From: Meiothermus taiwanensis DSM 14542
GTDB taxonomy: Bacteria; Deinococcota; Deinococci; Deinococcales; Thermaceae
Assembly: GCA_000482765.1 (NCBI GenBank)
Contig: AXWR01000002.1
Coordinates: forward strand, 62,001 to 126,000
Direction of reading: 5' to 3'
Length of the DNA: 64,000 nucleotides
A program made the position numbers and the translations under genes. Below are positions 1 to 64,000 of the stretch, one piece after another; positions within the stretch are counted from its first letter, which is position 1; the number at the start of each line of letters is the position of its first letter. The notes beneath the pieces were generated by a model. It had not been told where the DNA came from, ran no database searches, and saw only the letters and a list, made by a program, of their open reading frames with translations.

Positions 1-503
1 TCAGGCCCGATGGCGGCGTGGTGCGCCTCTTCGGCCACCCCCCCCGCAGCCTGGCGGCGGCCCGGGTGCGCGCCTACATCCCCCAGCACCTGACCTTCCC
101 CTCCACCCTACGGGCCGAGGAGGTGCTGGAAGCCGCCCGTCGGCTCAAAGGGGCCAGCCCGGCCAGCAAGGAGGAGGCCATCTGGCGCATGGGCCTGCAA
201 GACCGCCTCAAACAACCGGTTGCCCAGCTATCCGGGGGCTGGCGGCAGCGCCTGACCCTGGCCGCTGGCTTGATGGGGTATCCCCCGCTGTGGCTGTTGG
301 ACGAGCCGGCCTCGGCCCTGGACAGCGAGGGCCTGGCCTGCTTACAGGACTGGCTTGCGGCCCACCTGGCCATGGGCGGACTGGTGATACTTTCGGCCCA
401 TCGACAAGAGGAAATCTCACGCCTGGCCGAGCGGTACATCTACCTGGAAAACGGCCGGGTGGTTCGACAAGGAAGGATTGAGTATGCACAAGAACCGTCG
501 TGA
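1..503 (+). CDS. NosF-type ABC transporter ATP-binding protein, 5' end outside window
   Basis: ATP-binding subunit of an ABC transporter; about 166 residues are visible and the Walker A part lies left of the window. The signature sequence LSGGWRQRL (about 228-254), Walker B LWLLDEP (about 289-309) and the H-loop LSAH are all present. The downstream genes (two NosL-type proteins and a NosY-like permease) make this the NosF member of a NosDFY-type copper/sulfur supply system for an extracytoplasmic metalloenzyme. No nosZ or nosD is in view, so a link to nitrous oxide reductase is only inferred. The end overlaps the next gene by 20 bases, which suggests translational coupling. Confidence 0.8.
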   Translation, partial: RPDGGVVRLFGHPPRSLAAARVRAYIPQHLTFPSTLRAEEVLEAARRLKGASPASKEEAIWRMGLQDRLKQPVAQLSGGWRQRLTLAAGLMGYPPLWLLDEPASALDSEGLACLQDWLAAHLAMGGLVILSAHRQEEISRLAERYIYLENGRVVRQGRIEYAQEPS

Positions 504-1155
504 AGTGGTCAAGTTGCTTACGGCTTTAGGAGCTTCTAGCGCGCTGGCCCAGACCCTGGCCCAGCACATGCACCAGAACCATCAGCACAGCCCCTCTACG
601 TCCCAGGCCATGGGCGTGACCGTCGCCCCCAAGCCCATCCCCTGGGAGAACGGCACCTGTGACTTCTGCGAGATGCCCCTCAAAACCCCTGCCCCCGGGG
701 CCTGGATGGGCCGCACCTTTGCCCCTGGCTTCTTCGAGCAGACCTATAGCCAGATAGCCCTCAAGGAGCCGGCCAAGGGCCGGGAAGCCCACCACTTCGA
801 GTCCATCGCCTGCATGGTGAACTACGCCTGGGTCTACGGCCTGCGCGATGGGGTGGAGGGCACCTTCTACGTAACCGACCGGGGGGCCTACGACCCGGCC
901 AAGGGGCCGGCTGCAGTGAGCCTGATCCCAGCCCGCCAGGCCGTGTACCTGTGGGGTGAGAAGCGCGGCTGGGTGGTGATGGACGCAAAGATCGCCGCCT
1001 TCAAGACCCCCGAGGCCGCCATGGCCTTTGCTAAGGGCATCCCCGATCTGGGCCGCACCCGCATTTTGGACTGGCAGACCCTGCTGGACCTGGCCCCCCT
1101 GCCGGAGATGGGCCTGGTGAACCTGCTGGCCAAGCATTCCGGGCTGCTGAAATAA
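484..1155 (+). CDS. NosL-type copper-binding protein with His-rich N-terminus
   Basis: 223 residues. The N-terminus MHKNRREVVKLL followed by a hydrophobic stretch resembles a twin-arginine export signal. After it comes a His/Met-rich segment (HMHQNHQH) and then the NosL signature C59-x2-C62-x-M64 (CDFCEM). NosL proteins are extracytoplasmic Cu(I) chaperones, so export and copper binding are the likely role. A TTG six bases upstream is possible, but the ATG at 484 is preferred because it directly begins the twin-arginine segment. A GC-rich hairpin follows the stop codon. Confidence 0.78.
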   Translation: MHKNRREVVKLLTALGASSALAQTLAQHMHQNHQHSPSTSQAMGVTVAPKPIPWENGTCDFCEMPLKTPAPGAWMGRTFAPGFFEQTYSQIALKEPAKGREAHHFESIACMVNYAWVYGLRDGVEGTFYVTDRGAYDPAKGPAAVSLIPARQAVYLWGEKRGWVVMDAKIAAFKTPEAAMAFAKGIPDLGRTRILDWQTLLDLAPLPEMGLVNLLAKHSGLLK

Positions 1156-1169
1156 GCGCTATAGTCTGG

Positions 1170-1196
1170 GCGGGGGCAGAGTCTGCCCCCGCTTTT
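1170..1196 (+). terminator. Hairpin with short T tract between the two nosL-type genes
   Basis: A perfect 10-bp stem (GCGGGGGCAG at 1170-1179, CTGCCCCCGC at 1183-1192) with a 3-base loop, followed by four T. The T tract is short, so it may be a partial terminator or an mRNA-stabilising hairpin that lowers expression of the downstream genes. Confidence 0.6.
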
Positions 1197-1210
1197 GGAG
1201 GAGCCCTGCA

Positions 1211-1714
1211 ATGAAGCGACGTACCCTTATAAAAAGCCTGCTGGGCCTGCCCCTGGGGTTGGGCCTGCTCCAGCCAACCCTGGCCGCACCCCGCCCCCTG
1301 CGGGTGGGGGTGGATGCCTGCCCCTACTGCAATATGACCCTCCTGGATGCCCGCTATGCGGCCCAGATGGTAACCAGCACCGGCCGGGTCTACCACTACG
1401 ACGACGTGGGCTGCCTGCTGGACCATCTGCTGGGCTACGGCGGGCCTAAGGCCACCCCGCGGGAGGTCTACGTGGCCGACTTTGCCGCCTCCGAGCGCCA
1501 GGCGGCCCGCTTCCTCCCCGCCCAGCAGGCCTATTTCCTCTACCACGAGCGCATCCGTACCCCCATGGGGACAGGCCTGCTGGCCTTTGCCAGCCCAGGG
1601 GCCCTCGAGGCCTACCTTCGGGAAAAACCCCAGCACGCCGGCGAACAGCTACGCTGGAACAACCTTTTAGCCAGGGGCCGCCAGCGGGCCTGGGTGCCCG
1701 GTTACGGAAGGTAG
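1211..1714 (+). CDS. NosL-type copper-binding protein, second copy
   Basis: 167 residues. MKRRTLIKSLLG followed by a Leu-rich stretch ending near Ala26 is a good twin-arginine signal. The signature C37-x2-C40-x-M42 (CPYCNM) is the NosL copper site. It shares the overall layout of the preceding protein (CxxCxM, then a Tyr/Asp-rich core and an Ala-rich C-terminus) but lacks the His-rich segment. GGAGGAGCC stands before the ATG as a ribosome binding site. Two bases separate its stop codon from the permease start, so the two are co-translated. Function as an extracytoplasmic copper chaperone is inferred from the family. Confidence 0.78.
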   Translation: MKRRTLIKSLLGLPLGLGLLQPTLAAPRPLRVGVDACPYCNMTLLDARYAAQMVTSTGRVYHYDDVGCLLDHLLGYGGPKATPREVYVADFAASERQAARFLPAQQAYFLYHERIRTPMGTGLLAFASPGALEAYLREKPQHAGEQLRWNNLLARGRQRAWVPGYGR

Positions 1715-1716
1715 GG

Positions 1717-2469
1717 ATGGCCCTGCTGCCCCTCTACGCCAGGGCCCTTCTGCGCAACCCCTGGGCCTTCGCCCCGTTTGGGCTTTTACCCCTGCTGGCC
1801 CTGGCCTTCCAGGGCCGGGGGGAGGCGGTGGCGGTGGTCTCGCTTTTCGCCGCGCTTTCGCTTCTTTTGCCCCCTCTGGTACTGGCCCTGGCCCTTCCCA
1901 TGCTCACCCCACGGGAAGACTGGGCCTTCTGGGCGGGCCTGCCCCAAGGCCCGGCCCGGCTTTACCTGGGCGGGGTGCTGGGGGTGGGGCTGGGGCTGAG
2001 CCTACCCATCCTGGGGGGGCTGGCCCTGGCTGCCGGGCTTTTGGGGCTGGGGAGCAAGGCCGCCGGGCTGCTGCTTCTGAGCGGCCTGGGGCTTTTGTGG
2101 TTCTGGGTGGCCCTGGCCGGCTGGGTGGGGGCCGGCCTCGAGCCCGCCCGGGCCCTGGGGGTAGGCCTCCTGGTCTGGGGGCTGCTGGTGCTGGCTTACG
2201 ACCCCTTGGTGGTGGGAATAGCGGTGGCCCTGCGGGAATACCCCCTGGAAAGGTTCTTGCTGCCGGCGGTGCTCCTAAACCCCCTCGAGCTTTTCCGGGT
2301 AGGGCTTCTCTATGCCCTCGAGGCCCCGGTGCTGGTGGGGCCCACCGGATACTTGCTCAGGGAGTTTCTGGGTTTTACCGGCGGTTTACTCCCTTTGGGG
2401 GTGGGTCTGCTGAGCGTCGGCGCGGGGCTTGTGGGCGCGGGCTGGCGCTTTGCCAGACGGGACAGATAG
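1717..2469 (+). CDS. NosY-like ABC-2 permease
   Basis: 250 residues with about six hydrophobic segments (near residues 14-32, 37-60, 86-108, 110-140, 144-165, 218-240). The segment NPLELFRVGLLYALEAP before the last helix resembles the NosY/ABC-2 permease C-terminal region. It would pair with the NosF-type ATPase at the left edge to move a copper- or sulfur-related substrate for cofactor assembly. It starts 2 bases after the second nosL-type gene. CcmB-like permease is an alternative, but the nos context favours NosY. Confidence 0.65.
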   Translation: MALLPLYARALLRNPWAFAPFGLLPLLALAFQGRGEAVAVVSLFAALSLLLPPLVLALALPMLTPREDWAFWAGLPQGPARLYLGGVLGVGLGLSLPILGGLALAAGLLGLGSKAAGLLLLSGLGLLWFWVALAGWVGAGLEPARALGVGLLVWGLLVLAYDPLVVGIAVALREYPLERFLLPAVLLNPLELFRVGLLYALEAPVLVGPTGYLLREFLGFTGGLLPLGVGLLSVGAGLVGAGWRFARRDR

Positions 2470-2525
2470 GGCTGTACGGCTTCTTACACATGCGCTCCTA
2501 GCCTGCGCTCACAATGGTGATTGGC

Positions 2526-2966
2526 ATGAAAAGGTTTTTTCTTTCTGTTCTCTTTGTGCTCATCGGCTTAGCCCAGGCCCAGCCCACGCTAAAGCTCGAG
2601 CAGGGCTGGGTGCGGCGGGTGCCGGGCAACATCACCGCGGCCTACCTGGTGCTTTACAACCCCAGCAACCAGCCCATCCGCATCCTGGGGGCCAGCACCC
2701 CTATCGCCACCCGGGTGGAGTTCCACCAGACCACGCACGCCGGCCACGACGACCACCTGGACATCTCGGCCATGAAGCGGGTGGAAACCCTCACCGTGCC
2801 CGCTCGAGGCCGGCTGGAGATCCTGCCCGGCAAGTACCACCTGATGCTCTACGGCCTGCGCGACAAGAACCCCCGCCCCTTGCAGGAGGGGCAGAAGGTG
2901 CCGATAACCCTGAGGCTCGAGGGTGGGGCCACCCTCACCTTTACTCTCACCGCCCAGATGCGCTAG
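2526..2966 (+). CDS. PCu(A)C-family periplasmic copper chaperone
   Basis: 146 residues beginning MKRFFLSVLFVLIGLAQA, a Sec signal peptide cleaved near residue 18. The Cu(I) motif of the family is visible: H67 in a His-rich loop with H71, H74 and H77, then M83, 21 residues, then H105-L-M107. These chaperones deliver copper to the CuA site of haem-copper oxidases or act in copper storage. An ATG 12 bases upstream would add four residues before the signal; the inner ATG is preferred because the signal peptide then begins with MKR. It closes the nos-type cluster. Confidence 0.85.
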   Translation: MKRFFLSVLFVLIGLAQAQPTLKLEQGWVRRVPGNITAAYLVLYNPSNQPIRILGASTPIATRVEFHQTTHAGHDDHLDISAMKRVETLTVPARGRLEILPGKYHLMLYGLRDKNPRPLQEGQKVPITLRLEGGATLTFTLTAQMR

Positions 2967-3090
2967 GCCGTTCGTACACCAGGGTTCAACGCCCACAACA
3001 TTGGCTCGCCCATGCAACCCAGCCTACCGCGATGCATACCCTCTCGATTACGAAAAAATTGGTTCGGTACTTCTCTATTCAGAAGGTCAT

Positions 3091-3119
3091 TTGCACATAA
3101 TATCCCCCTGGGGTATAAT
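3091..3119 (+). promoter_or_regulatory. Strong sigma-70-type promoter carrying a CsoR-type operator
   Basis: TTGCAC at 3091-3096, a 17-base spacer and TATAAT at 3114-3119 make a near-consensus promoter. The palindrome TATCCCCCTGGGGTATA (3101-3117) fills the spacer and runs into the -10 box. A nearly identical palindrome precedes the csoR-like gene 1 kb downstream. A bound repressor would block polymerase. The transcript would start near 3126, a few bases before the 44-codon gene. Confidence 0.75.
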
Positions 3120-3129
3120 GGCCCCGGAT

Positions 3130-3264
3130 ATGGCGCGCTTTATAAAAGTTGGGGTGGAGCGCCTGCATAGCGGGCTGGCCTGCCGTTTGCGTGGGTTTTC
3201 ACTATGCCGGGTAGCCCCCTGGGTCGCGCTGCTGGCGCTGGGATGGGTGGTGCATAGCCGATGA
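3130..3264 (+). CDS. Small membrane protein, 44 residues, unknown function
   Basis: A short reading frame that begins about 4 bases after the predicted transcription start and ends in ATGA, overlapping the start of the next gene. The product has a basic N-terminal half with two cysteines (about residues 18 and 26) and one hydrophobic helix near residues 29-41. It has no ribosome binding site and would be read from a leaderless or near-leaderless mRNA. It may be a real small membrane protein, or mainly a coupling device for the thioredoxin fusion gene. I recognise no family. Confidence 0.5.
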   Translation: MARFIKVGVERLHSGLACRLRGFSLCRVAPWVALLALGWVVHSR

Positions 3265-4073
3265 AACTCACCCCGGATGCCCTCGTGCTGGGGCCTCTGG
3301 CCCTGAGCTGGCCCAACCTGGCCCTGCTGGTGGGCATTCTGGCCTTTATCTGGTTGGCTGCCCGGCAAGGCCTGGAAAGCAAAGCCTGGTGGGTCTTGCT
3401 GGCAGCGCTTTTGGCCGCCCGGACGGGCTATATGATGGCCCACCTCTCCACCTGGCCCAGCCTGGGGGCCGCCCTCCTGGGCATTGTGGACATCCGCAGC
3501 GGGGGCTGGAACTGGTGGGTGGGGCTTCCGGTGGGGGCTTTGGCCGCGGTCTGGCTCTTGCGCCAAGAAAGCCCACGGCTTTTGCTACCGGGCGGCGCGG
3601 CCCTGGCGCTGGCCTTGTTGCCCCTGGGGGTGCAGTTTAGCCTGACCCGGCCTGCCCAGATCCCCACCCTGCCCGCGGAGGCCAGCCGCGTGCTGCAGTA
3701 CCTCGAGCCCGGCCAGACCCGGCCCCTGGAAGTGCGCTTTGCCGACCTCCCCAAACCCATGCTGCTCAACTTCTGGGCCACCTGGTGCCCCCCCTGCCGG
3801 GCCGAGATGCCCCTTTTGGTGGAGTACCAGCAGAAAGGTTACCCCATCGTGCTGCTCAACGCCGGCGAGGACGTAGGGGCCATCCAGGGCTTTTTAGCCC
3901 AGAGCGGGCTTTCGGCCCGGGTTTTCCTGGACAGCGCCGGCTTGCAGCGGGCCTTCCAGGTAAGCGGGCTGCCCACCACCCTGCTGATTGGCACCGATGG
4001 GAAGGTGCTGGCCCGCCACTTGGGGCCGGTGAACCGGGCCCAGCTCGAGCAGCTCTTGCGACGGCTGGAGTAA
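3261..4073 (+). CDS. Lgt-like membrane module fused to a TlpA-type thioredoxin domain
   Basis: 270 residues. The first 125 hold four hydrophobic helices, and the opening (LVLGPLALSW) and GGWNWWVGLPVGALA resemble the start and core of prolipoprotein diacylglyceryl transferase, but the module is too short to be a full Lgt. Residues 140-270 are a TlpA/ResA-type thioredoxin domain with W-C176-P-P-C179 and the cis-proline loop GLPTT. It probably anchors a thiol-disulfide reductase outside the membrane, for cytochrome or CuA maturation. The start overlaps the small upstream gene (ATGA). Expression is likely set by the operator-bearing promoter at 3091. Confidence 0.75.
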   Translation: MKLTPDALVLGPLALSWPNLALLVGILAFIWLAARQGLESKAWWVLLAALLAARTGYMMAHLSTWPSLGAALLGIVDIRSGGWNWWVGLPVGALAAVWLLRQESPRLLLPGGAALALALLPLGVQFSLTRPAQIPTLPAEASRVLQYLEPGQTRPLEVRFADLPKPMLLNFWATWCPPCRAEMPLLVEYQQKGYPIVLLNAGEDVGAIQGFLAQSGLSARVFLDSAGLQRAFQVSGLPTTLLIGTDGKVLARHLGPVNRAQLEQLLRRLE

Positions 4074-4084
4074 AAACCCCGCTG

Positions 4085-4129
4085 TTGGAAGGAGCGGGCA
4101 CCTTGGGGTACGATACCCCCTGGGGATAC
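4085..4129 (+). promoter_or_regulatory. Promoter and CsoR-type operator in front of the repressor gene
   Basis: A possible promoter TTGGAA (4085-4090), 18-base spacer, TACGAT (4109-4114) overlaps the palindrome GATACCCCCTGGGGATAC (4112-4129), whose right end is 3 bases from the repressor ATG. It shares the core CCCCCTGGGG with A/T-rich arms with the operator at 3101. The position fits autoregulation. Confidence 0.65.
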
Positions 4130-4132
4130 GCC

Positions 4133-4408
4133 ATGCGCACTGTCAAAAAACACGACCTCGAGGCCCGCACCCGCATCCTGAACCGGCTCAAGCGGCTGGA
4201 GGGGCAGGTTCGGGGCCTGCAAAAGATGGTGGAAGAAGACCGCGACTGCCGCGAAATCCTAACGCTGCTGGCTGGCATCAGAAGCGCCCTGGAAGCCACC
4301 GGCGACCTCATCTTTGAGACCTACCTGGAGGAGTGCCGGGCCGACCTAGCCAAAGGCCAGGGGGACACCAAAGCCATCGTAGAGGCCGTGCGCCTGCTGC
4401 GCGGCTAG
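4133..4408 (+). CDS. CsoR/RcnR/CstR-family transcriptional repressor
   Basis: 91 residues, all-helical, with the family core RILNRLKRLEGQVRGLQKMV (residues 14-33). The classical copper site is Cys-His-Cys. Here C39 and C68 are in the right places, but the residue four before the second Cys is Tyr64 instead of His, so the metal set is C-Y-C. Loss of this His while both Cys stay is a feature of sulfur/persulfide-sensing relatives (CstR); the neighbours are nevertheless copper genes. The inducer is therefore open. The operator directly before the ATG argues that it represses itself and the thioredoxin operon. Confidence 0.85.
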   Translation: MRTVKKHDLEARTRILNRLKRLEGQVRGLQKMVEEDRDCREILTLLAGIRSALEATGDLIFETYLEECRADLAKGQGDTKAIVEAVRLLRG

Positions 4409-4436
4409 ACAGTACAGAGCCCTTGGAGGCCGGCTG

Positions 4437-6917
4437 CTATCGCAGGGGATGGGTTTGAGGGCTGTTGTGTTGGCGCAACCAGACCACAAAAAGCATGGCA
4501 AAAGCCCAGCTCAGCAAGAGCGCAGCCCCCACCAGACCCCAGGCCGGCCCGGGTAGGGGGGCGAGTCCCAGCACCGCCCGCAAGGGCTCCAGCGTCACGG
4601 TTAGGATCTGCAACCCGGCACTTGCCAGAAGAATCAGCAGCAAAATAGGGTTGCCTAGGGGGCGGCTGGTAGTCAGGCGCGAGGGCTGGGCAAACAGCAA
4701 CTGGGCCAGCGACTCGTAGAGAAAAAGTGCCGAGCGTACCGCCACTGGAGCCAGCTGGTAGAGCGGTAGCAGGGCCAGCAAGGCCAGCCCCAGCCCGGCC
4801 TTGACCACCCCAGTACCCAGAATAAAGGCCAATGAGAAGCGATCCAGCAGGGGCTGGCGGGGGTGGTAGGGCGGACGATGCATAACCTCGGGATGCCGAT
4901 CCAGGCTCAGCGCCAGGGCCGGTGGCCCGTCGGCGATGATGTTGATCCACAGCAGCTGCACCGCCGTGAGCGGCACCAGCAGCGCGCCGGCAGCATCGCG
5001 CAAACCCAGCAAGGCTGCCCCAATTACGCCCCCGGCCACCAACAGAACCAGGGCCACGTTGGTGGAAAAGAGGAAGCGGATGAAGGAGCGGATGTTTTCG
5101 TAGATGTTGCGCCCTTCTTCGACGGCGTTCACAATGGTGGCGAAGTTGTCGTCTAAGAGCACCAGGTCGGCCACCTCGCGGCTTACATCGGAGCCGCGCT
5201 GCCCCATCGCCACCCCCACATCGGCCCGTTTGAGGGCTGGGGCATCGTTGATTCCATCGCCGGTCATAGCCACAATCTCCCCCTGAGCCTTGAGCAGATT
5301 GACCAGGTGCAGCTTGTGCTCGGGGGAGACTCGAGCAAACACGTTAACCTCCTGCAGGGCCCGTTGCAGCCCCTCCGGGGTGTAGCTTTCAATATCTTCA
5401 CCGGTCAGCACCCGCTGGCCCGGAATACCGACCTGCTGCGCCACCGCGAGGGCGGTAGCCGGGTGGTCGCCGGTGATCATCAGCACCCGAATGCCCGCTG
5501 CCTGGGCGCGGCGGATGGCCTCGGGTACTTCGGGCCGGGGCGGATCCCAGAGCAGGGCCAGCCCAAGCCAGGTCAGATGGTCTTCCCCTTCTCCTGGCCC
5601 CCAGGCAAAGGCCAGCAAGCGGTAGCCTTGGTGGGCGTAAGCCTCGATTTTCTCCTGCCACAGGGCCCGCTCGTGGGGCTCGAGCTGGCAACGGGCCAGC
5701 AGCACCTCGGGCGCACCCTTGAGATAGCTCACCACCTGACCGGCCTCCTCCACCGTAACCCGCATGTACTTCCAGGCGCTATCGAACGGGCGGCTGGACA
5801 GGCGGGGGTGCGCTTGGCGCAGGGCCGGCACATCCATCCCGGCCTTGCGTAGGTGCTCGAGCAGGGCCAGCTCGAGGGGGTCTCCCACCGGGCTGCCCGG
5901 CTCTGCGTCGGAGGCCAGCGCCATGGCCCGATGACCCCGCAACGGATCTGGCAGGTCGGTGGCCCGCACCTCCATCTGGTTCTGGGTTAGGGTGCCGGTT
6001 TTGTCGGTGGCAATCACCGTGACCGAGCCCAGGGCTTCCACCGCTGAAAGCCGCCTTACCACGGCCTTGCGTCCCGCCATGCGCTCTACCCCCAGGGCCA
6101 GGGCCAGGGTCAGAACGGCGGGCAGGCCCTCCGGCACAGCCGCCACCGCCAGGGCCACAGTGAACAGGAATGCCTTCGAAAAATGGGCGGTGCCCTCCGC
6201 CAGAAGGATACCGAGCAGCAACGCCAGGGCCAGCAGGCCCACCCAAAGGGCAACCTGATGCCCAAAAGCGTCCAGGCGCCGCTCGAGCGGGGTCTTTTCC
6301 ATCCGGATACTGCCCAGCATCTCGGCCAGGCGGCCCATGGCGCTGTGGGGGCCGGTGCGGGTCAGCTCGATCCAGCCCGTGCCCCGCAGCACCAGGGTTC
6401 CAGAGAACACCTCCTCCCCCGGGCCCTTGTCCACCGGCACGCTTTCGCCGGTCAGCAGCGATTCGTCTACCATAAGGCCCTGGCCCTCCAGCAGCAGGCC
6501 ATCGGCGGGAATGCGCTCTCCGGCCTCGAGCCGCACCAGATCGCCTGGCACTAGCTGCTGGCTGGGAACGCGGGACAGCACCCCTTGGCGCAGCACCCAT
6601 ACCTGCGGAGCTGCCAGGGCCTTGAGGCGGGCCAGGGCGTTTTCCGCCCGGCGCTCCTGCCAGACCCCCAGTCCTGCGTTGAAGAGCAGGATAATCAGGA
6701 TCGCCAGCGCTTCAAAAGGGGCTCCCTGGCGGCCCTCGTAGAACCACAGGGCCAGCTCCACCAGCAGGGCGAAGAGCAGGATATAGATCAGGGGGCTTCT
6801 AAACTGACGAAGAAAGCGCCGCCAGAGGGGTTCTGGCGGCTGCTCGGGCAGGGTGTTGGGGCCATAACGGGCCAATCGATCCGCCGCCTCCCGTTGGGAG
6901 AGCCCCGTGCGCTTCAT
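4437..6917 (-). CDS. P2-type cation-transporting ATPase (calcium-pump-like)
   Basis: 826 residues. The actuator loop TGES (156-159), transmembrane-4 motif PEGLP (262-266), phosphorylation site DKTGTLT with D305, and the hinge [11 protein letters not shown] are all present. PEGLPAV and a TM6 of the form N-I-I-A-D resemble SERCA-like P2A pumps, but the TM5 Glu and TM6 Thr used for calcium in SERCA are not evident. The cation (Ca, Mn, Mg or monovalent) is therefore uncertain. There is no CPC motif, so it is not a copper pump despite the neighbours. The ATG overlaps the stop of the upstream universal stress gene (TGATG). Confidence 0.85.
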
Positions 6918-7363
6918 CAAGATCCCTCTCCGGGGTGACGCACCACCAGCACCGGCTTGCTGCTGCGCTGTAGAACCCTCTGCGTCACCGAGCCCAGCAG
7001 GAGCCGATCCAGCCCGCTGCGCCCGTGGGTGCCCATCACCACCAGGTCGTGCGCAGCGGCCTCCTCGGCAATGACCTGGGCGGCGTTGCCCTGCTTGAGC
7101 TCGGCCCTGGCCGGAACCCCCAGGTACTGGGCGAAGCCCTCGGCCCGCTCGAGGGCCTGCTTGCCGGCCACCTCGAGGTCGCGGGTCAGGTCGGGGTAGT
7201 AGGGGATGGTTTCGGGGCCAATCAGAATGCGCGGCACCACCGGCTCCAGCACATACAGCAAGGTGGCCTCGGCCCCCAGGCTTTTGGCCAGCTCGAGGCC
7301 TGCTTTAACGGCGGTCTCGCTGGGGGCGCTGCCATCGGTGGGAATCAGAATGCGTTTGTACAT
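6917..7363 (-). CDS. Universal stress protein, single domain
   Basis: 148 residues beginning MYKRILIPTDGS. The ATP-binding motif G-T-H-G-R-S-G-L-x8-GSV near residues 114-130 marks an ATP-binding UspA-type protein. GAGGAGG stands before the ATG at 7363. It is followed without a gap by the cation ATPase, which suggests joint control during ion or energy stress. Its start MYKR and its fold match the tandem protein directly upstream, so the two are probable duplicates. Confidence 0.9.
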   Translation of the reverse strand: MYKRILIPTDGSAPSETAVKAGLELAKSLGAEATLLYVLEPVVPRILIGPETIPYYPDLTRDLEVAGKQALERAEGFAQYLGVPARAELKQGNAAQVIAEEAAAHDLVVMGTHGRSGLDRLLLGSVTQRVLQRSSKPVLVVRHPGEGS

Positions 7364-7382
7364 GGCTCCTCCTCGCGTTGCA

Positions 7383-8360
7383 TTAGCGCTCCCCCGGTGG
7401 GGGGAGGTGTGACGCATCGGGGTGGGTCAGGGCGGCCGGGTTGCGTACCAACAAAATGGGCTGACGGGCTTGCTGGGCCACATCCTCGGCCACACTACCC
7501 AGCAAAAACTTGCGCAACCCGGTATGTCCGTGGGTACCCAGCACAATCAGATCGGCCTGCTCCTCCTCGGCCACCTGGCGGATGCGCTCTCCAATCAGGT
7601 GCCGCCCGGCCTCCCGCAGGACGGTGTGCACCGCCGGAGCGTGGGTGCAACGCCCGGCCGCTTCGTGCAGGATGAGCTCGCCCTGCTTACGCAGGTGGGC
7701 CTGTTCCTGGGCAAGCCGGGTCTGGAGCTGGGCCTGATCGGTGAACATCCAGGCCCGGCCTGCGCTGCGGTATAGCTGGGTCAGGTCGGGCACCACGTAC
7801 ACCACCGAGAGCCTGGCCTCCAGGGCCCCAGCCAGGGCATCGGCGTGTTGCAGGGCCAGTTCGCTATAAGCGCTGCCATCAAAGGCGACCAGGATGCGCC
7901 TGAATAAGGTGGACTCGAGCCCGTCCCCCCGCACCAACAGGAGCGGTGTAGGGGCCAGGCGGGCCATTCGTTCGGCCACACTGCCCAGCAAAACTCGAGG
8001 CAGCCCGGTGCGCCCGTGGGTGCCCATCACCACCAGGTCGCAGCCATGGGCCACCCCCGCGTCCATCAGGGCTTCGGCCACCCCCGGGCGGCCTTCTGGT
8101 TGCGTGCTGGTGAGCTGGGTCAAACAGGCCACCTGGGCCTGGTCGGCTTTGCGCGCCCACTGCTCCAGGAGGGCTTTCCCTACGGTGCGGGCGCGCTCGA
8201 GGGCTTCCTGGTTATCGCGCAGCTCACGGTAGCGGTGCGGCTCTATGACATGCACAAACACCACCGCAGCCGACAGACGCTTCGCCAGGGCCAACCCCAA
8301 GGCCGCGGCGCGCTCACTGGGAGGGGAGCCATCTACTGGGAGCAGCATGCGTTTGTACAT
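7383..8360 (-). CDS. Tandem-domain universal stress protein
   Basis: 325 residues made of two Usp domains: residues about 1-155 (MYKRMLLPVDGS; GTHGRTGLPRVLLGSV) and 160-305 (RILVAFDGSAYS; GTHGHTGLRKFLLGSV). Both keep the ATP-binding glycine motif. CAGGAGGTGAGG before the ATG at 8360 is a strong ribosome binding site. It lies 19 bases upstream of the single-domain Usp gene, so the three genes Usp2-Usp-ATPase read as one leftward operon. Confidence 0.9.
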   Translation of the reverse strand: MYKRMLLPVDGSPPSERAAALGLALAKRLSAAVVFVHVIEPHRYRELRDNQEALERARTVGKALLEQWARKADQAQVACLTQLTSTQPEGRPGVAEALMDAGVAHGCDLVVMGTHGRTGLPRVLLGSVAERMARLAPTPLLLVRGDGLESTLFRRILVAFDGSAYSELALQHADALAGALEARLSVVYVVPDLTQLYRSAGRAWMFTDQAQLQTRLAQEQAHLRKQGELILHEAAGRCTHAPAVHTVLREAGRHLIGERIRQVAEEEQADLIVLGTHGHTGLRKFLLGSVAEDVAQQARQPILLVRNPAALTHPDASHLPPPGER

Positions 8361-8496
8361 CCTCACCTCCTGAGTTTGCTTGTAACATCTACCCGCCGAC
8401 ACCCTTACCATATCGTGCAAAAACCGGCTTGGCTAGGGTTATCCGTCCCTTCCGGCCAATCTAGTGGAAGACCCCTTTTGGCGCTGAGCAAAAGCG

Positions 8497-8502
8497 CATA
8501 AT
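8497..8502 (+). promoter_or_regulatory. -10 box of leaderless pdxH
   Basis: CATAAT stands 6 bases before the ATG at 8509 and there is no ribosome binding site, so the transcript should begin at or next to the start codon. Confidence 0.5.
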
Positions 8503-8508
8503 ACAGCC

Positions 8509-9141
8509 ATGCTGCGCGATCTTCGTAGCGAATACACCTACGGCACCCTCAGCGAGCAGGAGGCCGACCCCAACCCCTTCCGGCAGCTCGAGCGCTGGCT
8601 GGCCGAGGCCCTCGAGGCCCAGCTTCACGAACCCCACGGCATGACCCTCTCCACGGTAGGCCCCGGCGGGCGGCCCAGCAGCCGGGTGGTCTTGCTACGG
8701 GGGCTGGACGAAAGGGGGCTGGTGTTTTTTACCAACTACCAGAGCCGTAAAGGACGGGAGCTCGAGGCCAACCCCTGGGCCTGTGTCAATTTCTGGTGGC
8801 CCCCCCTGGAGCGCCAGGTACGCGTCGAGGGACGGGTCGAGAAGGCCGAGCCCGAGCTGTCCGATGCCTACTTTGCCAGCCGCCCCTACGACAGCCAGAT
8901 CGGATCGGCGGCCAGCCCACAAAGCCAGGTGATTGCCAGCCGGGAGGAACTGGAGCAGCGCGTCGCGGAGCTCAGGGCCCGCTACCCCGGGGCCGTGCCC
9001 CGTCCGGCCCACTGGGGCGGCTACCGTTTGAAACCCGACACCTTCGAGTTCTGGCAGGGCCGCCCCAGCCGCCTGCACGACCGGCTGGTCTACCGCCTGC
9101 AGCCGGATGGAAGCTGGAAAATCGAGCGGCTGGCCCCTTGA
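8509..9141 (+). CDS. pdxH: Pyridoxamine 5'-phosphate oxidase
   Basis: 210 residues, the usual length. It oxidises pyridoxine/pyridoxamine 5'-phosphate to PLP using FMN and oxygen. FMN- and substrate-binding stretches are clear: [43 protein letters not shown] and the C-terminal [11 protein letters not shown] is the cofactor for many window genes (glyA, both aminotransferases, dehydratase, alr). It is transcribed divergently from the Usp operon and converges with the peptidase gene 5 bases downstream. Confidence 0.95.
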
Positions 9142-9146
9142 GAGGC

Positions 9147-9950
9147 CTACCAGTACAGGCCCAGCCCCAGTTCGTGCAGGGCCTGGTGGCGGGCTTTGTA
9201 ATCGGGCATGATCCGCTCGACCAGGGCCCAGAAGCGAGGGCCATGGTTGAGCACCTTGAGGTGGGCCATCTCGTGCACCACCACATAATCCAGCACCCGC
9301 AAGGGCAGCATCACCAGCCGCCAGTTGAAGCGCAGCTCCCCCTTGGCGTTGCAGCTTCCCCAGCGCTTTTTTTGGTTGCGGATCAGCACCTTGGGCATGG
9401 GCCAGCCAAGCTGCAGCGCGTAGTGCTGAACCCGACGGGTAATAATCTCCTCGGCGCGCGACCGGTACCAGTGCTCCAGCATCTCGCGCACCTCCTGGCT
9501 GTGCGTGCTGGAGGCAGCCTGCACCAGCAACACATTGCCTTTGAGGGCCACCGCGGTCTTTGGTCGGCTCCTGCAGGGAAAGTCAAAGTCGAATGGCCCG
9601 GGCGGGAGGAGAAAGCCCTGCTCATCGCGCCTGCCTCCACCCGAGGCAGAAGGCCCGGTTTGTACTTGTAAACTGACCCGGCGACCCAGGTACAAAAACT
9701 CCTCCCCACTCACGAAACGCTTTCTTGGCCCCAGGCGGTTCCTGAATTCCACGTATTTCTCGGCAATCCAACGGGCTTTGGTGTCGACCAGGGCCACAAC
9801 TTGTTCAAGGGGCATCCGCTCAGGGGCAGCCACCCGCACCCCTTGGGGATCGATGGTAATTCCCACCGTCCGGCGACGGGCGCTGCGGCGGATGGTATAG
9901 CGAATCGCTATGTTCTGGTAGTGCAGGGTGGCCTTTTCCGTTTCTGGCAT
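9147..9950 (-). CDS. YgjP/M48-type zinc metallopeptidase
   Basis: 267 residues. The C-terminal part has the zinc motif HEMAH followed by LKVLNHGPRFW, typical of the YgjP/DUF45 SprT-like group. The upstream KKRWGSCNAKGELRFNWRLV is the other conserved block of this family. The N-terminal half carries the usual IRRSARRRTVGITI beta-strand region. The substrate is unknown; in some bacteria such genes sit next to restriction-modification loci, which is not the case here. Confidence 0.85.
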   Translation of the reverse strand: MPETEKATLHYQNIAIRYTIRRSARRRTVGITIDPQGVRVAAPERMPLEQVVALVDTKARWIAEKYVEFRNRLGPRKRFVSGEEFLYLGRRVSLQVQTGPSASGGGRRDEQGFLLPPGPFDFDFPCRSRPKTAVALKGNVLLVQAASSTHSQEVREMLEHWYRSRAEEIITRRVQHYALQLGWPMPKVLIRNQKKRWGSCNAKGELRFNWRLVMLPLRVLDYVVVHEMAHLKVLNHGPRFWALVERIMPDYKARHQALHELGLGLYW

Positions 9951-10045
9951 CTGGGCTTAATGGTATCCAGTACGTGCCCATCAAATGGTGAGATGCAGGC
10001 CTGCAGGCTTGGTTGAAAATCTGCAGCGGCATATCAGCAAGCCCC

Positions 10046-11644
10046 TTATACCGCCTCGAGTATCTGCGATCTGGCCTTCTCCTGCTCGAGCAACACTTTA
10101 TCTGCGTCCCAGCCCAGTTCGCGACCCATCAGCTCGGCCACCCGGGGCACAGCACCCAGCGCCGCCGAGGTGTCGAGGAAGGCCAGCCGGGTGCGACGGG
10201 CCAGCACGTCCATGGGAGTACAGGCCATCTCGTGACGCACGGCGTAGACCACTTCGGCCTCGAGGTAGGGCCAGGCCGTTGCCAGCCGGTTTCCGTAGCC
10301 CTCGGCTGCAAGCTGGGCCACAGCCTGGGCGCGGGCGCCATAGGCCCGGTGCAGGTGCCGCGCCACATCTGGGGAAAATCCCATCTGCTCGAGCTTCCGG
10401 GCCCCCTCGGGTTCAAAGCCCTGTCCGCCCACCAGCGGGAGCCGCTCGGTACGCGACTCGCCCGCCGTCAGGCCAAATTTCTTGACCGCGTAGTTCACCA
10501 GATCCAGCGCCATCTTGCGGTAGGTGGTCCACTTGCCCCCGGTCAGGGTTAGCAGGCCCGAGGCGCTCTCCTGGATCAGGTGGTCGCGGGCCAGCCGGGC
10601 GGTATCGGCTTCAGGACGGGCAATCAGCGGGCGCAGGCCCGACCAGCTCGCGCGCACCGCCTCCCTGGGGATCGCTCCTAGGTAGGGCCTTACCTGTCTG
10701 AGCACGTACTCAACCTCCGCTTCGCTCACCCTGGGGTGATCTACAATCGGGGCGGGGTCGTCGGTGGTGCCCACCAGGGTGCCCCCCAGCCAGGGCAGCA
10801 CGAACACCACCCGCCCATCCTCGGTTTTGGGGATCAGCAAGCCGGTATCGGAGGGGCTGTATTTTTTGTCCAGCACAATGTGAATACCCGAGCTGGCCTT
10901 GAGCAAGGGGGGGGCCTCGGGGTCGTCCAGGTGCCGGATATGGTCCGAAAAGGGGCCGGTGGCATTGACGATCACCCGAGCAGAAACCTCAATTTCCTTT
11001 TCGGACAGGCGGTCTTTGACAGCAGCGCCCGATAGTCTGCCGTTTTGCTTGAGCAACCCGGTCACTTCCAGGTGGTTGAGCACCACCGCACCCTGCTGCA
11101 TGGCGGTTAGGGCCAGCTCCACGTTGAAGCGGGCATCGTCGAACTGCCCGTCCTGGTAGGCCACCGAGCCCTTGAGGCCTTCGGGGTTGACCGCGGGGAA
11201 GCGCGCCAGGGTTCCCCTGGCGCTGATGTACTGCGCGGGTTGCAGGCGCGCACTGCCGGCCAGCAGGTCGTAGAGCTTCAGCCCGGTGTAGTAGTAGGGC
11301 ACCTCCCACACCCTGTACAAAGGGGTCAGGAGCCAGAGGGGCCGGGCCAGGTGGGGGGCGTTCCTGAGCATGATGGCCCGTTCGTGCAGGGCATCGCGCA
11401 CCAGGTTGAGCTGTACTTTGTCGAAGGTTTTGATGGCAAGCTCGAGGTAGCGCACCCCCCCGTGGATCAGCTTGGTGCTGCGGCTCGAGGTGCCCTCGGC
11501 AAAGTCGTAGCGTTCGACCAGGGCGGTTTTGAGGCCCCGGCTGGCCGCTTCCAGGGCCACCCCGGCCCCGGTGGCCCCACCCCCAATCACCAGCACGTCG
11601 AAGGTTTCCGAGGCGAGTTTCTCCAGCAGTTGGGTGCGCTCCAT
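10046..11644 (-). CDS. glpD: FAD-dependent glycerol-3-phosphate dehydrogenase
   Basis: 532 residues. The N-terminal FAD-binding motif is VLVIGGGATGAGVALEAASR near residues 15-34, followed by TSSRSTKLIHGGVRYLE, the GlpD signature. The C-terminal GlpD cap domain is complete. It oxidises sn-glycerol 3-phosphate to dihydroxyacetone phosphate and feeds electrons to menaquinone. No glpK or glpF lies nearby. TAGTCT stands 9 bases before the ATG. Length and motifs agree with aerobic GlpD. Confidence 0.93.
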   Translation of the reverse strand: MERTQLLEKLASETFDVLVIGGGATGAGVALEAASRGLKTALVERYDFAEGTSSRSTKLIHGGVRYLELAIKTFDKVQLNLVRDALHERAIMLRNAPHLARPLWLLTPLYRVWEVPYYYTGLKLYDLLAGSARLQPAQYISARGTLARFPAVNPEGLKGSVAYQDGQFDDARFNVELALTAMQQGAVVLNHLEVTGLLKQNGRLSGAAVKDRLSEKEIEVSARVIVNATGPFSDHIRHLDDPEAPPLLKASSGIHIVLDKKYSPSDTGLLIPKTEDGRVVFVLPWLGGTLVGTTDDPAPIVDHPRVSEAEVEYVLRQVRPYLGAIPREAVRASWSGLRPLIARPEADTARLARDHLIQESASGLLTLTGGKWTTYRKMALDLVNYAVKKFGLTAGESRTERLPLVGGQGFEPEGARKLEQMGFSPDVARHLHRAYGARAQAVAQLAAEGYGNRLATAWPYLEAEVVYAVRHEMACTPMDVLARRTRLAFLDTSAALGAVPRVAELMGRELGWDADKVLLEQEKARSQILEAV

Positions 11645-11705
11645 AGCACCATCAGACTAACCCAGACCCGGAAGGCCGGGCCAACGCTCAAAGGAGCAAA
11701 CCCGC

Positions 11706-12698
11706 CTAACCGTCGGTCACCAGCCGGGTATCGGCAAAGACCTGCCCGATCACCTCTTCGATGGCCGGTTCCCGCACTTCCAGGTCGTCTATGGGGAGTT
11801 CGTGCAGCATCCGGCTCACCCGGCCCACCAGGTCTTCCCGCCGCACCAGCAGCCGGGCCTCGAGCCCCTCCCAGGCCCGCACCTCGCCGAACTGCTCCAG
11901 GCGGTCTTTTTCGATGGGCTTTCCCAGCTGAATGTGCACCTCGCGGTAGGGGGCGAAGCGCTCGAGCAAACCCGCCAGCCCCCCGTCGTAGATGAGCCGG
12001 CCCTGGTGAATCATCAGAACCCGCTCACACAGCGCAGTGATGTCGGCCATGTAGTGGCTGGTGAGCAGGATGGTGGCCCGGTAGCGCCGGTTGTACTCGA
12101 GCAAAAACTCCCGCACCGCCACCTGGGCGTTCACGTCCAGCCCCAGCGTGGGCTCGTCCAGAAACAAGACCTGGGGCCGGTGCAGCAGGGCCGCCAGCAG
12201 CTCGGCCTTCATGCGCTCCCCCAGGCTCAGTTTGCGCACCGGCTGGTTCAGCTTGCCCTCCAGTGCAAGCATCTCGCTCAGCTCGGCCACCCGCTTCTTA
12301 AACTCGCCCTCGGGGATCTCGTACACCGCGGCGTTCACCCGGAAACTGTCGGCCGCTGGCAGATCCCAGATGAGCTGCTGCTTGTTGCCCATCACCAGGG
12401 TAATCTTGCGCAAGAAGGCGTACTCCCGCCGGAAGGGCTGGTGCCCGGCGACCTCGAGCCGCCCCGCGCTGGGGTGAATCAGGCCCGACAAAAGCTTGAG
12501 GGTGGTGGTTTTGCCGGCCCCGTTGGGCCCCAAAAAGCCCACCACCTCCCCCGGCTCAATCTGGAAGGAGACGTCCTTGACGGCTTCGACCTGCCGGTAC
12601 CGGCGCTTGAGGAAGTGCCGGAGGGTGCCCACAAAACCAGGCTCTTTGAGGGCCACCGGATAGAACTTGAAGAGGTGTTCGGCCCGAATCTGGCTCAC
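11706..12698 (-). CDS. ABC-2-type transporter ATP-binding protein
   Basis: 330 residues. Walker A GPNGAGKTTT, signature LSLGERMK (variant of LSGGQ), Walker B VLFLDEP and H-loop TSHYM are present. The long C-terminus and the N-terminal HFLKRRYRQVEAVKDVSF insert resemble the ATPases of daunorubicin/Nat-type exporters. No permease is adjacent; the next gene on this strand is glpD, so the partner is encoded elsewhere. The GTG at 12698 is chosen because TATACT lies 7 bases upstream (leaderless pattern); longer forms would run through that promoter. Confidence 0.85.
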   Translation of the reverse strand: MSQIRAEHLFKFYPVALKEPGFVGTLRHFLKRRYRQVEAVKDVSFQIEPGEVVGFLGPNGAGKTTTLKLLSGLIHPSAGRLEVAGHQPFRREYAFLRKITLVMGNKQQLIWDLPAADSFRVNAAVYEIPEGEFKKRVAELSEMLALEGKLNQPVRKLSLGERMKAELLAALLHRPQVLFLDEPTLGLDVNAQVAVREFLLEYNRRYRATILLTSHYMADITALCERVLMIHQGRLIYDGGLAGLLERFAPYREVHIQLGKPIEKDRLEQFGEVRAWEGLEARLLVRREDLVGRVSRMLHELPIDDLEVREPAIEEVIGQVFADTRLVTDG

Positions 12699-12705
12699 CT
12701 GAAGC

Positions 12706-12711
12706 AGTATA
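12706..12711 (-). promoter_or_regulatory. -10 box of the leaderless ABC ATPase gene
   Basis: TATACT read on the minus strand, 7 bases before the GTG start at 12698. No ribosome binding site is present. Confidence 0.6.
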
Positions 12712-12790
12712 GCCTGCCGGGGTGGGGCTGATCCGGGGTGTAATCCACCGGTAATGGCAAAGCAGTAGGGTGATGGCTGAGGAGGTCGCA

Positions 12791-13462
12791 ATGAAACCCT
12801 TCAAAGACCGCAACCAGGCCGGTGCGCTGCTGGCCGAGCGGCTGGTGGCGCTGGGCTACGACCGGCAGCCCAACCTGTGGGTGTTTGGCCTGCCTCGAGG
12901 GGGTGTGCCGGTGGCCTTTCAGGTGGCCCGGCGGCTCGGCGCACCCCTGGAGGTATGGGTGGTGCGCAAGCTGGGCACCCCCGGCCGCGAGGAGCTGGCC
13001 ATGGGGGCCATCGCCGCGGGCGGGGGGCGGGTGCTCAACCAGGGGATTGTGGACAGTTTGCAGGTTTCGGCCGACACCCTGGCCGCCGTCGAACAAGAGC
13101 AGCTCGCCGAGCTGCAGCGCCGCGAGCGGCTGTACCGCGGCAACCGGCCTTTCCCCGACCTGAAGGGCAAAACCGTTCTGCTGGTAGACGATGGGCTGGC
13201 CACCGGGGCTACCATGAAGGCCGCCATCGCCGCCGCCCGACAGCACCACCCCGCCCGGCTGGTGGTGGCCGTGCCGGTGGCCCCGCCCGATACGGTGGCG
13301 GAAATCCAGGCGCTGGTAGACGAGGTGGTCTGCCTGGAAACCCCGGCTTTCTTTCAAGCGGTTGGCCTGTGGTACGAGCATTTCCCCCAGACCTCGGACG
13401 AAGAGGTGCTGGCTTTGCTGCAGGCCGCTTCGGCTAGGCCAGGCCCATCTGATGCAGGGTAA
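12791..13462 (+). CDS. Phosphoribosyltransferase-family protein
   Basis: 223 residues. The PRPP-binding loop VLLVDDGLATGATM lies near residues 132-145, and the N-terminal GLPRGGVPVA is typical of the small group of phosphoribosyltransferase-like proteins often annotated as putative PRTase. The nucleobase substrate cannot be told. GAGGAGGTCGCA before the ATG at 12791 is a strong ribosome binding site. It is divergent from the ABC ATPase gene, and its 3' end overlaps the convergent prolyl oligopeptidase gene by 29 bases. LPRGG is encoded with CCT CGA, forming a CTCGAG site. Confidence 0.8.
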   Translation: MKPFKDRNQAGALLAERLVALGYDRQPNLWVFGLPRGGVPVAFQVARRLGAPLEVWVVRKLGTPGREELAMGAIAAGGGRVLNQGIVDSLQVSADTLAAVEQEQLAELQRRERLYRGNRPFPDLKGKTVLLVDDGLATGATMKAAIAAARQHHPARLVVAVPVAPPDTVAEIQALVDEVVCLETPAFFQAVGLWYEHFPQTSDEEVLALLQAASARPGPSDAG

Positions 13463-15482
13463 AGGCGTAGATGTCGGCCTGTTCCTCGATTAGCATGCGG
13501 GTGGGCTTGCCCATCCCGTGCCCGGCCTTGGTCTGGATGCGAATGAGGATGGGGGCCGGGCCGCCCTGGGCCGCCTGCAGGGCTGCGGCGAACTTGAAGG
13601 AGTGCGCGGGCACCACCCGGTCGTCGTGGTCGGCGGTGGTGATCAGGGTGGCCGGGTAGTGGGTGCCGGGCTTCAGGTTGTGCAGGGGCGAGTAGGCCCG
13701 CAGGTACTGGAAGTGCTCGGGGTGGTCGGGCGAGCCGTAATCCGAGACCCAGGCCCAGCCGATGGTGAACTTGTGGAAGCGCAGCATGTCCAGCACCCCC
13801 ACCGCCGGCAGCGCCACCCCAAACAGCTCCGGGCGCTGGGTGAGGACGGCCCCTACCAGCAGCCCCCCGTTGGAGCCCCCCTGAATAGCCAGCCGTTGGG
13901 GCTTTGTATAGCCCTGGGCGATGAGCCACTCGGCACAGGCGATAAAGTCGTCGAAGACGTTCTGCTTGCGCTCCAAAGTGCCGGCCCGGTACCAGTCTTC
14001 GCCGTACTCGCCGCCCCCGCGCAGGCAGGCCTGGGCAAACACCCCGCCCTGCTCGAGCCAGACCAGCCGCCCTGGGTTGAAGGCGGGGGTCATGGGGATG
14101 TTGAAGCCCCCGTAGCCATACAGCAGGGTGGGGTTCTGCCCGTCGAGCCGGAGCCCTTTTTTGTGCACCAGAAACAGGGGTACGCGCGTACCGTCCCGGC
14201 TGGGCACAAACACCTGGTGGGTTTCGTAAAGGCCAGGGTCGAACTGCAGGGGCGGTGTGAACAGAGGCCGGGTCTGGCCGGTGCTCAGGTGGTGGTGGTA
14301 GAGGGTGAGGGGGTACAAAAAAGAGGTGAAGCCGTAGAAGATTTCGGGGTCGTCCTCTTCACCCGCCAGCAGCGGCACCATACCCAGCGTGGGCAGGGGC
14401 AGGCGGCCCCTGGGGCGCCCCTCGAGATCCACCAGCTCCAGCCGGTGGCTGGCGTGGTGCAGGTAACCCAGCACCAGCCCGTCCCCGGCAGGCACCGCAA
14501 AGCTAAGGGTGTCCTCGCCCTCGGGCACCAGGGTCTCCAGGGTTTCCAGCCCCCCCTGGGCCACATCCACCACCACCACCCGGCCCCGGGGGGCCTCCAG
14601 GTTGGTTTTGAAGTAGAAGCGGGAGCCCTGGTTGCGGATGAACTCGAACGAGGCCACAAACTCGCCCACCAGCTCAACAAAGCGCTCCTCTGAGCCATGG
14701 GGCCGGTAGAAAAACAGGTTCTCGCGGTGGGTGCCCCGCCACACGTGCAGGCACTCGTAGCGCCCATCGTGGGTCACGAAGACCTGAAAACCCCACTCCT
14801 TCTGGTCGGGCCGCTCGTAGACCAGCACGTCCTGCTGCTGGGGGGTGCCCAAGCGGTGCAGATAGACCTTCTGGAAGTAGTTGGCCCCGGTGTAGTCGGT
14901 GCCCTCGCGGGGTTCGTCGTAGCGGCTGTAGAAGAAGCCGCTGCCATCGGGCAGCCAGGCCACGCCGCTGAACTTGCTCCAGCGGATCTCGTCGGGCAGA
15001 TCCTGGGCTGTTTCCACCTCGCGCACCCGCCAGGTGAGCCAGTCCGAGCCGCTCTTGCTCAGGGCGTAGGCCAGGTAGCGCCCATCCCGGCTTACCGCAT
15101 AGTTGCTCAGGGCCACCGTGCCGTCCTCGGAGAGGGTGTTGGGGTCGAGCAGAACCCGGGGGGTGGCCTCCAGGTGCTCCTGCACGTACAGCACGTTCTG
15201 GTTCTGCAGGCCGTCGTTGCGCAGGCTAAAGTAGCGACCCCCTTTCTTGAAGAAGCTGAGCACACGGGGGTAGTTCCAGAGCTCCTCGAGCCGCCGCTTG
15301 AGGGTCTCCCGCATAGGGATCTGCTCGAGGTGGCCAAAGGTAAGCCGGTTCTGGGCCTCGATCCAGGCCTGGGTCTCGGGGGCCTGGGGATTCTCGAGGG
15401 GGCGGTAGGGGTCGGGAATCTGCACCCCGTGCAGCTCCTCGACCACCGGGGCGGTGGGGGCGGGGGGATACGAAGGTTTCAT
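13434..15482 (-). CDS. Prolyl oligopeptidase (family S9)
   Basis: 682 residues, the normal length. An N-terminal beta-propeller is followed by an alpha/beta hydrolase domain with the serine elbow GGSNGGLL, then an Asp in ADHDDRVVP and the catalytic His in AGHGMGKP. No signal peptide is seen, so it is a cytosolic endopeptidase cutting after proline in short peptides. The ATG at 15482 is chosen because TATATT lies 7 bases upstream; a longer form would include the promoter. Confidence 0.93.
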   Translation of the reverse strand: MKPSYPPAPTAPVVEELHGVQIPDPYRPLENPQAPETQAWIEAQNRLTFGHLEQIPMRETLKRRLEELWNYPRVLSFFKKGGRYFSLRNDGLQNQNVLYVQEHLEATPRVLLDPNTLSEDGTVALSNYAVSRDGRYLAYALSKSGSDWLTWRVREVETAQDLPDEIRWSKFSGVAWLPDGSGFFYSRYDEPREGTDYTGANYFQKVYLHRLGTPQQQDVLVYERPDQKEWGFQVFVTHDGRYECLHVWRGTHRENLFFYRPHGSEERFVELVGEFVASFEFIRNQGSRFYFKTNLEAPRGRVVVVDVAQGGLETLETLVPEGEDTLSFAVPAGDGLVLGYLHHASHRLELVDLEGRPRGRLPLPTLGMVPLLAGEEDDPEIFYGFTSFLYPLTLYHHHLSTGQTRPLFTPPLQFDPGLYETHQVFVPSRDGTRVPLFLVHKKGLRLDGQNPTLLYGYGGFNIPMTPAFNPGRLVWLEQGGVFAQACLRGGGEYGEDWYRAGTLERKQNVFDDFIACAEWLIAQGYTKPQRLAIQGGSNGGLLVGAVLTQRPELFGVALPAVGVLDMLRFHKFTIGWAWVSDYGSPDHPEHFQYLRAYSPLHNLKPGTHYPATLITTADHDDRVVPAHSFKFAAALQAAQGGPAPILIRIQTKAGHGMGKPTRMLIEEQADIYAFTLHQMGLA

Positions 15483-15489
15483 CCTGCAC

Positions 15490-15495
15490 AATATA
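15490..15495 (-). promoter_or_regulatory. -10 box of the leaderless prolyl oligopeptidase gene
   Basis: TATATT on the minus strand, 7 bases before the ATG at 15482. Confidence 0.6.
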
Positions 15496-15529
15496 CAGGC
15501 CCTGCCGCCAGGCAAAAACCTGGGCCAGG

Positions 15530-16396
15530 TCACATCTCCGGGGTTATCTGCTCGGGATGGGGTTTGGGGCTTCTGAGCTGGCTGATCAGGGTGGCCGCGA
15601 TAATCAGGCCAGCCCCAATCAGGCCCTGCAAGCCCAGCCGCTCACCTAGAAGCAGGTAGGCAAAGGCCGCCGCATAGACGGGCTCGAGGGTAAAGATCAC
15701 CGCCGCCTGGGGGGCCGGCACCCGCCGCTGCCCCAGGGCCTGCAACCAGATGCACAGCGCCGAGGCCACCAGGCCCAGGTACAAAAGGGAAAAATAGGGG
15801 AAGCCAGCCGCGTTCCATACGGGCTTTTCCCAGAGCATCCAGACCAGCGATAAAAGCGCCACGGTGAGCATCTGAATGCCCGTCAGCGGCAGGGTTGCGT
15901 GCCGGCGCGCAAAGTGTTCCAAGCGCCAGATGTACACGGCGTAGGCCAGGGCGGTTCCCAGCGTCCAGAGGTCGCCCAGGTTGGGCGGGGAGCCATCGTA
16001 GGACAAGAGCCCCACCCCCCCAATGGCCAGCCCGGCCGCCAGCCAGATGGGCCAGCCCAGGCGCTGCCCCAACAGCCCTAATAGCATGGGCAGGGCCACC
16101 ACATACAGCGTGGTGATAAAGGCACTGCGGCTGGCCGTGGTGTACTGCAGGCCCACGGTCTGGGTCAGGTAGGCCAAAAAGAGCACCGTGCCCAGCTCGA
16201 GGCCCGCCCCCCAGAGCCGGGGGTCGCGGCGGAGCAAAAACGGCAGGAAAACCAGTGTGGCAATGGCAAAGCGCACGAAGTTGACCTGCCCCGGCCCCAG
16301 GGTCTGAAGGCTATCCTTCACCAAGACAAAGGTGCTGCCCCAGAACAGCGTGGCCAGGTTGAGGTAGAACACTCCCAGAAGCAGGTCTCGACGCAC
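15530..16396 (-). CDS. EamA/DMT-family transporter, first copy
   Basis: 288 residues with ten predicted helices in two EamA repeats (the first from NLATLFWGSTFVLVK, the second from DLWTLGTALAYAVYIW). This is the drug/metabolite transporter fold used for amino acid or metabolite export; the substrate is unknown. The GTG at 16396 is chosen because TAAACT stands 7 bases upstream. An upstream extension of about 50 codons is rich in polar residues and is probably not translated. It diverges from the histidine phosphatase gene. Confidence 0.85.
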   Translation of the reverse strand: MRRDLLLGVFYLNLATLFWGSTFVLVKDSLQTLGPGQVNFVRFAIATLVFLPFLLRRDPRLWGAGLELGTVLFLAYLTQTVGLQYTTASRSAFITTLYVVALPMLLGLLGQRLGWPIWLAAGLAIGGVGLLSYDGSPPNLGDLWTLGTALAYAVYIWRLEHFARRHATLPLTGIQMLTVALLSLVWMLWEKPVWNAAGFPYFSLLYLGLVASALCIWLQALGQRRVPAPQAAVIFTLEPVYAAAFAYLLLGERLGLQGLIGAGLIIAATLISQLRSPKPHPEQITPEM

Positions 16397-16403
16397 AAGG
16401 AAA

Positions 16404-16409
16404 AGTTTA
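16404..16409 (-). promoter_or_regulatory. -10 box of the leaderless EamA gene
   Basis: TAAACT on the minus strand, 7 bases before the GTG at 16396. This spacing decides the start codon. Confidence 0.6.
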
Positions 16410-16503
16410 CCGACTTCCCGCGCTTTTCGATGGCCCTGGCCCCATCCCAGCGCAGCGCACCCCTCTTCTGGGCCTGTGGCTGCGGGCTTTTCCCCAGCTC
16501 TGG

Positions 16504-16509
16504 TAATCT
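16504..16509 (+). promoter_or_regulatory. -10 box of the leaderless histidine phosphatase gene
   Basis: TAATCT, 7 bases before the ATG at 16517, with no ribosome binding site. Confidence 0.6.
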
Positions 16510-16516
16510 GTCTCCC

Positions 16517-17176
16517 ATGAGTCGGGTTCTGGTCACATTCCTGCGTCATGGCCGCTCACTGGGCGACGACCTGCGGGTGCACGAAGGCCGCTACGACGCC
16601 CCCCTCACCGAGGTGGGCCGGGCCCAGGCCCAGCGGCGCCTGGAGGAGTTTCGCGCCAAGCAGTTACACTTCGATCGCATCATCTCCAGCCCCCTCCAGC
16701 GGGCCAGGGCCGTAGCGGAGCTGATGAGCGAAGGGCTGGGGGTGCCGCTGGAGCTGGACCCCGACTGGATGGAGCAGGACAACGGCAAGATTGCCGGTCT
16801 TTCCTACGAGGAAGCCGAGCAGCGCTTCCCCAAGCCCCTTTTTCGCAGCCCTTACGAAAGGCCATTCGACGGCACTGGAGAAAGCGAGTGGGAAACCTAC
16901 ACCCGCGCCGCCAGAGCGGTTCAGAACCTGGTGAACCGGGGTGCGGGCTCGTACCTGGTGGTGGCCCACGGGAAAATCCTCAACTGTGCGCTGTGGGCCA
17001 TTTTTGGCCTCTCCCCCGGCAACGGTACGCCCCACCTCAGGTTCTCCTTCGCCGACCTGGGCTATGCGGTACTGGATTACTGGCCAGACCGACACATCTG
17101 GCATTTAGACAGGTTCGAGATGGGCTTTAATACCCTAGCGAACCCGCTCGAGGTAGCGCCACCCCAGCCCGGCTAA
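16517..17176 (+). CDS. Histidine phosphatase family protein (phosphoglycerate mutase-like)
   Basis: 219 residues. The RHG motif LRHGRS near residue 11 supplies the phospho-accepting histidine; the second histidine is in VVAHGKIL. The dPGM-like core matches broad-specificity phosphatases such as CobC/PhoE/GpmB relatives. The substrate cannot be assigned. The last 42 bases overlap the convergent amylase gene. Confidence 0.85.
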   Translation: MSRVLVTFLRHGRSLGDDLRVHEGRYDAPLTEVGRAQAQRRLEEFRAKQLHFDRIISSPLQRARAVAELMSEGLGVPLELDPDWMEQDNGKIAGLSYEEAEQRFPKPLFRSPYERPFDGTGESEWETYTRAARAVQNLVNRGAGSYLVVAHGKILNCALWAIFGLSPGNGTPHLRFSFADLGYAVLDYWPDRHIWHLDRFEMGFNTLANPLEVAPPQPG

Positions 17177-19285
17177 AAGCACCTGCCCCTGGTAGACCCG
17201 CCCCTCCACCGCGTCGCGCCACTGGCCGGGGGGCAGGGGCAGCGGGGCGGCCTCGAGGCCGTTGTTGAAGGCCGCCAGCACCTCGCCAGGGCCACCCTCG
17301 CCGCGCAGAAAAGCCATCAGCGGGCCCTCGCCCAGGTGGGTGCGGAAAAGCGGGCTCTGGAAGGCTTTAAGCTGGCCCTTGAGGCGGCCCAGCAAGCGGT
17401 AGTGCTGGAGGACATCGGCGCGGCACCTGTCCCACTGGATGGGGTAGCGGTACAGCTCGTTGATGGGCCACACCCCGCGCTCGCCGGTAAAGCCGCACTC
17501 CTCGCCCTGGAAGATCACCGAGGCCCCCGGCAGGGCGTAGAGCATGGCCGAGGCCAGCCGCAGCCGGGCCAGGGCCTCCGGGCTGGGGGTGTCGCGCAGG
17601 CCACCCCCGCCCAGGTCGGTCAGGACGCGGGGGGTGTCGTGGGAGCCGATCAGGTTGAAGCCCATGGCGGCCACCGCCTCGGGGTAGGTGGCGTAGACCC
17701 GAGCCAGCTCGCCCAGCACGCGCCGCCCGCTCTGCAAGGGCCCCCCCCTGGCAAACCCCAGGAGGCCCCCCATGGCCGGGGGGGAGCCCCCGCGCCCCAG
17801 GGTGTAGTTCATCAGCGAGTCGAACTGGTCGCCCTGCAGATACTGCGGGCGCAGGTCCCAGACCTCGCCCACCAGATACACCTCGGGCTTCAGGGCCTTG
17901 AGTGCGGCCCGCCATTTGCGCACAAACTCGGTGGAGATCTCGTTGGCCACATCCACCCGGATCCCGTCGAAGCCAAAGTTGAGCCAGAAGCGGGAGACCC
18001 GGATCAGGTAGTCCTGCACCTCAGGGTGGGCGGTGTTGAGCTTGGGCAGGCTGCCCAGGCCGGCCCAGCCCACATACGCCCGGCCATCGCCGGGGGTGAA
18101 GGGCCACCGGCGGATGAAGTACCAGTCCCAGTAGCGCGACTTAGGCCCCTTCTTCACCACGTCCTGAAAAGCCCAGTGCCCCAGGCCGGTGTGGTTGGGT
18201 ACGAAGTCGAAGATCACCCGGATGCCCTGGCGCCGGGCCTCGGTCAGCAGGCGCTTGAGCAGGGCGTTGTCGCCAAACTTGGGCGAGACCTTCACATAAT
18301 CGTGGGTGTCGTAGCCATGGGCCGAGCCGGAGTCGAAGAGGGGGTTGAAGTAGATCAGGTTCACCCCCAGCGCGCGCAGGTGGGGCAGGCGCTCCAGCAC
18401 CCCGGCCAGGTCGCCGCCGTAGTACTGCTGGCAGCAGTGGTAGTCGCCGGGCGGGTCGATCCAGCGCGAAAGGTAGGGGGGTTTTCCGCTCCAGGTCTGG
18501 TCGAAGCGGGCCTGGGAGGTTTCCAGGGCCTGGCGGTCGTTGCGGGGGTCGCCGTTCCAGAAGCGCTCGGGGAAGATCTGATACCCCACCCGCCCCGCCA
18601 CCCAGTCCACCGCCCGGAAGACCCGGGCCGGCACCTCAAAGGGGCCAAAGGTGTGTTCCCGGCCCTCCTTGTCCACCACTCCAATGCGGTACTGCCGGAG
18701 CCCGGGCGGCAGGGCCACCCGCCAGGTTTCCCCCTCGGGCGTGGTCAGTTGCAGGGCAAAGGGGTGGTCGCGCTCGGCCCGCAGCACCGCAGCGCGAATA
18801 CTACCCGCCGGCACCTGGAAGCGCACCGACAGGCGGCCCGCCGCCTGCGAGACGAAGCGCGGCTGGCTGGGGTCGTGCTCCAAAGCCAGCCCACCGGCCT
18901 CGGTGGGCCCATCGGCCACCCGCCCCACCTCCCGCAGCGCGTTTTTCCCGCCCTGGCCGTCGTCGGTGCAGCCCTCGGCTTCGGCGTCCACCTGCGGGGT
19001 GCCGAAGGTCTCGTCCTCGCACATGTCCTTGGGCCACTGCCCGTTGATGAAAAACTTGTACTGGATGGGGCCCGGCGGCAGCTCCACCGTGACCCGCCAG
19101 ACCCCCTCCTCGGTTTTCTGCATGGGCAGCTCGGCCCAGTTGTTGAAGCTACCGCGCAGGCTCACCGAGCGCACCTCGAGGCCGTAGGGGGGGTCGTAGG
19201 TGAAGGTAACGGCAATCTGCTGCTGGGCCCAGGAGAAGCCCAGAAGCAGGAGCAACAACCACATCCAATACTTGAGTCCTCGCAC
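17135..19285 (-). CDS. Secreted alpha-amylase family glycosidase (GH13) with N-terminal starch-binding-like domain
   Basis: 716 residues. The signal peptide ends near WAQQQ (about residue 18). A CBM48/AMPK-type domain (LRGSFNNWAELPM ... IQYKFFINGQW) comes first, then a GH13 barrel with region I FDFVPNH, region II GIRVDVANE (nucleophile Asp), region III LVGEVW (acid Glu) and region IV IGSHDTPR. It probably hydrolyses alpha-1,4-glucans or maltooligosaccharides outside the cytoplasm. The GTG at 19285 is chosen because GGAGG lies 5 bases before it; a GTG at 19303 is less well placed. Confidence 0.88.
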   Translation of the reverse strand: MRGLKYWMWLLLLLLGFSWAQQQIAVTFTYDPPYGLEVRSVSLRGSFNNWAELPMQKTEEGVWRVTVELPPGPIQYKFFINGQWPKDMCEDETFGTPQVDAEAEGCTDDGQGGKNALREVGRVADGPTEAGGLALEHDPSQPRFVSQAAGRLSVRFQVPAGSIRAAVLRAERDHPFALQLTTPEGETWRVALPPGLRQYRIGVVDKEGREHTFGPFEVPARVFRAVDWVAGRVGYQIFPERFWNGDPRNDRQALETSQARFDQTWSGKPPYLSRWIDPPGDYHCCQQYYGGDLAGVLERLPHLRALGVNLIYFNPLFDSGSAHGYDTHDYVKVSPKFGDNALLKRLLTEARRQGIRVIFDFVPNHTGLGHWAFQDVVKKGPKSRYWDWYFIRRWPFTPGDGRAYVGWAGLGSLPKLNTAHPEVQDYLIRVSRFWLNFGFDGIRVDVANEISTEFVRKWRAALKALKPEVYLVGEVWDLRPQYLQGDQFDSLMNYTLGRGGSPPAMGGLLGFARGGPLQSGRRVLGELARVYATYPEAVAAMGFNLIGSHDTPRVLTDLGGGGLRDTPSPEALARLRLASAMLYALPGASVIFQGEECGFTGERGVWPINELYRYPIQWDRCRADVLQHYRLLGRLKGQLKAFQSPLFRTHLGEGPLMAFLRGEGGPGEVLAAFNNGLEAAPLPLPPGQWRDAVEGRVYQGQVLLAGLGWRYLERVR

Positions 19286-19382
19286 CTTTACCTCCGCTCG
19301 CACCCAGGCTACACAACCTTCAGGGCACCCGCAAACTCACGTAGAAGAGGTATCGCTCGAGGATCTGGTCGCTAAGGGCCGC

Positions 19383-20276
19383 CTAAAGACCTCGAGGACG
19401 TTCGGGCCTTGCAATCGGACGAATAGGCGCAGCGCCCGTCTGCGGCCTGAGCACCATCCACACCACCCCCGCCAGCACCAGCCCCGCCCCCAGGTAGCCC
19501 AGCAGGCTGAAGCGCTCACCCCACCAAAGCCAGGCCGCCAAGGCTGCCACCACCGGCTCGATAGTCGCCACCACCGAGGCCCGGGTGGCCTCCAGGCGCC
19601 GAAGCCCCGCAAAATACAGGGTGACGGCCAAAAAGGTGGAGGCCACCGTCAGAAAGGCGATGGCCGTCCAGGCCTCGGCGTTTTTGGGCACAAAATGCAC
19701 AAACGGCAGCAGCCCCAAAGCCCCCACCGGCAGCGCGTACAAAAACACCGTGGGGGTGGCGTACTTGTTCAGGTAGAGCTTGCCAAACAGGTAGTAGGTG
19801 GCATAGGTCAGGGCCGAGAGCAGGCCCCAGAACACCGCGGCCGGCGTGACCCTGACCCCGCCCCCCTGCAGGCTGACCAGGGCCACACCCAATAGGGTCA
19901 GGCCCACCGCCCCCACCTTATGGGCGTCCATGGGCTCACGCAAAAACAGCCAGGAGAAGAGGGCCACAATGGCCGGGGCGGTATAGAGCAGCACCGCGGC
20001 CAAAGCCGCCCCGCCGCTCCCGATGGCGAGCTGGTAGGCCCCGTAAAAAAGCGAGATGCCCACCAGGCCAAAGCCCAGCACCGCCCAGGCGTCGGCGCGC
20101 TCGAGGCGCACTTTTTGCATCAGCAGTGCCTGCGCCCCAAACAACACCGCCCCCAAAGCCGCCCGCCAGAAGGCCACCTCGAGGGGGCTTATCCCCTGCG
20201 CAAAGGCCCAGCGCGAGACCACCCCCAAGAGCCCCCACAAGCAGGCGGCGGCCAGCACGTAGAGGTACCCGATCAC
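19383..20276 (-). CDS. EamA/DMT-family transporter, second copy
   Basis: 297 residues with ten helices in two EamA repeats (LAAACLWGLLGVVSRWAF; SALTYATYYLFGK). The repeated GERF near the C-terminus and LREPM after the fifth helix are typical. The substrate is unknown. It has only general family similarity to the EamA protein at 15.5 kb, so it is not a recent duplicate. It begins with GTG just 3 bases after the small membrane protein gene, so the two are co-transcribed. Confidence 0.87.
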   Translation of the reverse strand: MIGYLYVLAAACLWGLLGVVSRWAFAQGISPLEVAFWRAALGAVLFGAQALLMQKVRLERADAWAVLGFGLVGISLFYGAYQLAIGSGGAALAAVLLYTAPAIVALFSWLFLREPMDAHKVGAVGLTLLGVALVSLQGGGVRVTPAAVFWGLLSALTYATYYLFGKLYLNKYATPTVFLYALPVGALGLLPFVHFVPKNAEAWTAIAFLTVASTFLAVTLYFAGLRRLEATRASVVATIEPVVAALAAWLWWGERFSLLGYLGAGLVLAGVVWMVLRPQTGAAPIRPIARPERPRGL

Positions 20277-20279
20277 AGC

Positions 20280-20534
20280 CTACTCGGCAACGGAGTTACG
20301 ACGACGGCCCATCCAGCTCCAGACCAGGCCCAGCCCCAGGAACAGGCCCGAGCCAAAGACCACCAGATAGGTGATCCAAAGGCGCGGATTCACATTGTAA
20401 AAGTCGCGGCTGCGCTGGGCCGTGAGGGCCACCAGGTAGTCGCGGATGGTGATGAAATTCATGGTGGCTAAGATAATCGCGACGATCAGAAGGACAAGCC
20501 CCAGTACCAAAGAGATGCGCCCCAAAACACTCAT
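20280..20534 (-). CDS. Small membrane protein, 84 residues, two helices
   Basis: Two hydrophobic helices (about residues 8-26 and 54-74) are separated by a polar, basic loop, with a C-terminal RRR. I recognise no family. It is the first gene of a leftward pair with the EamA transporter and could assist it, which is inference from order only. TACACT stands 6 bases before the ATG. The divergent glyA promoter lies in the same 52-base gap. Confidence 0.7.
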   Translation of the reverse strand: MSVLGRISLVLGLVLLIVAIILATMNFITIRDYLVALTAQRSRDFYNVNPRLWITYLVVFGSGLFLGLGLVWSWMGRRRNSVAE

Positions 20535-20540
20535 AGCCCC

Positions 20541-20546
20541 AGTGTA
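20541..20546 (-). promoter_or_regulatory. -10 box of the leaderless small membrane protein gene
   Basis: TACACT on the minus strand, 6 bases before the ATG at 20534, back to back with the glyA promoter. Confidence 0.5.
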
Positions 20547-20551
20547 CCGGA

Positions 20552-20580
20552 TTTAGCGGACATTGTGATATTGCTATACT
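20552..20580 (+). promoter_or_regulatory. glyA promoter, leaderless
   Basis: A weak -35 TTTAGC (20552-20557), a 17-base spacer and -10 TATACT (20575-20580), 6 bases before the GTG start at 20587. No ribosome binding site is present. Confidence 0.6.
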
Positions 20581-20586
20581 TGAAAC

Positions 20587-21815
<1,229 letters not shown>

Positions 21816-21819
<4 letters not shown>

Positions 21820-22499
21820 TGGAAGCCATACTCGAAGGCCTTGTTGCCCTGCTCGCCGTGCACCTGGGCGTTGAAGGAGATAATCACCCGGTCGCGCTCG
21901 CCGTCGTAGGGCATGGCCTTGTGCAGCAGCCAGCTTGGAAAGACCACCAGCACCCCTTCCTCGGGGGTTATATCGAAGGTGGTCTGCTGCAGGTAGGCGT
22001 TGCCCATGTCCATGTGGGCCCCGCCCAGCAGGTTGAGGTGCTGGGCGTAAAAACGGGTGATGCCGTTGAGCGCACCCAGCACCGGGTGCTGCTGCCGCTT
22101 CTGGGCAGGGTCGAGCTGCACGTAGTAGACCCCCGACCACGAGCAGTTGCCGTGGTTGTGGATATCGTGGAAGCCGTAGCGGTTTTGAATCTGGAACCAG
22201 GCCCCCACAATCTCCATGCGCAGGTTCTTGACCCCGGCCTGCTGCCAGATGGCCCCGTTTAGGGTACGGGCGATTTCGAAAACCGCATCGGAGATAAAGC
22301 CGAACAAAGCCTGCAAAGCCGGGTGTTGGTAGCGCAGCAGGATGTCGTCGGAGCTGCTGTAAACGGTTCCCTGCAAGCCCTGCTCGCCCAGTTCGCGGTA
22401 GAAAAGGCGGAGGAGCTCCGGGTTCACCGCCGCCGCATCTTCAAACTTTCGAACCAGTATGGGCGTGGGCCAGAGCATCTGCACCGGGGATGTGTTCAT
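21816..22499 (-). CDS. Putative 2-oxoglutarate/Fe(II)-type oxygenase (TIGR02466-like)
   Basis: 227 residues. The central stretch [19 protein letters not shown] holds the histidine cluster expected of a 2OG-Fe(II) double-stranded beta-helix, and a later block ([21 protein letters not shown]) provides the distal His and the Arg for 2-oxoglutarate. This layout matches a family of uncharacterised proteins related to prolyl hydroxylases. The substrate is unknown. Upstream (minus strand) lies an 80-residue membrane protein gene. Confidence 0.75.
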
Positions 22500-22517
22500 A
22501 AGACACCTCGCCCTAAT

Positions 22518-22760
22518 CTAAGGCCTCTGGCTCAGCAGGTACAAAAGCACCACCAGCCCAAGCTGCAGCCCCACCAGCAAGAGCAGCCAGCGGCCATGCC
22601 CCATCCATAGCGCCACCCAGGCCAGGAGCATCAGGGCAATCAAGGCGCCTTGGGCCAGGTTCTGCACCCGGTAGCCGAGTGAGAAGAGGTAGGCGGTAAA
22701 GTAGACCAGGAAACCCGTCCACAAAAGCACACCCAGGGTTTGCAGGATCTTGTAGAGCAT
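22518..22760 (-). CDS. Small membrane protein, 80 residues
   Basis: Three hydrophobic segments (about 5-25, 36-54 and 58-76) with few charges. No family is recognised. It begins with an ATG that has TAGAAT 6 bases upstream, and it lies 18 bases upstream of the oxygenase gene on the same strand, so both are probably on one transcript. Confidence 0.65.
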   Translation of the reverse strand: MLYKILQTLGVLLWTGFLVYFTAYLFSLGYRVQNLAQGALIALMLLAWVALWMGHGRWLLLLVGLQLGLVVLLYLLSQRP

Positions 22761-22766
22761 GGGGTG

Positions 22767-22772
22767 ATTCTA
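22767..22772 (-). promoter_or_regulatory. -10 box of the leaderless 80-residue membrane protein gene
   Basis: TAGAAT on the minus strand, 6 bases before the ATG at 22760. Confidence 0.55.
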
Positions 22773-22832
22773 CCTGGGGTACACAAGGCCTGCCTGGGGG
22801 TTTAGACTTTATAGAGCGTCTGGAGGAAGCCT

Positions 22833-24137
22833 ATGACCCAAACCCCATCCAAAAACCAAGCCCTCATCGAGCGGCGGCACAAGATTGTCCCCCGCGGTGT
22901 TTCGCAGGTGCACCCCATCGTGGTGGCCCGCGCCGAGGGCGGCAAGATCTGGGATGTGGACGGCAACGAGTACCTGGACTGGTTTGGCGGCATCGGGGTG
23001 CTGAATGTGGGGCACAACCACCCCAGGGTGGTGGAGGCGGTGGAAAGGCAGCTGCGCCGCTACATGCACACCTGCTTTCCTGGAGCAGCCTACGAGCCCT
23101 ACATCGAGCTGGCCGAGCGGCTCACGGCCACCGCGCCCATCTCCGGCGATAAAAAAGCCTTCTTTTTGAACACCGGCGTGGAGGCCACCGAGAACGCCAT
23201 CAAGATTGCCCGTTCGTTCACCAACCGGCCCGGGGTGATCGCCTTCCGCGGCAGCTTCCACGGGCGCACCCTGATGGGCATGACCCTCACCGGCAAATCC
23301 AACCCCTACCGCCAGAACTTTGGCCCCTTTGCCCCCGAGGTCTACCACGCCCCCTACCCCAGCGAGTACCACGGGGTAGACACCCGCAAGGCTCTGGACG
23401 GCCTGCACGAGGTCTTCGATACCCAGATTCAGCCCGAGCGGGTGGCCGCCATCATCATCGAGCCGCAGCTGGGCGAGGGCGGTTTTATACCGGCCCCCAA
23501 GCCCTTCCTCAAGGCCCTCAGGAGCCTGACCCAGAAACACGGCATCGTGTTTATTGACGACGAGGTACAGACCGGCATTGGCCGCACCGGCAAATTCTGG
23601 GCCATCGAGCACGCCGAGGTGGAGCCCGACCTGATCTGCTTCGCCAAGAGCATCGGCGGCGGGCTGCCCATCGGGGGGGTGCTGGGCAGGGCTGAGATTA
23701 TGGACGCGCCCGCGGTGGGCGGGCTGGGCAGCACCTTTGGGGGCAACCCCCTGGCCTGTGCCGCCGCGCTGGCCGTGCTGGAGATCTTCGAGCAGGAAAA
23801 CCTGCTGGAGAAAGCCCAGAAGCTGGGTGAGCTTCTGCACGAGGGCTTCCGCAAAATTCAGGCCCGCTTCCCCCAGGCAGTGGGCGACGTGCGCGGCCTG
23901 GGGCCCATGATCGCCATGGAGCTGGTCAAGGATCCCAGCAGCAAGAGCCCCAACCCGCAGCTCACCAACCGCCTGCTCGAGGTCGCCCGCGAGAAGGGCC
24001 TGCTCTTGTTCAAGGCCGGGATGCACTCCAACGTGATCCGCTGCTTGGTACCGCTGGTGGTGAGCGAGGCCGAGGCCCGCAAGGGCCTGGAGATTCTGGA
24101 GGCCAGCCTCGAGCAGGCCCTGAGTGAAGCCAGATAG
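22833..24137 (+). CDS. gabT: 4-aminobutyrate (GABA) aminotransferase
   Basis: 434 residues, class III PLP aminotransferase. The N-terminus IPRGVSQVHPI-like block, NTGVEATENAIKIAR, HGRTLMGMTLTGK, IIEPQLGEGGF and the PLP lysine in CFAKSIGGGLPI follow E. coli GabT closely in order and spacing. It transfers the amino group of GABA (or 5-aminovalerate/putrescine-derived amines) to 2-oxoglutarate. It lies directly before potABCD, so it probably uses imported polyamines. A GGAGGA ribosome binding site stands before the ATG. Ornithine or acetylornithine aminotransferase is a less likely alternative. Confidence 0.88.
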   Translation: MTQTPSKNQALIERRHKIVPRGVSQVHPIVVARAEGGKIWDVDGNEYLDWFGGIGVLNVGHNHPRVVEAVERQLRRYMHTCFPGAAYEPYIELAERLTATAPISGDKKAFFLNTGVEATENAIKIARSFTNRPGVIAFRGSFHGRTLMGMTLTGKSNPYRQNFGPFAPEVYHAPYPSEYHGVDTRKALDGLHEVFDTQIQPERVAAIIIEPQLGEGGFIPAPKPFLKALRSLTQKHGIVFIDDEVQTGIGRTGKFWAIEHAEVEPDLICFAKSIGGGLPIGGVLGRAEIMDAPAVGGLGSTFGGNPLACAAALAVLEIFEQENLLEKAQKLGELLHEGFRKIQARFPQAVGDVRGLGPMIAMELVKDPSSKSPNPQLTNRLLEVAREKGLLLFKAGMHSNVIRCLVPLVVSEAEARKGLEILEASLEQALSEAR

Positions 24138-24153
24138 CCCAAGGTTTGCCTGG

Positions 24154-24183
24154 CCCGCCTCCTGCAGGGGGCGGGTGTTTTTT
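24154..24183 (+). terminator. Intrinsic terminator after gabT
   Basis: The stem CCCGCC (24154-24159) / GGCGGG (24170-24175), extended by TCC/GGG pairs around the loop TGCA, is followed by GTTTTTT ending at 24183. It separates gabT from the potA promoter. Confidence 0.85.
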
Positions 24184-24219
24184 CGATCGCCTCCCTGGTC
24201 AACCCCCGGCCCCCTCTGG

Positions 24220-24225
24220 TAATCT
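24220..24225 (+). promoter_or_regulatory. -10 box of the potABCD operon
   Basis: TAATCT at 24220-24225, 11 bases before the potA ATG. The predicted 5' leader is only about 5 bases and has no ribosome binding site. Confidence 0.4.
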
Positions 24226-24236
24226 GTTCGCCAACC

Positions 24237-25292
24237 ATGACCGCCGCCATACGGCCTCCGGCCACGGGGGAGTCCCTTTCCATACAGAACGTGGTCAAAA
24301 AATTCGGCGACTTTACCGCGCTGGGCGGGGTGAGCCTCGAGGTGCCTGCGGGCCAGTTCTTCACCCTTTTGGGGCCCTCGGGCTGTGGCAAAACCACCCT
24401 GCTGCGGATTATTGCCGGCCTCGAGCTGCCCACCGAGGGCCGGGTGGTGCTGAGGGGCCAGGATCTCACCCCCCTCCCGGCCAATCGGCGCCCGGTCAAC
24501 ACCGTGTTTCAGAGCTACGCCCTGTTCCCCCACCTTACAGTGCGGGAGAACATCGCCTTTGGCCTCAAGAGTCGGCGTATGGATAAGGCCGAGGTGGAAC
24601 GACGGGTGAGGTACGGGCTGGAGATGCTGCAGCTCGAGCGCTTCGCCGAGCGGCTGCCCCACCAGCTCTCGGGGGGGCAGCGCCAGCGGGTGGCCCTGGC
24701 CCGGGCCCTGGTCAACGAGCCCCAGGTGCTTTTGCTGGACGAGCCCATGAGCGCCCTCGACGCCAAGCTCCGGGCCGAGGTGCAGGTGCAGCTCAGGCGG
24801 CTCCAGCAGCAGCTGGGCCTGACCTTTATCCTGGTCACCCACGACCAGGACGAGGCCATGGCGGTCTCGGACCGCATCGCCCTGATGCGCATGGGCCACC
24901 TCGAGCAGGTCGGCACCCCGGACGAGGTCTACGAGCGGCCCCGCACCCGCTACGCCGCCGAGTTCCTGGGGGCGGCCAACCTGATCCGGGGCAAGCGGCT
25001 CCCCATGGGCCTCGAGGCCCCCTTCGGCAAACTGGCCCTGGGCCAGACCCCACCCTGGGACGAGGGCTATGTGGCCATCCGGCCCGAGCGGGTGCGGCTA
25101 TCCGAGGTAGAACCCCGGCAGAACGGCCTGCGGGTGCGGGTGCGCGAGGCGGTCTACCGCGGGGCTTATCAGGAAGCCTGGCTCGAGCCCTGCGACATCC
25201 GGGTGCGCACCGCCCCCCACCCCACCTTGCAGGCCGGGCAGGAACTCTGGGCCGAATTGCCGATAGATGCGCTGGTGGTGCTGGATGAATAG
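24237..25292 (+). CDS. potA: Spermidine/putrescine ABC transporter ATP-binding protein
   Basis: 351 residues. Walker A GPSGCGKTTLLR, signature LSGGQRQRVALARAL, Walker B VLLLDEPMSALD and the D-loop are intact, and residues about 250-351 form the TOBE-type regulatory domain (IRPERVRLSE). It energises polyamine import with the permeases and binding protein encoded directly downstream. The stop overlaps the potB start by 8 bases. The order ABCD identifies it beyond the general MalK/PotA family. Confidence 0.92.
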   Translation: MTAAIRPPATGESLSIQNVVKKFGDFTALGGVSLEVPAGQFFTLLGPSGCGKTTLLRIIAGLELPTEGRVVLRGQDLTPLPANRRPVNTVFQSYALFPHLTVRENIAFGLKSRRMDKAEVERRVRYGLEMLQLERFAERLPHQLSGGQRQRVALARALVNEPQVLLLDEPMSALDAKLRAEVQVQLRRLQQQLGLTFILVTHDQDEAMAVSDRIALMRMGHLEQVGTPDEVYERPRTRYAAEFLGAANLIRGKRLPMGLEAPFGKLALGQTPPWDEGYVAIRPERVRLSEVEPRQNGLRVRVREAVYRGAYQEAWLEPCDIRVRTAPHPTLQAGQELWAELPIDALVVLDE

Positions 25293-26190
25293 GCTCCTTG
25301 TCTGGTTCGGCGAGCTGACCACCCCGGCCCGGCTCTACCGCCGGGGGCTGTGGTTCTTGCTGCCTGCCGCCATCTGGATCCTGGGCCTGCTGGTCATTCC
25401 GGGCCTCTCGCTGGTGGCCCTCTCCTTCGCCGAGCGGGGGCCGTACGGCGAGGTGGTCTGGAACTTCAGCCTGGAAAACTACCGCCGCCTGCTGGGCTAC
25501 GGCCTCTTCGGCTGGAGCCCCGACACCATCCTGATCCTGCTGCGAAGCCTCTGGGTGGCCTTCGTCACCACCCTCATCTGCATCGTGCTGGCCTACCCCC
25601 TGGCCTTCTTCATCGCCAGCCGCCCACCCCGCACCCGCTACCTCTGGCTGGCCCTGGTGATCATCCCCTTCTGGACCAACCTGGTCATCCGCACCTACGC
25701 CTGGCAGATGCTCCTGGCCCCCGATTTTCCCTTTGCCCGGCTGGCCCAGGCCCTGGGCCTGCTGGCCCCCGACAGCGGCCTCTACCCCAGCCCACTGGCG
25801 GTTTATATTGGCATGATTACGGCTTTTCTGCCCTTTGTGGTGCTGCCGCTTTTCTCCAGCGTGGAGCGGCTGGACTGGAGCCTGGTGGAGGCTGCTCAGG
25901 ACCTGTACGCCAGCCGCATCCGCACCTTCTTCCAGGCCATCTGGCCCCAGACCCTGCCGGGCCTCACGGTGGGCATCATCCTGACCTTTATCCCGGCCAT
26001 GGGCATGTTCGTGATCCCCGACCTGCTGGGCGGGGCCAAGTACCTGCTGGTGGGCAACCTCATCCAGCAGCAGTTCTACGCCAGCCGCGACTGGCCCTAT
26101 GGGGCGGCGGTCAGCCTGGGCCTGATGGTTCTGACCCTGATTGGGCTGGCCATCTACCGCCGCCGAGGAAAGGACGTGGACCTGGTATGA
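25285..26190 (+). CDS. potB: Spermidine/putrescine ABC transporter permease PotB
   Basis: 301 residues, six helices, binding-protein-dependent transport permease fold. The EAA loop is LVEAAQDLYASRIRTFFQAIWPQTLPG, which docks on the ATPase. FWTNLVIRTYAWQMLL is typical of PotB. It starts at the ATG that overlaps the end of potA. It forms the membrane channel with PotC. Confidence 0.92.
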   Translation: MNRLLVWFGELTTPARLYRRGLWFLLPAAIWILGLLVIPGLSLVALSFAERGPYGEVVWNFSLENYRRLLGYGLFGWSPDTILILLRSLWVAFVTTLICIVLAYPLAFFIASRPPRTRYLWLALVIIPFWTNLVIRTYAWQMLLAPDFPFARLAQALGLLAPDSGLYPSPLAVYIGMITAFLPFVVLPLFSSVERLDWSLVEAAQDLYASRIRTFFQAIWPQTLPGLTVGIILTFIPAMGMFVIPDLLGGAKYLLVGNLIQQQFYASRDWPYGAAVSLGLMVLTLIGLAIYRRRGKDVDLV

Positions 26191-26227
26191 CCCGCAGCCC
26201 TGGCTTACAAGCGTGCAGGAGGGACGC

Positions 26228-27013
26228 TTGCGCCTGAACCCCCTCATCAGCAGCGTGGCCCTGGCCACCCTGGCCTTTTTGTACCTGCCCATGCTGGCGG
26301 TGGCGGTGCTCTCGTTCAACAAGACCCGCTACGGCCTGCAGTGGTCGGGCTTCACCTGGGACTGGTATGTGCGGCTCTTCAACAACCCGGAGATCCTCGA
26401 GGCCGCCCGCAACACCTTCGTGCTGGCGCTGGTCTCGACCCTCATCGCCACGGTGCTGGGCACGCTTTTTGCCATCGCCCTCGAGCGCTACCCCTGGCCC
26501 CGGCGAGTCCAGGGTTTTCTGGAGAACCTGCTCTACTTACCGGTGGTCACCCCCGACATCATCTTCGCGGTGGCCCTGGTGGTGGCCTTTGGGGCCTTCC
26601 GGGCGGTCTCGAGCCTCTTCGAACCCGGCCTTTTTACCATGATTCTGGGCCACGTTACCTTCCAGATCGCCTTTGTGGCCCTCACCGTGCGCAGCCGCCT
26701 CAAAAGCCTGGGCCGCGAGCTCGACGAGGCCGCCCGCGACCTCTACGCCAGCTACGGCTACTACGTGCGCCGCGTCCTCTTACCCCTGCTCACCCCTGGC
26801 ATCGTGGCCGGGGCCATGCTGGCCTTCACCCTCTCCCTCGACGACTTCGTGATTAGCTTCTTCACCGCCGGCCCCACCTCGCAAACCCTGCCCCTGCTCA
26901 TCTACGCCTCGGTGCGGCGGGGGGTCACCCCCGAGATTCACGCCCTCTCCACCCTGATTTTCCTGGTTACGGTGCTCCTGGTGCTGGCCTCCGAGCGCCT
27001 TACACGGCGTTGA
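26228..27013 (+). CDS. potC: Spermidine/putrescine ABC transporter permease PotC
   Basis: 261 residues with six helices. The EAA loop is LDEAARDLYASYGYYVRRVLLPLLTPG, and LAFTLSLDDFVISFFTAGP is the PotC hallmark. The TTG at 26228 is chosen because AGGAGG lies 5-6 bases before it; a GTG at 26213 is possible. It ends 36 bases before the binding-protein gene. Confidence 0.88.
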   Translation: MRLNPLISSVALATLAFLYLPMLAVAVLSFNKTRYGLQWSGFTWDWYVRLFNNPEILEAARNTFVLALVSTLIATVLGTLFAIALERYPWPRRVQGFLENLLYLPVVTPDIIFAVALVVAFGAFRAVSSLFEPGLFTMILGHVTFQIAFVALTVRSRLKSLGRELDEAARDLYASYGYYVRRVLLPLLTPGIVAGAMLAFTLSLDDFVISFFTAGPTSQTLPLLIYASVRRGVTPEIHALSTLIFLVTVLLVLASERLTRR

Positions 27014-27048
27014 AAACTACGGTAAACTGGCGCCAATCAGGAGGAATC

Positions 27049-28074
27049 ATGAAACGCCTGTTTGCCCTCTGCCTGCTGGCTCTTTCTTTCGCCCTGGCCC
27101 AGCCCCGCGAGATGCGGCTTTTTATCTGGTCGGAGTACATGGATCCGGCCATCATCAAAGCCTTTGAGCAAAAGTTCAACCTGCGGGTGCGCATAGACCT
27201 CTACGAGTCCAACGAGGACATGCTGGCCAAGCTCCAGGCCGGGGGGGTCTCGCAGTACGACGTGATCGTACCGGGCGACTACATCATCCCCACCCTGATC
27301 CAGCTCAAGCTAATCCAGCCCCTCAACCACAGCAAGATCCCCAACCTGAAAAACCTCGACCCCAAGTTTGCCAACCCGCCCTTCGACCCCGGCAACCGCT
27401 ACAGCGTAGCCTATCAGTGGGGCATGTCGGGCATCATGTACCGCAAAGACCGCGTCCCCACCCCCACCAGCTGGAGCGTGATCCTGGGGCCAGGGGCCGA
27501 TAAGCCCTTCGTGCTGATGGACTCCATCCGCGAGATGCTAGGGGCCGCGCTGCGCTACCAGGGCAAGTCCATCAATACCAGAAACCCCGCCGAGGTACGG
27601 GCTGCCGGCCAGGTGCTGCTAAACGCCAAAAAGAACCCCCGCTTCCTGGGCTTCGAGGGAGGGGTGGGGGCCAAGAACCGCCTGGTCGCCGGTACCGCCA
27701 CCTACGCCGTGGTCTACAACGGCGATGCGCTCAAAGCCGCCGACGAGAACAAGAACGTGGGCTTTGTGGTGCCCAAAGAGGGGGCCGCTTTGTTCCTCGA
27801 CAACATGGCCATCCCCGCCCGGGCCCCCAACCCCGAGGCCGCCCACCAGTTCATCAACTTTATTCTGGACGCCAAAATTGGAGCCCAGCTTTCCAACTAC
27901 AACCGCTACGCCACCCCCAACAAGGCCGCCCTGCCCTTCATCAACCCCGAAGACCGCAAGAACCCGGCCATCTACCCCGACGCTGCGACCATGCAGAAGC
28001 TCGAGTTCGTGCTCGACTTAGGCCGCGACACCCGCATCTACGACGAGGTCTGGACGGCCGTCAAGAGCCGGTAG
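27049..28074 (+). CDS. potD: Polyamine-binding protein PotD/PotF-like
   Basis: 341 residues. The signal peptide MKRLFALCLLALSFALA ends near residue 17. LFIWSEYMDPAIIKAFEQKF at the mature N-terminus and VPGDYIIPTL match the polyamine substrate-binding family. It captures putrescine or spermidine outside the membrane for PotBC. Thermophiles of this group make unusual long polyamines, so ligand range may be wide. AGGAGGAATC is a strong ribosome binding site. A terminator-like hairpin follows. Confidence 0.9.
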   Translation: MKRLFALCLLALSFALAQPREMRLFIWSEYMDPAIIKAFEQKFNLRVRIDLYESNEDMLAKLQAGGVSQYDVIVPGDYIIPTLIQLKLIQPLNHSKIPNLKNLDPKFANPPFDPGNRYSVAYQWGMSGIMYRKDRVPTPTSWSVILGPGADKPFVLMDSIREMLGAALRYQGKSINTRNPAEVRAAGQVLLNAKKNPRFLGFEGGVGAKNRLVAGTATYAVVYNGDALKAADENKNVGFVVPKEGAALFLDNMAIPARAPNPEAAHQFINFILDAKIGAQLSNYNRYATPNKAALPFINPEDRKNPAIYPDAATMQKLEFVLDLGRDTRIYDEVWTAVKSR

Positions 28075-28090
28075 TTGGGGTTGCATTGTA

Positions 28091-28130
28091 GGAACGCGGT
28101 GCCTTGCGCTCTGCGCCGCGTCCTTGTTTT
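28091..28130 (+). terminator. Intrinsic terminator of the pot operon, abutting the next start codon
   Basis: The arms GGAACGCGGTGC (28091-28102) and GCGCCGCGTCC (28113-28123) form an 11-bp stem with one bulged A, followed by TTGTTTT. The next gene's ATG is at 28134, only 3 bases after the T tract. Confidence 0.7.
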
Positions 28131-28133
28131 ACC

Positions 28134-29399
28134 ATGAGGCCAACCGCCGTGCTTCAATCGCTGCTCGACGACCCCCTACACGCCGTTCCCAGCCTGCAGG
28201 TAGCGGTGATCCGGGCCGGGGAAATCGTCTACGCTGAGGCGTTTGGACATCGCTACCTTGACCCCGACGACCCCAGCAAAAACTTGCCAGTAGACAACCA
28301 GACCCGCTTCCGGGTGGCCTCCATCTCCAAGCTGGTGGTGGCGCTGGGGGCGATGAAGCTTGTGGAACAAGGAAAGCTCGACCTCGAGGCCGATGTCAGC
28401 GAGTACCTGGGCTTTCCCCTGCGCAACCCGGCGTTTCCGCAGGCGCCCATTCGGGTTCGGCATCTGCTCTCGCATACCTCCTCGTTGCGCGACGGCTCGC
28501 GCTACGCCATTCCCAGCCCCTACACACTTCAGGACTTTTTTCATCCCCAGGGGCGTTTTTTTGAGGCCGGGGCCCACTTCGACCCGGCCCACCCCCCCGG
28601 CCGCTACGCCTGCTATGCCAACCTCAACACCGGCGTGCTGGGCACCCTGCTGGAGTGCGTGTCGGGCCGGCGCTTCGACCTGTTCATGGAACAGGAAGTC
28701 CTGCACCCGCTGGGGATGGGGGGCGGGTTCAATGTGAGCCGGTTTACACCTGAGCAGATCGGCAATTTAGCCGTGCTATACCGAAAGCGAACCGGCGCCG
28801 TATGGAACCCCCGTGGCCCCTGGGTGGCCCAGGTGGACGATTACCGCATGGTGGTTCCCGCGGGCCCCGTCATCCAAAACCCCGAGCTGCCCGACGATAG
28901 CTTTATTACCGTCGATCTAAATACCTACCGGCCAGGAACCAACGCTACCTTCTTCTCGCCGCAAGGGGGCTTGCGGGCCTCGGCCCTCGAGCTGGCCCAG
29001 GTTGCGCGGTTGTTTATGAACCAGGGCAGGGTTGGGGAAGTTCAGTTGCTAAAACCACACACCCTCGAGCAGATGCTGCAGCCCCAATGGACGTTCGATG
29101 GCACCAACGGCGACACCCTGGAAGGCCAGGCCCAAAGCTGGGGGCTGGGGGTCTGGCGTTTTACCAACCAGCCGGGCCAGGACTGCCCGGTGCAGGGCTA
29201 CCCCCGGCCCTGGTTCGGCCATTTAGGCGATGCCTATGGCCTTCTGAGCGGCCTGCTGTTCGACCTCGAGGCCGGGCACGCGCTGGTGTACATCCTGGGG
29301 GGCCAGGGCTGTGACCCCGCCCAGCACAGGGGCCTCTACTCGGCCTACACCCGCTGGGAAGAGCAGGTTCTAAGCGCGCTGTACGGTCTGCTAAGCTAG
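28134..29399 (+). CDS. Beta-lactamase-fold serine hydrolase
   Basis: 421 residues, class C beta-lactamase/DD-peptidase superfamily. The nucleophile motif S-I-S-K lies in FRVASISKLVV (about residue 64), and the second motif Y-A-N in CYANLNTG. No signal peptide is seen, which is against a periplasmic beta-lactamase; esterase or amidase activity is as likely. No promoter or ribosome binding site is visible between the upstream hairpin and the ATG at 28134. How it is expressed is unclear. Confidence 0.8.
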   Translation: MRPTAVLQSLLDDPLHAVPSLQVAVIRAGEIVYAEAFGHRYLDPDDPSKNLPVDNQTRFRVASISKLVVALGAMKLVEQGKLDLEADVSEYLGFPLRNPAFPQAPIRVRHLLSHTSSLRDGSRYAIPSPYTLQDFFHPQGRFFEAGAHFDPAHPPGRYACYANLNTGVLGTLLECVSGRRFDLFMEQEVLHPLGMGGGFNVSRFTPEQIGNLAVLYRKRTGAVWNPRGPWVAQVDDYRMVVPAGPVIQNPELPDDSFITVDLNTYRPGTNATFFSPQGGLRASALELAQVARLFMNQGRVGEVQLLKPHTLEQMLQPQWTFDGTNGDTLEGQAQSWGLGVWRFTNQPGQDCPVQGYPRPWFGHLGDAYGLLSGLLFDLEAGHALVYILGGQGCDPAQHRGLYSAYTRWEEQVLSALYGLLS

Positions 29400-29552
29400 A
29401 AGCAGATGGATGTGCAAAAGGCGTGCATCCCGCCCCCCGCAGGCCTGGTGAGCCCCGGTCTCTTCCGGTAGGCTTTGCTCCGACAAGCTCAGCAACCATG
29501 CGCCGACCCAGGCAGGGGTCGGCCCAGCGACTAGCAACCATTAGAGGAATCT
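29400..29552 (+). other. Possibly structured leader of the second aminotransferase gene
   Basis: 153 bases, GC-rich. A perfect hairpin CCGACCC-AGGCAG-GGGTCGG (29503-29522), a smaller CCGG-TCTCTT-CCGG hairpin, and two copies of AGCAACCAT (29491-29499 and 29533-29541) flank the hairpin. CAGCAACC recalls a conserved S-box (SAM-I) segment, but the remaining S-box core is not found. I cannot assign a known RNA family. Confidence 0.35.
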
Positions 29553-30905
29553 ATGGCGTATATCCAGCTCAAAACCCCCATCCCCGGCCCTAAAAGCCAG
29601 GAACTCCAGGCCCGCCGGGCCGCCGCCGTCTCGGGCGCGCTGGCCCAGGCCAATCCCATCGCGGTTAAGAGAGCCCACGGCTCGCTGGTGGAGGACGTGG
29701 ACGGCAACACCCTCATTGACCTGGCCGGTGGCATTGGCGTACTGGCCGTGGGGCACACCCCCCAAAGCGTGGTGGAAGCCCTCAAAGCCCAGGCCGACGA
29801 GCTCTTGCACATGTGCAGCATCGTGGCCAACTACGAGCCCTATGTGGCGGTCTGCGAGGCCCTGAACCGCCTGACCCCCGGCGACTTCCCCAAAAAGACC
29901 CTTCTGGCCAACGGCGGGGCCGAGGCGGTGGAAAACGCCGTGAAGTTTGCCCGCCGCTATACCGGACGCCCTGGGATTATCGTCTTCGAGGGGGCCTACC
30001 ACGGGCGCACCAACCTGACCATGGCCATGACCAGCAAGTGGGGCCTGTTCAAGAAGGGCTTTGGCCCCTTCGCCCCCGAGGTCTACCGGCTGCCGGTGCC
30101 CAACCTCTACCGCACACCGCCGGGCATGACCCCCGAGGCGTACGTAGACTGGGCCTGCTGGAATCTGGAAAACGCCCTCACCGCGCACATCGACCCCTCG
30201 GCCCTGGCCGCCATCGTGATCGAGCCGGTGATGGGCGAGGGGGGCTTTATCCCGGTGCCGCACAAGTTTTTACGCAAGATTCGCGAGGTCTGCGATGCCA
30301 CGGGCGCGGTGATGATCGCCGACGAGATCCAGAGTGGCTCGGGGCGCACCGGCAGGCTCTGGGCCATCGAGCACAGCGGGGTGGTGCCCGACCTGCTGAT
30401 TAGTGCCAAAAGCCTGGGGGCGGGGATGCCCATCAGCGCCGTGACGGGCCGGGCCGAGATTCTGGACAGCCCCCACGTGGGCGGGGTGGGCAGCACCTAC
30501 GGGGGCAACCCCCTGGCCTGTGTGGCCGCGCTGGAGTCGCTCAAGATTTTGCAGTCGCCGGGCTTCCTCGAGCAGGCCCAACGCATCGAGCGGATCATCC
30601 GCGAGACCTTCGAGCCGCTGCAAAAAGAGATTCCGGTGCTGGGGGACGTGCGCGGCCTCGGGGCCATGATGGCGCTCGAGTTCGTCAAAGACCCCACAAG
30701 CAAAGAACCCTGGCAGGAGTTCGCCATGGAGACCATCAAGCTGGCCTCCCGCCGCGGGGTGATTCTGATCCGGGCCGGGCTCTACACCAACTGCATCCGC
30801 TTCCTGCCCGCCCTCGACATCCCCGAGGACATGCTGCGCGAGGCCCTGGGGGTGGTGGCGGGGGCCATCCGCGAGACCTACCAGACCCTGGCGGTGGGGG
30901 CCTGA
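29553..30905 (+). CDS. Class III aminotransferase, GABA aminotransferase-like, second copy
   Basis: 450 residues. LANGGAEAVENAVKFARR, HGRTNLTMAMTSK, IVIEPVMGEGGF and the PLP lysine in LISAKSLGAGMPIS are intact. It has the GabT layout but differs enough from the copy at 22.8 kb to suggest a distinct substrate, such as 5-aminovalerate, putrescine or a beta-amino acid. The start is chosen at the ATG with AGAGGAAT upstream. The dehydratase gene follows after 7 bases. Confidence 0.85.
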   Translation: MAYIQLKTPIPGPKSQELQARRAAAVSGALAQANPIAVKRAHGSLVEDVDGNTLIDLAGGIGVLAVGHTPQSVVEALKAQADELLHMCSIVANYEPYVAVCEALNRLTPGDFPKKTLLANGGAEAVENAVKFARRYTGRPGIIVFEGAYHGRTNLTMAMTSKWGLFKKGFGPFAPEVYRLPVPNLYRTPPGMTPEAYVDWACWNLENALTAHIDPSALAAIVIEPVMGEGGFIPVPHKFLRKIREVCDATGAVMIADEIQSGSGRTGRLWAIEHSGVVPDLLISAKSLGAGMPISAVTGRAEILDSPHVGGVGSTYGGNPLACVAALESLKILQSPGFLEQAQRIERIIRETFEPLQKEIPVLGDVRGLGAMMALEFVKDPTSKEPWQEFAMETIKLASRRGVILIRAGLYTNCIRFLPALDIPEDMLREALGVVAGAIRETYQTLAVGA

Positions 30906-30912
30906 GGCCAGC

Positions 30913-31869
30913 ATGGACTGGCCCCTGGTCATCCGGCAGGCCCACGCCCGCCTGCGGCCCCACGTGCGCGAGACGCCGCTGGAGCTTTCGCTGGCCCTTT
31001 CTCAAACCACCGGGGCCGAGGTCTACTTGAAGCTGGAAAATCTCCAGCACACCGCAAGCTTCAAGGTGCGGGGGGCCCTGAACAAGCTGCTCTCGCTATC
31101 CCCCCAGGAACTGCAAAAAGGCGTGGTGGCGGCCAGCAGCGGCAACCACGGGGCAGGGGTGGCCTTTGGCCTGGCCAAGTTGGGCGCACAAGGCATCGTG
31201 TTCGTGCCGGAGGGGGCCAGCCCCACCAAGCTCGAGGCCATCCGGCGCTATGGGGCAGCGGTGCGGTTCTACGGGCAGAGCGGCGACGACACCGAAGCCT
31301 ACGCCCGGAGCTACGCCGCCCAGCACGGCCTGACCTACATCTCGCCCTACAACGACCCTGAGGTGATCGCCGGGCAGGGCAGCCTCGGGGTGGAGATTGC
31401 CCAGCAGATAGCCAACCCGCCGGACGCGGTGTTTGTGACGGTGGGCGGTGGGGGGCTGGTCTCGGGGGTGGCGGCCTATCTGAAGGCGGTCAGCCCGAAG
31501 GTCAAAATCGTCGGCTGCCAGCCGGAAAACGACGCGGCCATGCTGGCCTCGGTGCGGGCGGGAAAAATCGTAAAGGTAGAGGCCAGGCCCACCCTCTCGG
31601 ATGGCAGCGCGGGGGGCCTCGAGCCTGGCGCGATCACCCTCGAGCTGTGCCGAACCCTGGTGGACGACTGGGTTACGGTGAGCGAGGAGGAAATCAGGGC
31701 GGCCATGCGGCTTTTTATCGAGACCCAGCACCAGCTTCTGGAAGGGGCCGCCGGCGTGGCCCTGGCCGCTTTTCTCAAACAGGCCGCGCGCTACCGGGGG
31801 CAGCGGGTGGTGGTGGTTATCTGCGGGGCCAACATCGGGCTATCGGCCCTGCAAACGGTGTTGTGTTAG
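30913..31869 (+). CDS. Threonine/serine dehydratase (PLP fold type II)
   Basis: 318 residues. The PLP lysine motif is TASFKVRGALNKL, the Ser/Thr loop is ASSGNHGAGVA and the phosphate-binding loop is VGGGGLVSG. There is no C-terminal ACT-like regulatory domain, so it is the short, catabolic type (threonine ammonia-lyase or serine racemase/dehydratase). It lies 7 bases after the second aminotransferase gene, which suggests a shared amino-acid catabolic transcript. Confidence 0.88.
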   Translation: MDWPLVIRQAHARLRPHVRETPLELSLALSQTTGAEVYLKLENLQHTASFKVRGALNKLLSLSPQELQKGVVAASSGNHGAGVAFGLAKLGAQGIVFVPEGASPTKLEAIRRYGAAVRFYGQSGDDTEAYARSYAAQHGLTYISPYNDPEVIAGQGSLGVEIAQQIANPPDAVFVTVGGGGLVSGVAAYLKAVSPKVKIVGCQPENDAAMLASVRAGKIVKVEARPTLSDGSAGGLEPGAITLELCRTLVDDWVTVSEEEIRAAMRLFIETQHQLLEGAAGVALAAFLKQAARYRGQRVVVVICGANIGLSALQTVLC

Positions 31870-31925
31870 TTGCGCGGGAGCCGCAGACACAGTATTTTGA
31901 CGGAAAAGCTGTAGGTAAACCGCCG

Positions 31926-32582
31926 ATGACCGAACTCCTTCAAAGCCCCGATAAGCGCTTTGTCGTGGTGCAGTCCGAACCCTGGATGGCCCAGGAGCTC
32001 GAGGCCATCCAGCGGGCTTCTTTCCCCTCGCTGGCCCAACACGAGCTCATCAGCGCCGAGCAGTACCGGGCCCACATGCAGGTCTTCCCCGAAGGGCAGC
32101 ACGCCGTGCTCGAGCGCCAGAGCGGCAGGGTGGTGGCCTGCTCCACCGACCTGCGCACCCAGGTGGACTTTAGCCACTACCAGCACCGCTACCTCGAGGC
32201 CGTGGGGGGCAACTGGCTCACCACCCACAACCCCTCCGGCGACTGGCTCTACGGCGCCGACATCGGCGTCCACCCCGAGTTTCGCGGGCTTAGGCTATCC
32301 ACCCTGCTCTACACCGCCCGGCAGAACCTGGTGCGCCGCCTGGGCCTCAAGGGCCACGTGGCCGGGGCCATGCCCAAGGGCTACGCCCCCTACCAGCGCG
32401 ACCTGAGCATCGAGCAGTACGTGCAAAAGGTGGTGCGCGGCGAGATGTTCGACCCGGTGCTCTCGGTGCAGCTCAAGCGGGGCTACTGCGTGTGGGGCAT
32501 TATGCCGGATTACCTCAACGACCCCAGCTGCGGCAACTACGGGGTGTTTATCGTGTGGCGGAATCCGGAGCGCTTGCTTTAG
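31926..32582 (+). CDS. GNAT-family N-acetyltransferase
   Basis: 218 residues. Residues about 115-145 (GADIGVHPEFRGLRLSTLLYTARQNLVRR) form the acetyl-CoA binding strand-loop-helix of GNAT proteins; the usual G-x-G/A is reduced to GLRLS. The C-terminal part is longer than in small GNATs and ends VFIVWRNPERLL. The substrate is unknown. The ATG at 31926 follows the dehydratase stop by 56 bases. Confidence 0.75.
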   Translation: MTELLQSPDKRFVVVQSEPWMAQELEAIQRASFPSLAQHELISAEQYRAHMQVFPEGQHAVLERQSGRVVACSTDLRTQVDFSHYQHRYLEAVGGNWLTTHNPSGDWLYGADIGVHPEFRGLRLSTLLYTARQNLVRRLGLKGHVAGAMPKGYAPYQRDLSIEQYVQKVVRGEMFDPVLSVQLKRGYCVWGIMPDYLNDPSCGNYGVFIVWRNPERLL

Positions 32583-32648
32583 GATCGCAACCCACCACCA
32601 CTTCCCGGCCCATGCATCCAGCGGAACCCACTTACCGCGCGGTTGGGG

Positions 32649-34661
<2,013 letters not shown>

Positions 34662-34735
34662 TCAAAATCGGCCTTGCCGGGGAACCTCGAGCCGCCTTCA
34701 CGCCACCATCCCACACATAAAGGGCTTTTTAAGCG

Positions 34736-34754
34736 TGTATAACAGGTTTATACA
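34736..34754. repeat. Inverted repeat TGTATAA-N5-TTATACA upstream of gyrB
   Basis: TGTATAACAGGTTTATACA has perfect 7-bp arms around a 5-base spacer. It lies about 150 bases upstream of the gyrB start in a 237-base gene-free gap (34581-34817) that otherwise shows no gene. It could be an operator or simply paired AT-rich promoter elements. Confidence 0.5.
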
Positions 34755-34817
34755 TTTTGCTTGCCGGGCAGGCAGCCCATACCAATTCCGGTACAGACAA
34801 AAGGTGTCGGGCTTGCT

Positions 34818-35729
34818 TTAGCGCTTAACCGAACCCACCGCACTGATGGCGTGCTCGCTTGTGTTCAGGCGCAGGCGTTTGCCCAATTCGCGCCACCAGA
34901 TGTAGGCGGGGCTGTCCAGGCGTTTGATGTGCTCGAGGGCGGCTTCCTTGCGCCAGGTCTTCAAGCGCAGCAAAAACAGGTTCAGGAACAGATCGCGGTA
35001 CTCGGCGCTGGCCCGCTCCATATGAAAGTGAAAGCGCACCCCACGGTGCTGCGAGAAAGAGATGATGATGGGTACGCCTTCGGGGCCTTCTACCGGAATT
35101 TCCACGGTGGTGTCGGGCAGGGTGGAGGCGGTGAACTCGTACTCTTCCTGGATCATGCCAAGCTCGAGCAAAATCAGGGCAAACGCCCGCATCTCGAGAC
35201 CGTTGATCTCGCGGTAGATGCGATCGATAAGGTCGTAGGTCGAGCTGTAGTGGAACTGCTCGCCCTCCTGCTCAGCCCACCACATGGCGTACTGGCCCTT
35301 GGGGGCGCTCAGAGAAGCCTGAATAAAAAGCCGGTCGCGGTAGGTCACCGGCTCCAGGGTTTCGGGGTAAATGGACAGCAGGTCGCCGGTGCTGTAGTAA
35401 ATGGGGCGGAGACGGCCCCAGCGCTGGGCCAGCTCCTGCACCGCCACATAATGGGCTGCGGCTTTTTCGTCGGCTACAGGATAAAAGAAGAGGTCGTACT
35501 CGCCGTCTTCGGCCCGTACCCGCAAAGGAATTTCCAGCACCCCTTCGCGGGTCAGGCGCAGCACATCAGCTTCCAGCACCTGGATGCCCGATTTGCGGAA
35601 CAGGGTCTCGATGGTAGTGGCAAAGATCAGGCGGTTGGCCGCCCTGACCTCGGGGGCGCTGCTGTTGATCAGGCCCTCGAGGCGAACCCTGGGCCAGTGG
35701 GCTGGTGCGTTGGTATAAAGTTCGTGCAT
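34818..35729 (-). CDS. Conserved-looking protein of unknown function
   Basis: 303 residues; I do not recognise a family. It is soluble, acidic and tyrosine/arginine-rich, with no signal peptide, helix or obvious catalytic motif. The central part (YFFYPVADEKAAAHYVA-like region; WWAEQEGEQFHYSSTYDLIDRIYREI) suggests mixed alpha/beta structure. The ATG at 35729 is preferred over a TTG four codons upstream. It lies just upstream of gyrB on the same strand but is separated from it by 237 bases. It is divergent from the amidase gene. Confidence 0.65.
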   Translation of the reverse strand: MHELYTNAPAHWPRVRLEGLINSSAPEVRAANRLIFATTIETLFRKSGIQVLEADVLRLTREGVLEIPLRVRAEDGEYDLFFYPVADEKAAAHYVAVQELAQRWGRLRPIYYSTGDLLSIYPETLEPVTYRDRLFIQASLSAPKGQYAMWWAEQEGEQFHYSSTYDLIDRIYREINGLEMRAFALILLELGMIQEEYEFTASTLPDTTVEIPVEGPEGVPIIISFSQHRGVRFHFHMERASAEYRDLFLNLFLLRLKTWRKEAALEHIKRLDSPAYIWWRELGKRLRLNTSEHAISAVGSVKR

Positions 35730-35763
35730 GATCGCAACCAAGAAACAGCGTTACTTAACCTAA

Positions 35764-35776
35764 GCTAAAGTTTAGC
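35764..35776. promoter_or_regulatory. Palindromic operator candidate between divergent genes
   Basis: GCTAAAGTTTAGC is a palindrome with 6-bp arms around one base. A further half-site GCTAAAG lies at 35786-35792. Both sit between the unknown gene (minus) and the amidase gene (plus), where a regulator of either could bind. Confidence 0.4.
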
Positions 35777-35887
35777 TCCCCGCCAGCTAAAGCCTTGTGA
35801 CATTTGGTGAGCCGCGCCGTTGCCGAAAAACCCGTGGGTAAGGGGCGTCGCAGTTGATGCCCGTGGGCTGTTTGCACAATAAAAGCC

Positions 35888-37516
35888 ATGCCCAGAGGGG
35901 TTGGAGTGTGGACGGCTCTGGTGTTGCTCGCTGCAGGGTTGGTAGTGTGGTGGGTGATGAGCCAGGCTGCCGAAAAACGTCTGAACCCGAATAAGCGCGA
36001 CTGGGAAAGCTTTGTGGCCCGCCAGGTGGCCGAGCAGACCGCCCCCTCCAGCTACCCGTTGCGGCGCAAGCTGGATTTTAGCCCCTTTGAAAGGGCCTTA
36101 GACCGGCTCGAGGCAAAGACCCTCGAGCGCCTGCAAACCCTTACCCAGCAGGCCACCATCGCCGAGCTGCAGGCCCTGATGCAGGCCGGGCAGCTCACTT
36201 CCGAGCAGCTCACGCTTTTTTATCTGTGGCGCATCCGCCGCTACAACGACCAGCTCGGCGCTTACCTGGAGCTGAACCCCGGGGCGCTCGAGGAAGCCAG
36301 GGCCCGCGACCAGGAACGCCAGCAAGGCAGGGTGCGCGGCTTGCTGCACGGCATTCCCATCGCCCTGAAGGACAATATCTCTACCAGGGGCCCTATGCAC
36401 ACCACCGCCGGGGCCGCCGTACTGGCCCAGCACATCGCCGACCAGGACGCTTTTATTGTGCAAAAGCTGCGGGCCGCTGGGGCGGTCATCCTGGGCAAGA
36501 ACAACCTCTCGGAGTGGGCCAACTTCATGACCAGCCAGTCGGTCAACGGCTACAGCACGCTGGGCGGCCATACCCGCAACCCCTATGGGCCGTTTGATGT
36601 GGGGGGCAGCAGCAGCGGCACAGCGGTGGCCGTAGCGGCCAACCTGGCCGTGGCCGGCATCGGCACCGAGACCTCCGGCTCGCTCGTCTACCCCGCCGCC
36701 CAGAACAGCATTTTCACCCTCAAGCCCACCCTGGGCCTGGTCAGCCGCGACCGCATCATCCCCATCACCGCCGCCCAGGACACCGCCGGCCCCATGACCA
36801 AAAAGGCCCCCGACCTGGCGGTCTTGATGTCGGTGCTCACCGGGTACGACCCAGGCGACCCCCCGACCCAGCTTGCCCAGGATTTCACCTTCCCCGCCGT
36901 ACCCCCACCCCCGCCGGCCACGCTGCGGGTGGGCTGGGTGCAGCACACCCAGCGCAAGGGCGACCTGGAAGCGCTGGAGCGGGTCGCGCAGACCCTGCAA
37001 AGCCTGGGGGCCGAGGTGGTGTCGGTGCCTTTTCCCGAGGCTTCCATCGAGATGATGCCGGTGCTGCACGCCGGTATGCGGCGCGACCTGGCCCACTACC
37101 TACAGACCACCGGGGCTGCAATTAGGGGCTTGCAGGACGTGATCGAATACAACCGCCAGCACCCCGAGGCCATGCGCTACGGGCAGGACTTGCTCGAGGT
37201 CTCGCTTTCGCACCCCCTATCCGAGGCCGAGTACCAGGCCCTGGTGCAGAAAAACCGCCAGCAGGGGGGTGAAAAGCTGCTCGAGCTGATGCAGGCCCAG
37301 CGGGTGGATGTGCTGCTGGCCATCAGCAACAGCCTGAGCCTGCTCACCTCCACCTCGGGCTTTCCGGTGGTGAATTTTCCAGCAGGCTACCGCGAGAGCG
37401 GCGAGCCGATAGGGGCCTCGCTGGTGGGCCCGGCCCTGCAAGACCCCCTGCTGATTGGCCTGGCCCAGGCGGTTGCAGCGCGGCTGGGCATCCACCGGCC
37501 CCCCATCCTTCGGTAA
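35888..37516 (+). CDS. Membrane-anchored amidase (amidase signature family)
   Basis: 542 residues. The N-terminal helix (about 7-25) is a signal anchor. The amidase signature is clear: the catalytic lysine in IPIALKDNI, and the Gly/Ser-rich loop FDVGGSSSGTAVAVAANLAVAGIGTETSGSL, which holds the cis-Ser and nucleophile Ser. GatA is unlikely because of the anchor and the missing GatC/GatB context. It may cleave amides outside the cytoplasm. CACAAT 7 bases before the ATG may serve as a leaderless -10 box. Confidence 0.87.
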   Translation: MPRGVGVWTALVLLAAGLVVWWVMSQAAEKRLNPNKRDWESFVARQVAEQTAPSSYPLRRKLDFSPFERALDRLEAKTLERLQTLTQQATIAELQALMQAGQLTSEQLTLFYLWRIRRYNDQLGAYLELNPGALEEARARDQERQQGRVRGLLHGIPIALKDNISTRGPMHTTAGAAVLAQHIADQDAFIVQKLRAAGAVILGKNNLSEWANFMTSQSVNGYSTLGGHTRNPYGPFDVGGSSSGTAVAVAANLAVAGIGTETSGSLVYPAAQNSIFTLKPTLGLVSRDRIIPITAAQDTAGPMTKKAPDLAVLMSVLTGYDPGDPPTQLAQDFTFPAVPPPPPATLRVGWVQHTQRKGDLEALERVAQTLQSLGAEVVSVPFPEASIEMMPVLHAGMRRDLAHYLQTTGAAIRGLQDVIEYNRQHPEAMRYGQDLLEVSLSHPLSEAEYQALVQKNRQQGGEKLLELMQAQRVDVLLAISNSLSLLTSTSGFPVVNFPAGYRESGEPIGASLVGPALQDPLLIGLAQAVAARLGIHRPPILR

Positions 37517-37528
37517 ACTTTGCCTGGC

Positions 37529-37948
37529 ATGGACGCCCCTCTTCCGGTCTATATCATCGGTTTGCGCGGCCTGCTCAACCTGATCGCGCTGCTCTTAATC
37601 GGGGTTTCGCTCCTGTGGAACCTACCGCTGCTGGTGCGCGAGCCCCAGGCCCGGCAGCTGCGCTTTTTCAAGTTTGTGGCGGGTTTTGCGGTGGTGGCGG
37701 TGGTGGTCGAGCTCCTGGTACGCACGCTGTTTATGGGCGGCGTGAGCTGGCTGCACGCCGTCTACGGCCTGCTGGCCGCCAGCATCCTGTGGTTTGTGAG
37801 CGGCCTGGAGCCTGGGGGCTGGTTCCGCAAAAGCCTGGAGCGGCCCCCGGAGCAGGTGGGGCCCTACTTCTTCTGGGCCAGCCTGGTCTGCTTGCTCTTG
37901 TGGTGGCGCTTTATCGAGACCGGGATAGCTCGGGTTCCCGCGCAGTAG
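37529..37948 (+). CDS. Small integral membrane protein, unknown function
   Basis: 139 residues with four hydrophobic helices (about 9-28, 47-67, 72-90 and 108-125). No family is recognised. It lies 12 bases after the amidase and its last 38 bases overlap the convergent LpxB-like gene. The ATG at 37529 lacks a ribosome binding site. Confidence 0.65.
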   Translation: MDAPLPVYIIGLRGLLNLIALLLIGVSLLWNLPLLVREPQARQLRFFKFVAGFAVVAVVVELLVRTLFMGGVSWLHAVYGLLAASILWFVSGLEPGGWFRKSLERPPEQVGPYFFWASLVCLLLWWRFIETGIARVPAQ

Positions 37949-39077
37949 CCAGCAGGTGCTGGTGTATATCCAGGGCAATCCGCAGGGCGGCGCCGGGCTC
38001 GCCCATGGCGGCTTTCCCGGCTGCTCTAGCCCGCTCCAGCAGGGTTTCGGAGGAGAGGAAGGCCCGCACACCCCGCACAATGGCCTCGGGGTTGGGCTCG
38101 GTGAGCATCAAGGCCTCCCCCAGCAGGCGTTTTTGCGTCTGGGCAAACCCTGGGGTGTACTGCGGCCCCTGGGTGGGAAAGCCCACCAGCGGCACCCCGT
38201 AGCCCGCGGCCTGCTCGGCCGCGGTTCCGCTGGTGGAGAGGGCCACCCTCGAGCCCCGCAGGGCCGCGCCGAAGGCCCGCTGCGCCAGGTAGACCACGGT
38301 TCCATCGGGGTGGCAAAGCCGGTGGGTGACGCCCTCGCTCCTACCGGTGGCCTCGAGGCTAAAACCTGCCCACTCCAGCCCCTCCAAGGGCAGGCCCGCC
38401 CAGGCCACCACCGGTGTTAGCGCGGTATCGCGCAGCAGGCGGCAGGCCTCGAGCATCAACGGCAGGCTCTGGTAAGCGTCCTGGCGCGAGCCGGGCAGCA
38501 GCAGCAGGTAGGGGGGAGGAAGCTCGAGCGACCCCTCGTCCAGGGCATCCAGCATGGGGTTGCCCAGGTAGCAGGCCTGGGGAACGCCTCGAGCCCGCAG
38601 CCAGACCGCCCCTTCCGGCTCGCGGGGGTACACCCGGGCCGCCCGGCGCATCAGCAGGCGCTCGGTCACGCTGTAAGGCCGCCCCCCCACCCTAAGCGAG
38701 GAGCGGCACTGCATCAAAAAAAGCGGGCGACCCCCAAACACCACCCCCACCCCCAGGGCGTAGACATCCCCCACCGCCAGCGTGGCCTGCGCCGCCCGGG
38801 CCGCCGCCCGCACCGAGCGGTACTGGGCCCGGCTCATGGAAAACCAGCCGGCCCGCAGATCGGCCCAGAGCGCCGCCGCACTCTGCAGGGCAAACCCCCC
38901 CGAGGGCAGCTCCCGGCAGGGCCCCAGCGCAGGAATACCAGCCCGCCGGTAGGCCTGGCCCCGGCCCACCAGCGGCACCGCCTGCACCCCATAGCCCAGC
39001 GCCTGCAAGGCCCCGCCCAGGGCCGCCCCGATGATGTCCTCGCCGTGCCCGTTGGAGATGAGCAGTATCTGCTTCAT
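37911..39077 (-). CDS. Lipid-A-disaccharide synthase-related glycosyltransferase (TIGR03492-like)
   Basis: 388 residues. NGHGEDIIGAALGGALQ at the N-terminus and STSGTAAEQAAGYGVPLVGFPTQGPQYT in the second half match the LpxB-related family found in cyanobacteria and Deinococcota. True LpxB is not expected because Thermaceae lack lipid A. It probably transfers a sugar to a lipid. It overlaps the trpD stop (ATGA) and is the last gene of the trp operon. Confidence 0.75.
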   Translation of the reverse strand: MKQILLISNGHGEDIIGAALGGALQALGYGVQAVPLVGRGQAYRRAGIPALGPCRELPSGGFALQSAAALWADLRAGWFSMSRAQYRSVRAAARAAQATLAVGDVYALGVGVVFGGRPLFLMQCRSSLRVGGRPYSVTERLLMRRAARVYPREPEGAVWLRARGVPQACYLGNPMLDALDEGSLELPPPYLLLLPGSRQDAYQSLPLMLEACRLLRDTALTPVVAWAGLPLEGLEWAGFSLEATGRSEGVTHRLCHPDGTVVYLAQRAFGAALRGSRVALSTSGTAAEQAAGYGVPLVGFPTQGPQYTPGFAQTQKRLLGEALMLTEPNPEAIVRGVRAFLSSETLLERARAAGKAAMGEPGAALRIALDIHQHLLATAREPELSRSR

Positions 39078-40099
39078 GCCTGGGTAAAGCGAACCAGGCG
39101 CTCGAGCACCGCCAGCCCGGCCCCTTCGTCCAGGAGCTGCTGGGCCAGCCGCACCCCCTCGGCCACGCTCCCCACCCGGCCCGCCAGGTAGAAGGCCGCC
39201 CCGGCGTTCAGCGCCACCGCATCGCGCTTGGGGCCCCGCTGCTGGCCGCTCAGAATGGCCCGCGCCTCCGCCGCGTTCTCGGCGGCAGTTCCCCCACCAA
39301 TTGCTGTGTAGGGGGCAGGTTGCAGGCCCACCTCCTCGGGCCGCAGGTGGTAGGTGTGGATCTGGCCGTCCCTGAGCTCGGCCACTAGGTTCTCTCCCAG
39401 GGCCAGTTCGTCGATGGCCTCGAGGCCCTCCCCGCGCGCCATCTGGCCGTGCACCACCAGCGCCCGGCTGCTGCCCAGATCGCGCAGCACCCGGGCAAAG
39501 GGCTCCAGCAGGGCCGGGCTGCTCACCCCCACCAGGTTCAGGGTGGCAAAGGCGGGGTTGGTGAGGGGGCCCAGCAGATTGAAGACGGTGCGCACCCCCA
39601 ACTCGGCCCGCACCGGGGCCACATGGCGCATGGCCGGGTGGTGGTTGCGGGCGAACAGGAAGCCCAGGCCCACCGTCTCGATGGCCTCGGCCACCCGCTC
39701 CGGGGGCAGGTCAATGCGAACCCCCAGGGCCTCGAGCAGGTCGAAAGAGCCCGACTTGGAGGAGGCCGCCCGGTTGCCGTGCTTGGCCACCGCCACCCCC
39801 CCTGCGGCTACCACAAAGCAGGTGGTGGTGGAGATGTTGAAGGCCTCCGGGGCCACCCCTCCGGTGCCCACGATGTCCAGCAGGGGCTGGCGGCGGGTCT
39901 CCACCCGCACCGCGGCCTCGCGCATACCGGCTGCAAAACCGGCGATCTCCTCGGGGGTCTCGCCCCGGGTGCGCAGGGCCATCAGCACCCCGGCGGTCTG
40001 CACCGGGGTCAGGTCGCCGGCCATAATCCGGCGCATCAGGGCATGGGCCTCGGTCTGGGATAAAGGCTCGGCCAGAAGGGCTTTCTTGAGTTCGTCCAC
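39074..40099 (-). CDS. trpD: Anthranilate phosphoribosyltransferase
   Basis: 341 residues, the usual length. The PRPP site is DIVGTGGVAPEAFNISTT near residues 75-92, and KHGNRAASSKSGSFDLLEALG holds the second substrate region. It joins anthranilate to PRPP. It starts with GTG preceded by GGGGAGGAAGT. It is separated from trpE/trpG by three glycosyltransferase genes, all on the same strand with short spacing. Confidence 0.95.
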   Translation of the reverse strand: MDELKKALLAEPLSQTEAHALMRRIMAGDLTPVQTAGVLMALRTRGETPEEIAGFAAGMREAAVRVETRRQPLLDIVGTGGVAPEAFNISTTTCFVVAAGGVAVAKHGNRAASSKSGSFDLLEALGVRIDLPPERVAEAIETVGLGFLFARNHHPAMRHVAPVRAELGVRTVFNLLGPLTNPAFATLNLVGVSSPALLEPFARVLRDLGSSRALVVHGQMARGEGLEAIDELALGENLVAELRDGQIHTYHLRPEEVGLQPAPYTAIGGGTAAENAAEARAILSGQQRGPKRDAVALNAGAAFYLAGRVGSVAEGVRLAQQLLDEGAGLAVLERLVRFTQA

Positions 40100-40116
40100 A
40101 CTTCCTCCCCAAAAGT

Positions 40117-40974
40117 TTACACATCAAGCGGCAGACGCCAACCCCGCCGTAGGCCCCGCCCGAGGGCCCCCACTTTGTCGAAGCGGCCCTGCCGGCTGTA
40201 TTCCAGCAGCCAGAACAGGCCATACCCGGCCACCGCCAGCAGGGGCCAGGGGGCGTGCTTGCGAAAGAGCCGAACGTTGTAGGCGGCAAAGGTTTCGTCG
40301 GAACGCAGGTTACCCGACCAGGAGCTGCCTCCTTTGTGCAGCACCCGCGCCTCCTCGGCCACCGCCAGTCTAAACCCCGCCTCGAGCAGGCGCAGACCAT
40401 AGTCGCAGTCCTCACCGTACATGAAAAACCCCTCGTCCAAGAGGCCCACCCGTTCCAGCGCTGTCCGGCGGATGAGCAGGCTGGCCCCGCTGATGTAGTT
40501 CAAGCGCCCAAGCTGGCGCGGATGGGTCAGCAGGCGGATCAGGCCCCAGGGGAGCACCACCTCACCCCCGCCCCAGGCCTGCACCTGCTGGGGGTTGTCC
40601 ATTTCGTAGAGCACCGCGCCCACCGCCCCAATCCGGGCATCCTGTTCGGCCCGCTGCACCATGGCGCTGAGGGCTTTGGCATCGGGTAGGGTGTCGGGGT
40701 TGAGCAGCCAGACGTAGTCGGCCCCCGCGGCCAGGGCCCGGCGGATGCCCACGTTGTTGCCCCCGGCAAAGCCCAGGTTGCGCTCGAGCCGCACCAGCTC
40801 CACCGCTGGAAAAGCCGCGCGGATCTGGTCTATCGAGTCGTCGTCGGAGGCATTGTCCAGCACCAGTACCCGGTGGTTGGGGTACTCGAGCCTCTTCAGT
40901 GCCCCCAGGCAAACCAGCGTATCGCGCCAGGTTCGGTAGTTGAGGATCAGGGTGTAGACCAGAGGCTCAGCCAT
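40117..40974 (-). CDS. Family-2 glycosyltransferase (third in operon)
   Basis: 285 residues, GT-A fold. VLDNASDDDSIDQI binds the nucleotide, LLNPDT supplies the metal motif, and the acceptor region is FMYGEDCDYGLRLLEAGFR, typical of rhamnosyl/polysaccharide-type GT2 enzymes. The ATG at 40974 is chosen because the long upstream frame is low-complexity. It overlaps the stop of the preceding glycosyltransferase by 8 bases. The sugar and acceptor are unknown. Confidence 0.85.
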   Translation of the reverse strand: MAEPLVYTLILNYRTWRDTLVCLGALKRLEYPNHRVLVLDNASDDDSIDQIRAAFPAVELVRLERNLGFAGGNNVGIRRALAAGADYVWLLNPDTLPDAKALSAMVQRAEQDARIGAVGAVLYEMDNPQQVQAWGGGEVVLPWGLIRLLTHPRQLGRLNYISGASLLIRRTALERVGLLDEGFFMYGEDCDYGLRLLEAGFRLAVAEEARVLHKGGSSWSGNLRSDETFAAYNVRLFRKHAPWPLLAVAGYGLFWLLEYSRQGRFDKVGALGRGLRRGWRLPLDV

Positions 40975-41854
40975 CTTTGCCCTCCAGCAGCCCCTGGGTG
41001 TAGGCGGCCTCGAGCACAAACCGGTAGGCTGCAAAAGCCCCCGCCCCCGCCTCCCAGTCGCGCACCTGCAACAGCCGCTCGGCCCGGGCCCAGGGGTAGG
41101 CCCAGCGCTTGTAGGCCCGCGCCAGGGGGTGTACACCCGTCCAGAGGGCCACCAGGGGGTGCGGGTGCAGCCGGTAAAACTGCCAGGCCATCCGTCCCAG
41201 GCTCCGCGACTTGGCTACCATGACCTCGAGGCTCACACGGTCTTCGTGCGCCGCGCGGGCTTTTAGGGCCAGGCGGGGCCGCACCCCCTTGCGCCAGAGC
41301 CGCCAGCCCAGCTCGTGTTCCTCCCAGCCGTAACCCCGAAAAGGTACAAAGGCCTCGGCTACCCCGAGCGGCAAAGAAAGACTGGCAAACCAGAAGCCGC
41401 CCCAGCCCAGCGAGGCCCCCTCGGCCCGGCCCCGCACCCCCGACTCGGCCCTTGCGCGCCAGAAGCGAACGAAGGGCTCCTGGCCCACCCCGTCGGGAAT
41501 GTAGGTTCGGCTCACCGCAGCCGCCGAGGGATAACGCCGATGCAAGGCGAGGTGGGCCTGCAAGAACCCTGCTTCCGGAACGATGTCGTCATCGTTGAAC
41601 AGCACATACTGGCCCCGGGCCTGAAGCAGCCCTGCATTGCGGGCAGAGGCCAGCCCTGCGTTGGGTTGGCGCAGCACCCGCAGGCGGGGGTCGCGGAACC
41701 CGGCCAACACCTCCGGCGTCGCGTCGGTAGAGCCGTCGTCCACCACGATGACCTCGAAGGGCACCCCGTCCTGCGCCAAAAACGCCCGCACCGTGCGGGC
41801 CAGCAGTTGGGCCCGGTTGTAGGTGGGAATCACGACGCTGAAGGTGGGTTCCAT
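40967..41854 (-). CDS. Family-2 glycosyltransferase (second in operon)
   Basis: 295 residues, GT-A fold. FSVVIPTYNRAQLL begins the domain, VIVVDDGSTDATPEVL binds the nucleotide, FNDDDIVPEAG holds the metal-binding DDD, and GYGWEEHELGWRLWRKG is the acceptor motif. It overlaps the preceding glycosyltransferase by 25 bases and the following one by 8 bases. Confidence 0.85.
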   Translation of the reverse strand: MEPTFSVVIPTYNRAQLLARTVRAFLAQDGVPFEVIVVDDGSTDATPEVLAGFRDPRLRVLRQPNAGLASARNAGLLQARGQYVLFNDDDIVPEAGFLQAHLALHRRYPSAAAVSRTYIPDGVGQEPFVRFWRARAESGVRGRAEGASLGWGGFWFASLSLPLGVAEAFVPFRGYGWEEHELGWRLWRKGVRPRLALKARAAHEDRVSLEVMVAKSRSLGRMAWQFYRLHPHPLVALWTGVHPLARAYKRWAYPWARAERLLQVRDWEAGAGAFAAYRFVLEAAYTQGLLEGKDG

Positions 41855-42648
41855 GCCTCCGAGGCCCCCCAGGCATACGCCAGCTCGTAGTCGCCCCGCG
41901 CCCCCAGCAGGCCCTTGAAGGAGGGGAGCAGGGCCAGCTTTATGCTCACCAGCACCGGGTGCACCCCCAGGGCCCAGGCGATGCGGGGATCGCGGTGCTT
42001 CTGCCAGACCCGCACGTGGGCCGACCCCGCCTGCCGGGCTTTCTCGATGGCCCGGCCCCGGTAGTCGAAGGCCTCGTGCACGGCCAGCGCGTCCCGCACG
42101 AACACCAGCCGCGCCCCGGCCCGCATCAGGCGGTAGCCCAGGTCGGGGTCTTCGCCGCCGTAGCCGCTGAAGGCGGGGTCGTAGCCGCCCACCTCCTCGA
42201 ACAGGGCCCTGGGCAGCGAGGTATTGTTGCCGGTGATGTTCCACCAGAAGGCCCGGGGGCCCTTCAGCTCCGCCGCCCCTGTGCCCCGCAGCTCGGGGGG
42301 CAGCTCGAGCCGCCCCACCGCCACCGTGCGGGGCTGGGTGTGGGCTTTTTGATGGGCCTCGAGCCAGCCCGGCTGGGGTATCACATCGTCATCGGAAAAA
42401 AGCAGGATATCGCCCCTGGCCACCCCGGCCCCCCGGTTGCGGGCGCTAGCCGCGCCAAGGCCCGGCGTTATCTCGATAAAACGAAGGGCGTAAGGGGGTT
42501 TGTAGCGCTGCAGGAATTCCAGGGTATCGTCGGTGCAGCCATCGGCCACCACGATCACCTCGAACGCGCCCGGCTGGGCCTCCAGGGCGTGCAACTTCTT
42601 CTCCAATAGTTCGCGGCGGTTGTGGGTGGGTACGATTACCGAGATCAT
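41830..42648 (-). CDS. Family-2 glycosyltransferase (first in operon)
   Basis: 272 residues, GT-A fold. ISVIVPTHNRRELL, VIVVADGCTDDTLEFL and LFSDDDVIPQPGW are the family motifs, with GYGGEDPDLGYRLMRAG as the acceptor region. It starts 14 bases after the trpG stop. The ATG at 42648 is preferred over a TTG at 42654, but AATAAT lies 7 bases before that TTG, so an internal leaderless start is possible. Confidence 0.83.
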   Translation of the reverse strand: MISVIVPTHNRRELLEKKLHALEAQPGAFEVIVVADGCTDDTLEFLQRYKPPYALRFIEITPGLGAASARNRGAGVARGDILLFSDDDVIPQPGWLEAHQKAHTQPRTVAVGRLELPPELRGTGAAELKGPRAFWWNITGNNTSLPRALFEEVGGYDPAFSGYGGEDPDLGYRLMRAGARLVFVRDALAVHEAFDYRGRAIEKARQAGSAHVRVWQKHRDPRIAWALGVHPVLVSIKLALLPSFKGLLGARGDYELAYAWGASEAWNPPSAS

Positions 42649-42662
42649 CGTCAACTACCGCA

Positions 42663-43241
42663 TTATTCACACATCTGCAAGAAATTCGCCAGCATCTGCC
42701 GGCCCCCCTCGGTCAAGACCGACTCGGGATGAAACTGCACCCCGTGGGTGGGGTAGCGGCGGTGGCGCAGGCCCATCACCGTACGGCCCCCGGCCTCGTC
42801 GCACCAGGCATTGACCTCCAGCTCGTCGGGCAGGTCTTCCACCACCAACGAGTGGTAGCGGGTGGCCGTCAGGGGGGTGGGCAGGCCGGCAAACACCCCG
42901 CTGCCGTCGTGCAGGATGGGGCTGGTCTTGCCGTGCACAATCACCCGGTGCCGCCGCACCGCCGCCCCAAAGGCCTCGCCGATGCTCTGGTGGCCCAGGC
43001 AGACCCCTAGGATGGGGTACCGGGGTGCGTAGCGCTGGATGAGCGGCACCGAAAGCCCGGCCTCCTTGGGCGTGCAGGGGCCGGGGCTTACCACGATGCC
43101 GTCGGGGTCGAGGTCGGCCACGTCCTGCAAGGCAAAGCAGTCGTTGCGCCAGACGATCACCAGGGCCCCCAGCTCGCCCAGGTACTGCACCAGGTTGTAG
43201 GTAAAGGAGTCGTAGTTGTCAATCATCAGGATTCGCTTCAT
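42663..43241 (-). CDS. trpG: Anthranilate synthase glutamine amidotransferase subunit
   Basis: 192 residues, class I glutamine amidotransferase. The nucleophile Cys lies in PILGVCLGHQSIGEAFG, the oxyanion loop is SPGPCTPKEAG, and the His-Glu dyad is HGVQFHPESVLTE. It supplies ammonia to TrpE. The start overlaps the chorismate mutase stop (ATGA). A dual role in folate synthesis (PabA) is possible as in other bacteria. Confidence 0.95.
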   Translation of the reverse strand: MKRILMIDNYDSFTYNLVQYLGELGALVIVWRNDCFALQDVADLDPDGIVVSPGPCTPKEAGLSVPLIQRYAPRYPILGVCLGHQSIGEAFGAAVRRHRVIVHGKTSPILHDGSGVFAGLPTPLTATRYHSLVVEDLPDELEVNAWCDEAGGRTVMGLRHRRYPTHGVQFHPESVLTEGGRQMLANFLQMCE

Positions 43242-43507
43242 AACCCCGCCTCCCGCTTCTCCATGGCCGCGAACTCGCTGAGGATGGTGCGGTAGATCCG
43301 CTCGGCCACGTTGGGCGACAAGCCCTGGTGCTCAGCCATGTAGCGCACGTGCTGGATAATCTGCTCCTGCCGGTCTTTTGACTCAATGGGCACCTGGCCT
43401 TGCGCGAGCCGGGCCGCTTCTTTAGCCAGCCGTGCCCGCTGGGCCAGCAAGCCCACAATGCGGGCGTCAATGGCGTTGATCTGCAAACGAAGACCCTCGA
43501 GGCTCAC
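43238..43507 (-). CDS. Chorismate mutase (AroQ type)
   Basis: 89 residues, the size of a minimal AroQ domain. LRLQINAIDARIVGLLAQRARLAKE is the first helix with the conserved Arg, and the K/R and Q/E active-site residues follow in IESKDRQEQ. It converts chorismate to prephenate, competing with TrpE for the same substrate. The GTG overlaps the trpE stop (GTGA) and is preceded by GAGGAGG. Confidence 0.85.
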   Translation of the reverse strand: MSLEGLRLQINAIDARIVGLLAQRARLAKEAARLAQGQVPIESKDRQEQIIQHVRYMAEHQGLSPNVAERIYRTILSEFAAMEKREAGL

Positions 43508-44919
43508 AAACCCTCCTCGGCCAGGCGCACCGCCTTCACCATGGCCTGGGCCTTGTTCAGGCACTCCTGGTACTCGGCGCTGGGCTTGGAGTCGTAGACC
43601 ACACCCGCCCCCGCCTGGATGTGCAGCTGCCCGCCAGCCACCACGATGGTGCGCAGGGTCAGGGCCATGTCCATGTGCCCGTCGTAGGCCACATAGCCAA
43701 AAGCCCCTCCGTAGGCACCGCGGCGGGCGGGCTCGAGCTCCTCGATAATCTCCATGGCCCGGATCTTGGGAGCCCCCGAGACGGTGCCCATCGGCAAGAC
43801 CGCGGCCAGGGCGTCGAGCGGGGTTTTGTCCTCACAGAGCTCGCCCTCCACGGTCGAGACGATGTGCATCACGTGCGAGTAGTTCTCCACCTTCATGAGC
43901 TCGCGGGGCCGCACGCTGCCGTAGCGGCAGACCCGGCCCAGGTCGTTGCGCGAGAGATCCACCAGCATCACGTGCTCGGCCCGCTCCTTTTCGTCGGACA
44001 AGAGTTCCTCGGCCAGGGCCTGATCCTCGGCAGCGTCCCGGCCCCGCCGGCGGGTTCCGGCGATGGGACGGGTCACCACCCGCTGCCCATCGGAGCGCAG
44101 CAGGCTCTCGGGGCTGCTCGAGACCAGCGTCACCTCGCCCAGCTCCAGATAGCCCATGTAGGGGCTGGGGTTCACCGAGCGCAGCGCGCGGTAAACAGCA
44201 AAAGGGTGCACCTGGAGGGGGGCCGAGATGCGCAGCGAGGGCACCACCTGGAAGATGTCGCCGGCCCGGATGTACTCGAGCGCCCGCTCCACCATCTGCT
44301 CGTACTCGGCCTGGCTCACGTTCTGGCTGAACTCCACCCGCCGCCCGGCCCGCTCGCCCGGCACCCCCGGCAGCGGCCCGCTGAGCTTCTTCTCAGCCCA
44401 GGCGATGCGCTCCAGGGCCTGGGCCCGCTCGTCCTCCAGGGCCGGGGCCACGATGTGCAGCTGCTGCTTGAACTGGTCAAATACAATCAGGACTTCCGGC
44501 TCGATGAAAAGCAGGTCGGGAATGCCCAGCAGGTCGGGCTTCTGGCTGGGAAGCCGCTCGTAGTAGCGGATCAGGTCGTAAGCGGCGTAGCCCACCGCCC
44601 CACCCCAGAACAGGGGCAGGTCGGGGTCGGGCTGGATGGGCCGGTGGATGGCCTGGTAGAGGGTGCGCAAGGGATCCTGGGTGGGCACCGGCGCACCGTT
44701 CAGGGTCAGCACCCCATCCTTGAGCCGCCAGGTCTGCCGGGCCCCCACCCCCACAAAGCTCCAGCGGGCCCAGGCCTTGCCCCCCTCCACCGACTCCAGC
44801 AAAAAGCTGGGGCTGGCCTTCTCCGAGAGCTTCAGGTAGGCCGTGACGGGGGTCTCGAGGTCGGCCAGCAGGGTTTTTTTGACCGGGATGGTGGGTCTGG
44901 TTAGGTGTGCGATGGGCAT
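43504..44919 (-). CDS. trpE: Anthranilate synthase component I
   Basis: 471 residues. The tryptophan feedback site is FLLESVEGG near residues 39-47. The chorismate-binding domain shows IAGTRRRG, HVMLVDLSRNDLGRV and GTVSGAPKIRAMEII. It makes anthranilate from chorismate with ammonia from TrpG. AAGGAGAAC stands before the ATG. A terminator and a Trp-rich leader peptide lie directly upstream. Confidence 0.96.
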   Translation of the reverse strand: MPIAHLTRPTIPVKKTLLADLETPVTAYLKLSEKASPSFLLESVEGGKAWARWSFVGVGARQTWRLKDGVLTLNGAPVPTQDPLRTLYQAIHRPIQPDPDLPLFWGGAVGYAAYDLIRYYERLPSQKPDLLGIPDLLFIEPEVLIVFDQFKQQLHIVAPALEDERAQALERIAWAEKKLSGPLPGVPGERAGRRVEFSQNVSQAEYEQMVERALEYIRAGDIFQVVPSLRISAPLQVHPFAVYRALRSVNPSPYMGYLELGEVTLVSSSPESLLRSDGQRVVTRPIAGTRRRGRDAAEDQALAEELLSDEKERAEHVMLVDLSRNDLGRVCRYGSVRPRELMKVENYSHVMHIVSTVEGELCEDKTPLDALAAVLPMGTVSGAPKIRAMEIIEELEPARRGAYGGAFGYVAYDGHMDMALTLRTIVVAGGQLHIQAGAGVVYDSKPSAEYQECLNKAQAMVKAVRLAEEGL

Positions 44920-44937
44920 CTGTTCTCCTTTAGCAAT

Positions 44938-44966
44938 AAAAAATCCCCTGAGGAAAGCCCCAGGGG
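44938..44966 (-). terminator. trp attenuator terminator
   Basis: Read on the minus strand: CCCCTG (44961-44966), GGGCTTTCCT, CAGGGG (44945-44950), then a run of six T. With the inner G-U and G-C pairs the stem reaches 9 bp with a CTTT loop. It ends 19 bases before the trpE start. The upstream arm (44956-44964) can instead pair with 44983-44991, giving an antiterminator. Confidence 0.85.
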
Positions 44967-44989
44967 TAACGACCGCTACCGTCCCAGGG

Positions 44990-45034
44990 CTATCCGGGCC
45001 ACCACCAACCCTTGACGGGCACGATCGGTACCAT
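44990..45034 (-). CDS. trpL: trp operon leader peptide, 14 residues with three tandem Trp codons
   Basis: An ATG at 45034 opens a 14-codon frame, MVPIVPVKGWWWPG, ending in TAG at 44990. Three consecutive TGG codons (44999-45007) lie just before the stop. Ribosomes stalled there for lack of Trp-tRNA would leave 44983-44991 free to form the antiterminator. A ribosome reaching the stop would cover that segment and let the terminator form. This is the classical ribosome-mediated attenuation layout. Confidence 0.8.
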   Translation of the reverse strand: MVPIVPVKGWWWPG

Positions 45035-45043
45035 CTGGCCTTC

Positions 45044-45072
45044 AGTCTGCGCTATGGGCGGCCAGAATGCAA
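45044..45072 (-). promoter_or_regulatory. Candidate promoter of the trp operon
   Basis: On the minus strand, TTGCAT (45067-45072), 17 bases, CAGACT (45044-45049). The -10 is 9 bases before the leader peptide ATG, so the leader peptide would be read almost leaderless. Confidence 0.45.
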
Positions 45073-45102
45073 GTGGTTCTGTACGGCAGCCCCACAAAAC
45101 GA

Positions 45103-45108
45103 TAGGCT
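45103..45108 (+). promoter_or_regulatory. -10 box of the leaderless HAD hydrolase gene
   Basis: TAGGCT, 7 bases before the ATG at 45116, with no ribosome binding site. Confidence 0.6.
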
Positions 45109-45115
45109 AAGGCCG

Positions 45116-45907
45116 ATGCGCTGGCTTACCTTCGACTTGGACGGCACCCTGGCCGACTGGCCTTTCCGCCGCCTGCTGCGGCCCCACATGGAGGCTTTGC
45201 TGGCAGAGCCCACCATCCGCCAGGCCCTGCGCGCGGAGTACCTGCGCCGCCTGGCCCAGGGCGACCCCACCAAGGTGTACGACTGGGGGGATATTCACCG
45301 GGCTGTGCGGGAGCAACTGGGGCTCCCACCGGTCTTCCCCAACATTGCCCAGGTGCTCGCCGAGGCGGAGCTCGAGCCAGGGGTGCTTTATCCCGATGTA
45401 CCAGCCAGCCTGGCTGCTTTTCGCCGGCAGGGCTACCAGATCGCCGTCGCCACCAACGGCCTGGCCAAGTACCAGCAGGTGCTGATAGACAGGCTTAACA
45501 TCGCCTACGACCGGCTGCTGGCCCCGGATATCTCACAGGCCCTCAAGCCCGATCCTGCTTTCTGGAGGCCGCTCTTTGGAGGGCCGGTAGAGCAGATTGT
45601 GCACGTCGGTGATCTGCTCAGCCAGGACATCTGGGGGGCCAACGCCGCCGGCCTGAGAGCAGTCTGGATCTGGCGCACCATGCCCCAGGACTGGCGCGAA
45701 ACCCCGGTGCTCGAGCGTACCCGGCGGCCCGACCTCAGCAAAGTCATCACCGCCAGGCTGCAAGGAGAGCTGGAGGAACACGGCCGGGTAGGTTCGGCCC
45801 ACCCCCCAACCCCACCCCGGCCCGACCACATCGTGGCCGACCTGGAAGAGCTGCAAGCCGTGCTCAGCAGCACATCCGAAGGGCCGGCCACCCCCTCTCT
45901 TCCTTAG
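45116..45907 (+). CDS. HAD-family hydrolase
   Basis: 263 residues. Motif I is FDLDGTLAD with the nucleophile Asp near residue 6. Motif II is the ATNG segment and motif III/IV is KPDPAFWRPLF with HVGDLLSQDIWGANAAGL. The cap domain is short. It probably hydrolyses a phosphate monoester; the substrate is unknown. The C-terminal 50 residues are Pro/Ser-rich and unusual. It is divergent from the trp operon. Confidence 0.87.
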   Translation: MRWLTFDLDGTLADWPFRRLLRPHMEALLAEPTIRQALRAEYLRRLAQGDPTKVYDWGDIHRAVREQLGLPPVFPNIAQVLAEAELEPGVLYPDVPASLAAFRRQGYQIAVATNGLAKYQQVLIDRLNIAYDRLLAPDISQALKPDPAFWRPLFGGPVEQIVHVGDLLSQDIWGANAAGLRAVWIWRTMPQDWRETPVLERTRRPDLSKVITARLQGELEEHGRVGSAHPPTPPRPDHIVADLEELQAVLSSTSEGPATPSLP

Positions 45908-45915
45908 GATTTTGC

Positions 45916-46536
45916 TTATCGGCGGGGCCTGCGGATGGTCTCGATATGGGCCCCGTTTTCCAGTACGGCGGTAAATAGCTCCCACAGGTTCACAGCCAGC
46001 TCGGGCTCGGTGGTGAGCTGGGTAAAGCGAAAATAGGCCGCATCGCCCGAGGGCAGCACGAAGGTGGGCGTACCGAAGACCCCCAGTTCGCCTGCTTCTT
46101 CCAGATCCCGGCCCAATTCGATCCGGCGATCCTCTTCATCCTCCAGGTCGGCCATGAAGCGCTCTAGATCCAGCCCAGCCCGGCTCACCGCATCTACAAA
46201 AGTCTCATCGTCGCCCAGTTCGCGCTTGTCCTGGTGGTGCAGGCGAAAGAGCTCGAGGGCGAAGCGCAGGTGGGCGGCCTTCCCCTGCTGCCTTGCAGCG
46301 TGGGAGGCCAGAAAAGCCCGAAGCGATCTGGAGCTTTCCAGCGGCTGCTCGGACAGCTTCCAGGCCGGGGCATGGCGCGGCAGGCCTGCGTTTTGGGGGT
46401 GGTTGCCCTGCTCCAGGCTGTAGTGCCTGATTTCCAGATCCAGCGCCAGCTGGGGGGCCACCACGTAGGCCAGCTCGAGGCCCCGCCAGGCAAAGGGGCA
46501 CAGGTAGTCGAGGTAGACGGTGACCCTCTGGAACAT
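45916..46536 (-). CDS. DsbA-fold protein (FrnE/HCCA-isomerase-like) lacking the second active-site Cys
   Basis: 206 residues, DsbA/2-hydroxychromene-2-carboxylate isomerase fold. The active-site position reads LCPFAW, so the usual CxxC is C-P-F-A with only one cysteine. The cis-Pro loop is GVFGTPTF. The protein is therefore more like GST-kappa/HCCA isomerases than a disulfide oxidase. The ATG overlaps the argC stop (TGATG), so it is the last gene of the arginine operon. Confidence 0.8.
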   Translation of the reverse strand: MFQRVTVYLDYLCPFAWRGLELAYVVAPQLALDLEIRHYSLEQGNHPQNAGLPRHAPAWKLSEQPLESSRSLRAFLASHAARQQGKAAHLRFALELFRLHHQDKRELGDDETFVDAVSRAGLDLERFMADLEDEEDRRIELGRDLEEAGELGVFGTPTFVLPSGDAAYFRFTQLTTEPELAVNLWELFTAVLENGAHIETIRRPRR

Positions 46537-47501
46537 CAATCACCAAAGTACTCGTAGGTATGGGGCCCTTCCAGGCCCAGCATGAGGTCGAGGTTCTGCA
46601 CCGCCGCGCCCGAAGCCCCCTTGCCCAGGTTGTCGAAACGCGCCACCAGCAGGGCCTGCTCGTGCGCGGGGTTCTCGTAGACGAAGAGCTCGAGCAGGTT
46701 GGTGCCGTTGAGGGCCTGGGGGTCGAGCACCGGGTGGTGCTGGCCGTAGGTCTCCAGGGGCATCACCCGCACGAAGCGCTGCCCCTGGTAGCGTTCCGCC
46801 AGGGCTTCGTGCAGCTCGGCAGCGGTGACCTTGCGCGGCAGGGCCCACAGGTGCACCGGGATGAAGTCCAGCATCCCCTGGCGGAAGCGCCCCACCGCCG
46901 GGGTGAAGATGGGGGGGTGCCGCAGGCCCGAGTAGAGGGTCATCTCGGGGATGTGCTTGTGGGTGAGCTCGAGGCCATAGGCCCGGTAATCCCCGGCCAG
47001 GCGGTGCTCCCCCCGGCCTTCCATGGCCTCGATGAGCGGCCGCCCCCCGCCGGAGTAGCCCGAGACGGCGTTCACCGAGGCGGGAAATTCCGCAGGCAGA
47101 AGCCCGGCCTCCACCAAAGGCCGCAGCAGGGCCACCACCCCGGTGGGGTAGCAGCCGGGGTTGGCGACAAACCGCGCCCGGCGGATCCGCTCAGGCTGCT
47201 CGGGGGTGAGCTCGGGAAAACCATACACCCAGCCCTCGGCCACCCGGTGGGCCGAGCTGGCGTCCAGGATGCGGGTCTGGGGGTTCTCCAGCATCGCCAC
47301 GGCCGCTTTGGCCGCCTCGTCGGGCAGGCAGAGGATGGCCACATCCGCCTCGTTTAGCAGGCGCTTGCGCTCGGCCTCGTCCTTGCGCTTGGCCGGGTCA
47401 ATCGAGAGGAGCTCTAGATCGTCTCTATGCTGCAGGCGGGCCCGGATCTGCAGGCCGGTGGTGCCCGCCTCGCCGTCGATGAAGACCTTGGGTTTACTCA
47501 T
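46536..47501 (-). CDS. argC: N-acetyl-gamma-glutamyl-phosphate reductase, short type
   Basis: 321 residues, the AspSD-related short form. [15 protein letters not shown] binds NADPH, the active-site Cys lies in ANPGCYPTG and the catalytic His in LTHKHIPEM. It reduces the acyl-phosphate of N-acetylglutamate in arginine (or LysW-linked) biosynthesis. The ATG at 47501 overlaps the stop of the preceding small gene (ATGA). Confidence 0.93.
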
Positions 47502-47677
47502 GGCGTCACCCAACCCCGCCCCGGCCCAGCGCGGCCAATAGACTTTCGAACGTTGTGTTCATCGTCTGGCTGTATACCCAGCTTTAGCAGCATCTGGCGC
47601 AGGCGGAAAACCAGGGCCAGCGGAGACTCCTTGCGGAGCCGTCCCACCTGTTTGCGGATGCGCTCACCCGGCCCCAT
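47498..47677 (-). CDS. Small basic protein, 59 residues, in the arginine operon
   Basis: A short frame between argF and argC. Its ATG is 4 bases after the argF stop and its TGA overlaps the argC ATG, so all three are translationally coupled. The product is basic in its first half ([12 protein letters not shown]) and then has one amphipathic stretch ([15 protein letters not shown]). No family is recognised. TAGGCT lies 6 bases before the ATG, inside the argF end, so it could also have its own leaderless start. Confidence 0.6.
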
Positions 47678-47681
47678 GCCT

Positions 47682-48623
47682 CTAGCCTAGCAGATGGTAC
47701 AGGAGGGCCTTCTGCGCGTGCAGCCGGTTCTCGGCCTGGTCGAAGACCCGCGACTTCGGGTGCAAGGTGGCCTCCTCGACCACCTCCTCCCCGTAGTGGG
47801 CCGGCAGGCAGTGCAAAAAGATGCCCTCGGGGTCGATCAAGTCCAGCATGGCCGGGGTTACCTGAAAACCGGTAAAGTCTTTGATCTTGCGCCGCTGGCT
47901 GGCCTCGGCCTCCTGGCCCATCGAGACCCAGACATCGGTGTAGAGCACCTGGGCGCCCCGGGCCGCTTCGATGGGGTCGTGGGTCAGGGTGATATCGGCC
48001 CCCAGCTTGAGGGCTTCCATGAGGATAAGGGCGTTGGGCTCGTAGCCGCGCGGGGTGGCGATGGTGAGCTTGGCACCAGAGAGCACCGCGCACTGGATGT
48101 GGGCATTGGCCATGTTGTTGCCGTCGCCGATATAGGCCACCTTGAGGCCCCGGGTATCGGGGAAGCTCTCCTCGATGGTCTGGTAGTCGGCCAGCAGCTG
48201 CACCGGGTGCAGCAGGTCGGAAAGCCCGTTGATGACCGGCTTGGAGGAGTAGCGGGCCAGCTCTTCCAAAGTCGAGTGCAGGTAGACCCGGGCCATGATG
48301 GCCTCCACCCAGCGCTCGAGGTTCAGGGCAATGTCGCGCACCGGCTCGCGGGTGCCCAGGCCGATCTCGGCGTTGGTGAGGTTAACCGCGTGCCCGCCGA
48401 GCTGGTTCATGGCCACCTCGAAGGTGGTGCGGGTGCGCAAGGAGGGCTTCTCGAAGATCATGGCCAGGGTCTGGCCCTCGAGGGGCCGCAGCCCCTTGTA
48501 GGCCCCCCGTTTCATGGCGTGGGCGGTATCCAGCACCGTACGGTACTCGGCAGGCGACAGGTCGAGGTTGGAAAGGAAGTCGCGGCCTTTGAGGCCGGCC
48601 AGCGGCGGGATTACCTCAGGCAC
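47682..48623 (-). CDS. argF: Ornithine carbamoyltransferase
   Basis: 313 residues. The carbamoyl-phosphate motif is EKPSLRTRTTFEVA and the ornithine motif is FLHCLPAHYGEEV. It makes citrulline from ornithine and carbamoyl phosphate in arginine synthesis. The GTG at 48623 is chosen because GGGGAGG ends 5 bases before it; a GTG at 48629 is too close to that site. Confidence 0.95.
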   Translation of the reverse strand: MPEVIPPLAGLKGRDFLSNLDLSPAEYRTVLDTAHAMKRGAYKGLRPLEGQTLAMIFEKPSLRTRTTFEVAMNQLGGHAVNLTNAEIGLGTREPVRDIALNLERWVEAIMARVYLHSTLEELARYSSKPVINGLSDLLHPVQLLADYQTIEESFPDTRGLKVAYIGDGNNMANAHIQCAVLSGAKLTIATPRGYEPNALILMEALKLGADITLTHDPIEAARGAQVLYTDVWVSMGQEAEASQRRKIKDFTGFQVTPAMLDLIDPEGIFLHCLPAHYGEEVVEEATLHPKSRVFDQAENRLHAQKALLYHLLG

Positions 48624-48642
48624 GAGCACCTCCCCTTCTGTG

Positions 48643-48677
48643 TGTATAAAAACCCAGTCATAGGGTTTGATTATACA
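48643..48677 (-). promoter_or_regulatory. Inverted repeat in the argF leader
   Basis: The plus-strand arms TGTATAAAAACCC (48643-48655) and GGGTTTGATTATACA (48663-48677) pair imperfectly, with a perfect AAACCC/GGGTTT core. It spans from the -10 box to just before the ribosome binding site. It may be an arginine-responsive operator or a weak attenuator; no ArgR-box match is clear. Confidence 0.35.
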
Positions 48678-48698
48678 AAGCTACGGGCCAGGTGCCAC
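48670..48698 (-). promoter_or_regulatory. argF operon promoter
   Basis: On the minus strand, GTGGCA (48693-48698), 17 bases, TATAAT (48670-48675). Unlike many genes here, argF has a real leader of about 40 bases with a ribosome binding site. Confidence 0.6.
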
Positions 48699-48731
48699 TC
48701 ATGCCAGGATGCAAAAAGACAGCCTCTTGAA

Positions 48732-49430
48732 TCAGATGGTCTCGAGGGCGACCTCGACCATCTGGTTAAAGGTCTCCTGCCGCTCCTGGGGGGTGGTTTT
48801 CTCGCGGGTAATCAGGTGGTCGCTGATGGTAAGGATGCACAAAGCCTGCACCCCAAACTTGGCCGCCAGGGTGTAGAGCCCCGCGGCCTCCATCTCAACC
48901 GCCAGCACCCCAAACTGGGCCCATAGCTGATAGGGGTCGGGCTGGTCGTGGTAAAAGGTGTCGGTGGAAAGCACATTGCCCACGTGCACCGGCATGCCCC
49001 TGGACTGGGCCTGCTCGTAGGCCCGGCACAGCAGGTCGAAGGTGGCGATGGGGGCATAGTTCTGGCCGGCAAAGCGCAGGTTGTTGATCGAGGAGTCGGT
49101 GCAGGCGGCCTGGGCGATGACCAGATCGCGCAGCTTGAGGCGCTCGGTGATGGCCCCGGCGGTGCCCACCCGAATCAGGGTCTTGCAGCCGTAAAACTGA
49201 ACCAGCTCGTGGATGTAGATGCTGGCCGAGGGGATCCCCATGCCAGTGCCCTGCACGCTCACCCGTTTGCCTTTGTAGGTGCCGGTGTAGCCAAACATGT
49301 TGCGAACCTGGTTGTATAAAACCGGGTTTTCCAGAAAGTTCTCGGCGATGTACTTGGCCCGCAGGGGGTCGCCGGGGAGCAGGATGGCTTCAGCAATAGC
49401 ACCAGGTGCAGCAGAGATATGAGGCGTCAT
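48732..49430 (-). CDS. deoD: Purine-nucleoside phosphorylase, DeoD type
   Basis: 232 residues, hexameric NP-I family. [52 protein letters not shown] and VEMEAAGLY are typical of DeoD. It cleaves purine nucleosides with phosphate to base and ribose 1-phosphate. The nucleoside hydrolase and ribokinase genes 4 kb away have a related salvage role. TAAAGT stands 6 bases before the ATG. Confidence 0.95.
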
Positions 49431-49436
49431 GTCTGT

Positions 49437-49442
49437 ACTTTA
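49437..49442 (-). promoter_or_regulatory. -10 box of the leaderless deoD gene
   Basis: TAAAGT on the minus strand, 6 bases before the ATG at 49430. Confidence 0.55.
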
Positions 49443-49544
49443 TCCGGTTGGGCCGGGAAAACAAAGACGGGAAGCGCATCCATTGCCCGCCTGCAAATAC
49501 CCATCCCCGCGAAAGACCGCGCCGGGGTGCCCCCAGCCTTCTTG

Positions 49545-50639
49545 CTACTTGCCCGGCTCATCCGGGCTTTGCGCGCTGGATTTGCGCAGGACGGCCAGTT
49601 CAAACTGGGTGGGGTTCTGGGCGTGCAGGCGGGCCGTCTGGTAGTCCACCAGGCCCTGGTGGTACAAAGACAGCAGGCTCTGGTCAAAGCTTTGGTAGCC
49701 CTCGAGGCCCTGTTCACGCAGCACCTCACGCAGGCGATCGGTCTGGCTGGGCTGCTTAAGGGCCTCGCGAATGCGGGGGGTCATGGTGATGACCTCGGCA
49801 ATAAGGGTGCGCTGGCCCTTGACGGTAGGAACCAGGCGTTGATGAATGATGCCCAGCAGGCTTTCGGCCAGCAACACCCGGTTGATGTTGCGTTCGGCTG
49901 GACTAAAGAGCTCGAGCATGCGGTGCAGCACCCCGACGCTATCGCTGGAGACAAAAGTCGAGAGCACCAGGTGGCCGGTGTACACCGCATTGAGCACCGC
50001 CGAGGCGGTGGCCGAGTCGCGGATTTCACCAATCACGATCACATCGGCGTTCTGGCGCATGGCCGCCAGCAGGGCTTTCTCGTAGGAAATCGCATCGGAG
50101 CCAATCTCGCGCTGAACAACCGCCGAGCGCTTGGGGCGGTGCAGGTACTCGATGGGGTCTTCCACCGTAACAATGATGCGGGTGTGGTGGGTGTTGATCT
50201 CGTCCACCAGGCGGGCCAGGGTGGTGGACTTACCGGCGCCAAGGGGCCCTGTAACCAGCACCAGACCCCGCCGCTGGTTGCGGAAAAACTCGAGGTACTC
50301 CGCTTTTAGACTGACCTTATCCAGGTCAGTATCCGCGCTGCCAAGGGCATGCAGCACCGCACTGATAGAGCCCCGCTGGTAGAAAAAGTTCACCCGCAGA
50401 CGGGTGAGGCCGGGCAGGCTATAGGCCACATCCACCTGGCGGTAGGCGCGCAGGCGGGCTTTTTGTTGAGGGGTACAGAGCTTCTCGACCAGGCTGGCCG
50501 TAAACTCGGGGGTGACCGCGCTCTGACTAACGGCTCTGAGTTCATCGCCAATGCGAGCCAGCACCGGCATACCGGCGTGCAGGTGAATATCGGAGGCCCC
50601 TTTATGAACCAGCAAAACGAGCATTTCTTCAAAATGCAT
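49545..50639 (-). CDS. PilT/PilU-type type IV pilus retraction ATPase
   Basis: 364 residues. Walker A is GPLGAGKSTT, the Asp-box region is IIVTVEDPIEYLH, Walker B lies in ADVIVIGEIRD, and TGHLVLSTFVSSD holds the His-box. It powers pilus retraction for twitching and DNA uptake, a known trait of Thermaceae. The first Gly-Pro-Leu of Walker A (usually GPT) is a small deviation, so a PilU-like paralogue is possible. No other pilus gene lies nearby. The ATG at 50639 is preferred over a codon 5 positions upstream. Confidence 0.88.
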   Translation of the reverse strand: MHFEEMLVLLVHKGASDIHLHAGMPVLARIGDELRAVSQSAVTPEFTASLVEKLCTPQQKARLRAYRQVDVAYSLPGLTRLRVNFFYQRGSISAVLHALGSADTDLDKVSLKAEYLEFFRNQRRGLVLVTGPLGAGKSTTLARLVDEINTHHTRIIVTVEDPIEYLHRPKRSAVVQREIGSDAISYEKALLAAMRQNADVIVIGEIRDSATASAVLNAVYTGHLVLSTFVSSDSVGVLHRMLELFSPAERNINRVLLAESLLGIIHQRLVPTVKGQRTLIAEVITMTPRIREALKQPSQTDRLREVLREQGLEGYQSFDQSLLSLYHQGLVDYQTARLHAQNPTQFELAVLRKSSAQSPDEPGK

Positions 50640-50734
50640 AGGCGACCCAGGCAAAGGTTATCATCTTTTGCGCCGCCCCTTGCGCATATAAAAACCAACC
50701 TGTGAACCCAGGGGGTGCTTTTGGCCTCCCAAGA

Positions 50735-51241
50735 TCAGTCGAAGGAAAAGCCGTTGGCCAGGTGGGCTACCGGGCGGCCGGTAATGCGCTGCACCGCCTC
50801 GGGAATGAGGGGCAGGATGACCTCGAGGGAGTCCTTGCTGCCCTGCGGCCCACCCGGCAGGTTGATAATTAGGGTTTTGCCCCGCACACCCGCCACCCCA
50901 CGGGATAGCGCTGCTAAAGGGTTTTTCTTGTAGGTTTCCATGCGGATAAGCTCCGCAATTCCGGGGGCCTCTTTCTCCAGCATCTCACGCGTGGCCTCAG
51001 GGGCGTGGTCGCGGTTGCTAAGGCGGATGCTGCCCAGCGTCAAGATCACGTCCAGTCCATCGCGATCCGCCCATAGGCGCAACACCCGCTTAATCTGGGC
51101 CGGCTCATCAGGGATGATCTCGTAATTGGTAATCTCGTAGGGGCCTAAAGCCAGGCTCTCGCGCAACGCCGCATAGGCATGGTCTTCGATCTCCCCGCGG
51201 GCTTCGCGGTCGGAAATGGTAAGGATGCCGACTCGAATCAT
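50735..51241 (-). CDS. MogA/MoaB-family protein with altered glycine loop
   Basis: 168 residues. ILTISDR near the N-terminus, RDHAPEATREMLEKEAPGI and LIINLPGGPQGSKDSLEVI are MogA/MoaB hallmarks for adenylating molybdopterin. However, the expected TTGGTG loop before RDxTPE is TLGSIRLSN, so the substrate-binding glycines are missing. It may be a diverged or inactive copy. TAAATT lies 8 bases before the ATG. It diverges from a GNAT gene. Confidence 0.82.
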   Translation of the reverse strand: MIRVGILTISDREARGEIEDHAYAALRESLALGPYEITNYEIIPDEPAQIKRVLRLWADRDGLDVILTLGSIRLSNRDHAPEATREMLEKEAPGIAELIRMETYKKNPLAALSRGVAGVRGKTLIINLPGGPQGSKDSLEVILPLIPEAVQRITGRPVAHLANGFSFD

Positions 51242-51283
51242 TCAGTACAAATTTAGAGCATAAAGATGGTAGTTTTGGGTTAT

Positions 51284-51862
51284 ATGTGGCACGATAGCCC
51301 AACCCTGGAGGGTCGTTATATCCGGCTGGAGCCTTTGGGCCTGGAGCATGCCCCGGCTTTGCTCGAGCACTACGATGCCGAGATGGTACAGTACCTGAGC
51401 AACGCCCCCAGGGAACCCTCCCTAGAAGCCATGCAAAACTACATCCGCTCGTTGCTCTCCGCCAAAGATCGGGTGAACTGGGTCATTGTTGACAAGGCCA
51501 GCCGCCGGGTGGCCGGGCGCACCGGTTATGTGCGGGTCAATCCCGAGCACCGCTCCTTGGAGACCACCACCTGGATCTTTACCCCTTACCAGGGCGGCAA
51601 CACCAACCCCGAAAGCAAGTACCTGCTTTTGTGCAGGGCTTTCGAGGATCTAAAGGCCATCCGGGTGCAGTTTCGGGCCGATGCCCGCAACACCCGTAGC
51701 TGCAGGGCCATCGAGAAGCTAGGGGCCACCTTCGAGGGTGTTTTGCGGAAGGATCAGATTTATCCCAACGGCACCATCCGTGATACCGCGGTGTACTCGA
51801 TTATCGACGAGGAGTGGCCCCAGGTGAAAAAAGGCCTCGAGGCCCGGCTGTATGGCCGCTAG
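51284..51862 (+). CDS. RimJ/RimL-type N-acetyltransferase
   Basis: 192 residues, GNAT superfamily of the RimJ/RimL kind. LEGRYIRLEPLGLEHAPALLE opens the fold. The acetyl-CoA region ends with RNTRSCRAIEKLGATFEGVLRKDQIYPNGTIRDTAVYSI, a hallmark of this group. The substrate (ribosomal protein N-terminus or antibiotic) is unknown. The start at 51284 is chosen because TAGTTT lies 8 bases upstream; the ATG at 51266 is possible. Confidence 0.83.
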   Translation: MWHDSPTLEGRYIRLEPLGLEHAPALLEHYDAEMVQYLSNAPREPSLEAMQNYIRSLLSAKDRVNWVIVDKASRRVAGRTGYVRVNPEHRSLETTTWIFTPYQGGNTNPESKYLLLCRAFEDLKAIRVQFRADARNTRSCRAIEKLGATFEGVLRKDQIYPNGTIRDTAVYSIIDEEWPQVKKGLEARLYGR

Positions 51863-51868
51863 CCCGAC

Positions 51869-52189
51869 TCAAACCTGCCGCAGGTCTTCCAGCAGCTGCC
51901 AGCCCACCTCCTTGGGGGTGGCCTCGAGGTAGGGCTTCAGCGCCTGGCTTACCCATAGCGCCAGCGGCTTGAGGTCGTGCGGCTCCTGCTCGGTGCGCAC
52001 CAGCAGGGTCACCTGGTAAAACTGCTGGGTCTCGGTGGGGGTGCCGTCCTCGAAAAAGGTCATGGGGGCCCGCACTTTGTCAATCAGCACGTGCACCTCG
52101 CCCAGCTGGCGGGGAATCGCCTCGCGGGGGTCGAAGGAGAGTTCCTTGGGATGCCACAGATACCCCTGAAACAGCTTGATGGCCTTCAT
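51869..52189 (-). CDS. Small conserved-looking protein, unknown function
   Basis: 106 residues, mixed alpha/beta, no signal or helix. The repeated pattern of hydrophobic strands (VHVLIDKV, FYQVTLLVRTE) is clear, but I recognise no family. The ATG at 52189 is chosen because the upstream frame is low-complexity. It lies 58 bases after alr on the same strand, so a shared transcript is likely, and it converges with the GNAT gene. Confidence 0.6.
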   Translation of the reverse strand: MKAIKLFQGYLWHPKELSFDPREAIPRQLGEVHVLIDKVRAPMTFFEDGTPTETQQFYQVTLLVRTEQEPHDLKPLALWVSQALKPYLEATPKEVGWQLLEDLRQV

Positions 52190-52247
52190 CGCAGTCACAG
52201 GTCTGATTCTCGCCGCTGGAACCGAAACCAAAAGTGGCTTTGACCCT

Positions 52248-53345
52248 TTATCCCACCCGCGCCACCTCGACCCCATCCCGCAGGTATACCCTGGGCAGGC
52301 GCGCAGCCAGCCGCACCGCCGGCTCGTAGCTGACGGTTCCGGTCAGCTCGGCCCAGCCCCACAGGCTGCTGGTGGGGTCGAAGTCGGGGGTGACCACCTC
52401 GAAGACCTGCTCCAGGCCCACCGGCCCCGGCAGCTTCACGGTGATCTGATCCATCGAGACCCGGCCCACCACCGGGCAGGTGCAGGGCTGGGCATCCGGG
52501 TAATACCGAACCGTTGCCCGGTTGAAGACCAGGCGGGGGATGCCATCGGCGTAGCCCACCGGCAGGGTGGCGATCCACTCCCGGCCCTGGGTGGTGTAGA
52601 GACCGCTGTAGCCGATTCTGCGCCCGGGTGGCAGCTCTTTGACCTGGGTGGGTTTGGCCAGCAGGCGGGCGATGGGCTTCAGGCCCAGGTGGGGCAGCAG
52701 GCCATACAGGCCAATGCCCGGACGTACTGCGCTCAGGCCATACTCGCCAAAGTTAAAGGTTCCAGCGGTGTTGCACAGGTGGTAAAAGTAGCCCGGCCCA
52801 AACACCTGCTGCACCCGCTGGAAACTGGCTATTTGCTCTTTTGTCCAGAGCACGTCCTCCTCCGCATCGGCGAAGTGGGAGTAGATGCCCTGGATGAGCA
52901 GGTTTTCGTAGCGAAGAAAGTGTTCTTTGACTGCTGGGGCCTCTTCGGGTTGGAAGCCCACCCGGCCCATGCCGGTGTCGAACTCGAGGTGCACCGTCAC
53001 CGGTCTGCCCAGGGCGTTGAGGGCTTGGGCGCTCTCGAGGGTCGAGATAGAGGGAATCAGGTCTAGCTCCACCACCTCCCTGGCCTGCTGGGGGTGCAGA
53101 CTCCCCATCAGCAAGATGCGGGCCACAATGCCGGCCTTGCGCAGCTCGCGGGCTTCGTCGGTGGTGGCTACCGCCAGCCCCCAGGCCCCTAAGCGCAGCA
53201 GTTCCTTGCCCACCTCCACCGCCCCATGCCCATAGGCGTTGGCCTTAACCACGCCAATCACCTGGGTATTCCCAGCTCTGGAGCGCAGCAGGTTGTAGTT
53301 GTGGGCTAAAGCATCGAGGTTGATTTCCAGCCAGGCGGGCCGCAT
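52248..53345 (-). CDS. alr: Alanine racemase
   Basis: 365 residues. The PLP lysine is in VVKANAYGHGAVEV near residue 34, the catalytic tyrosine in RIGYSGLYTT, and EFDTGMGRVGF and GRVSMDQITV are conserved. It makes D-alanine for peptidoglycan. TAAACT stands 7 bases before the ATG, inside the 3' end of the upstream gene, so alr has its own promoter. Confidence 0.95.
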   Translation of the reverse strand: MRPAWLEINLDALAHNYNLLRSRAGNTQVIGVVKANAYGHGAVEVGKELLRLGAWGLAVATTDEARELRKAGIVARILLMGSLHPQQAREVVELDLIPSISTLESAQALNALGRPVTVHLEFDTGMGRVGFQPEEAPAVKEHFLRYENLLIQGIYSHFADAEEDVLWTKEQIASFQRVQQVFGPGYFYHLCNTAGTFNFGEYGLSAVRPGIGLYGLLPHLGLKPIARLLAKPTQVKELPPGRRIGYSGLYTTQGREWIATLPVGYADGIPRLVFNRATVRYYPDAQPCTCPVVGRVSMDQITVKLPGPVGLEQVFEVVTPDFDPTSSLWGWAELTGTVSYEPAVRLAARLPRVYLRDGVEVARVG

Positions 53346-53352
53346 GGCTGCT

Positions 53353-53358
53353 AGTTTA
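53353..53358 (-). promoter_or_regulatory. -10 box of the leaderless alr gene
   Basis: TAAACT on the minus strand, 7 bases before the ATG at 53345 and overlapping the end of the preceding gene. Confidence 0.6.
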
Positions 53359-53619
53359 TACTTTGCGAATCTTCATGCTCTGCACCTGACCGGTCTCGGC
53401 GTTGATGCGGAAGATCTTGTACTCGCGGGTGCGGGCCGCATCGCCCAGGCTCAGGTAGGCGGTGGGCTCGCGTACCACAAAGGAGAGGGTCACCTCCCAG
53501 AACCGATTATCGGGGGTGAGCTCGACCTCCTCGAGCCGCAGCTCGGGAATCTGCTTTTCGTTGAAGAGGGTCTGGATGTACTCGGTGGCGATCCTGACCG
53601 CTTCCTTGACCTCGAGCAT
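53356..53619 (-). CDS. Small protein, 87 residues, unknown function
   Basis: The sequence looks like one helix followed by a three-stranded sheet (LRLEEVELTPDN, WEVTLSFVV, YKIFRINAETG), resembling the PepSY-like or immunity-protein fold, but this is a guess. TACAAT lies 10 bases before the ATG. It ends 10 bases before alr on the same strand, and a separate alr promoter overlaps its end. Confidence 0.6.
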   Translation of the reverse strand: MLEVKEAVRIATEYIQTLFNEKQIPELRLEEVELTPDNRFWEVTLSFVVREPTAYLSLGDAARTREYKIFRINAETGQVQSMKIRKV

Positions 53620-53659
53620 AGACAAGCCGATTGTACCGCAACAAAGGCCGCTTCTGGTG

Positions 53660-53665
53660 TAAGCT
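53660..53665 (+). promoter_or_regulatory. -10 box of the leaderless nucleoside hydrolase gene
   Basis: TAAGCT, 7 bases before the GTG at 53673. The same hexamer at the same distance precedes rbsK. Confidence 0.6.
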
Positions 53666-53672
53666 ATTGGGC

Positions 53673-54602
53673 GTGCCGCGCAAAATCATCCTCGACTGCG
53701 ACCCCGGACATGACGATGCCATCGCCATCATGCTGGCCTTAGCCAGCGAGGAGCTCGAGGTGCTGGGCATCACCACCGTGCATGGCAACGTGGGCCTCGA
53801 GCGCACCACCCGCAACGCCCTGGTGGTGCGGGAGGTGCTGGGCAAAAGCGTGCCCATCTACGCCGGAGCCGACCGCCCCCTGGTGCGCGACCGCATCAGC
53901 GCCGAGGCTGTGCACGGGGTCTCCGGGCTGGAAGGCCCCCACCTGCCCACCCCAACCGGCCAGGTGGAGCCGCAGCACGCGGTACACTTCATCATCGAAC
54001 AGGTGCTCCGGTACCCCGGCGAGGTCACGCTGGTGCCGGTGGGCCCTCTCACCAACATCGCGCTGGCTATGCGCCTCGAGCCGCGCATCATCCCCCAGAT
54101 TAGGGAAATCGTGCTGATGGGCGGCTCGATTGATATTGGCAACTGGACACCGAGCGCCGAGTTTAACATCCTGTGCGATCCCCATGCCGCCAAAATTGTC
54201 TTTGGGGCCGGGGTTCCGCTGGTGATGATGGGCCTCAACCTGACCCATCAAACCATCGCCCATCCCGAACGGGTGGCGCGCTTCCGGGCCCTGGGAACAC
54301 GGGTCGGCAACTTCGTGGCTGAGCTGCTCGAGTTCTTCCGCGAACACCATGTTCAGCGCTACAAATGGGACGGGGCCCCCATCCACGATGCCTGCGCCGT
54401 GGCCTATTTGCTGCGCCCCGGGCTGTTCAAAACCGCTATGTTCAACGTGGAGATCGAGGCCAACGAGGGGCTGGCCTTTGGGCGCACGGTCTGCGACTAC
54501 TGGCGGGTGACCGGCCGGCAACCCAACTGCGAGGTGGGCCTCGAGGTTGATGTGGACGGATTCTACAACCTGCTGCTGGAGCGCATTGCGCGCTATGCGT
54601 AG
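53673..54602 (+). CDS. Nucleoside hydrolase (IunH family)
   Basis: 309 residues. The calcium/ribose motif is ILDCDPGHDDAIAIML at the N-terminus, VPVGPLTNIALA follows, and the catalytic His lies in DGAPIHDACAVAYLL. It releases free ribose and base from nucleosides. The next gene encodes ribokinase, which would phosphorylate the ribose: a salvage pair. GTG start. Confidence 0.93.
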   Translation: MPRKIILDCDPGHDDAIAIMLALASEELEVLGITTVHGNVGLERTTRNALVVREVLGKSVPIYAGADRPLVRDRISAEAVHGVSGLEGPHLPTPTGQVEPQHAVHFIIEQVLRYPGEVTLVPVGPLTNIALAMRLEPRIIPQIREIVLMGGSIDIGNWTPSAEFNILCDPHAAKIVFGAGVPLVMMGLNLTHQTIAHPERVARFRALGTRVGNFVAELLEFFREHHVQRYKWDGAPIHDACAVAYLLRPGLFKTAMFNVEIEANEGLAFGRTVCDYWRVTGRQPNCEVGLEVDVDGFYNLLLERIARYA

Positions 54603-54640
54603 CGCCCCAGTGCGCAGGGCTCTTCCACCGCTGAAGGGTA

Positions 54641-54646
54641 TAAGCT
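54641..54646 (+). promoter_or_regulatory. -10 box of the leaderless rbsK gene
   Basis: TAAGCT, 7 bases before the ATG at 54654. Confidence 0.6.
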
Positions 54647-54653
54647 ATAGGCC

Positions 54654-55595
54654 ATGAGCATTGTGGTGGTGGGGAGCATCAACATGGATCTGGTGGTGCG
54701 GGTCAAACGGCATCCGGTTCCCGGCGAAACCCTTCTGGGCTCGGATTACGAAACCCATTACGGGGGAAAAGGGGCCAACCAGGCCGTGGCCGCCGCGCGC
54801 CTGTTGGCCCGCCCCACACCCCCCAAGAGCGCCGGCCCCAGCCCGGCCCCCGGGGTGCGGATGATCGGCAGGGTGGGGCAGGACGAGTTCGGCCAGCAGC
54901 TGCGCAACGCCCTCAAGCGTGAGGGTATCAATGTGAGCGCCACCCTTCCCATCGTAGCCCCTACCGGCGTAGCCTTCATTGCCATTGATGAAGAAGGGCA
55001 GAACACCATCATCGTTTCGCCGGGGGCCAACCACCGCCTGCGGCCCGAACACCTCTCCCCCGCCGAGTTCGAGGGGGCCCGGGTGGTGGTCTTGCAGCTG
55101 GAGATTCCCCTCGAGACTGTGCGACGGGCGGCTGAGCTGGGCCGCCAGGCAGGCGCCCAGGTCATCCTGAACGCAGCGCCCGCGCAAAAGCTGCCCGATA
55201 AGCTCCTAAGCCACATCGACATCCTGGTGGTCAACGAGATCGAGGCCCTGGGCCTGAGCGGGGTAAAGCCCGACTCGCCCGAGATGGCCCTCGAGGTAGC
55301 CCAGCTGCTGACCGAGAAAGTGCCCACCGTCATCATCACCCTGGGCGAACAGGGCGCGGTATGGGTATCCCCCCAGGGCCGAGGGCATCAGCCGGCTCCC
55401 GCAGTGCAGGCCATCGACACCACCGGGGCGGGCGACGCTTTCATCGGAGCCCTGGCCGCAGCCCTCTGCGAGGGAAGACCCCTGGCCCAGGCAGTGGCCC
55501 ACGGCTGTGTGGCCGGGGCCCTGGCCACCACCAAAACCGGCGCTCAATCCTCGCTGCCCTGGCGCGAGGAGGTGTGCGCGCGGCTCGAGCTTTGA
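54654..55595 (+). CDS. rbsK: Ribokinase
   Basis: 313 residues, PfkB family. VVVGSINMDLVVRV and HYGGKGANQAVAAARLL are the first signature. AIDTTGAGDAFIGALAAAL holds the catalytic Asp and anion hole. It phosphorylates ribose from the neighbouring nucleoside hydrolase. A Pro-rich insert of about 14 residues (RPTPPKSAGPSPAPG) follows the first signature; usual ribokinases lack it. Confidence 0.93.
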   Translation: MSIVVVGSINMDLVVRVKRHPVPGETLLGSDYETHYGGKGANQAVAAARLLARPTPPKSAGPSPAPGVRMIGRVGQDEFGQQLRNALKREGINVSATLPIVAPTGVAFIAIDEEGQNTIIVSPGANHRLRPEHLSPAEFEGARVVVLQLEIPLETVRRAAELGRQAGAQVILNAAPAQKLPDKLLSHIDILVVNEIEALGLSGVKPDSPEMALEVAQLLTEKVPTVIITLGEQGAVWVSPQGRGHQPAPAVQAIDTTGAGDAFIGALAAALCEGRPLAQAVAHGCVAGALATTKTGAQSSLPWREEVCARLEL

Positions 55596-55607
55596 AGGTT
55601 ACCCGCG

Positions 55608-56423
55608 GTGCTGCTTGCGGTCTACCACCTAACCGAGTATTCCTACCCCGACGCGGCGCGGGACTCCTTCAACGAGCTGTGGCTTTATCCAGTCGACGAC
55701 CACCGCCAGGGGCTTTTGGAGTTTCGCCTTCAGATTACACCCCAGGCCCCGGCCCGTAGCCGGCAGGACTACTTTCATAACCGGGTGTACAGCTTTCACC
55801 TGCATCACCCCCACACCACCCTGCGGATCGAAACCCAGGCCAAAGTCCTGACCTTTGCCATGCCAGAGCCACGGCCGGTACCCCTTCAGGCCTTGAAAAG
55901 CCTGAGGCCTAGGTTCTTTGAGTATCTGTCACCCACGCCCAGGGTACCCCTGCACCACGACTGGCTCGAGCTCCTGGGTGTGCGCCGCCCTCTTCCCCAC
56001 GAAAACCTGCACAGCTACCTGCTGGAAGTGACGGAGCACCTCCACCGGAGTTTTCGCTACGACACCGCTGCCACCGAGCTAAACACCCCGCTGCTCCAAT
56101 TTGTGGAGGGCCGGGCTGGGGTCTGCCAGGACTACGCCCAGGCCATGCTGGCGGTTCTGCGCAGCGTGGGAATTCCGGCCCGGTATGTCTCAGGGTATCT
56201 GGCCACAGGGGTTGGCTCACAGGGCAGCCACGCCTGGGTTGAAGCCTTCGTGCCCGGCTCGGGCTGGTATGGTTACGATCCCACCAACAACTCCACCATT
56301 ACCGAGCAGTACATCAAAAAAGCCCACGGGCGCGACTACGACGACTGCCCGCCGCTCAAGGGGCTTCGCCGTGGAGGGGGCCAGGAGCGTCTGAACGTGC
56401 TGGTTCAGGTCAAGGTGCTGTAG
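55608..56423 (+). CDS. Transglutaminase-like protein
   Basis: 271 residues. The Cys-His-Asp triad is visible: C in GVCQDYAQA, H in GSHAWVEAF and D in YDPTNN. The N-terminal domain of about 130 residues is the usual bacterial transglutaminase N-domain. There is no signal peptide, so it is a cytosolic protease or amidase of unknown substrate. It starts with GTG 12 bases after rbsK. Confidence 0.85.
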   Translation: MLLAVYHLTEYSYPDAARDSFNELWLYPVDDHRQGLLEFRLQITPQAPARSRQDYFHNRVYSFHLHHPHTTLRIETQAKVLTFAMPEPRPVPLQALKSLRPRFFEYLSPTPRVPLHHDWLELLGVRRPLPHENLHSYLLEVTEHLHRSFRYDTAATELNTPLLQFVEGRAGVCQDYAQAMLAVLRSVGIPARYVSGYLATGVGSQGSHAWVEAFVPGSGWYGYDPTNNSTITEQYIKKAHGRDYDDCPPLKGLRRGGGQERLNVLVQVKVL

Positions 56424-56440
56424 GGTGGCCGGCCCTATGG

Positions 56441-56471
56441 CTGCTTGCGCGCAAACCCCATTCGCAAGCAG
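56441..56471. terminator. Hairpin between convergent genes
   Basis: A perfect 9-bp stem CTGCTTGCG (56441-56449) / CGCAAGCAG (56463-56471) with a 13-base loop. T tracts are weak on both sides, so it may serve as a bidirectional terminator between the transglutaminase and VanW genes. Confidence 0.45.
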
Positions 56472-56495
56472 TGTTCTTCCCGAAAACGGCCCCAT

Positions 56496-57677
56496 CTAGG
56501 GACTGCGGGTAGGGCGCAGAAGGCTCTGGGTGGGCAGGCGGTAACCGTGGTTGTCGGGGGCGTCGTCGGTGGCAGCGGTAATCACCCGCCCCGATTTAAG
56601 CTGGGTGCCCTCCCCAACGAGGTACACTGCGCCCCAGGGGCGGTAGGTGCTGGTGAGGGTGTCTTTTTGCACCCTGCCATTGGAGAATCGAATGGTACGG
56701 TGCACCTGCACCGTAGCCCCTTCGGCGGCCCAGTCTACCTGCACAAAGCGCTGCGCCGGCAGTTCGGGGCTAACGATATAGCGGGTTGGTAGTGCTGGCG
56801 TGCGGCTGAGCGTGACGGGGTTGCTCCAGGTAACCTGGCGCTCCTTAGTACCGAAAATTCGGAAGGTGAGCTGGCTGCCGCTCACGCTGCTCTGGATTAG
56901 CAGGTGGCCGGGGGTATCGTTTTTGAACTTAAGGTCGAGGGAGGGCAGAAACACCGCGGCATCGAGGCCGGTGGGCTGGTAGTAGCGCACCTGGTAGCTG
57001 TGGGGCCGGCGCTGCACGATGGGCAGCCCGGAGAAGTAAGCCGCGCGGAAGAGGGTAGTGGAGACCTGGCACATCCCCCCACCCACCCCCTCCACCGTCT
57101 GTTCGCCGGAGATGACGAAGGCTTTTTTGAAGCCGGTGCGTTCGGAGACCTCGCCCATGGCCTGGGCGAAGGAGAAGGTCTCGCCGGGCGCTATCTGCAC
57201 ACCGTTGAGGCGGCTGGCCGCGAGCTGGATGTTGTAGCGGCGTTCGTAGGAGGAACCGGCAAAGGAGGTGGTGGCCTCGGCCAAAAGCTGACGAATGCCC
57301 AGGTTGTAGAAATATGGCGTGCCTCGAGGGTGCAGGGTGTGGCGCACCGGCAGCAAAAACTCTGGCTGGCCCGTCCGCAGGGCCTCGAGGTAGCGCTTTT
57401 TTGCCTCGGCCAGGTCGAAGCTGTGGCCCATCTGGTCTTGCAACACCCAGTCCTTCAAAGCCGTGTCGTAGCGCCAGCGGGCCTCGAGGGCAGGCCGGGC
57501 GGCCTTACCGAGCAGGGCCGGAAGCTGCCCCACCCCCCCAATCTTGAGGCGCTGGGGCACCCCTACAGTTACAATCTGGCCTTTTTCAATGCGGTTTTCT
57601 AAGGCGTAGTAAAGGCCGTCCGGCCCCGCCAAAGCCAACGAAATCCAGCAAAAAATAGCCAGTGTGGCAGCACGCAT
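56496..57677 (-). CDS. VanW-family protein with signal peptide
   Basis: 393 residues. The signal peptide ends near residue 17. The VanW core NGVQIAPGETFSFAQAMGEVSERTGFKKAFVISGEQTVEGVGGGMCQVSTTLFRAAYFSGLPIVQRRPHSY spans roughly residues 155-225 and is given here only in description. The C-terminal third resembles a G5-like beta region. Such proteins occur at the cell envelope; their biochemical role is unknown. The ATG has TAGAGT 5 bases upstream. Confidence 0.82.
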   Translation of the reverse strand: MRAATLAIFCWISLALAGPDGLYYALENRIEKGQIVTVGVPQRLKIGGVGQLPALLGKAARPALEARWRYDTALKDWVLQDQMGHSFDLAEAKKRYLEALRTGQPEFLLPVRHTLHPRGTPYFYNLGIRQLLAEATTSFAGSSYERRYNIQLAASRLNGVQIAPGETFSFAQAMGEVSERTGFKKAFVISGEQTVEGVGGGMCQVSTTLFRAAYFSGLPIVQRRPHSYQVRYYQPTGLDAAVFLPSLDLKFKNDTPGHLLIQSSVSGSQLTFRIFGTKERQVTWSNPVTLSRTPALPTRYIVSPELPAQRFVQVDWAAEGATVQVHRTIRFSNGRVQKDTLTSTYRPWGAVYLVGEGTQLKSGRVITAATDDAPDNHGYRLPTQSLLRPTRSP

Positions 57678-57717
57678 ACCCCACTCTAAGGCCCAGAGTA
57701 CTCAAAAAATGTGCAAA

Positions 57718-58350
57718 CTAACCCTGGCCCTGCGCATGCCGGGCCATCCAGCTTTGCAGCACAGCCTCGTATTGCTCGGGCGTCAGGCGCACCCGCTGGT
57801 AAAAACCCGCCTGCAAACGCTGCCGCTGAGCCTCGAACAGGATCACCGCCGCTGCCACCGAGACGTTCAGGCTTTGCACCATGCCCATCATGGGAATCAG
57901 AATGTGACCATCGGCCAGCTCGGCGGCCTCCGGCGAGACCCCCCACTTCTCGGTGCCCAGCAGGATACAGGTCGGGCGGGTGTAATCGGCCTGGCGATAG
58001 TCCACGGCCCGCTCGGAAAAATGCGCGGCCAGCACCTGAAACCCCTGCGACCTCAGGTGGGCAAAGGCCGAGGCGGTGTCTGGGTGGACACGAAGCTCGA
58101 TCCACTTGGCCGCCGAGCCGGAGGTCTCGTTGAAGGTTCTGCCCTTGAGGCTCAGATCCTCGGTTTCTTCCAGGTTTGGAATACCGTGCTTGGCCGGAAT
58201 GGCGTGGGCCTCGAGCACCCCCACCGCGTCGCAAGAGCGCAGAATGGCCGAGAAGTTGTGGGGCTTGTGCACCCGCTCCATCAGCACCGTCAGATCGGGC
58301 TGGCGTTTGTCCAATACGGCGCGAATCCTGGCAAGGCGTTCTGGCGTCAC
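57718..58350 (-). CDS. trmH: tRNA (guanosine-2'-O-)-methyltransferase, SpoU/TrmH family
   Basis: 210 residues. Motif 1 [20 protein letters not shown], motif 2 [15 protein letters not shown] and motif 3 [20 protein letters not shown] are the SPOUT knot motifs. It matches TrmH of Thermus, which methylates G18 in tRNA. It starts with GTG; TACAAT lies 8 bases upstream. Confidence 0.9.
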
Positions 58351-58382
58351 GGAGGTTTATTGTACTGTGCCAAAATGACGGC

Positions 58383-59351
58383 ATGAAAGCCATCGTGGTT
58401 GAACAAAACGGCCCGCCCGAGCACCTGCGCTACCAGGAGGTGCCCGAACCTTGCCCCGGGCCCGACGAGGTGCTGGTGCGCACCACCCTGACCAGCCTCA
58501 ACTACGCCGACGTGCAGGCCCGGCGGGGCGGCTACGAGGCGGGTTCGCCTCCCCCCTTCATACCGGGGCTGGATGCAGTAGGGGTTATAGAGGCGCTGGG
58601 GGCAGGGGTAGAGGGCCTGAGGGTAGGGCAGCGGGTAGCGGTGTTTACGAGTGGGGGCTCGTATGCCGAAAAGGTACTGGCTAAAGCGGTGCTGACTTAC
58701 CCGGTGCCCGATGAGCTTTCCGACGAGGCGGTCTCGGGCCTGACCGCCCTGGTGACGGCCTACAACACCCTGACCTGGGCCGGGCGGTTGCAGCAAAACG
58801 AGAGCGTGCTGGTGCACGCCGCTGCGGGTGGCGTGGGCAGCCTGGCGGTGCAGATGGCAAAGGCCCTGGGTGCAGGGCTGGTCATCGGAACCGTGGGGCA
58901 TCCGGCCAAGGCCGAGTTCGTCCGTGGTCTGGGGGCCGATGCCGTGATGGGGTATGAGGGCTTTGCCGAGCGGGTGCTCGAGCAAACCCAGCAAAAAGGC
59001 GTCGACCTGATCCTCGACTCGGTGGCGGGGGAGGTTTTTAGCCAGGGTATGCGCTGCCTGGCCCCTTTTGGCCGCCTGGTGGTGTATGGGCACGCCAGCG
59101 GGCAGGCCGGTAGCTTCGAGACCCGCCCGCTGCACCGCCAGAGCAAGGCCGTCATCGGCTACAGCAGCGGGCACTACCGGCGCAATCGGCCCGGGTTGTT
59201 GCGGCCCACCGTGGAGGCCGTCTTTGCGCTGCTCCGCTCAGGCAAGATCCGGCTCCAGGTGGGCGCACGCTTCCCGCTCGAGCAGGCCGCCCAAGCCCAC
59301 ACCCTAATGGAAAGCCGTCAGAGCACCGGCAAAATCTTGCTTTACCCCTAA
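58383..59351 (+). CDS. NADPH:quinone oxidoreductase, zinc-independent ADH family
   Basis: 322 residues, MDR superfamily without zinc ligands. [21 protein letters not shown] binds NADPH, and [12 protein letters not shown] is typical of quinone oxidoreductase (QOR). It reduces quinones or enones. It starts 33 bases from the divergent trmH start and overlaps the convergent aldo/keto reductase by 4 bases. Confidence 0.9.
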
Positions 59352-60364
59352 ACTTCTCGCTCGGTGCGCGAGAGCGGCCAGCTCGATACTTCGTTGAGCG
59401 CCGCCACCTCCTCCGCGCTTAGTTGTAGCTGCACGGCCGGTAGCAGGTCTTGCAGCTGCTGTACGGTATTGGCCCCCACAATCGGGGCGGTGATGAAGGG
59501 GCGCGATAGCTGCCAGGCCAGGGCCACCTGGGCCGGATGCGCTCCGTGCTGCTGGGCAATTTCCAGCACCTTATCCAGTATCTTCCAGTTCTGCTCGCTA
59601 AAGCGCCCGCTGGCGATGCCCTGGGCCCGCACGCTCTCGGGCAGGGGCTGGTCGCGCCGGTACTTGCCGGTCAGAAAGCCACCGGCCAGGGGGCTGTAGG
59701 GAATGACACCCAGACCATAGGTCTCGCAGACACGAGCCAGCTCGCGCTCGAAGTTCATGCGGGTGGGCAGGGTCAGGCTGTACTCCGGCTGGATCGAGAC
59801 AAAACTCTCAAAACCATGCTTATCCGAGGCCCACAAAGCCTGCATTAGGCGCCAGGCCGAGAAGTTGGAGCAGCCAATATAGCGCACGTAGCCTTTGCGC
59901 ACCAGGTCGGTCAGGGCCGAGAGGGTCTCTTCGATGGGCACCTGGTTGTCTACCCAGTGCACCTGGTACAGGTCGATGTGGTCGATCTGCAGGCGGCGCA
60001 GGCTGTCCTCCACCGCCCGCATAATCCAGGCCCGCGAGAGCCCCTCACGCTGCAAAGGGTGGTTGCGCCCCTCCGAACCCCCCGGCCCCATGGGGCCGCG
60101 CACCTTGGTAGCCACAATTACGCGGTCGCGCAGCCCCCGGCTTTTAAGCCAGCGCCCAATAATCTCCTCCGAGACCCCGCCGGGGTTGCCAGGCGCCCAG
60201 GTGCTGTAGATGTCGGCGGTATCGATCAGGTTACCGCCCGCCTCCACGAAAGCGTCCATGATGGCAAACGCCGTGGGTTCGTCGGCCGTCCAGCCAAACT
60301 GCATGGTGCCGAGGGCGATGGGGTGAACAAACAGACCGGATTTTCCTAGTTTGCGGTAGCGCAT
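59348..60364 (-). CDS. Aldo/keto reductase
   Basis: 338 residues. The catalytic Asp lies in [10 protein letters not shown], Lys in [10 protein letters not shown], and His in [21 protein letters not shown] binds NADPH. It belongs to the YajO/AKR11-like group and probably reduces aldehydes. The ATG at 60364 is chosen because TAGAAT lies 8 bases upstream. Confidence 0.92.
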
Positions 60365-60437
60365 AGGGCCTGATTCTACGGCCATCGGCCCTCGAGCATT
60401 GCAAGATTTTTCATCTTTGCCCCTGGCGGCTCAGGGT

Positions 60438-61076
60438 TTAGGAGGCGGGCAGGTTGTGGGCGTTGGCCCGCAGGCGCTCGATGAGGGGACGCAGCAGCTC
60501 ACGCTTGAGCTTGAGCGACTGGCGGTTCACGATAAAACGAGCGGTGGAGTGGGCCAGCACCTCGACCTCGAGCAGACCCGCCGCCTTGAGGGTGGCCCCG
60601 GTCTGCACCACGTCCACCACCGCATCGGCCAGCCCGGTAAGGGCGGCCAGCTCAACATTGCCGGCCAGCTCGATGATATCGGCCACCATTCCCCGCTCGC
60701 GCAGCACCTGTGCGGTAAAGCGGGGGTACTTGGTGGCAATCCGGCGGATGGGCCCGGTCGCAGCGGGGTGGCGGATGAGGGAAAGGCGGCAGGCCCCCGT
60801 GCCCAGATCCACCGGCTCGTACACATCGCGCCCCGACTCCAGCAACACATCGTTGCCCACCACCCCCACATCGGCAATGCCCAGGTCGACGTAGGTGGGC
60901 ACGTCGTGGTTGCGCAGCTCGAGCACCGCCACCCCCCCCTCCCGCCCATGCAGCAAGGCCCGTTCGCCCTCGAGGGGGGGAAGTTCCAGTCCAGCCTGTA
61001 CCAGGGCCCTGTAGCCATCCGCGAAGTTGCGCCCCTTGGGTAAAGCCACCACCAGCGTAAAGCGTCCTCGAATCAT
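60438..61076 (-). CDS. hisG: ATP phosphoribosyltransferase, short form
   Basis: 212 residues, lacking the C-terminal ACT-like domain, so it is His[11 protein letters not shown] opens the fold, [17 protein letters not shown] follows, and [20 protein letters not shown] is the PRPP loop. HisG-S needs HisZ; none is in view. It catalyses the first step of histidine synthesis. AAGGAAG before the ATG is the ribosome binding site. Confidence 0.93.
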
Positions 61077-61161
61077 CCGAGCTTCCTTATATCACATCCC
61101 GGCTGGCCTTATTCCCCCAGCCATTCTTTGCCACCCAGGACGGCTACAACCCGCCCATCCG

Positions 61162-62508
61162 CTACGATGCCACCGGCTCCGCCCGCACCTCGGGGGTGTG
61201 GTCGTGGTCGGGAACCAGGTCTTCGGCCTCCCGCACCACCCGGAAGAAGTAACCCCCAAACCCTACCATCATCCCCAGCAGGCCGCTGATCACCAACAAA
61301 AGCGCCATTCCGGCCCCGGGCCCCACCCCCACCAGACCGCCAAAAACACCGGCCAGGGCCCCACCGGGCATCATGGCCGGGGTCAGCACCCGGTCGGCCA
61401 GGGGGCCGGCCACCAGCATGGCCAGGGGCCCGGCCACCCAGGCAATCATGCGCCGGGCCGCAAACACCTTGCCCTGCACATCGGGGGGCACTTTGGCCTG
61501 CCAGATGGCCTGATTGGAGCCGTTCAAAATGGGCACGATCAGGGCAAAAATAAAAGCGCAGGCCGCCCAGACCCACACGCTTTGCCCCAGACCCAGCAAC
61601 ACACTGCCAAAAAAGCTCGAGAGCACCCAGCCCAGCAACACCCCGTGCACCTTGCGGCGGGGGCCACCCCAGGTGGAGAGCAGTACCCCACCCAGCACGC
61701 CCCCTACCCCCGCGGCGCTTTGCACGGTCGCGAGGGCGGTCTCGCTCGAGGCCGTGCGGGCCAGAATCATCGCGGCCATGATGGCCGAACCCAGGTTGGC
61801 CACCAGATTGCCCAGCAAGAACACCGTCTGCAAGCCCAGCAGGCTGGGCCTGGCAAAAATGAAGCGGAAACCATACAGGGCCTCAGCCAGCAGGCCTCCC
61901 CGGCTTTCCCGTCCAGCGGCGCTTTGCTTGGGCTGCGGTACATGTACCAGCATAAGGGTGGTGAAAGCCGCCGCAAAGGTAAGCAGATCTAGTAGAAGAA
62001 TGCCCCTCAGCCCCACCAGCCCCAGCAGGATGCCCGCCAGAATGGGGGCTCCAATGCCCGAAGCCGATTCTGCCAGCGAGAGCAGGCCATTGGCCCGGGC
62101 ATAGTCTTTCTTGTCCACCATGGTGGAGATGGCCGCCGAGTAGGCCGGCCACTGGAAGGCGCTGGTCAGGCCGTTGAGCACACCCACCACGTACAGATGC
62201 CATATCTCGAGGTTTCCGCTCAAATACAGCAAAAATACCGCCAGCGTACCCACCGCCGCGCCCAGATCGGAGACCATCATCATGAGCTTGCGGCTGCCCC
62301 GATCGACCCAGGCCCCGGCCAAAGGCGAAATCAGGATGAGCGGCACCATATAGAAAAATCCCATCAGGGCCAGCGAGGTCGCCAGCCCGGTTTTTTCAAA
62401 GGCCCAGATGGTAAGGGCAAACTGGCTCATGCCGCTGCCCACCAGCGAGACCAGTTGCCCGAAAGCCACCAGCGTAAACCCCTTCAGTCCGGTTAATTGC
62501 GCTCGCAT
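61162..62508 (-). CDS. MFS transporter
   Basis: 448 residues, 12 helices, MFS_3-type (enterobactin-exporter-like). WVDRGSRKLMMMVSDLGAA is the loop 2-3 motif. LTGLKGFTLVAFGQLVSLVGSGMSQFALTIWAF begins the first helix. Drug or siderophore export is plausible. It is divergent from a DNA-binding regulator gene; an inverted repeat lies between the two. The ATG at 62508 is chosen over one 8 codons upstream. Confidence 0.88.
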   Translation of the reverse strand: MRAQLTGLKGFTLVAFGQLVSLVGSGMSQFALTIWAFEKTGLATSLALMGFFYMVPLILISPLAGAWVDRGSRKLMMMVSDLGAAVGTLAVFLLYLSGNLEIWHLYVVGVLNGLTSAFQWPAYSAAISTMVDKKDYARANGLLSLAESASGIGAPILAGILLGLVGLRGILLLDLLTFAAAFTTLMLVHVPQPKQSAAGRESRGGLLAEALYGFRFIFARPSLLGLQTVFLLGNLVANLGSAIMAAMILARTASSETALATVQSAAGVGGVLGGVLLSTWGGPRRKVHGVLLGWVLSSFFGSVLLGLGQSVWVWAACAFIFALIVPILNGSNQAIWQAKVPPDVQGKVFAARRMIAWVAGPLAMLVAGPLADRVLTPAMMPGGALAGVFGGLVGVGPGAGMALLLVISGLLGMMVGFGGYFFRVVREAEDLVPDHDHTPEVRAEPVAS

Positions 62509-62564
62509 ATTGCAGTCAAACGGCCTGGGCACAAGGCCTGGCCCAGACCCCCTTCCCTGTTAGT

Positions 62565-62579
62565 GTAGGTAAAGCCTAC
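62565..62579. promoter_or_regulatory. Operator candidate between MFS and regulator genes
   Basis: GTAGGTAAAGCCTAC has perfect GTAGG/CCTAC arms around 5 bases. A further half-site AGTAGG (62603-62608) overlaps the regulator's -10 box. The regulator may bind here and control both genes. Confidence 0.55.
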
Positions 62580-62604
62580 TCCACGAAAAATACAAAACTT
62601 AGAG

Positions 62605-62610
62605 TAGGAT
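62605..62610 (+). promoter_or_regulatory. -10 box of the leaderless regulator gene
   Basis: TAGGAT, 6 bases before the ATG at 62617. Confidence 0.6.
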
Positions 62611-62616
62611 ACAAGC

Positions 62617-63249
62617 ATGCTCCAGACACGCCTGGTCGATAATGCACTGGCCGCCCGCATTCTGGCCGATCCCAAGGCTGCGGTATTCCTCAAGCCCTTT
62701 ATGTCTGGCCCCACCACCCTCAAGGCCGCTGCCGAGGTGTTGAATCTGCCCATCCAGGCCATGCACTATCGGGTCGAGCGGATGTGCAAGGCCGGCTTGT
62801 TGGAAGTGGTGGCTATATCGCAAAGACCCGGGCGGCCCATCAAGCACTACCAGGCCACCGCTACCTCTTTTCGTGTTCCCCTGGAACTGATACCCCAGCG
62901 GCTCTTAGAGAACCTGAGCGGCCATGCTTTCTGGAAAGCCCTGCTCGAGCGCAGCCTGCAAAAAGCCCTTAGAGCGCATGAGTACGGATCGGAAATCGTG
63001 GTCTACCGCAACGCAGACGGGCTATTGGTCTGGGGCTCCAACCTCGAGGATGAATCCAGTCCACCCGAGCACCTAGATCCCCAGCACCCGGCCATTCTCA
63101 ATTTCTGGAACGGGGGTCTGATGCTGGATAGACACGATGCCAAAGCGCTGCAGCGCGATCTTTGGGAACTCTATGAACGCTATGCCCACCGGAACGGCGC
63201 GGAAAAATACGTGCTACACCTGGGCCTGGCTCCAACCCATGAGGTATGA
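62617..63249 (+). CDS. Winged-helix transcriptional regulator (ArsR-like)
   Basis: 210 residues. Residues about 15-75 (ILADPKAAVFLKPFMSGPTTLKAAAEVLNLPIQAMHYRVERMCKAGLL) form a winged helix resembling ArsR/MarR types; given here by position and ends only. The C-terminal part is unlike known metal-binding domains. It probably controls the divergent MFS gene through the palindrome between them. It has no ribosome binding site. Confidence 0.78.
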   Translation: MLQTRLVDNALAARILADPKAAVFLKPFMSGPTTLKAAAEVLNLPIQAMHYRVERMCKAGLLEVVAISQRPGRPIKHYQATATSFRVPLELIPQRLLENLSGHAFWKALLERSLQKALRAHEYGSEIVVYRNADGLLVWGSNLEDESSPPEHLDPQHPAILNFWNGGLMLDRHDAKALQRDLWELYERYAHRNGAEKYVLHLGLAPTHEV

Positions 63250-63365
63250 GCCCAGGTGCCCAGCGTGTGGGCAAATCGGGGTAGGGCACTCGAGCCACAA
63301 AGAGGCCGGGAGCGCAGCGAACTAGCCGAAAATTGGCCTTGCATACCCCACAGCCTTGCATAGCC

Positions 63366-63394
63366 TTGACGCATAGCGTATATGGGTATATACT
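63366..63394 (+). promoter_or_regulatory. Near-consensus promoter before the pseudouridine synthase gene
   Basis: TTGACG (63366-63371), 17 bases, TATACT (63389-63394). The transcript would begin near 63401, 5 bases before a terminator-like hairpin. Confidence 0.7.
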
Positions 63395-63405
63395 TTATTT
63401 ATCAG

Positions 63406-63427
63406 CCCCGGAAAACGGGGGTTTTTT
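63406..63427 (+). terminator. Terminator-like hairpin in the leader of the pseudouridine synthase gene
   Basis: CCCCG (63406-63410), GAAAA, CGGGG (63416-63420), then G and TTTTTT (63422-63427). It lies between the promoter and the ATG at 63435, so it can act as an attenuator or a stabilising 5' hairpin. Termination of an upstream transcript is another option. Confidence 0.6.
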
Positions 63428-63434
63428 ATTTAAC

Positions 63435-64000
63435 ATGGCCAAAGAACGTTTAGACAAAGTATTGGGGCACCTGGGTGTAGGAACCCGCAAAGAAATACAC
63501 CGGCTGGCCCGCGCAGGCCTGATTACCGTTGACGGCGAGACCATCACCGACGCGGGCTATAAGTTTGATCCCACCCAGGCCCGCATCGAAGTGGCTGGAG
63601 AACCGCTATCGTATCAAAAATACTTTTACCTGCTGCTTAACAAACCTGCTGGCTACATCACCTCGACCAAAGACCACGACGGCATCCCCATTACAGCCCT
63701 GCTACCCGAAGCCTTCCAGCGCGACGACTGGATGCCGGTAGGACGCCTGGACAAAGATACCGAGGGCCTTTTGCTGCTCACCACCGACGGCGAGTTGCTG
63801 CACCGGCTGACCCATCCGCGCTGGAAGGTAACCAAGCGCTACTACGTGGAGCTGGCCAGCCCGGCAACCCCCGAGGATGTCGCCGTCTTTGCGGCGGGTA
63901 CGCTCGAGCTAGAAGGCGAGCCGATCCAGCCCGCGGAGCTGTACCTGGGCCCCGACCCCTATAAGGTAGAGCTGGTCCTCCGCGAAGGTCGTTTCCATCA
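63435..64000 (+). CDS. RsuA/RluB-family pseudouridine synthase, 3' end outside window
   Basis: About 188 residues visible. The N-terminal S4 domain (RLDKVLGHLGVGTRKEIHRL) is followed by the catalytic domain with the Asp in MPVGRLDKDTEGLLLLTTDG and the LLLNKPAGYITS motif. It isomerises a uridine in rRNA (16S or 23S). The exact site cannot be told without the C-terminus. Confidence 0.9.
   Translation, partial: MAKERLDKVLGHLGVGTRKEIHRLARAGLITVDGETITDAGYKFDPTQARIEVAGEPLSYQKYFYLLLNKPAGYITSTKDHDGIPITALLPEAFQRDDWMPVGRLDKDTEGLLLLTTDGELLHRLTHPRWKVTKRYYVELASPATPEDVAVFAAGTLELEGEPIQPAELYLGPDPYKVELVLREGRFH

Follow-up and report, generated by a model that had tools for sequence, protein, structure and literature searches.

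Organization of the trpE locus

The window that we analyzed, a 64,000-nt stretch of the Meiothermus taiwanensis DSM 14542 genome, carries trpE, an AroQ-type chorismate mutase-like gene, and trpG on the minus strand, with slight frame overlaps among the three (Table 1). trpE is preceded by its own ribosome-binding site, AAAGGAG. Chorismate mutase is an enzyme of the competing Phe/Tyr branch, and its placement between trpE and trpG was seen only in some Meiothermus among the relatives examined. The minus strand also carries trpD (39089-40084), which three glycosyltransferase-like frames separate from the upstream trpG; trpD and these frames together occupy 39089-42654.

Directly upstream of trpE is a short open reading frame (ORF), trpL, that contains tandem Trp codons, and an intrinsic terminator is located between this ORF and the structural gene. 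The trpL stop codon is followed immediately by CCCTGGG, then by 16 nt (44982-44967), and then by the terminator hairpin. Region 2 can pair with region 3 over 9 bp (AGCCCTGGG with CCTGGGGCT), including one U-G and one G-U pair. The original prediction had described a 14-codon frame with three tandem TGG codons, this pairing with its two G-U pairs, and the terminator, and all of these parts proved correct base for base. Upstream of trpL, the -35-like and -10-like hexamers are separated by a 17-nt spacer. By folding, the leader RNA is more stable than its own shuffles (z = -2.7). Within the 64 kb, trpL is the sole minus-strand frame of 25 amino acids or fewer that encodes WWW, and one such frame occurs on the plus strand.

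Table 1. Features of the trpE leader region and of other leaders in the genome. Coordinates are window positions; those preceded by a locus handle (L) lie outside the window.
Feature	Coordinates	Strand	Basis or remark
-35-like TTGCAT	45067-45072	-	Sequence; TTGCAT/TTGCAC conserved among Meiothermus and Calidithermus leaders
-10-like CAGACT, whose end lies 9 nt upstream of the trpL ATG	45044-45049	-	Weak; TACACT, TATCCT, and TATAGT in relatives
Leader ORF trpL, peptide MVPIVPVKGWWWPG (stop), immediately upstream of trpE	44990-45034	-	Sequence
trpL start codon ATG	45032-45034	-	Sequence
Three tandem Trp codons TGGTGGTGG, proposed stall site	44999-45007	-	Sequence
trpL stop codon TAG	44990-44992	-	Sequence
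Region 2, AGCCCUGGG, antiterminator 5' arm, overlaps the UAG stop	44983-44991	-	Sequence, folding, register test
Region 3, CCUGGGGCU, antiterminator 3' arm, overlaps the terminator 5' arm	44956-44964	-	Folding, register test
Intrinsic terminator hairpin CCCCTGGGG-CTTT-CCTCAGGGG, 9 bp, loop CUUU, -15.9 kcal/mol	44945-44966	-	Terminator scan, folding
T-rich tail ATTTTTTATT behind the hairpin	44935-44944	-	Sequence
trpE, anthranilate synthase component I, start at 44919	43504-44919	-	TIGR00564, 547 bits, over cutoff
AroQ-type chorismate mutase-like gene	43238-43564	-	Weak matches to several chorismate mutase models, all under cutoff
trpG, anthranilate synthase component II	42663-43241	-	TIGR00566, 240 bits, over cutoff
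trpB leader ORF MRPRTPRSYKWHHQRWWRRRA (stop), Trp-rich	L237:1319-1384 (G000 contig C4)	+	-10 TACCCT 8 nt before ATG; terminator behind
DAHP synthase leader ORF MQTSRGFASQNTHFYGYFYWPVVPVRPV (stop), including FYGYFYWP	L236:2411-2497	-	TTGACA/TATGCT promoter near ATG; strong terminator behind
ilvB leader ORF MLLPSSLILTVVGLVITGPGGDLV (stop), Leu/Ile/Val-rich	L233:3222-3296	-	TTGACA/TAAACT promoter ending 10 nt before ATG; GC-rich hairpin before ilvB

Promoter placement and putative leaderless translation

Hexamers matching the -10 element at four or more of six positions were counted in 55 distinct regions upstream of the leader start. They lay 6 nt before the start in 20 cases, 7 nt in 9, and 8 to 10 nt in 7. 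Altogether, 36 matches fell 5 to 10 nt before the start, whereas 200 shuffles averaged 1.9 and never exceeded 6. A strict Shine-Dalgarno core preceded only 1 of the 55 leaders versus 36 of 55 trpE starts. The suggestion that the leader peptide may be leaderless is thus supported by both the -10 spacing and the near-absence of Shine-Dalgarno sequences. Transcription is predicted to start at the leader ATG or 1 to 3 nt upstream, and the leader would therefore be translated from leaderless RNA with RNA polymerase still close.

Distribution and conservation

Sequence upstream of trpE was inspected in 98 genomes from families f1 to f5 of the phylum, none of them knowingly from Deinococcaceae. Family f1 comprises Meiothermus, Calidithermus, and Thermus (the last being f1g4); f4 and f5 we take to be the Marinithermus and Truepera groups, respectively. 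A leader with WW or WWW precedes trpE in 64 of the 66 genomes of f1 to f4, and the remaining two have a version with one Trp and unchanged downstream parts. The TGG run, on whose conservation the original prediction hinged, is therefore kept across relatives as two or three codons, and the prediction stands on this point. The one-Trp leaders, MNLTSLRPWPG (L118, G048, Thermus group) and MLTRANGKGWPS (L152, G002), offer natural variants bearing on how many Trp codons are needed. The leader of T. parvatiensis is of the MALPSALWWPG type, followed by the stop codon.

None of the 32 f5 genomes has a Trp leader before trpE, and a strict scan of the 160 nt upstream of trpE found no terminator-like hairpin in any of them; the same scan detected one in 45 of 58 genomes of f1 and f4. 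Nor did any of the 52 trpE loci of other phyla carry a Trp leader. Searched with a covariance model of the element, each Thermaceae genome gave one strong match, located at trpE; weaker second matches of the model (27 to 29 bits) had no WW leader at the five loci inspected. Apart from the known site, a sequence-pattern search for extra copies in the genome returned only chance-level matches.

The N-terminal half of the leader peptide varies freely (MVRTAQVKG, MALPSAL, and MKRFAVRF, for example), and the sequence TGG TGG CCY GGN TAR is almost fixed in f1 and f4. Among PG-ending leaders, the last two TGG codons are almost invariant (29/29 and 28/29 distinct sequences). In an alignment of 32 sequences, 94% of cells were paired in the proposed antiterminator register, compared with 31 to 73% when the arms were slid by 1 to 3 columns. 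The corresponding covariation score was 0.238, versus 0.04 to 0.11 for slid registers and 0.200 ± 0.013 for shuffled sequences. The GC-palindromic nature of the arms keeps covariation modest, and double-changed pairs were no more numerous than in shuffles. Divergent arms still pair across lineages: CUCCAGG with CCUGGAG, AGCUCCAGG with CCUGGAGCU (L101), AACUCUGGGU with AACCCAGAGU (L180), and ACCUGGGC with GCCCCAGGU (L140). Shuffling region 2 only gave p values of about 0.01 to 0.1 for most sequences; this test has little power, since self-pairing is inherent to GC-rich palindromes.

Modeled effect of ribosome position

We modeled the ribosome by constrained folding, covering the RNA as far as 12 nt beyond where the A-site codon begins, at 37 and 60°C (values given in that order). 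With the ribosome at the first Trp codon of the window leader, the probability of region 2:3 pairing was 1.00/0.98 and that of the terminator was 0.00/0.00. With the ribosome at the stop codon, these values were 0.22/0.21 and 0.90/0.92, respectively. Without a ribosome, the terminator reached 0.94/0.95, since region 2 is then taken up by pairing within the leader. The antiterminator is thus predicted to be mutually exclusive with the terminator, to be freed by a ribosome at the Trp codons, and to be covered by one at the stop codon. The original prediction assigned the same two roles to the ribosome, and the folding agrees with it for an element that is conserved across relatives.

The direction of the switch was the same on average in f1 and f4. 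At 60°C, the mean terminator probability with the ribosome at Trp versus the stop was 0.20 versus 0.94 in f1g1, 0.18 versus 0.91 in f4, and 0.64 versus 0.98 in Thermus. The equilibrium fold of the full-length leader often favored the terminator in Thermus, f2, and f3, in many Thermus leaders even with the ribosome at Trp; an early antiterminator would therefore have to act kinetically there, as is assumed for classical attenuators. In Thermus, the antiterminator probability was 0.97 before region 4 is made. These folding results are a thermodynamic sketch of the switch, not a demonstration of it.

A proposed ribosome-mediated attenuator of the trpE operon

We propose that the element controls the trpE-(chorismate mutase)-trpG operon by ribosome-mediated transcription attenuation, a reading to which, from sequence and modeling, we assign a probability of about 0.93. 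Points that weigh against it are the poor -10 of the window sequence, the single Trp codon of two relatives, the modest covariation, and the equilibrium preference for the terminator in many Thermus leaders. When Trp-tRNA is ample, the ribosome would reach the UAG codon and cover region 2 (CCCUGGG); region 3 would then pair with region 4 to form the terminator, and the transcript would end near 44938. Under a shortage of Trp-tRNA, stalling would occur in the TGG run, which begins 15 nt upstream of the stop. This would leave region 2 free to capture region 3 first, allowing readthrough into trpE. Sequence and computation support the parts and their conservation, the pairing register, the modeled switch, and the placement of the -10; from these we infer the transcription start, the stalling, the termination, and the dependence on Trp.

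Alternatively, sensing could reside in the leader peptide, with nascent-chain arrest on free Trp, as in TnaC, acting on the same RNA switch downstream. The WWPG sequence before the stop is almost invariant, even though the Gly codon is free to vary at its third position, and Pro-Gly at the stop could slow termination. However, outside this motif the peptide lacks conservation, f2 and f3 have lost PG, single species have altered it (WPR and WSG), and attenuation requires no arrest; we give this possibility very little weight. It is hardly credible that the Trp-rich ORF arose as a chance frame and that the hairpin is a spacer or a fixed, ordinary terminator. Terminator-like sites are indeed common in the region (2 found, 1.5 expected), and short frames containing WW arise by chance, with 16 in the 64 kb, but the order WW, stop, antiterminator, terminator recurs in all but two of the f1 to f4 genomes despite an otherwise variable peptide, with the TGG run invariant, and the arrangement is absent from f5 and the loci of other phyla. 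Attenuation by another sensor (TRAP, a T-box, or a repressor protein) with an incidental leader ORF is scarcely tenable: TRAP or T-boxes govern trp genes in other phyla, but the window has no Rfam match at the gathering score and only weak, unrelated ones at E values up to 10 (the T-box model is in neither set), the leader RNA (45034-44938) holds two (G/U)AG triplets, far below the approximately 9 to 11 repeats that TRAP needs, and the conserved tandem Trp codons would be left unexplained.

Leaders of other biosynthetic genes

Outside the window, trpB, the DAHP synthase gene, and ilvB in this genome also have upstream leaders, each with a promoter positioned as expected if translation were leaderless (Table 1); none of the three peptides matches Pfam or NCBIfam models. 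The core of the trpB leader, RTPRSYKWHHQRWW, is kept in most Meiothermus, in f1g2 genomes, and in G009 of f4. Across 14 distinct sequences, it shows 33 synonymous versus 4 nonsynonymous variant cells, and this conservation at the amino acid level suggests a functional nascent peptide. A hairpin could form between CACCACCAG and CGCTGGTGG downstream of it and may account for part of the conservation. In the DAHP synthase leader, aromatic runs (FGYFYWP; YFGFYYPAGGALRSA in Thermus) are kept in most Thermaceae read. We rejected the trpB and DAHP synthase leaders as classical attenuators, since a simple folding model showed no competition between terminator and antiterminator in either. Codon-run leaders do not usually show such peptide-level conservation; together with the lack of a computed antiterminator, it raises the possibility that the trpB peptide itself matters. 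From its sequence, the ilvB leader is a candidate ilv attenuator. A broader scheme, which we regard as speculative and rather unlikely, is that leaderless leader peptides are a general means of controlling amino acid biosynthesis in this lineage (trpE, trpB, DAHP synthase, and ilvB), with the trpB peptide a nascent-chain Trp sensor and not a codon-run attenuator. If true, two kinds of Trp sensing would act on one pathway.

Comparison with known systems

Sato et al. reportedly noted in 1988 an "attenuator-like structure" before trpE of Thermus thermophilus (HB8), which is probably the Thermus orthologue of the Meiothermus element. A full-text literature search located no account of a trp attenuator in Thermus or Meiothermus. 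The novelty is lower than the original prediction implied, as a leaderless trpL is already known in Sinorhizobium meliloti (PMC7298713). A 2010 survey stated that no leader-peptide attenuator had been demonstrated beyond Proteobacteria and Actinobacteria and contributed a Firmicutes case (PMC2965389). The element described here would make this class near-universal in four families of a thermophilic phylum that branches deeply, with leader translation predicted to proceed without a Shine-Dalgarno sequence. Attenuation requires coupled transcription and translation, and the element would therefore make coupling at 55 to 75°C directly testable in Thermus, which is widely used for determining the structures of ribosomes and RNA polymerase.

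The S. meliloti trpLE(G) system (rnTrpL/peTrpL) is alike in its trpE-class target, its 14-amino-acid leader with several consecutive Trp codons, its terminator/antiterminator switch, and its leaderless RNA, which begins with the ATG of the leader ORF (PMC7298713), a 5' end that is predicted here. However, S. meliloti belongs to an unrelated phylum, trpE and trpG are separate genes in Meiothermus, some members of which have the chorismate mutase gene in between, and no counterpart of the trans-acting RNA and peptide is indicated for the Meiothermus leader.

The E. coli trp attenuator (Trp_leader, RF00513) likewise has a 14-amino-acid leader, tandem Trp codons near the stop, and mutually exclusive hairpins. 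The window has no match to RF00513 at the gathering score or at E values up to 10. In contrast to E. coli, the Meiothermus leader lacks a Shine-Dalgarno sequence, its region 2 overlaps the stop codon, and its regions 2, 3, and 4 are near-identical GC palindromes. The KGWW of the window's trpL peptide resembles E. coli TrpL; this likeness is probably convergent, because most relatives lack KGWW. We read the element as a probable case of classical trp attenuation, not as a new kind of mechanism.
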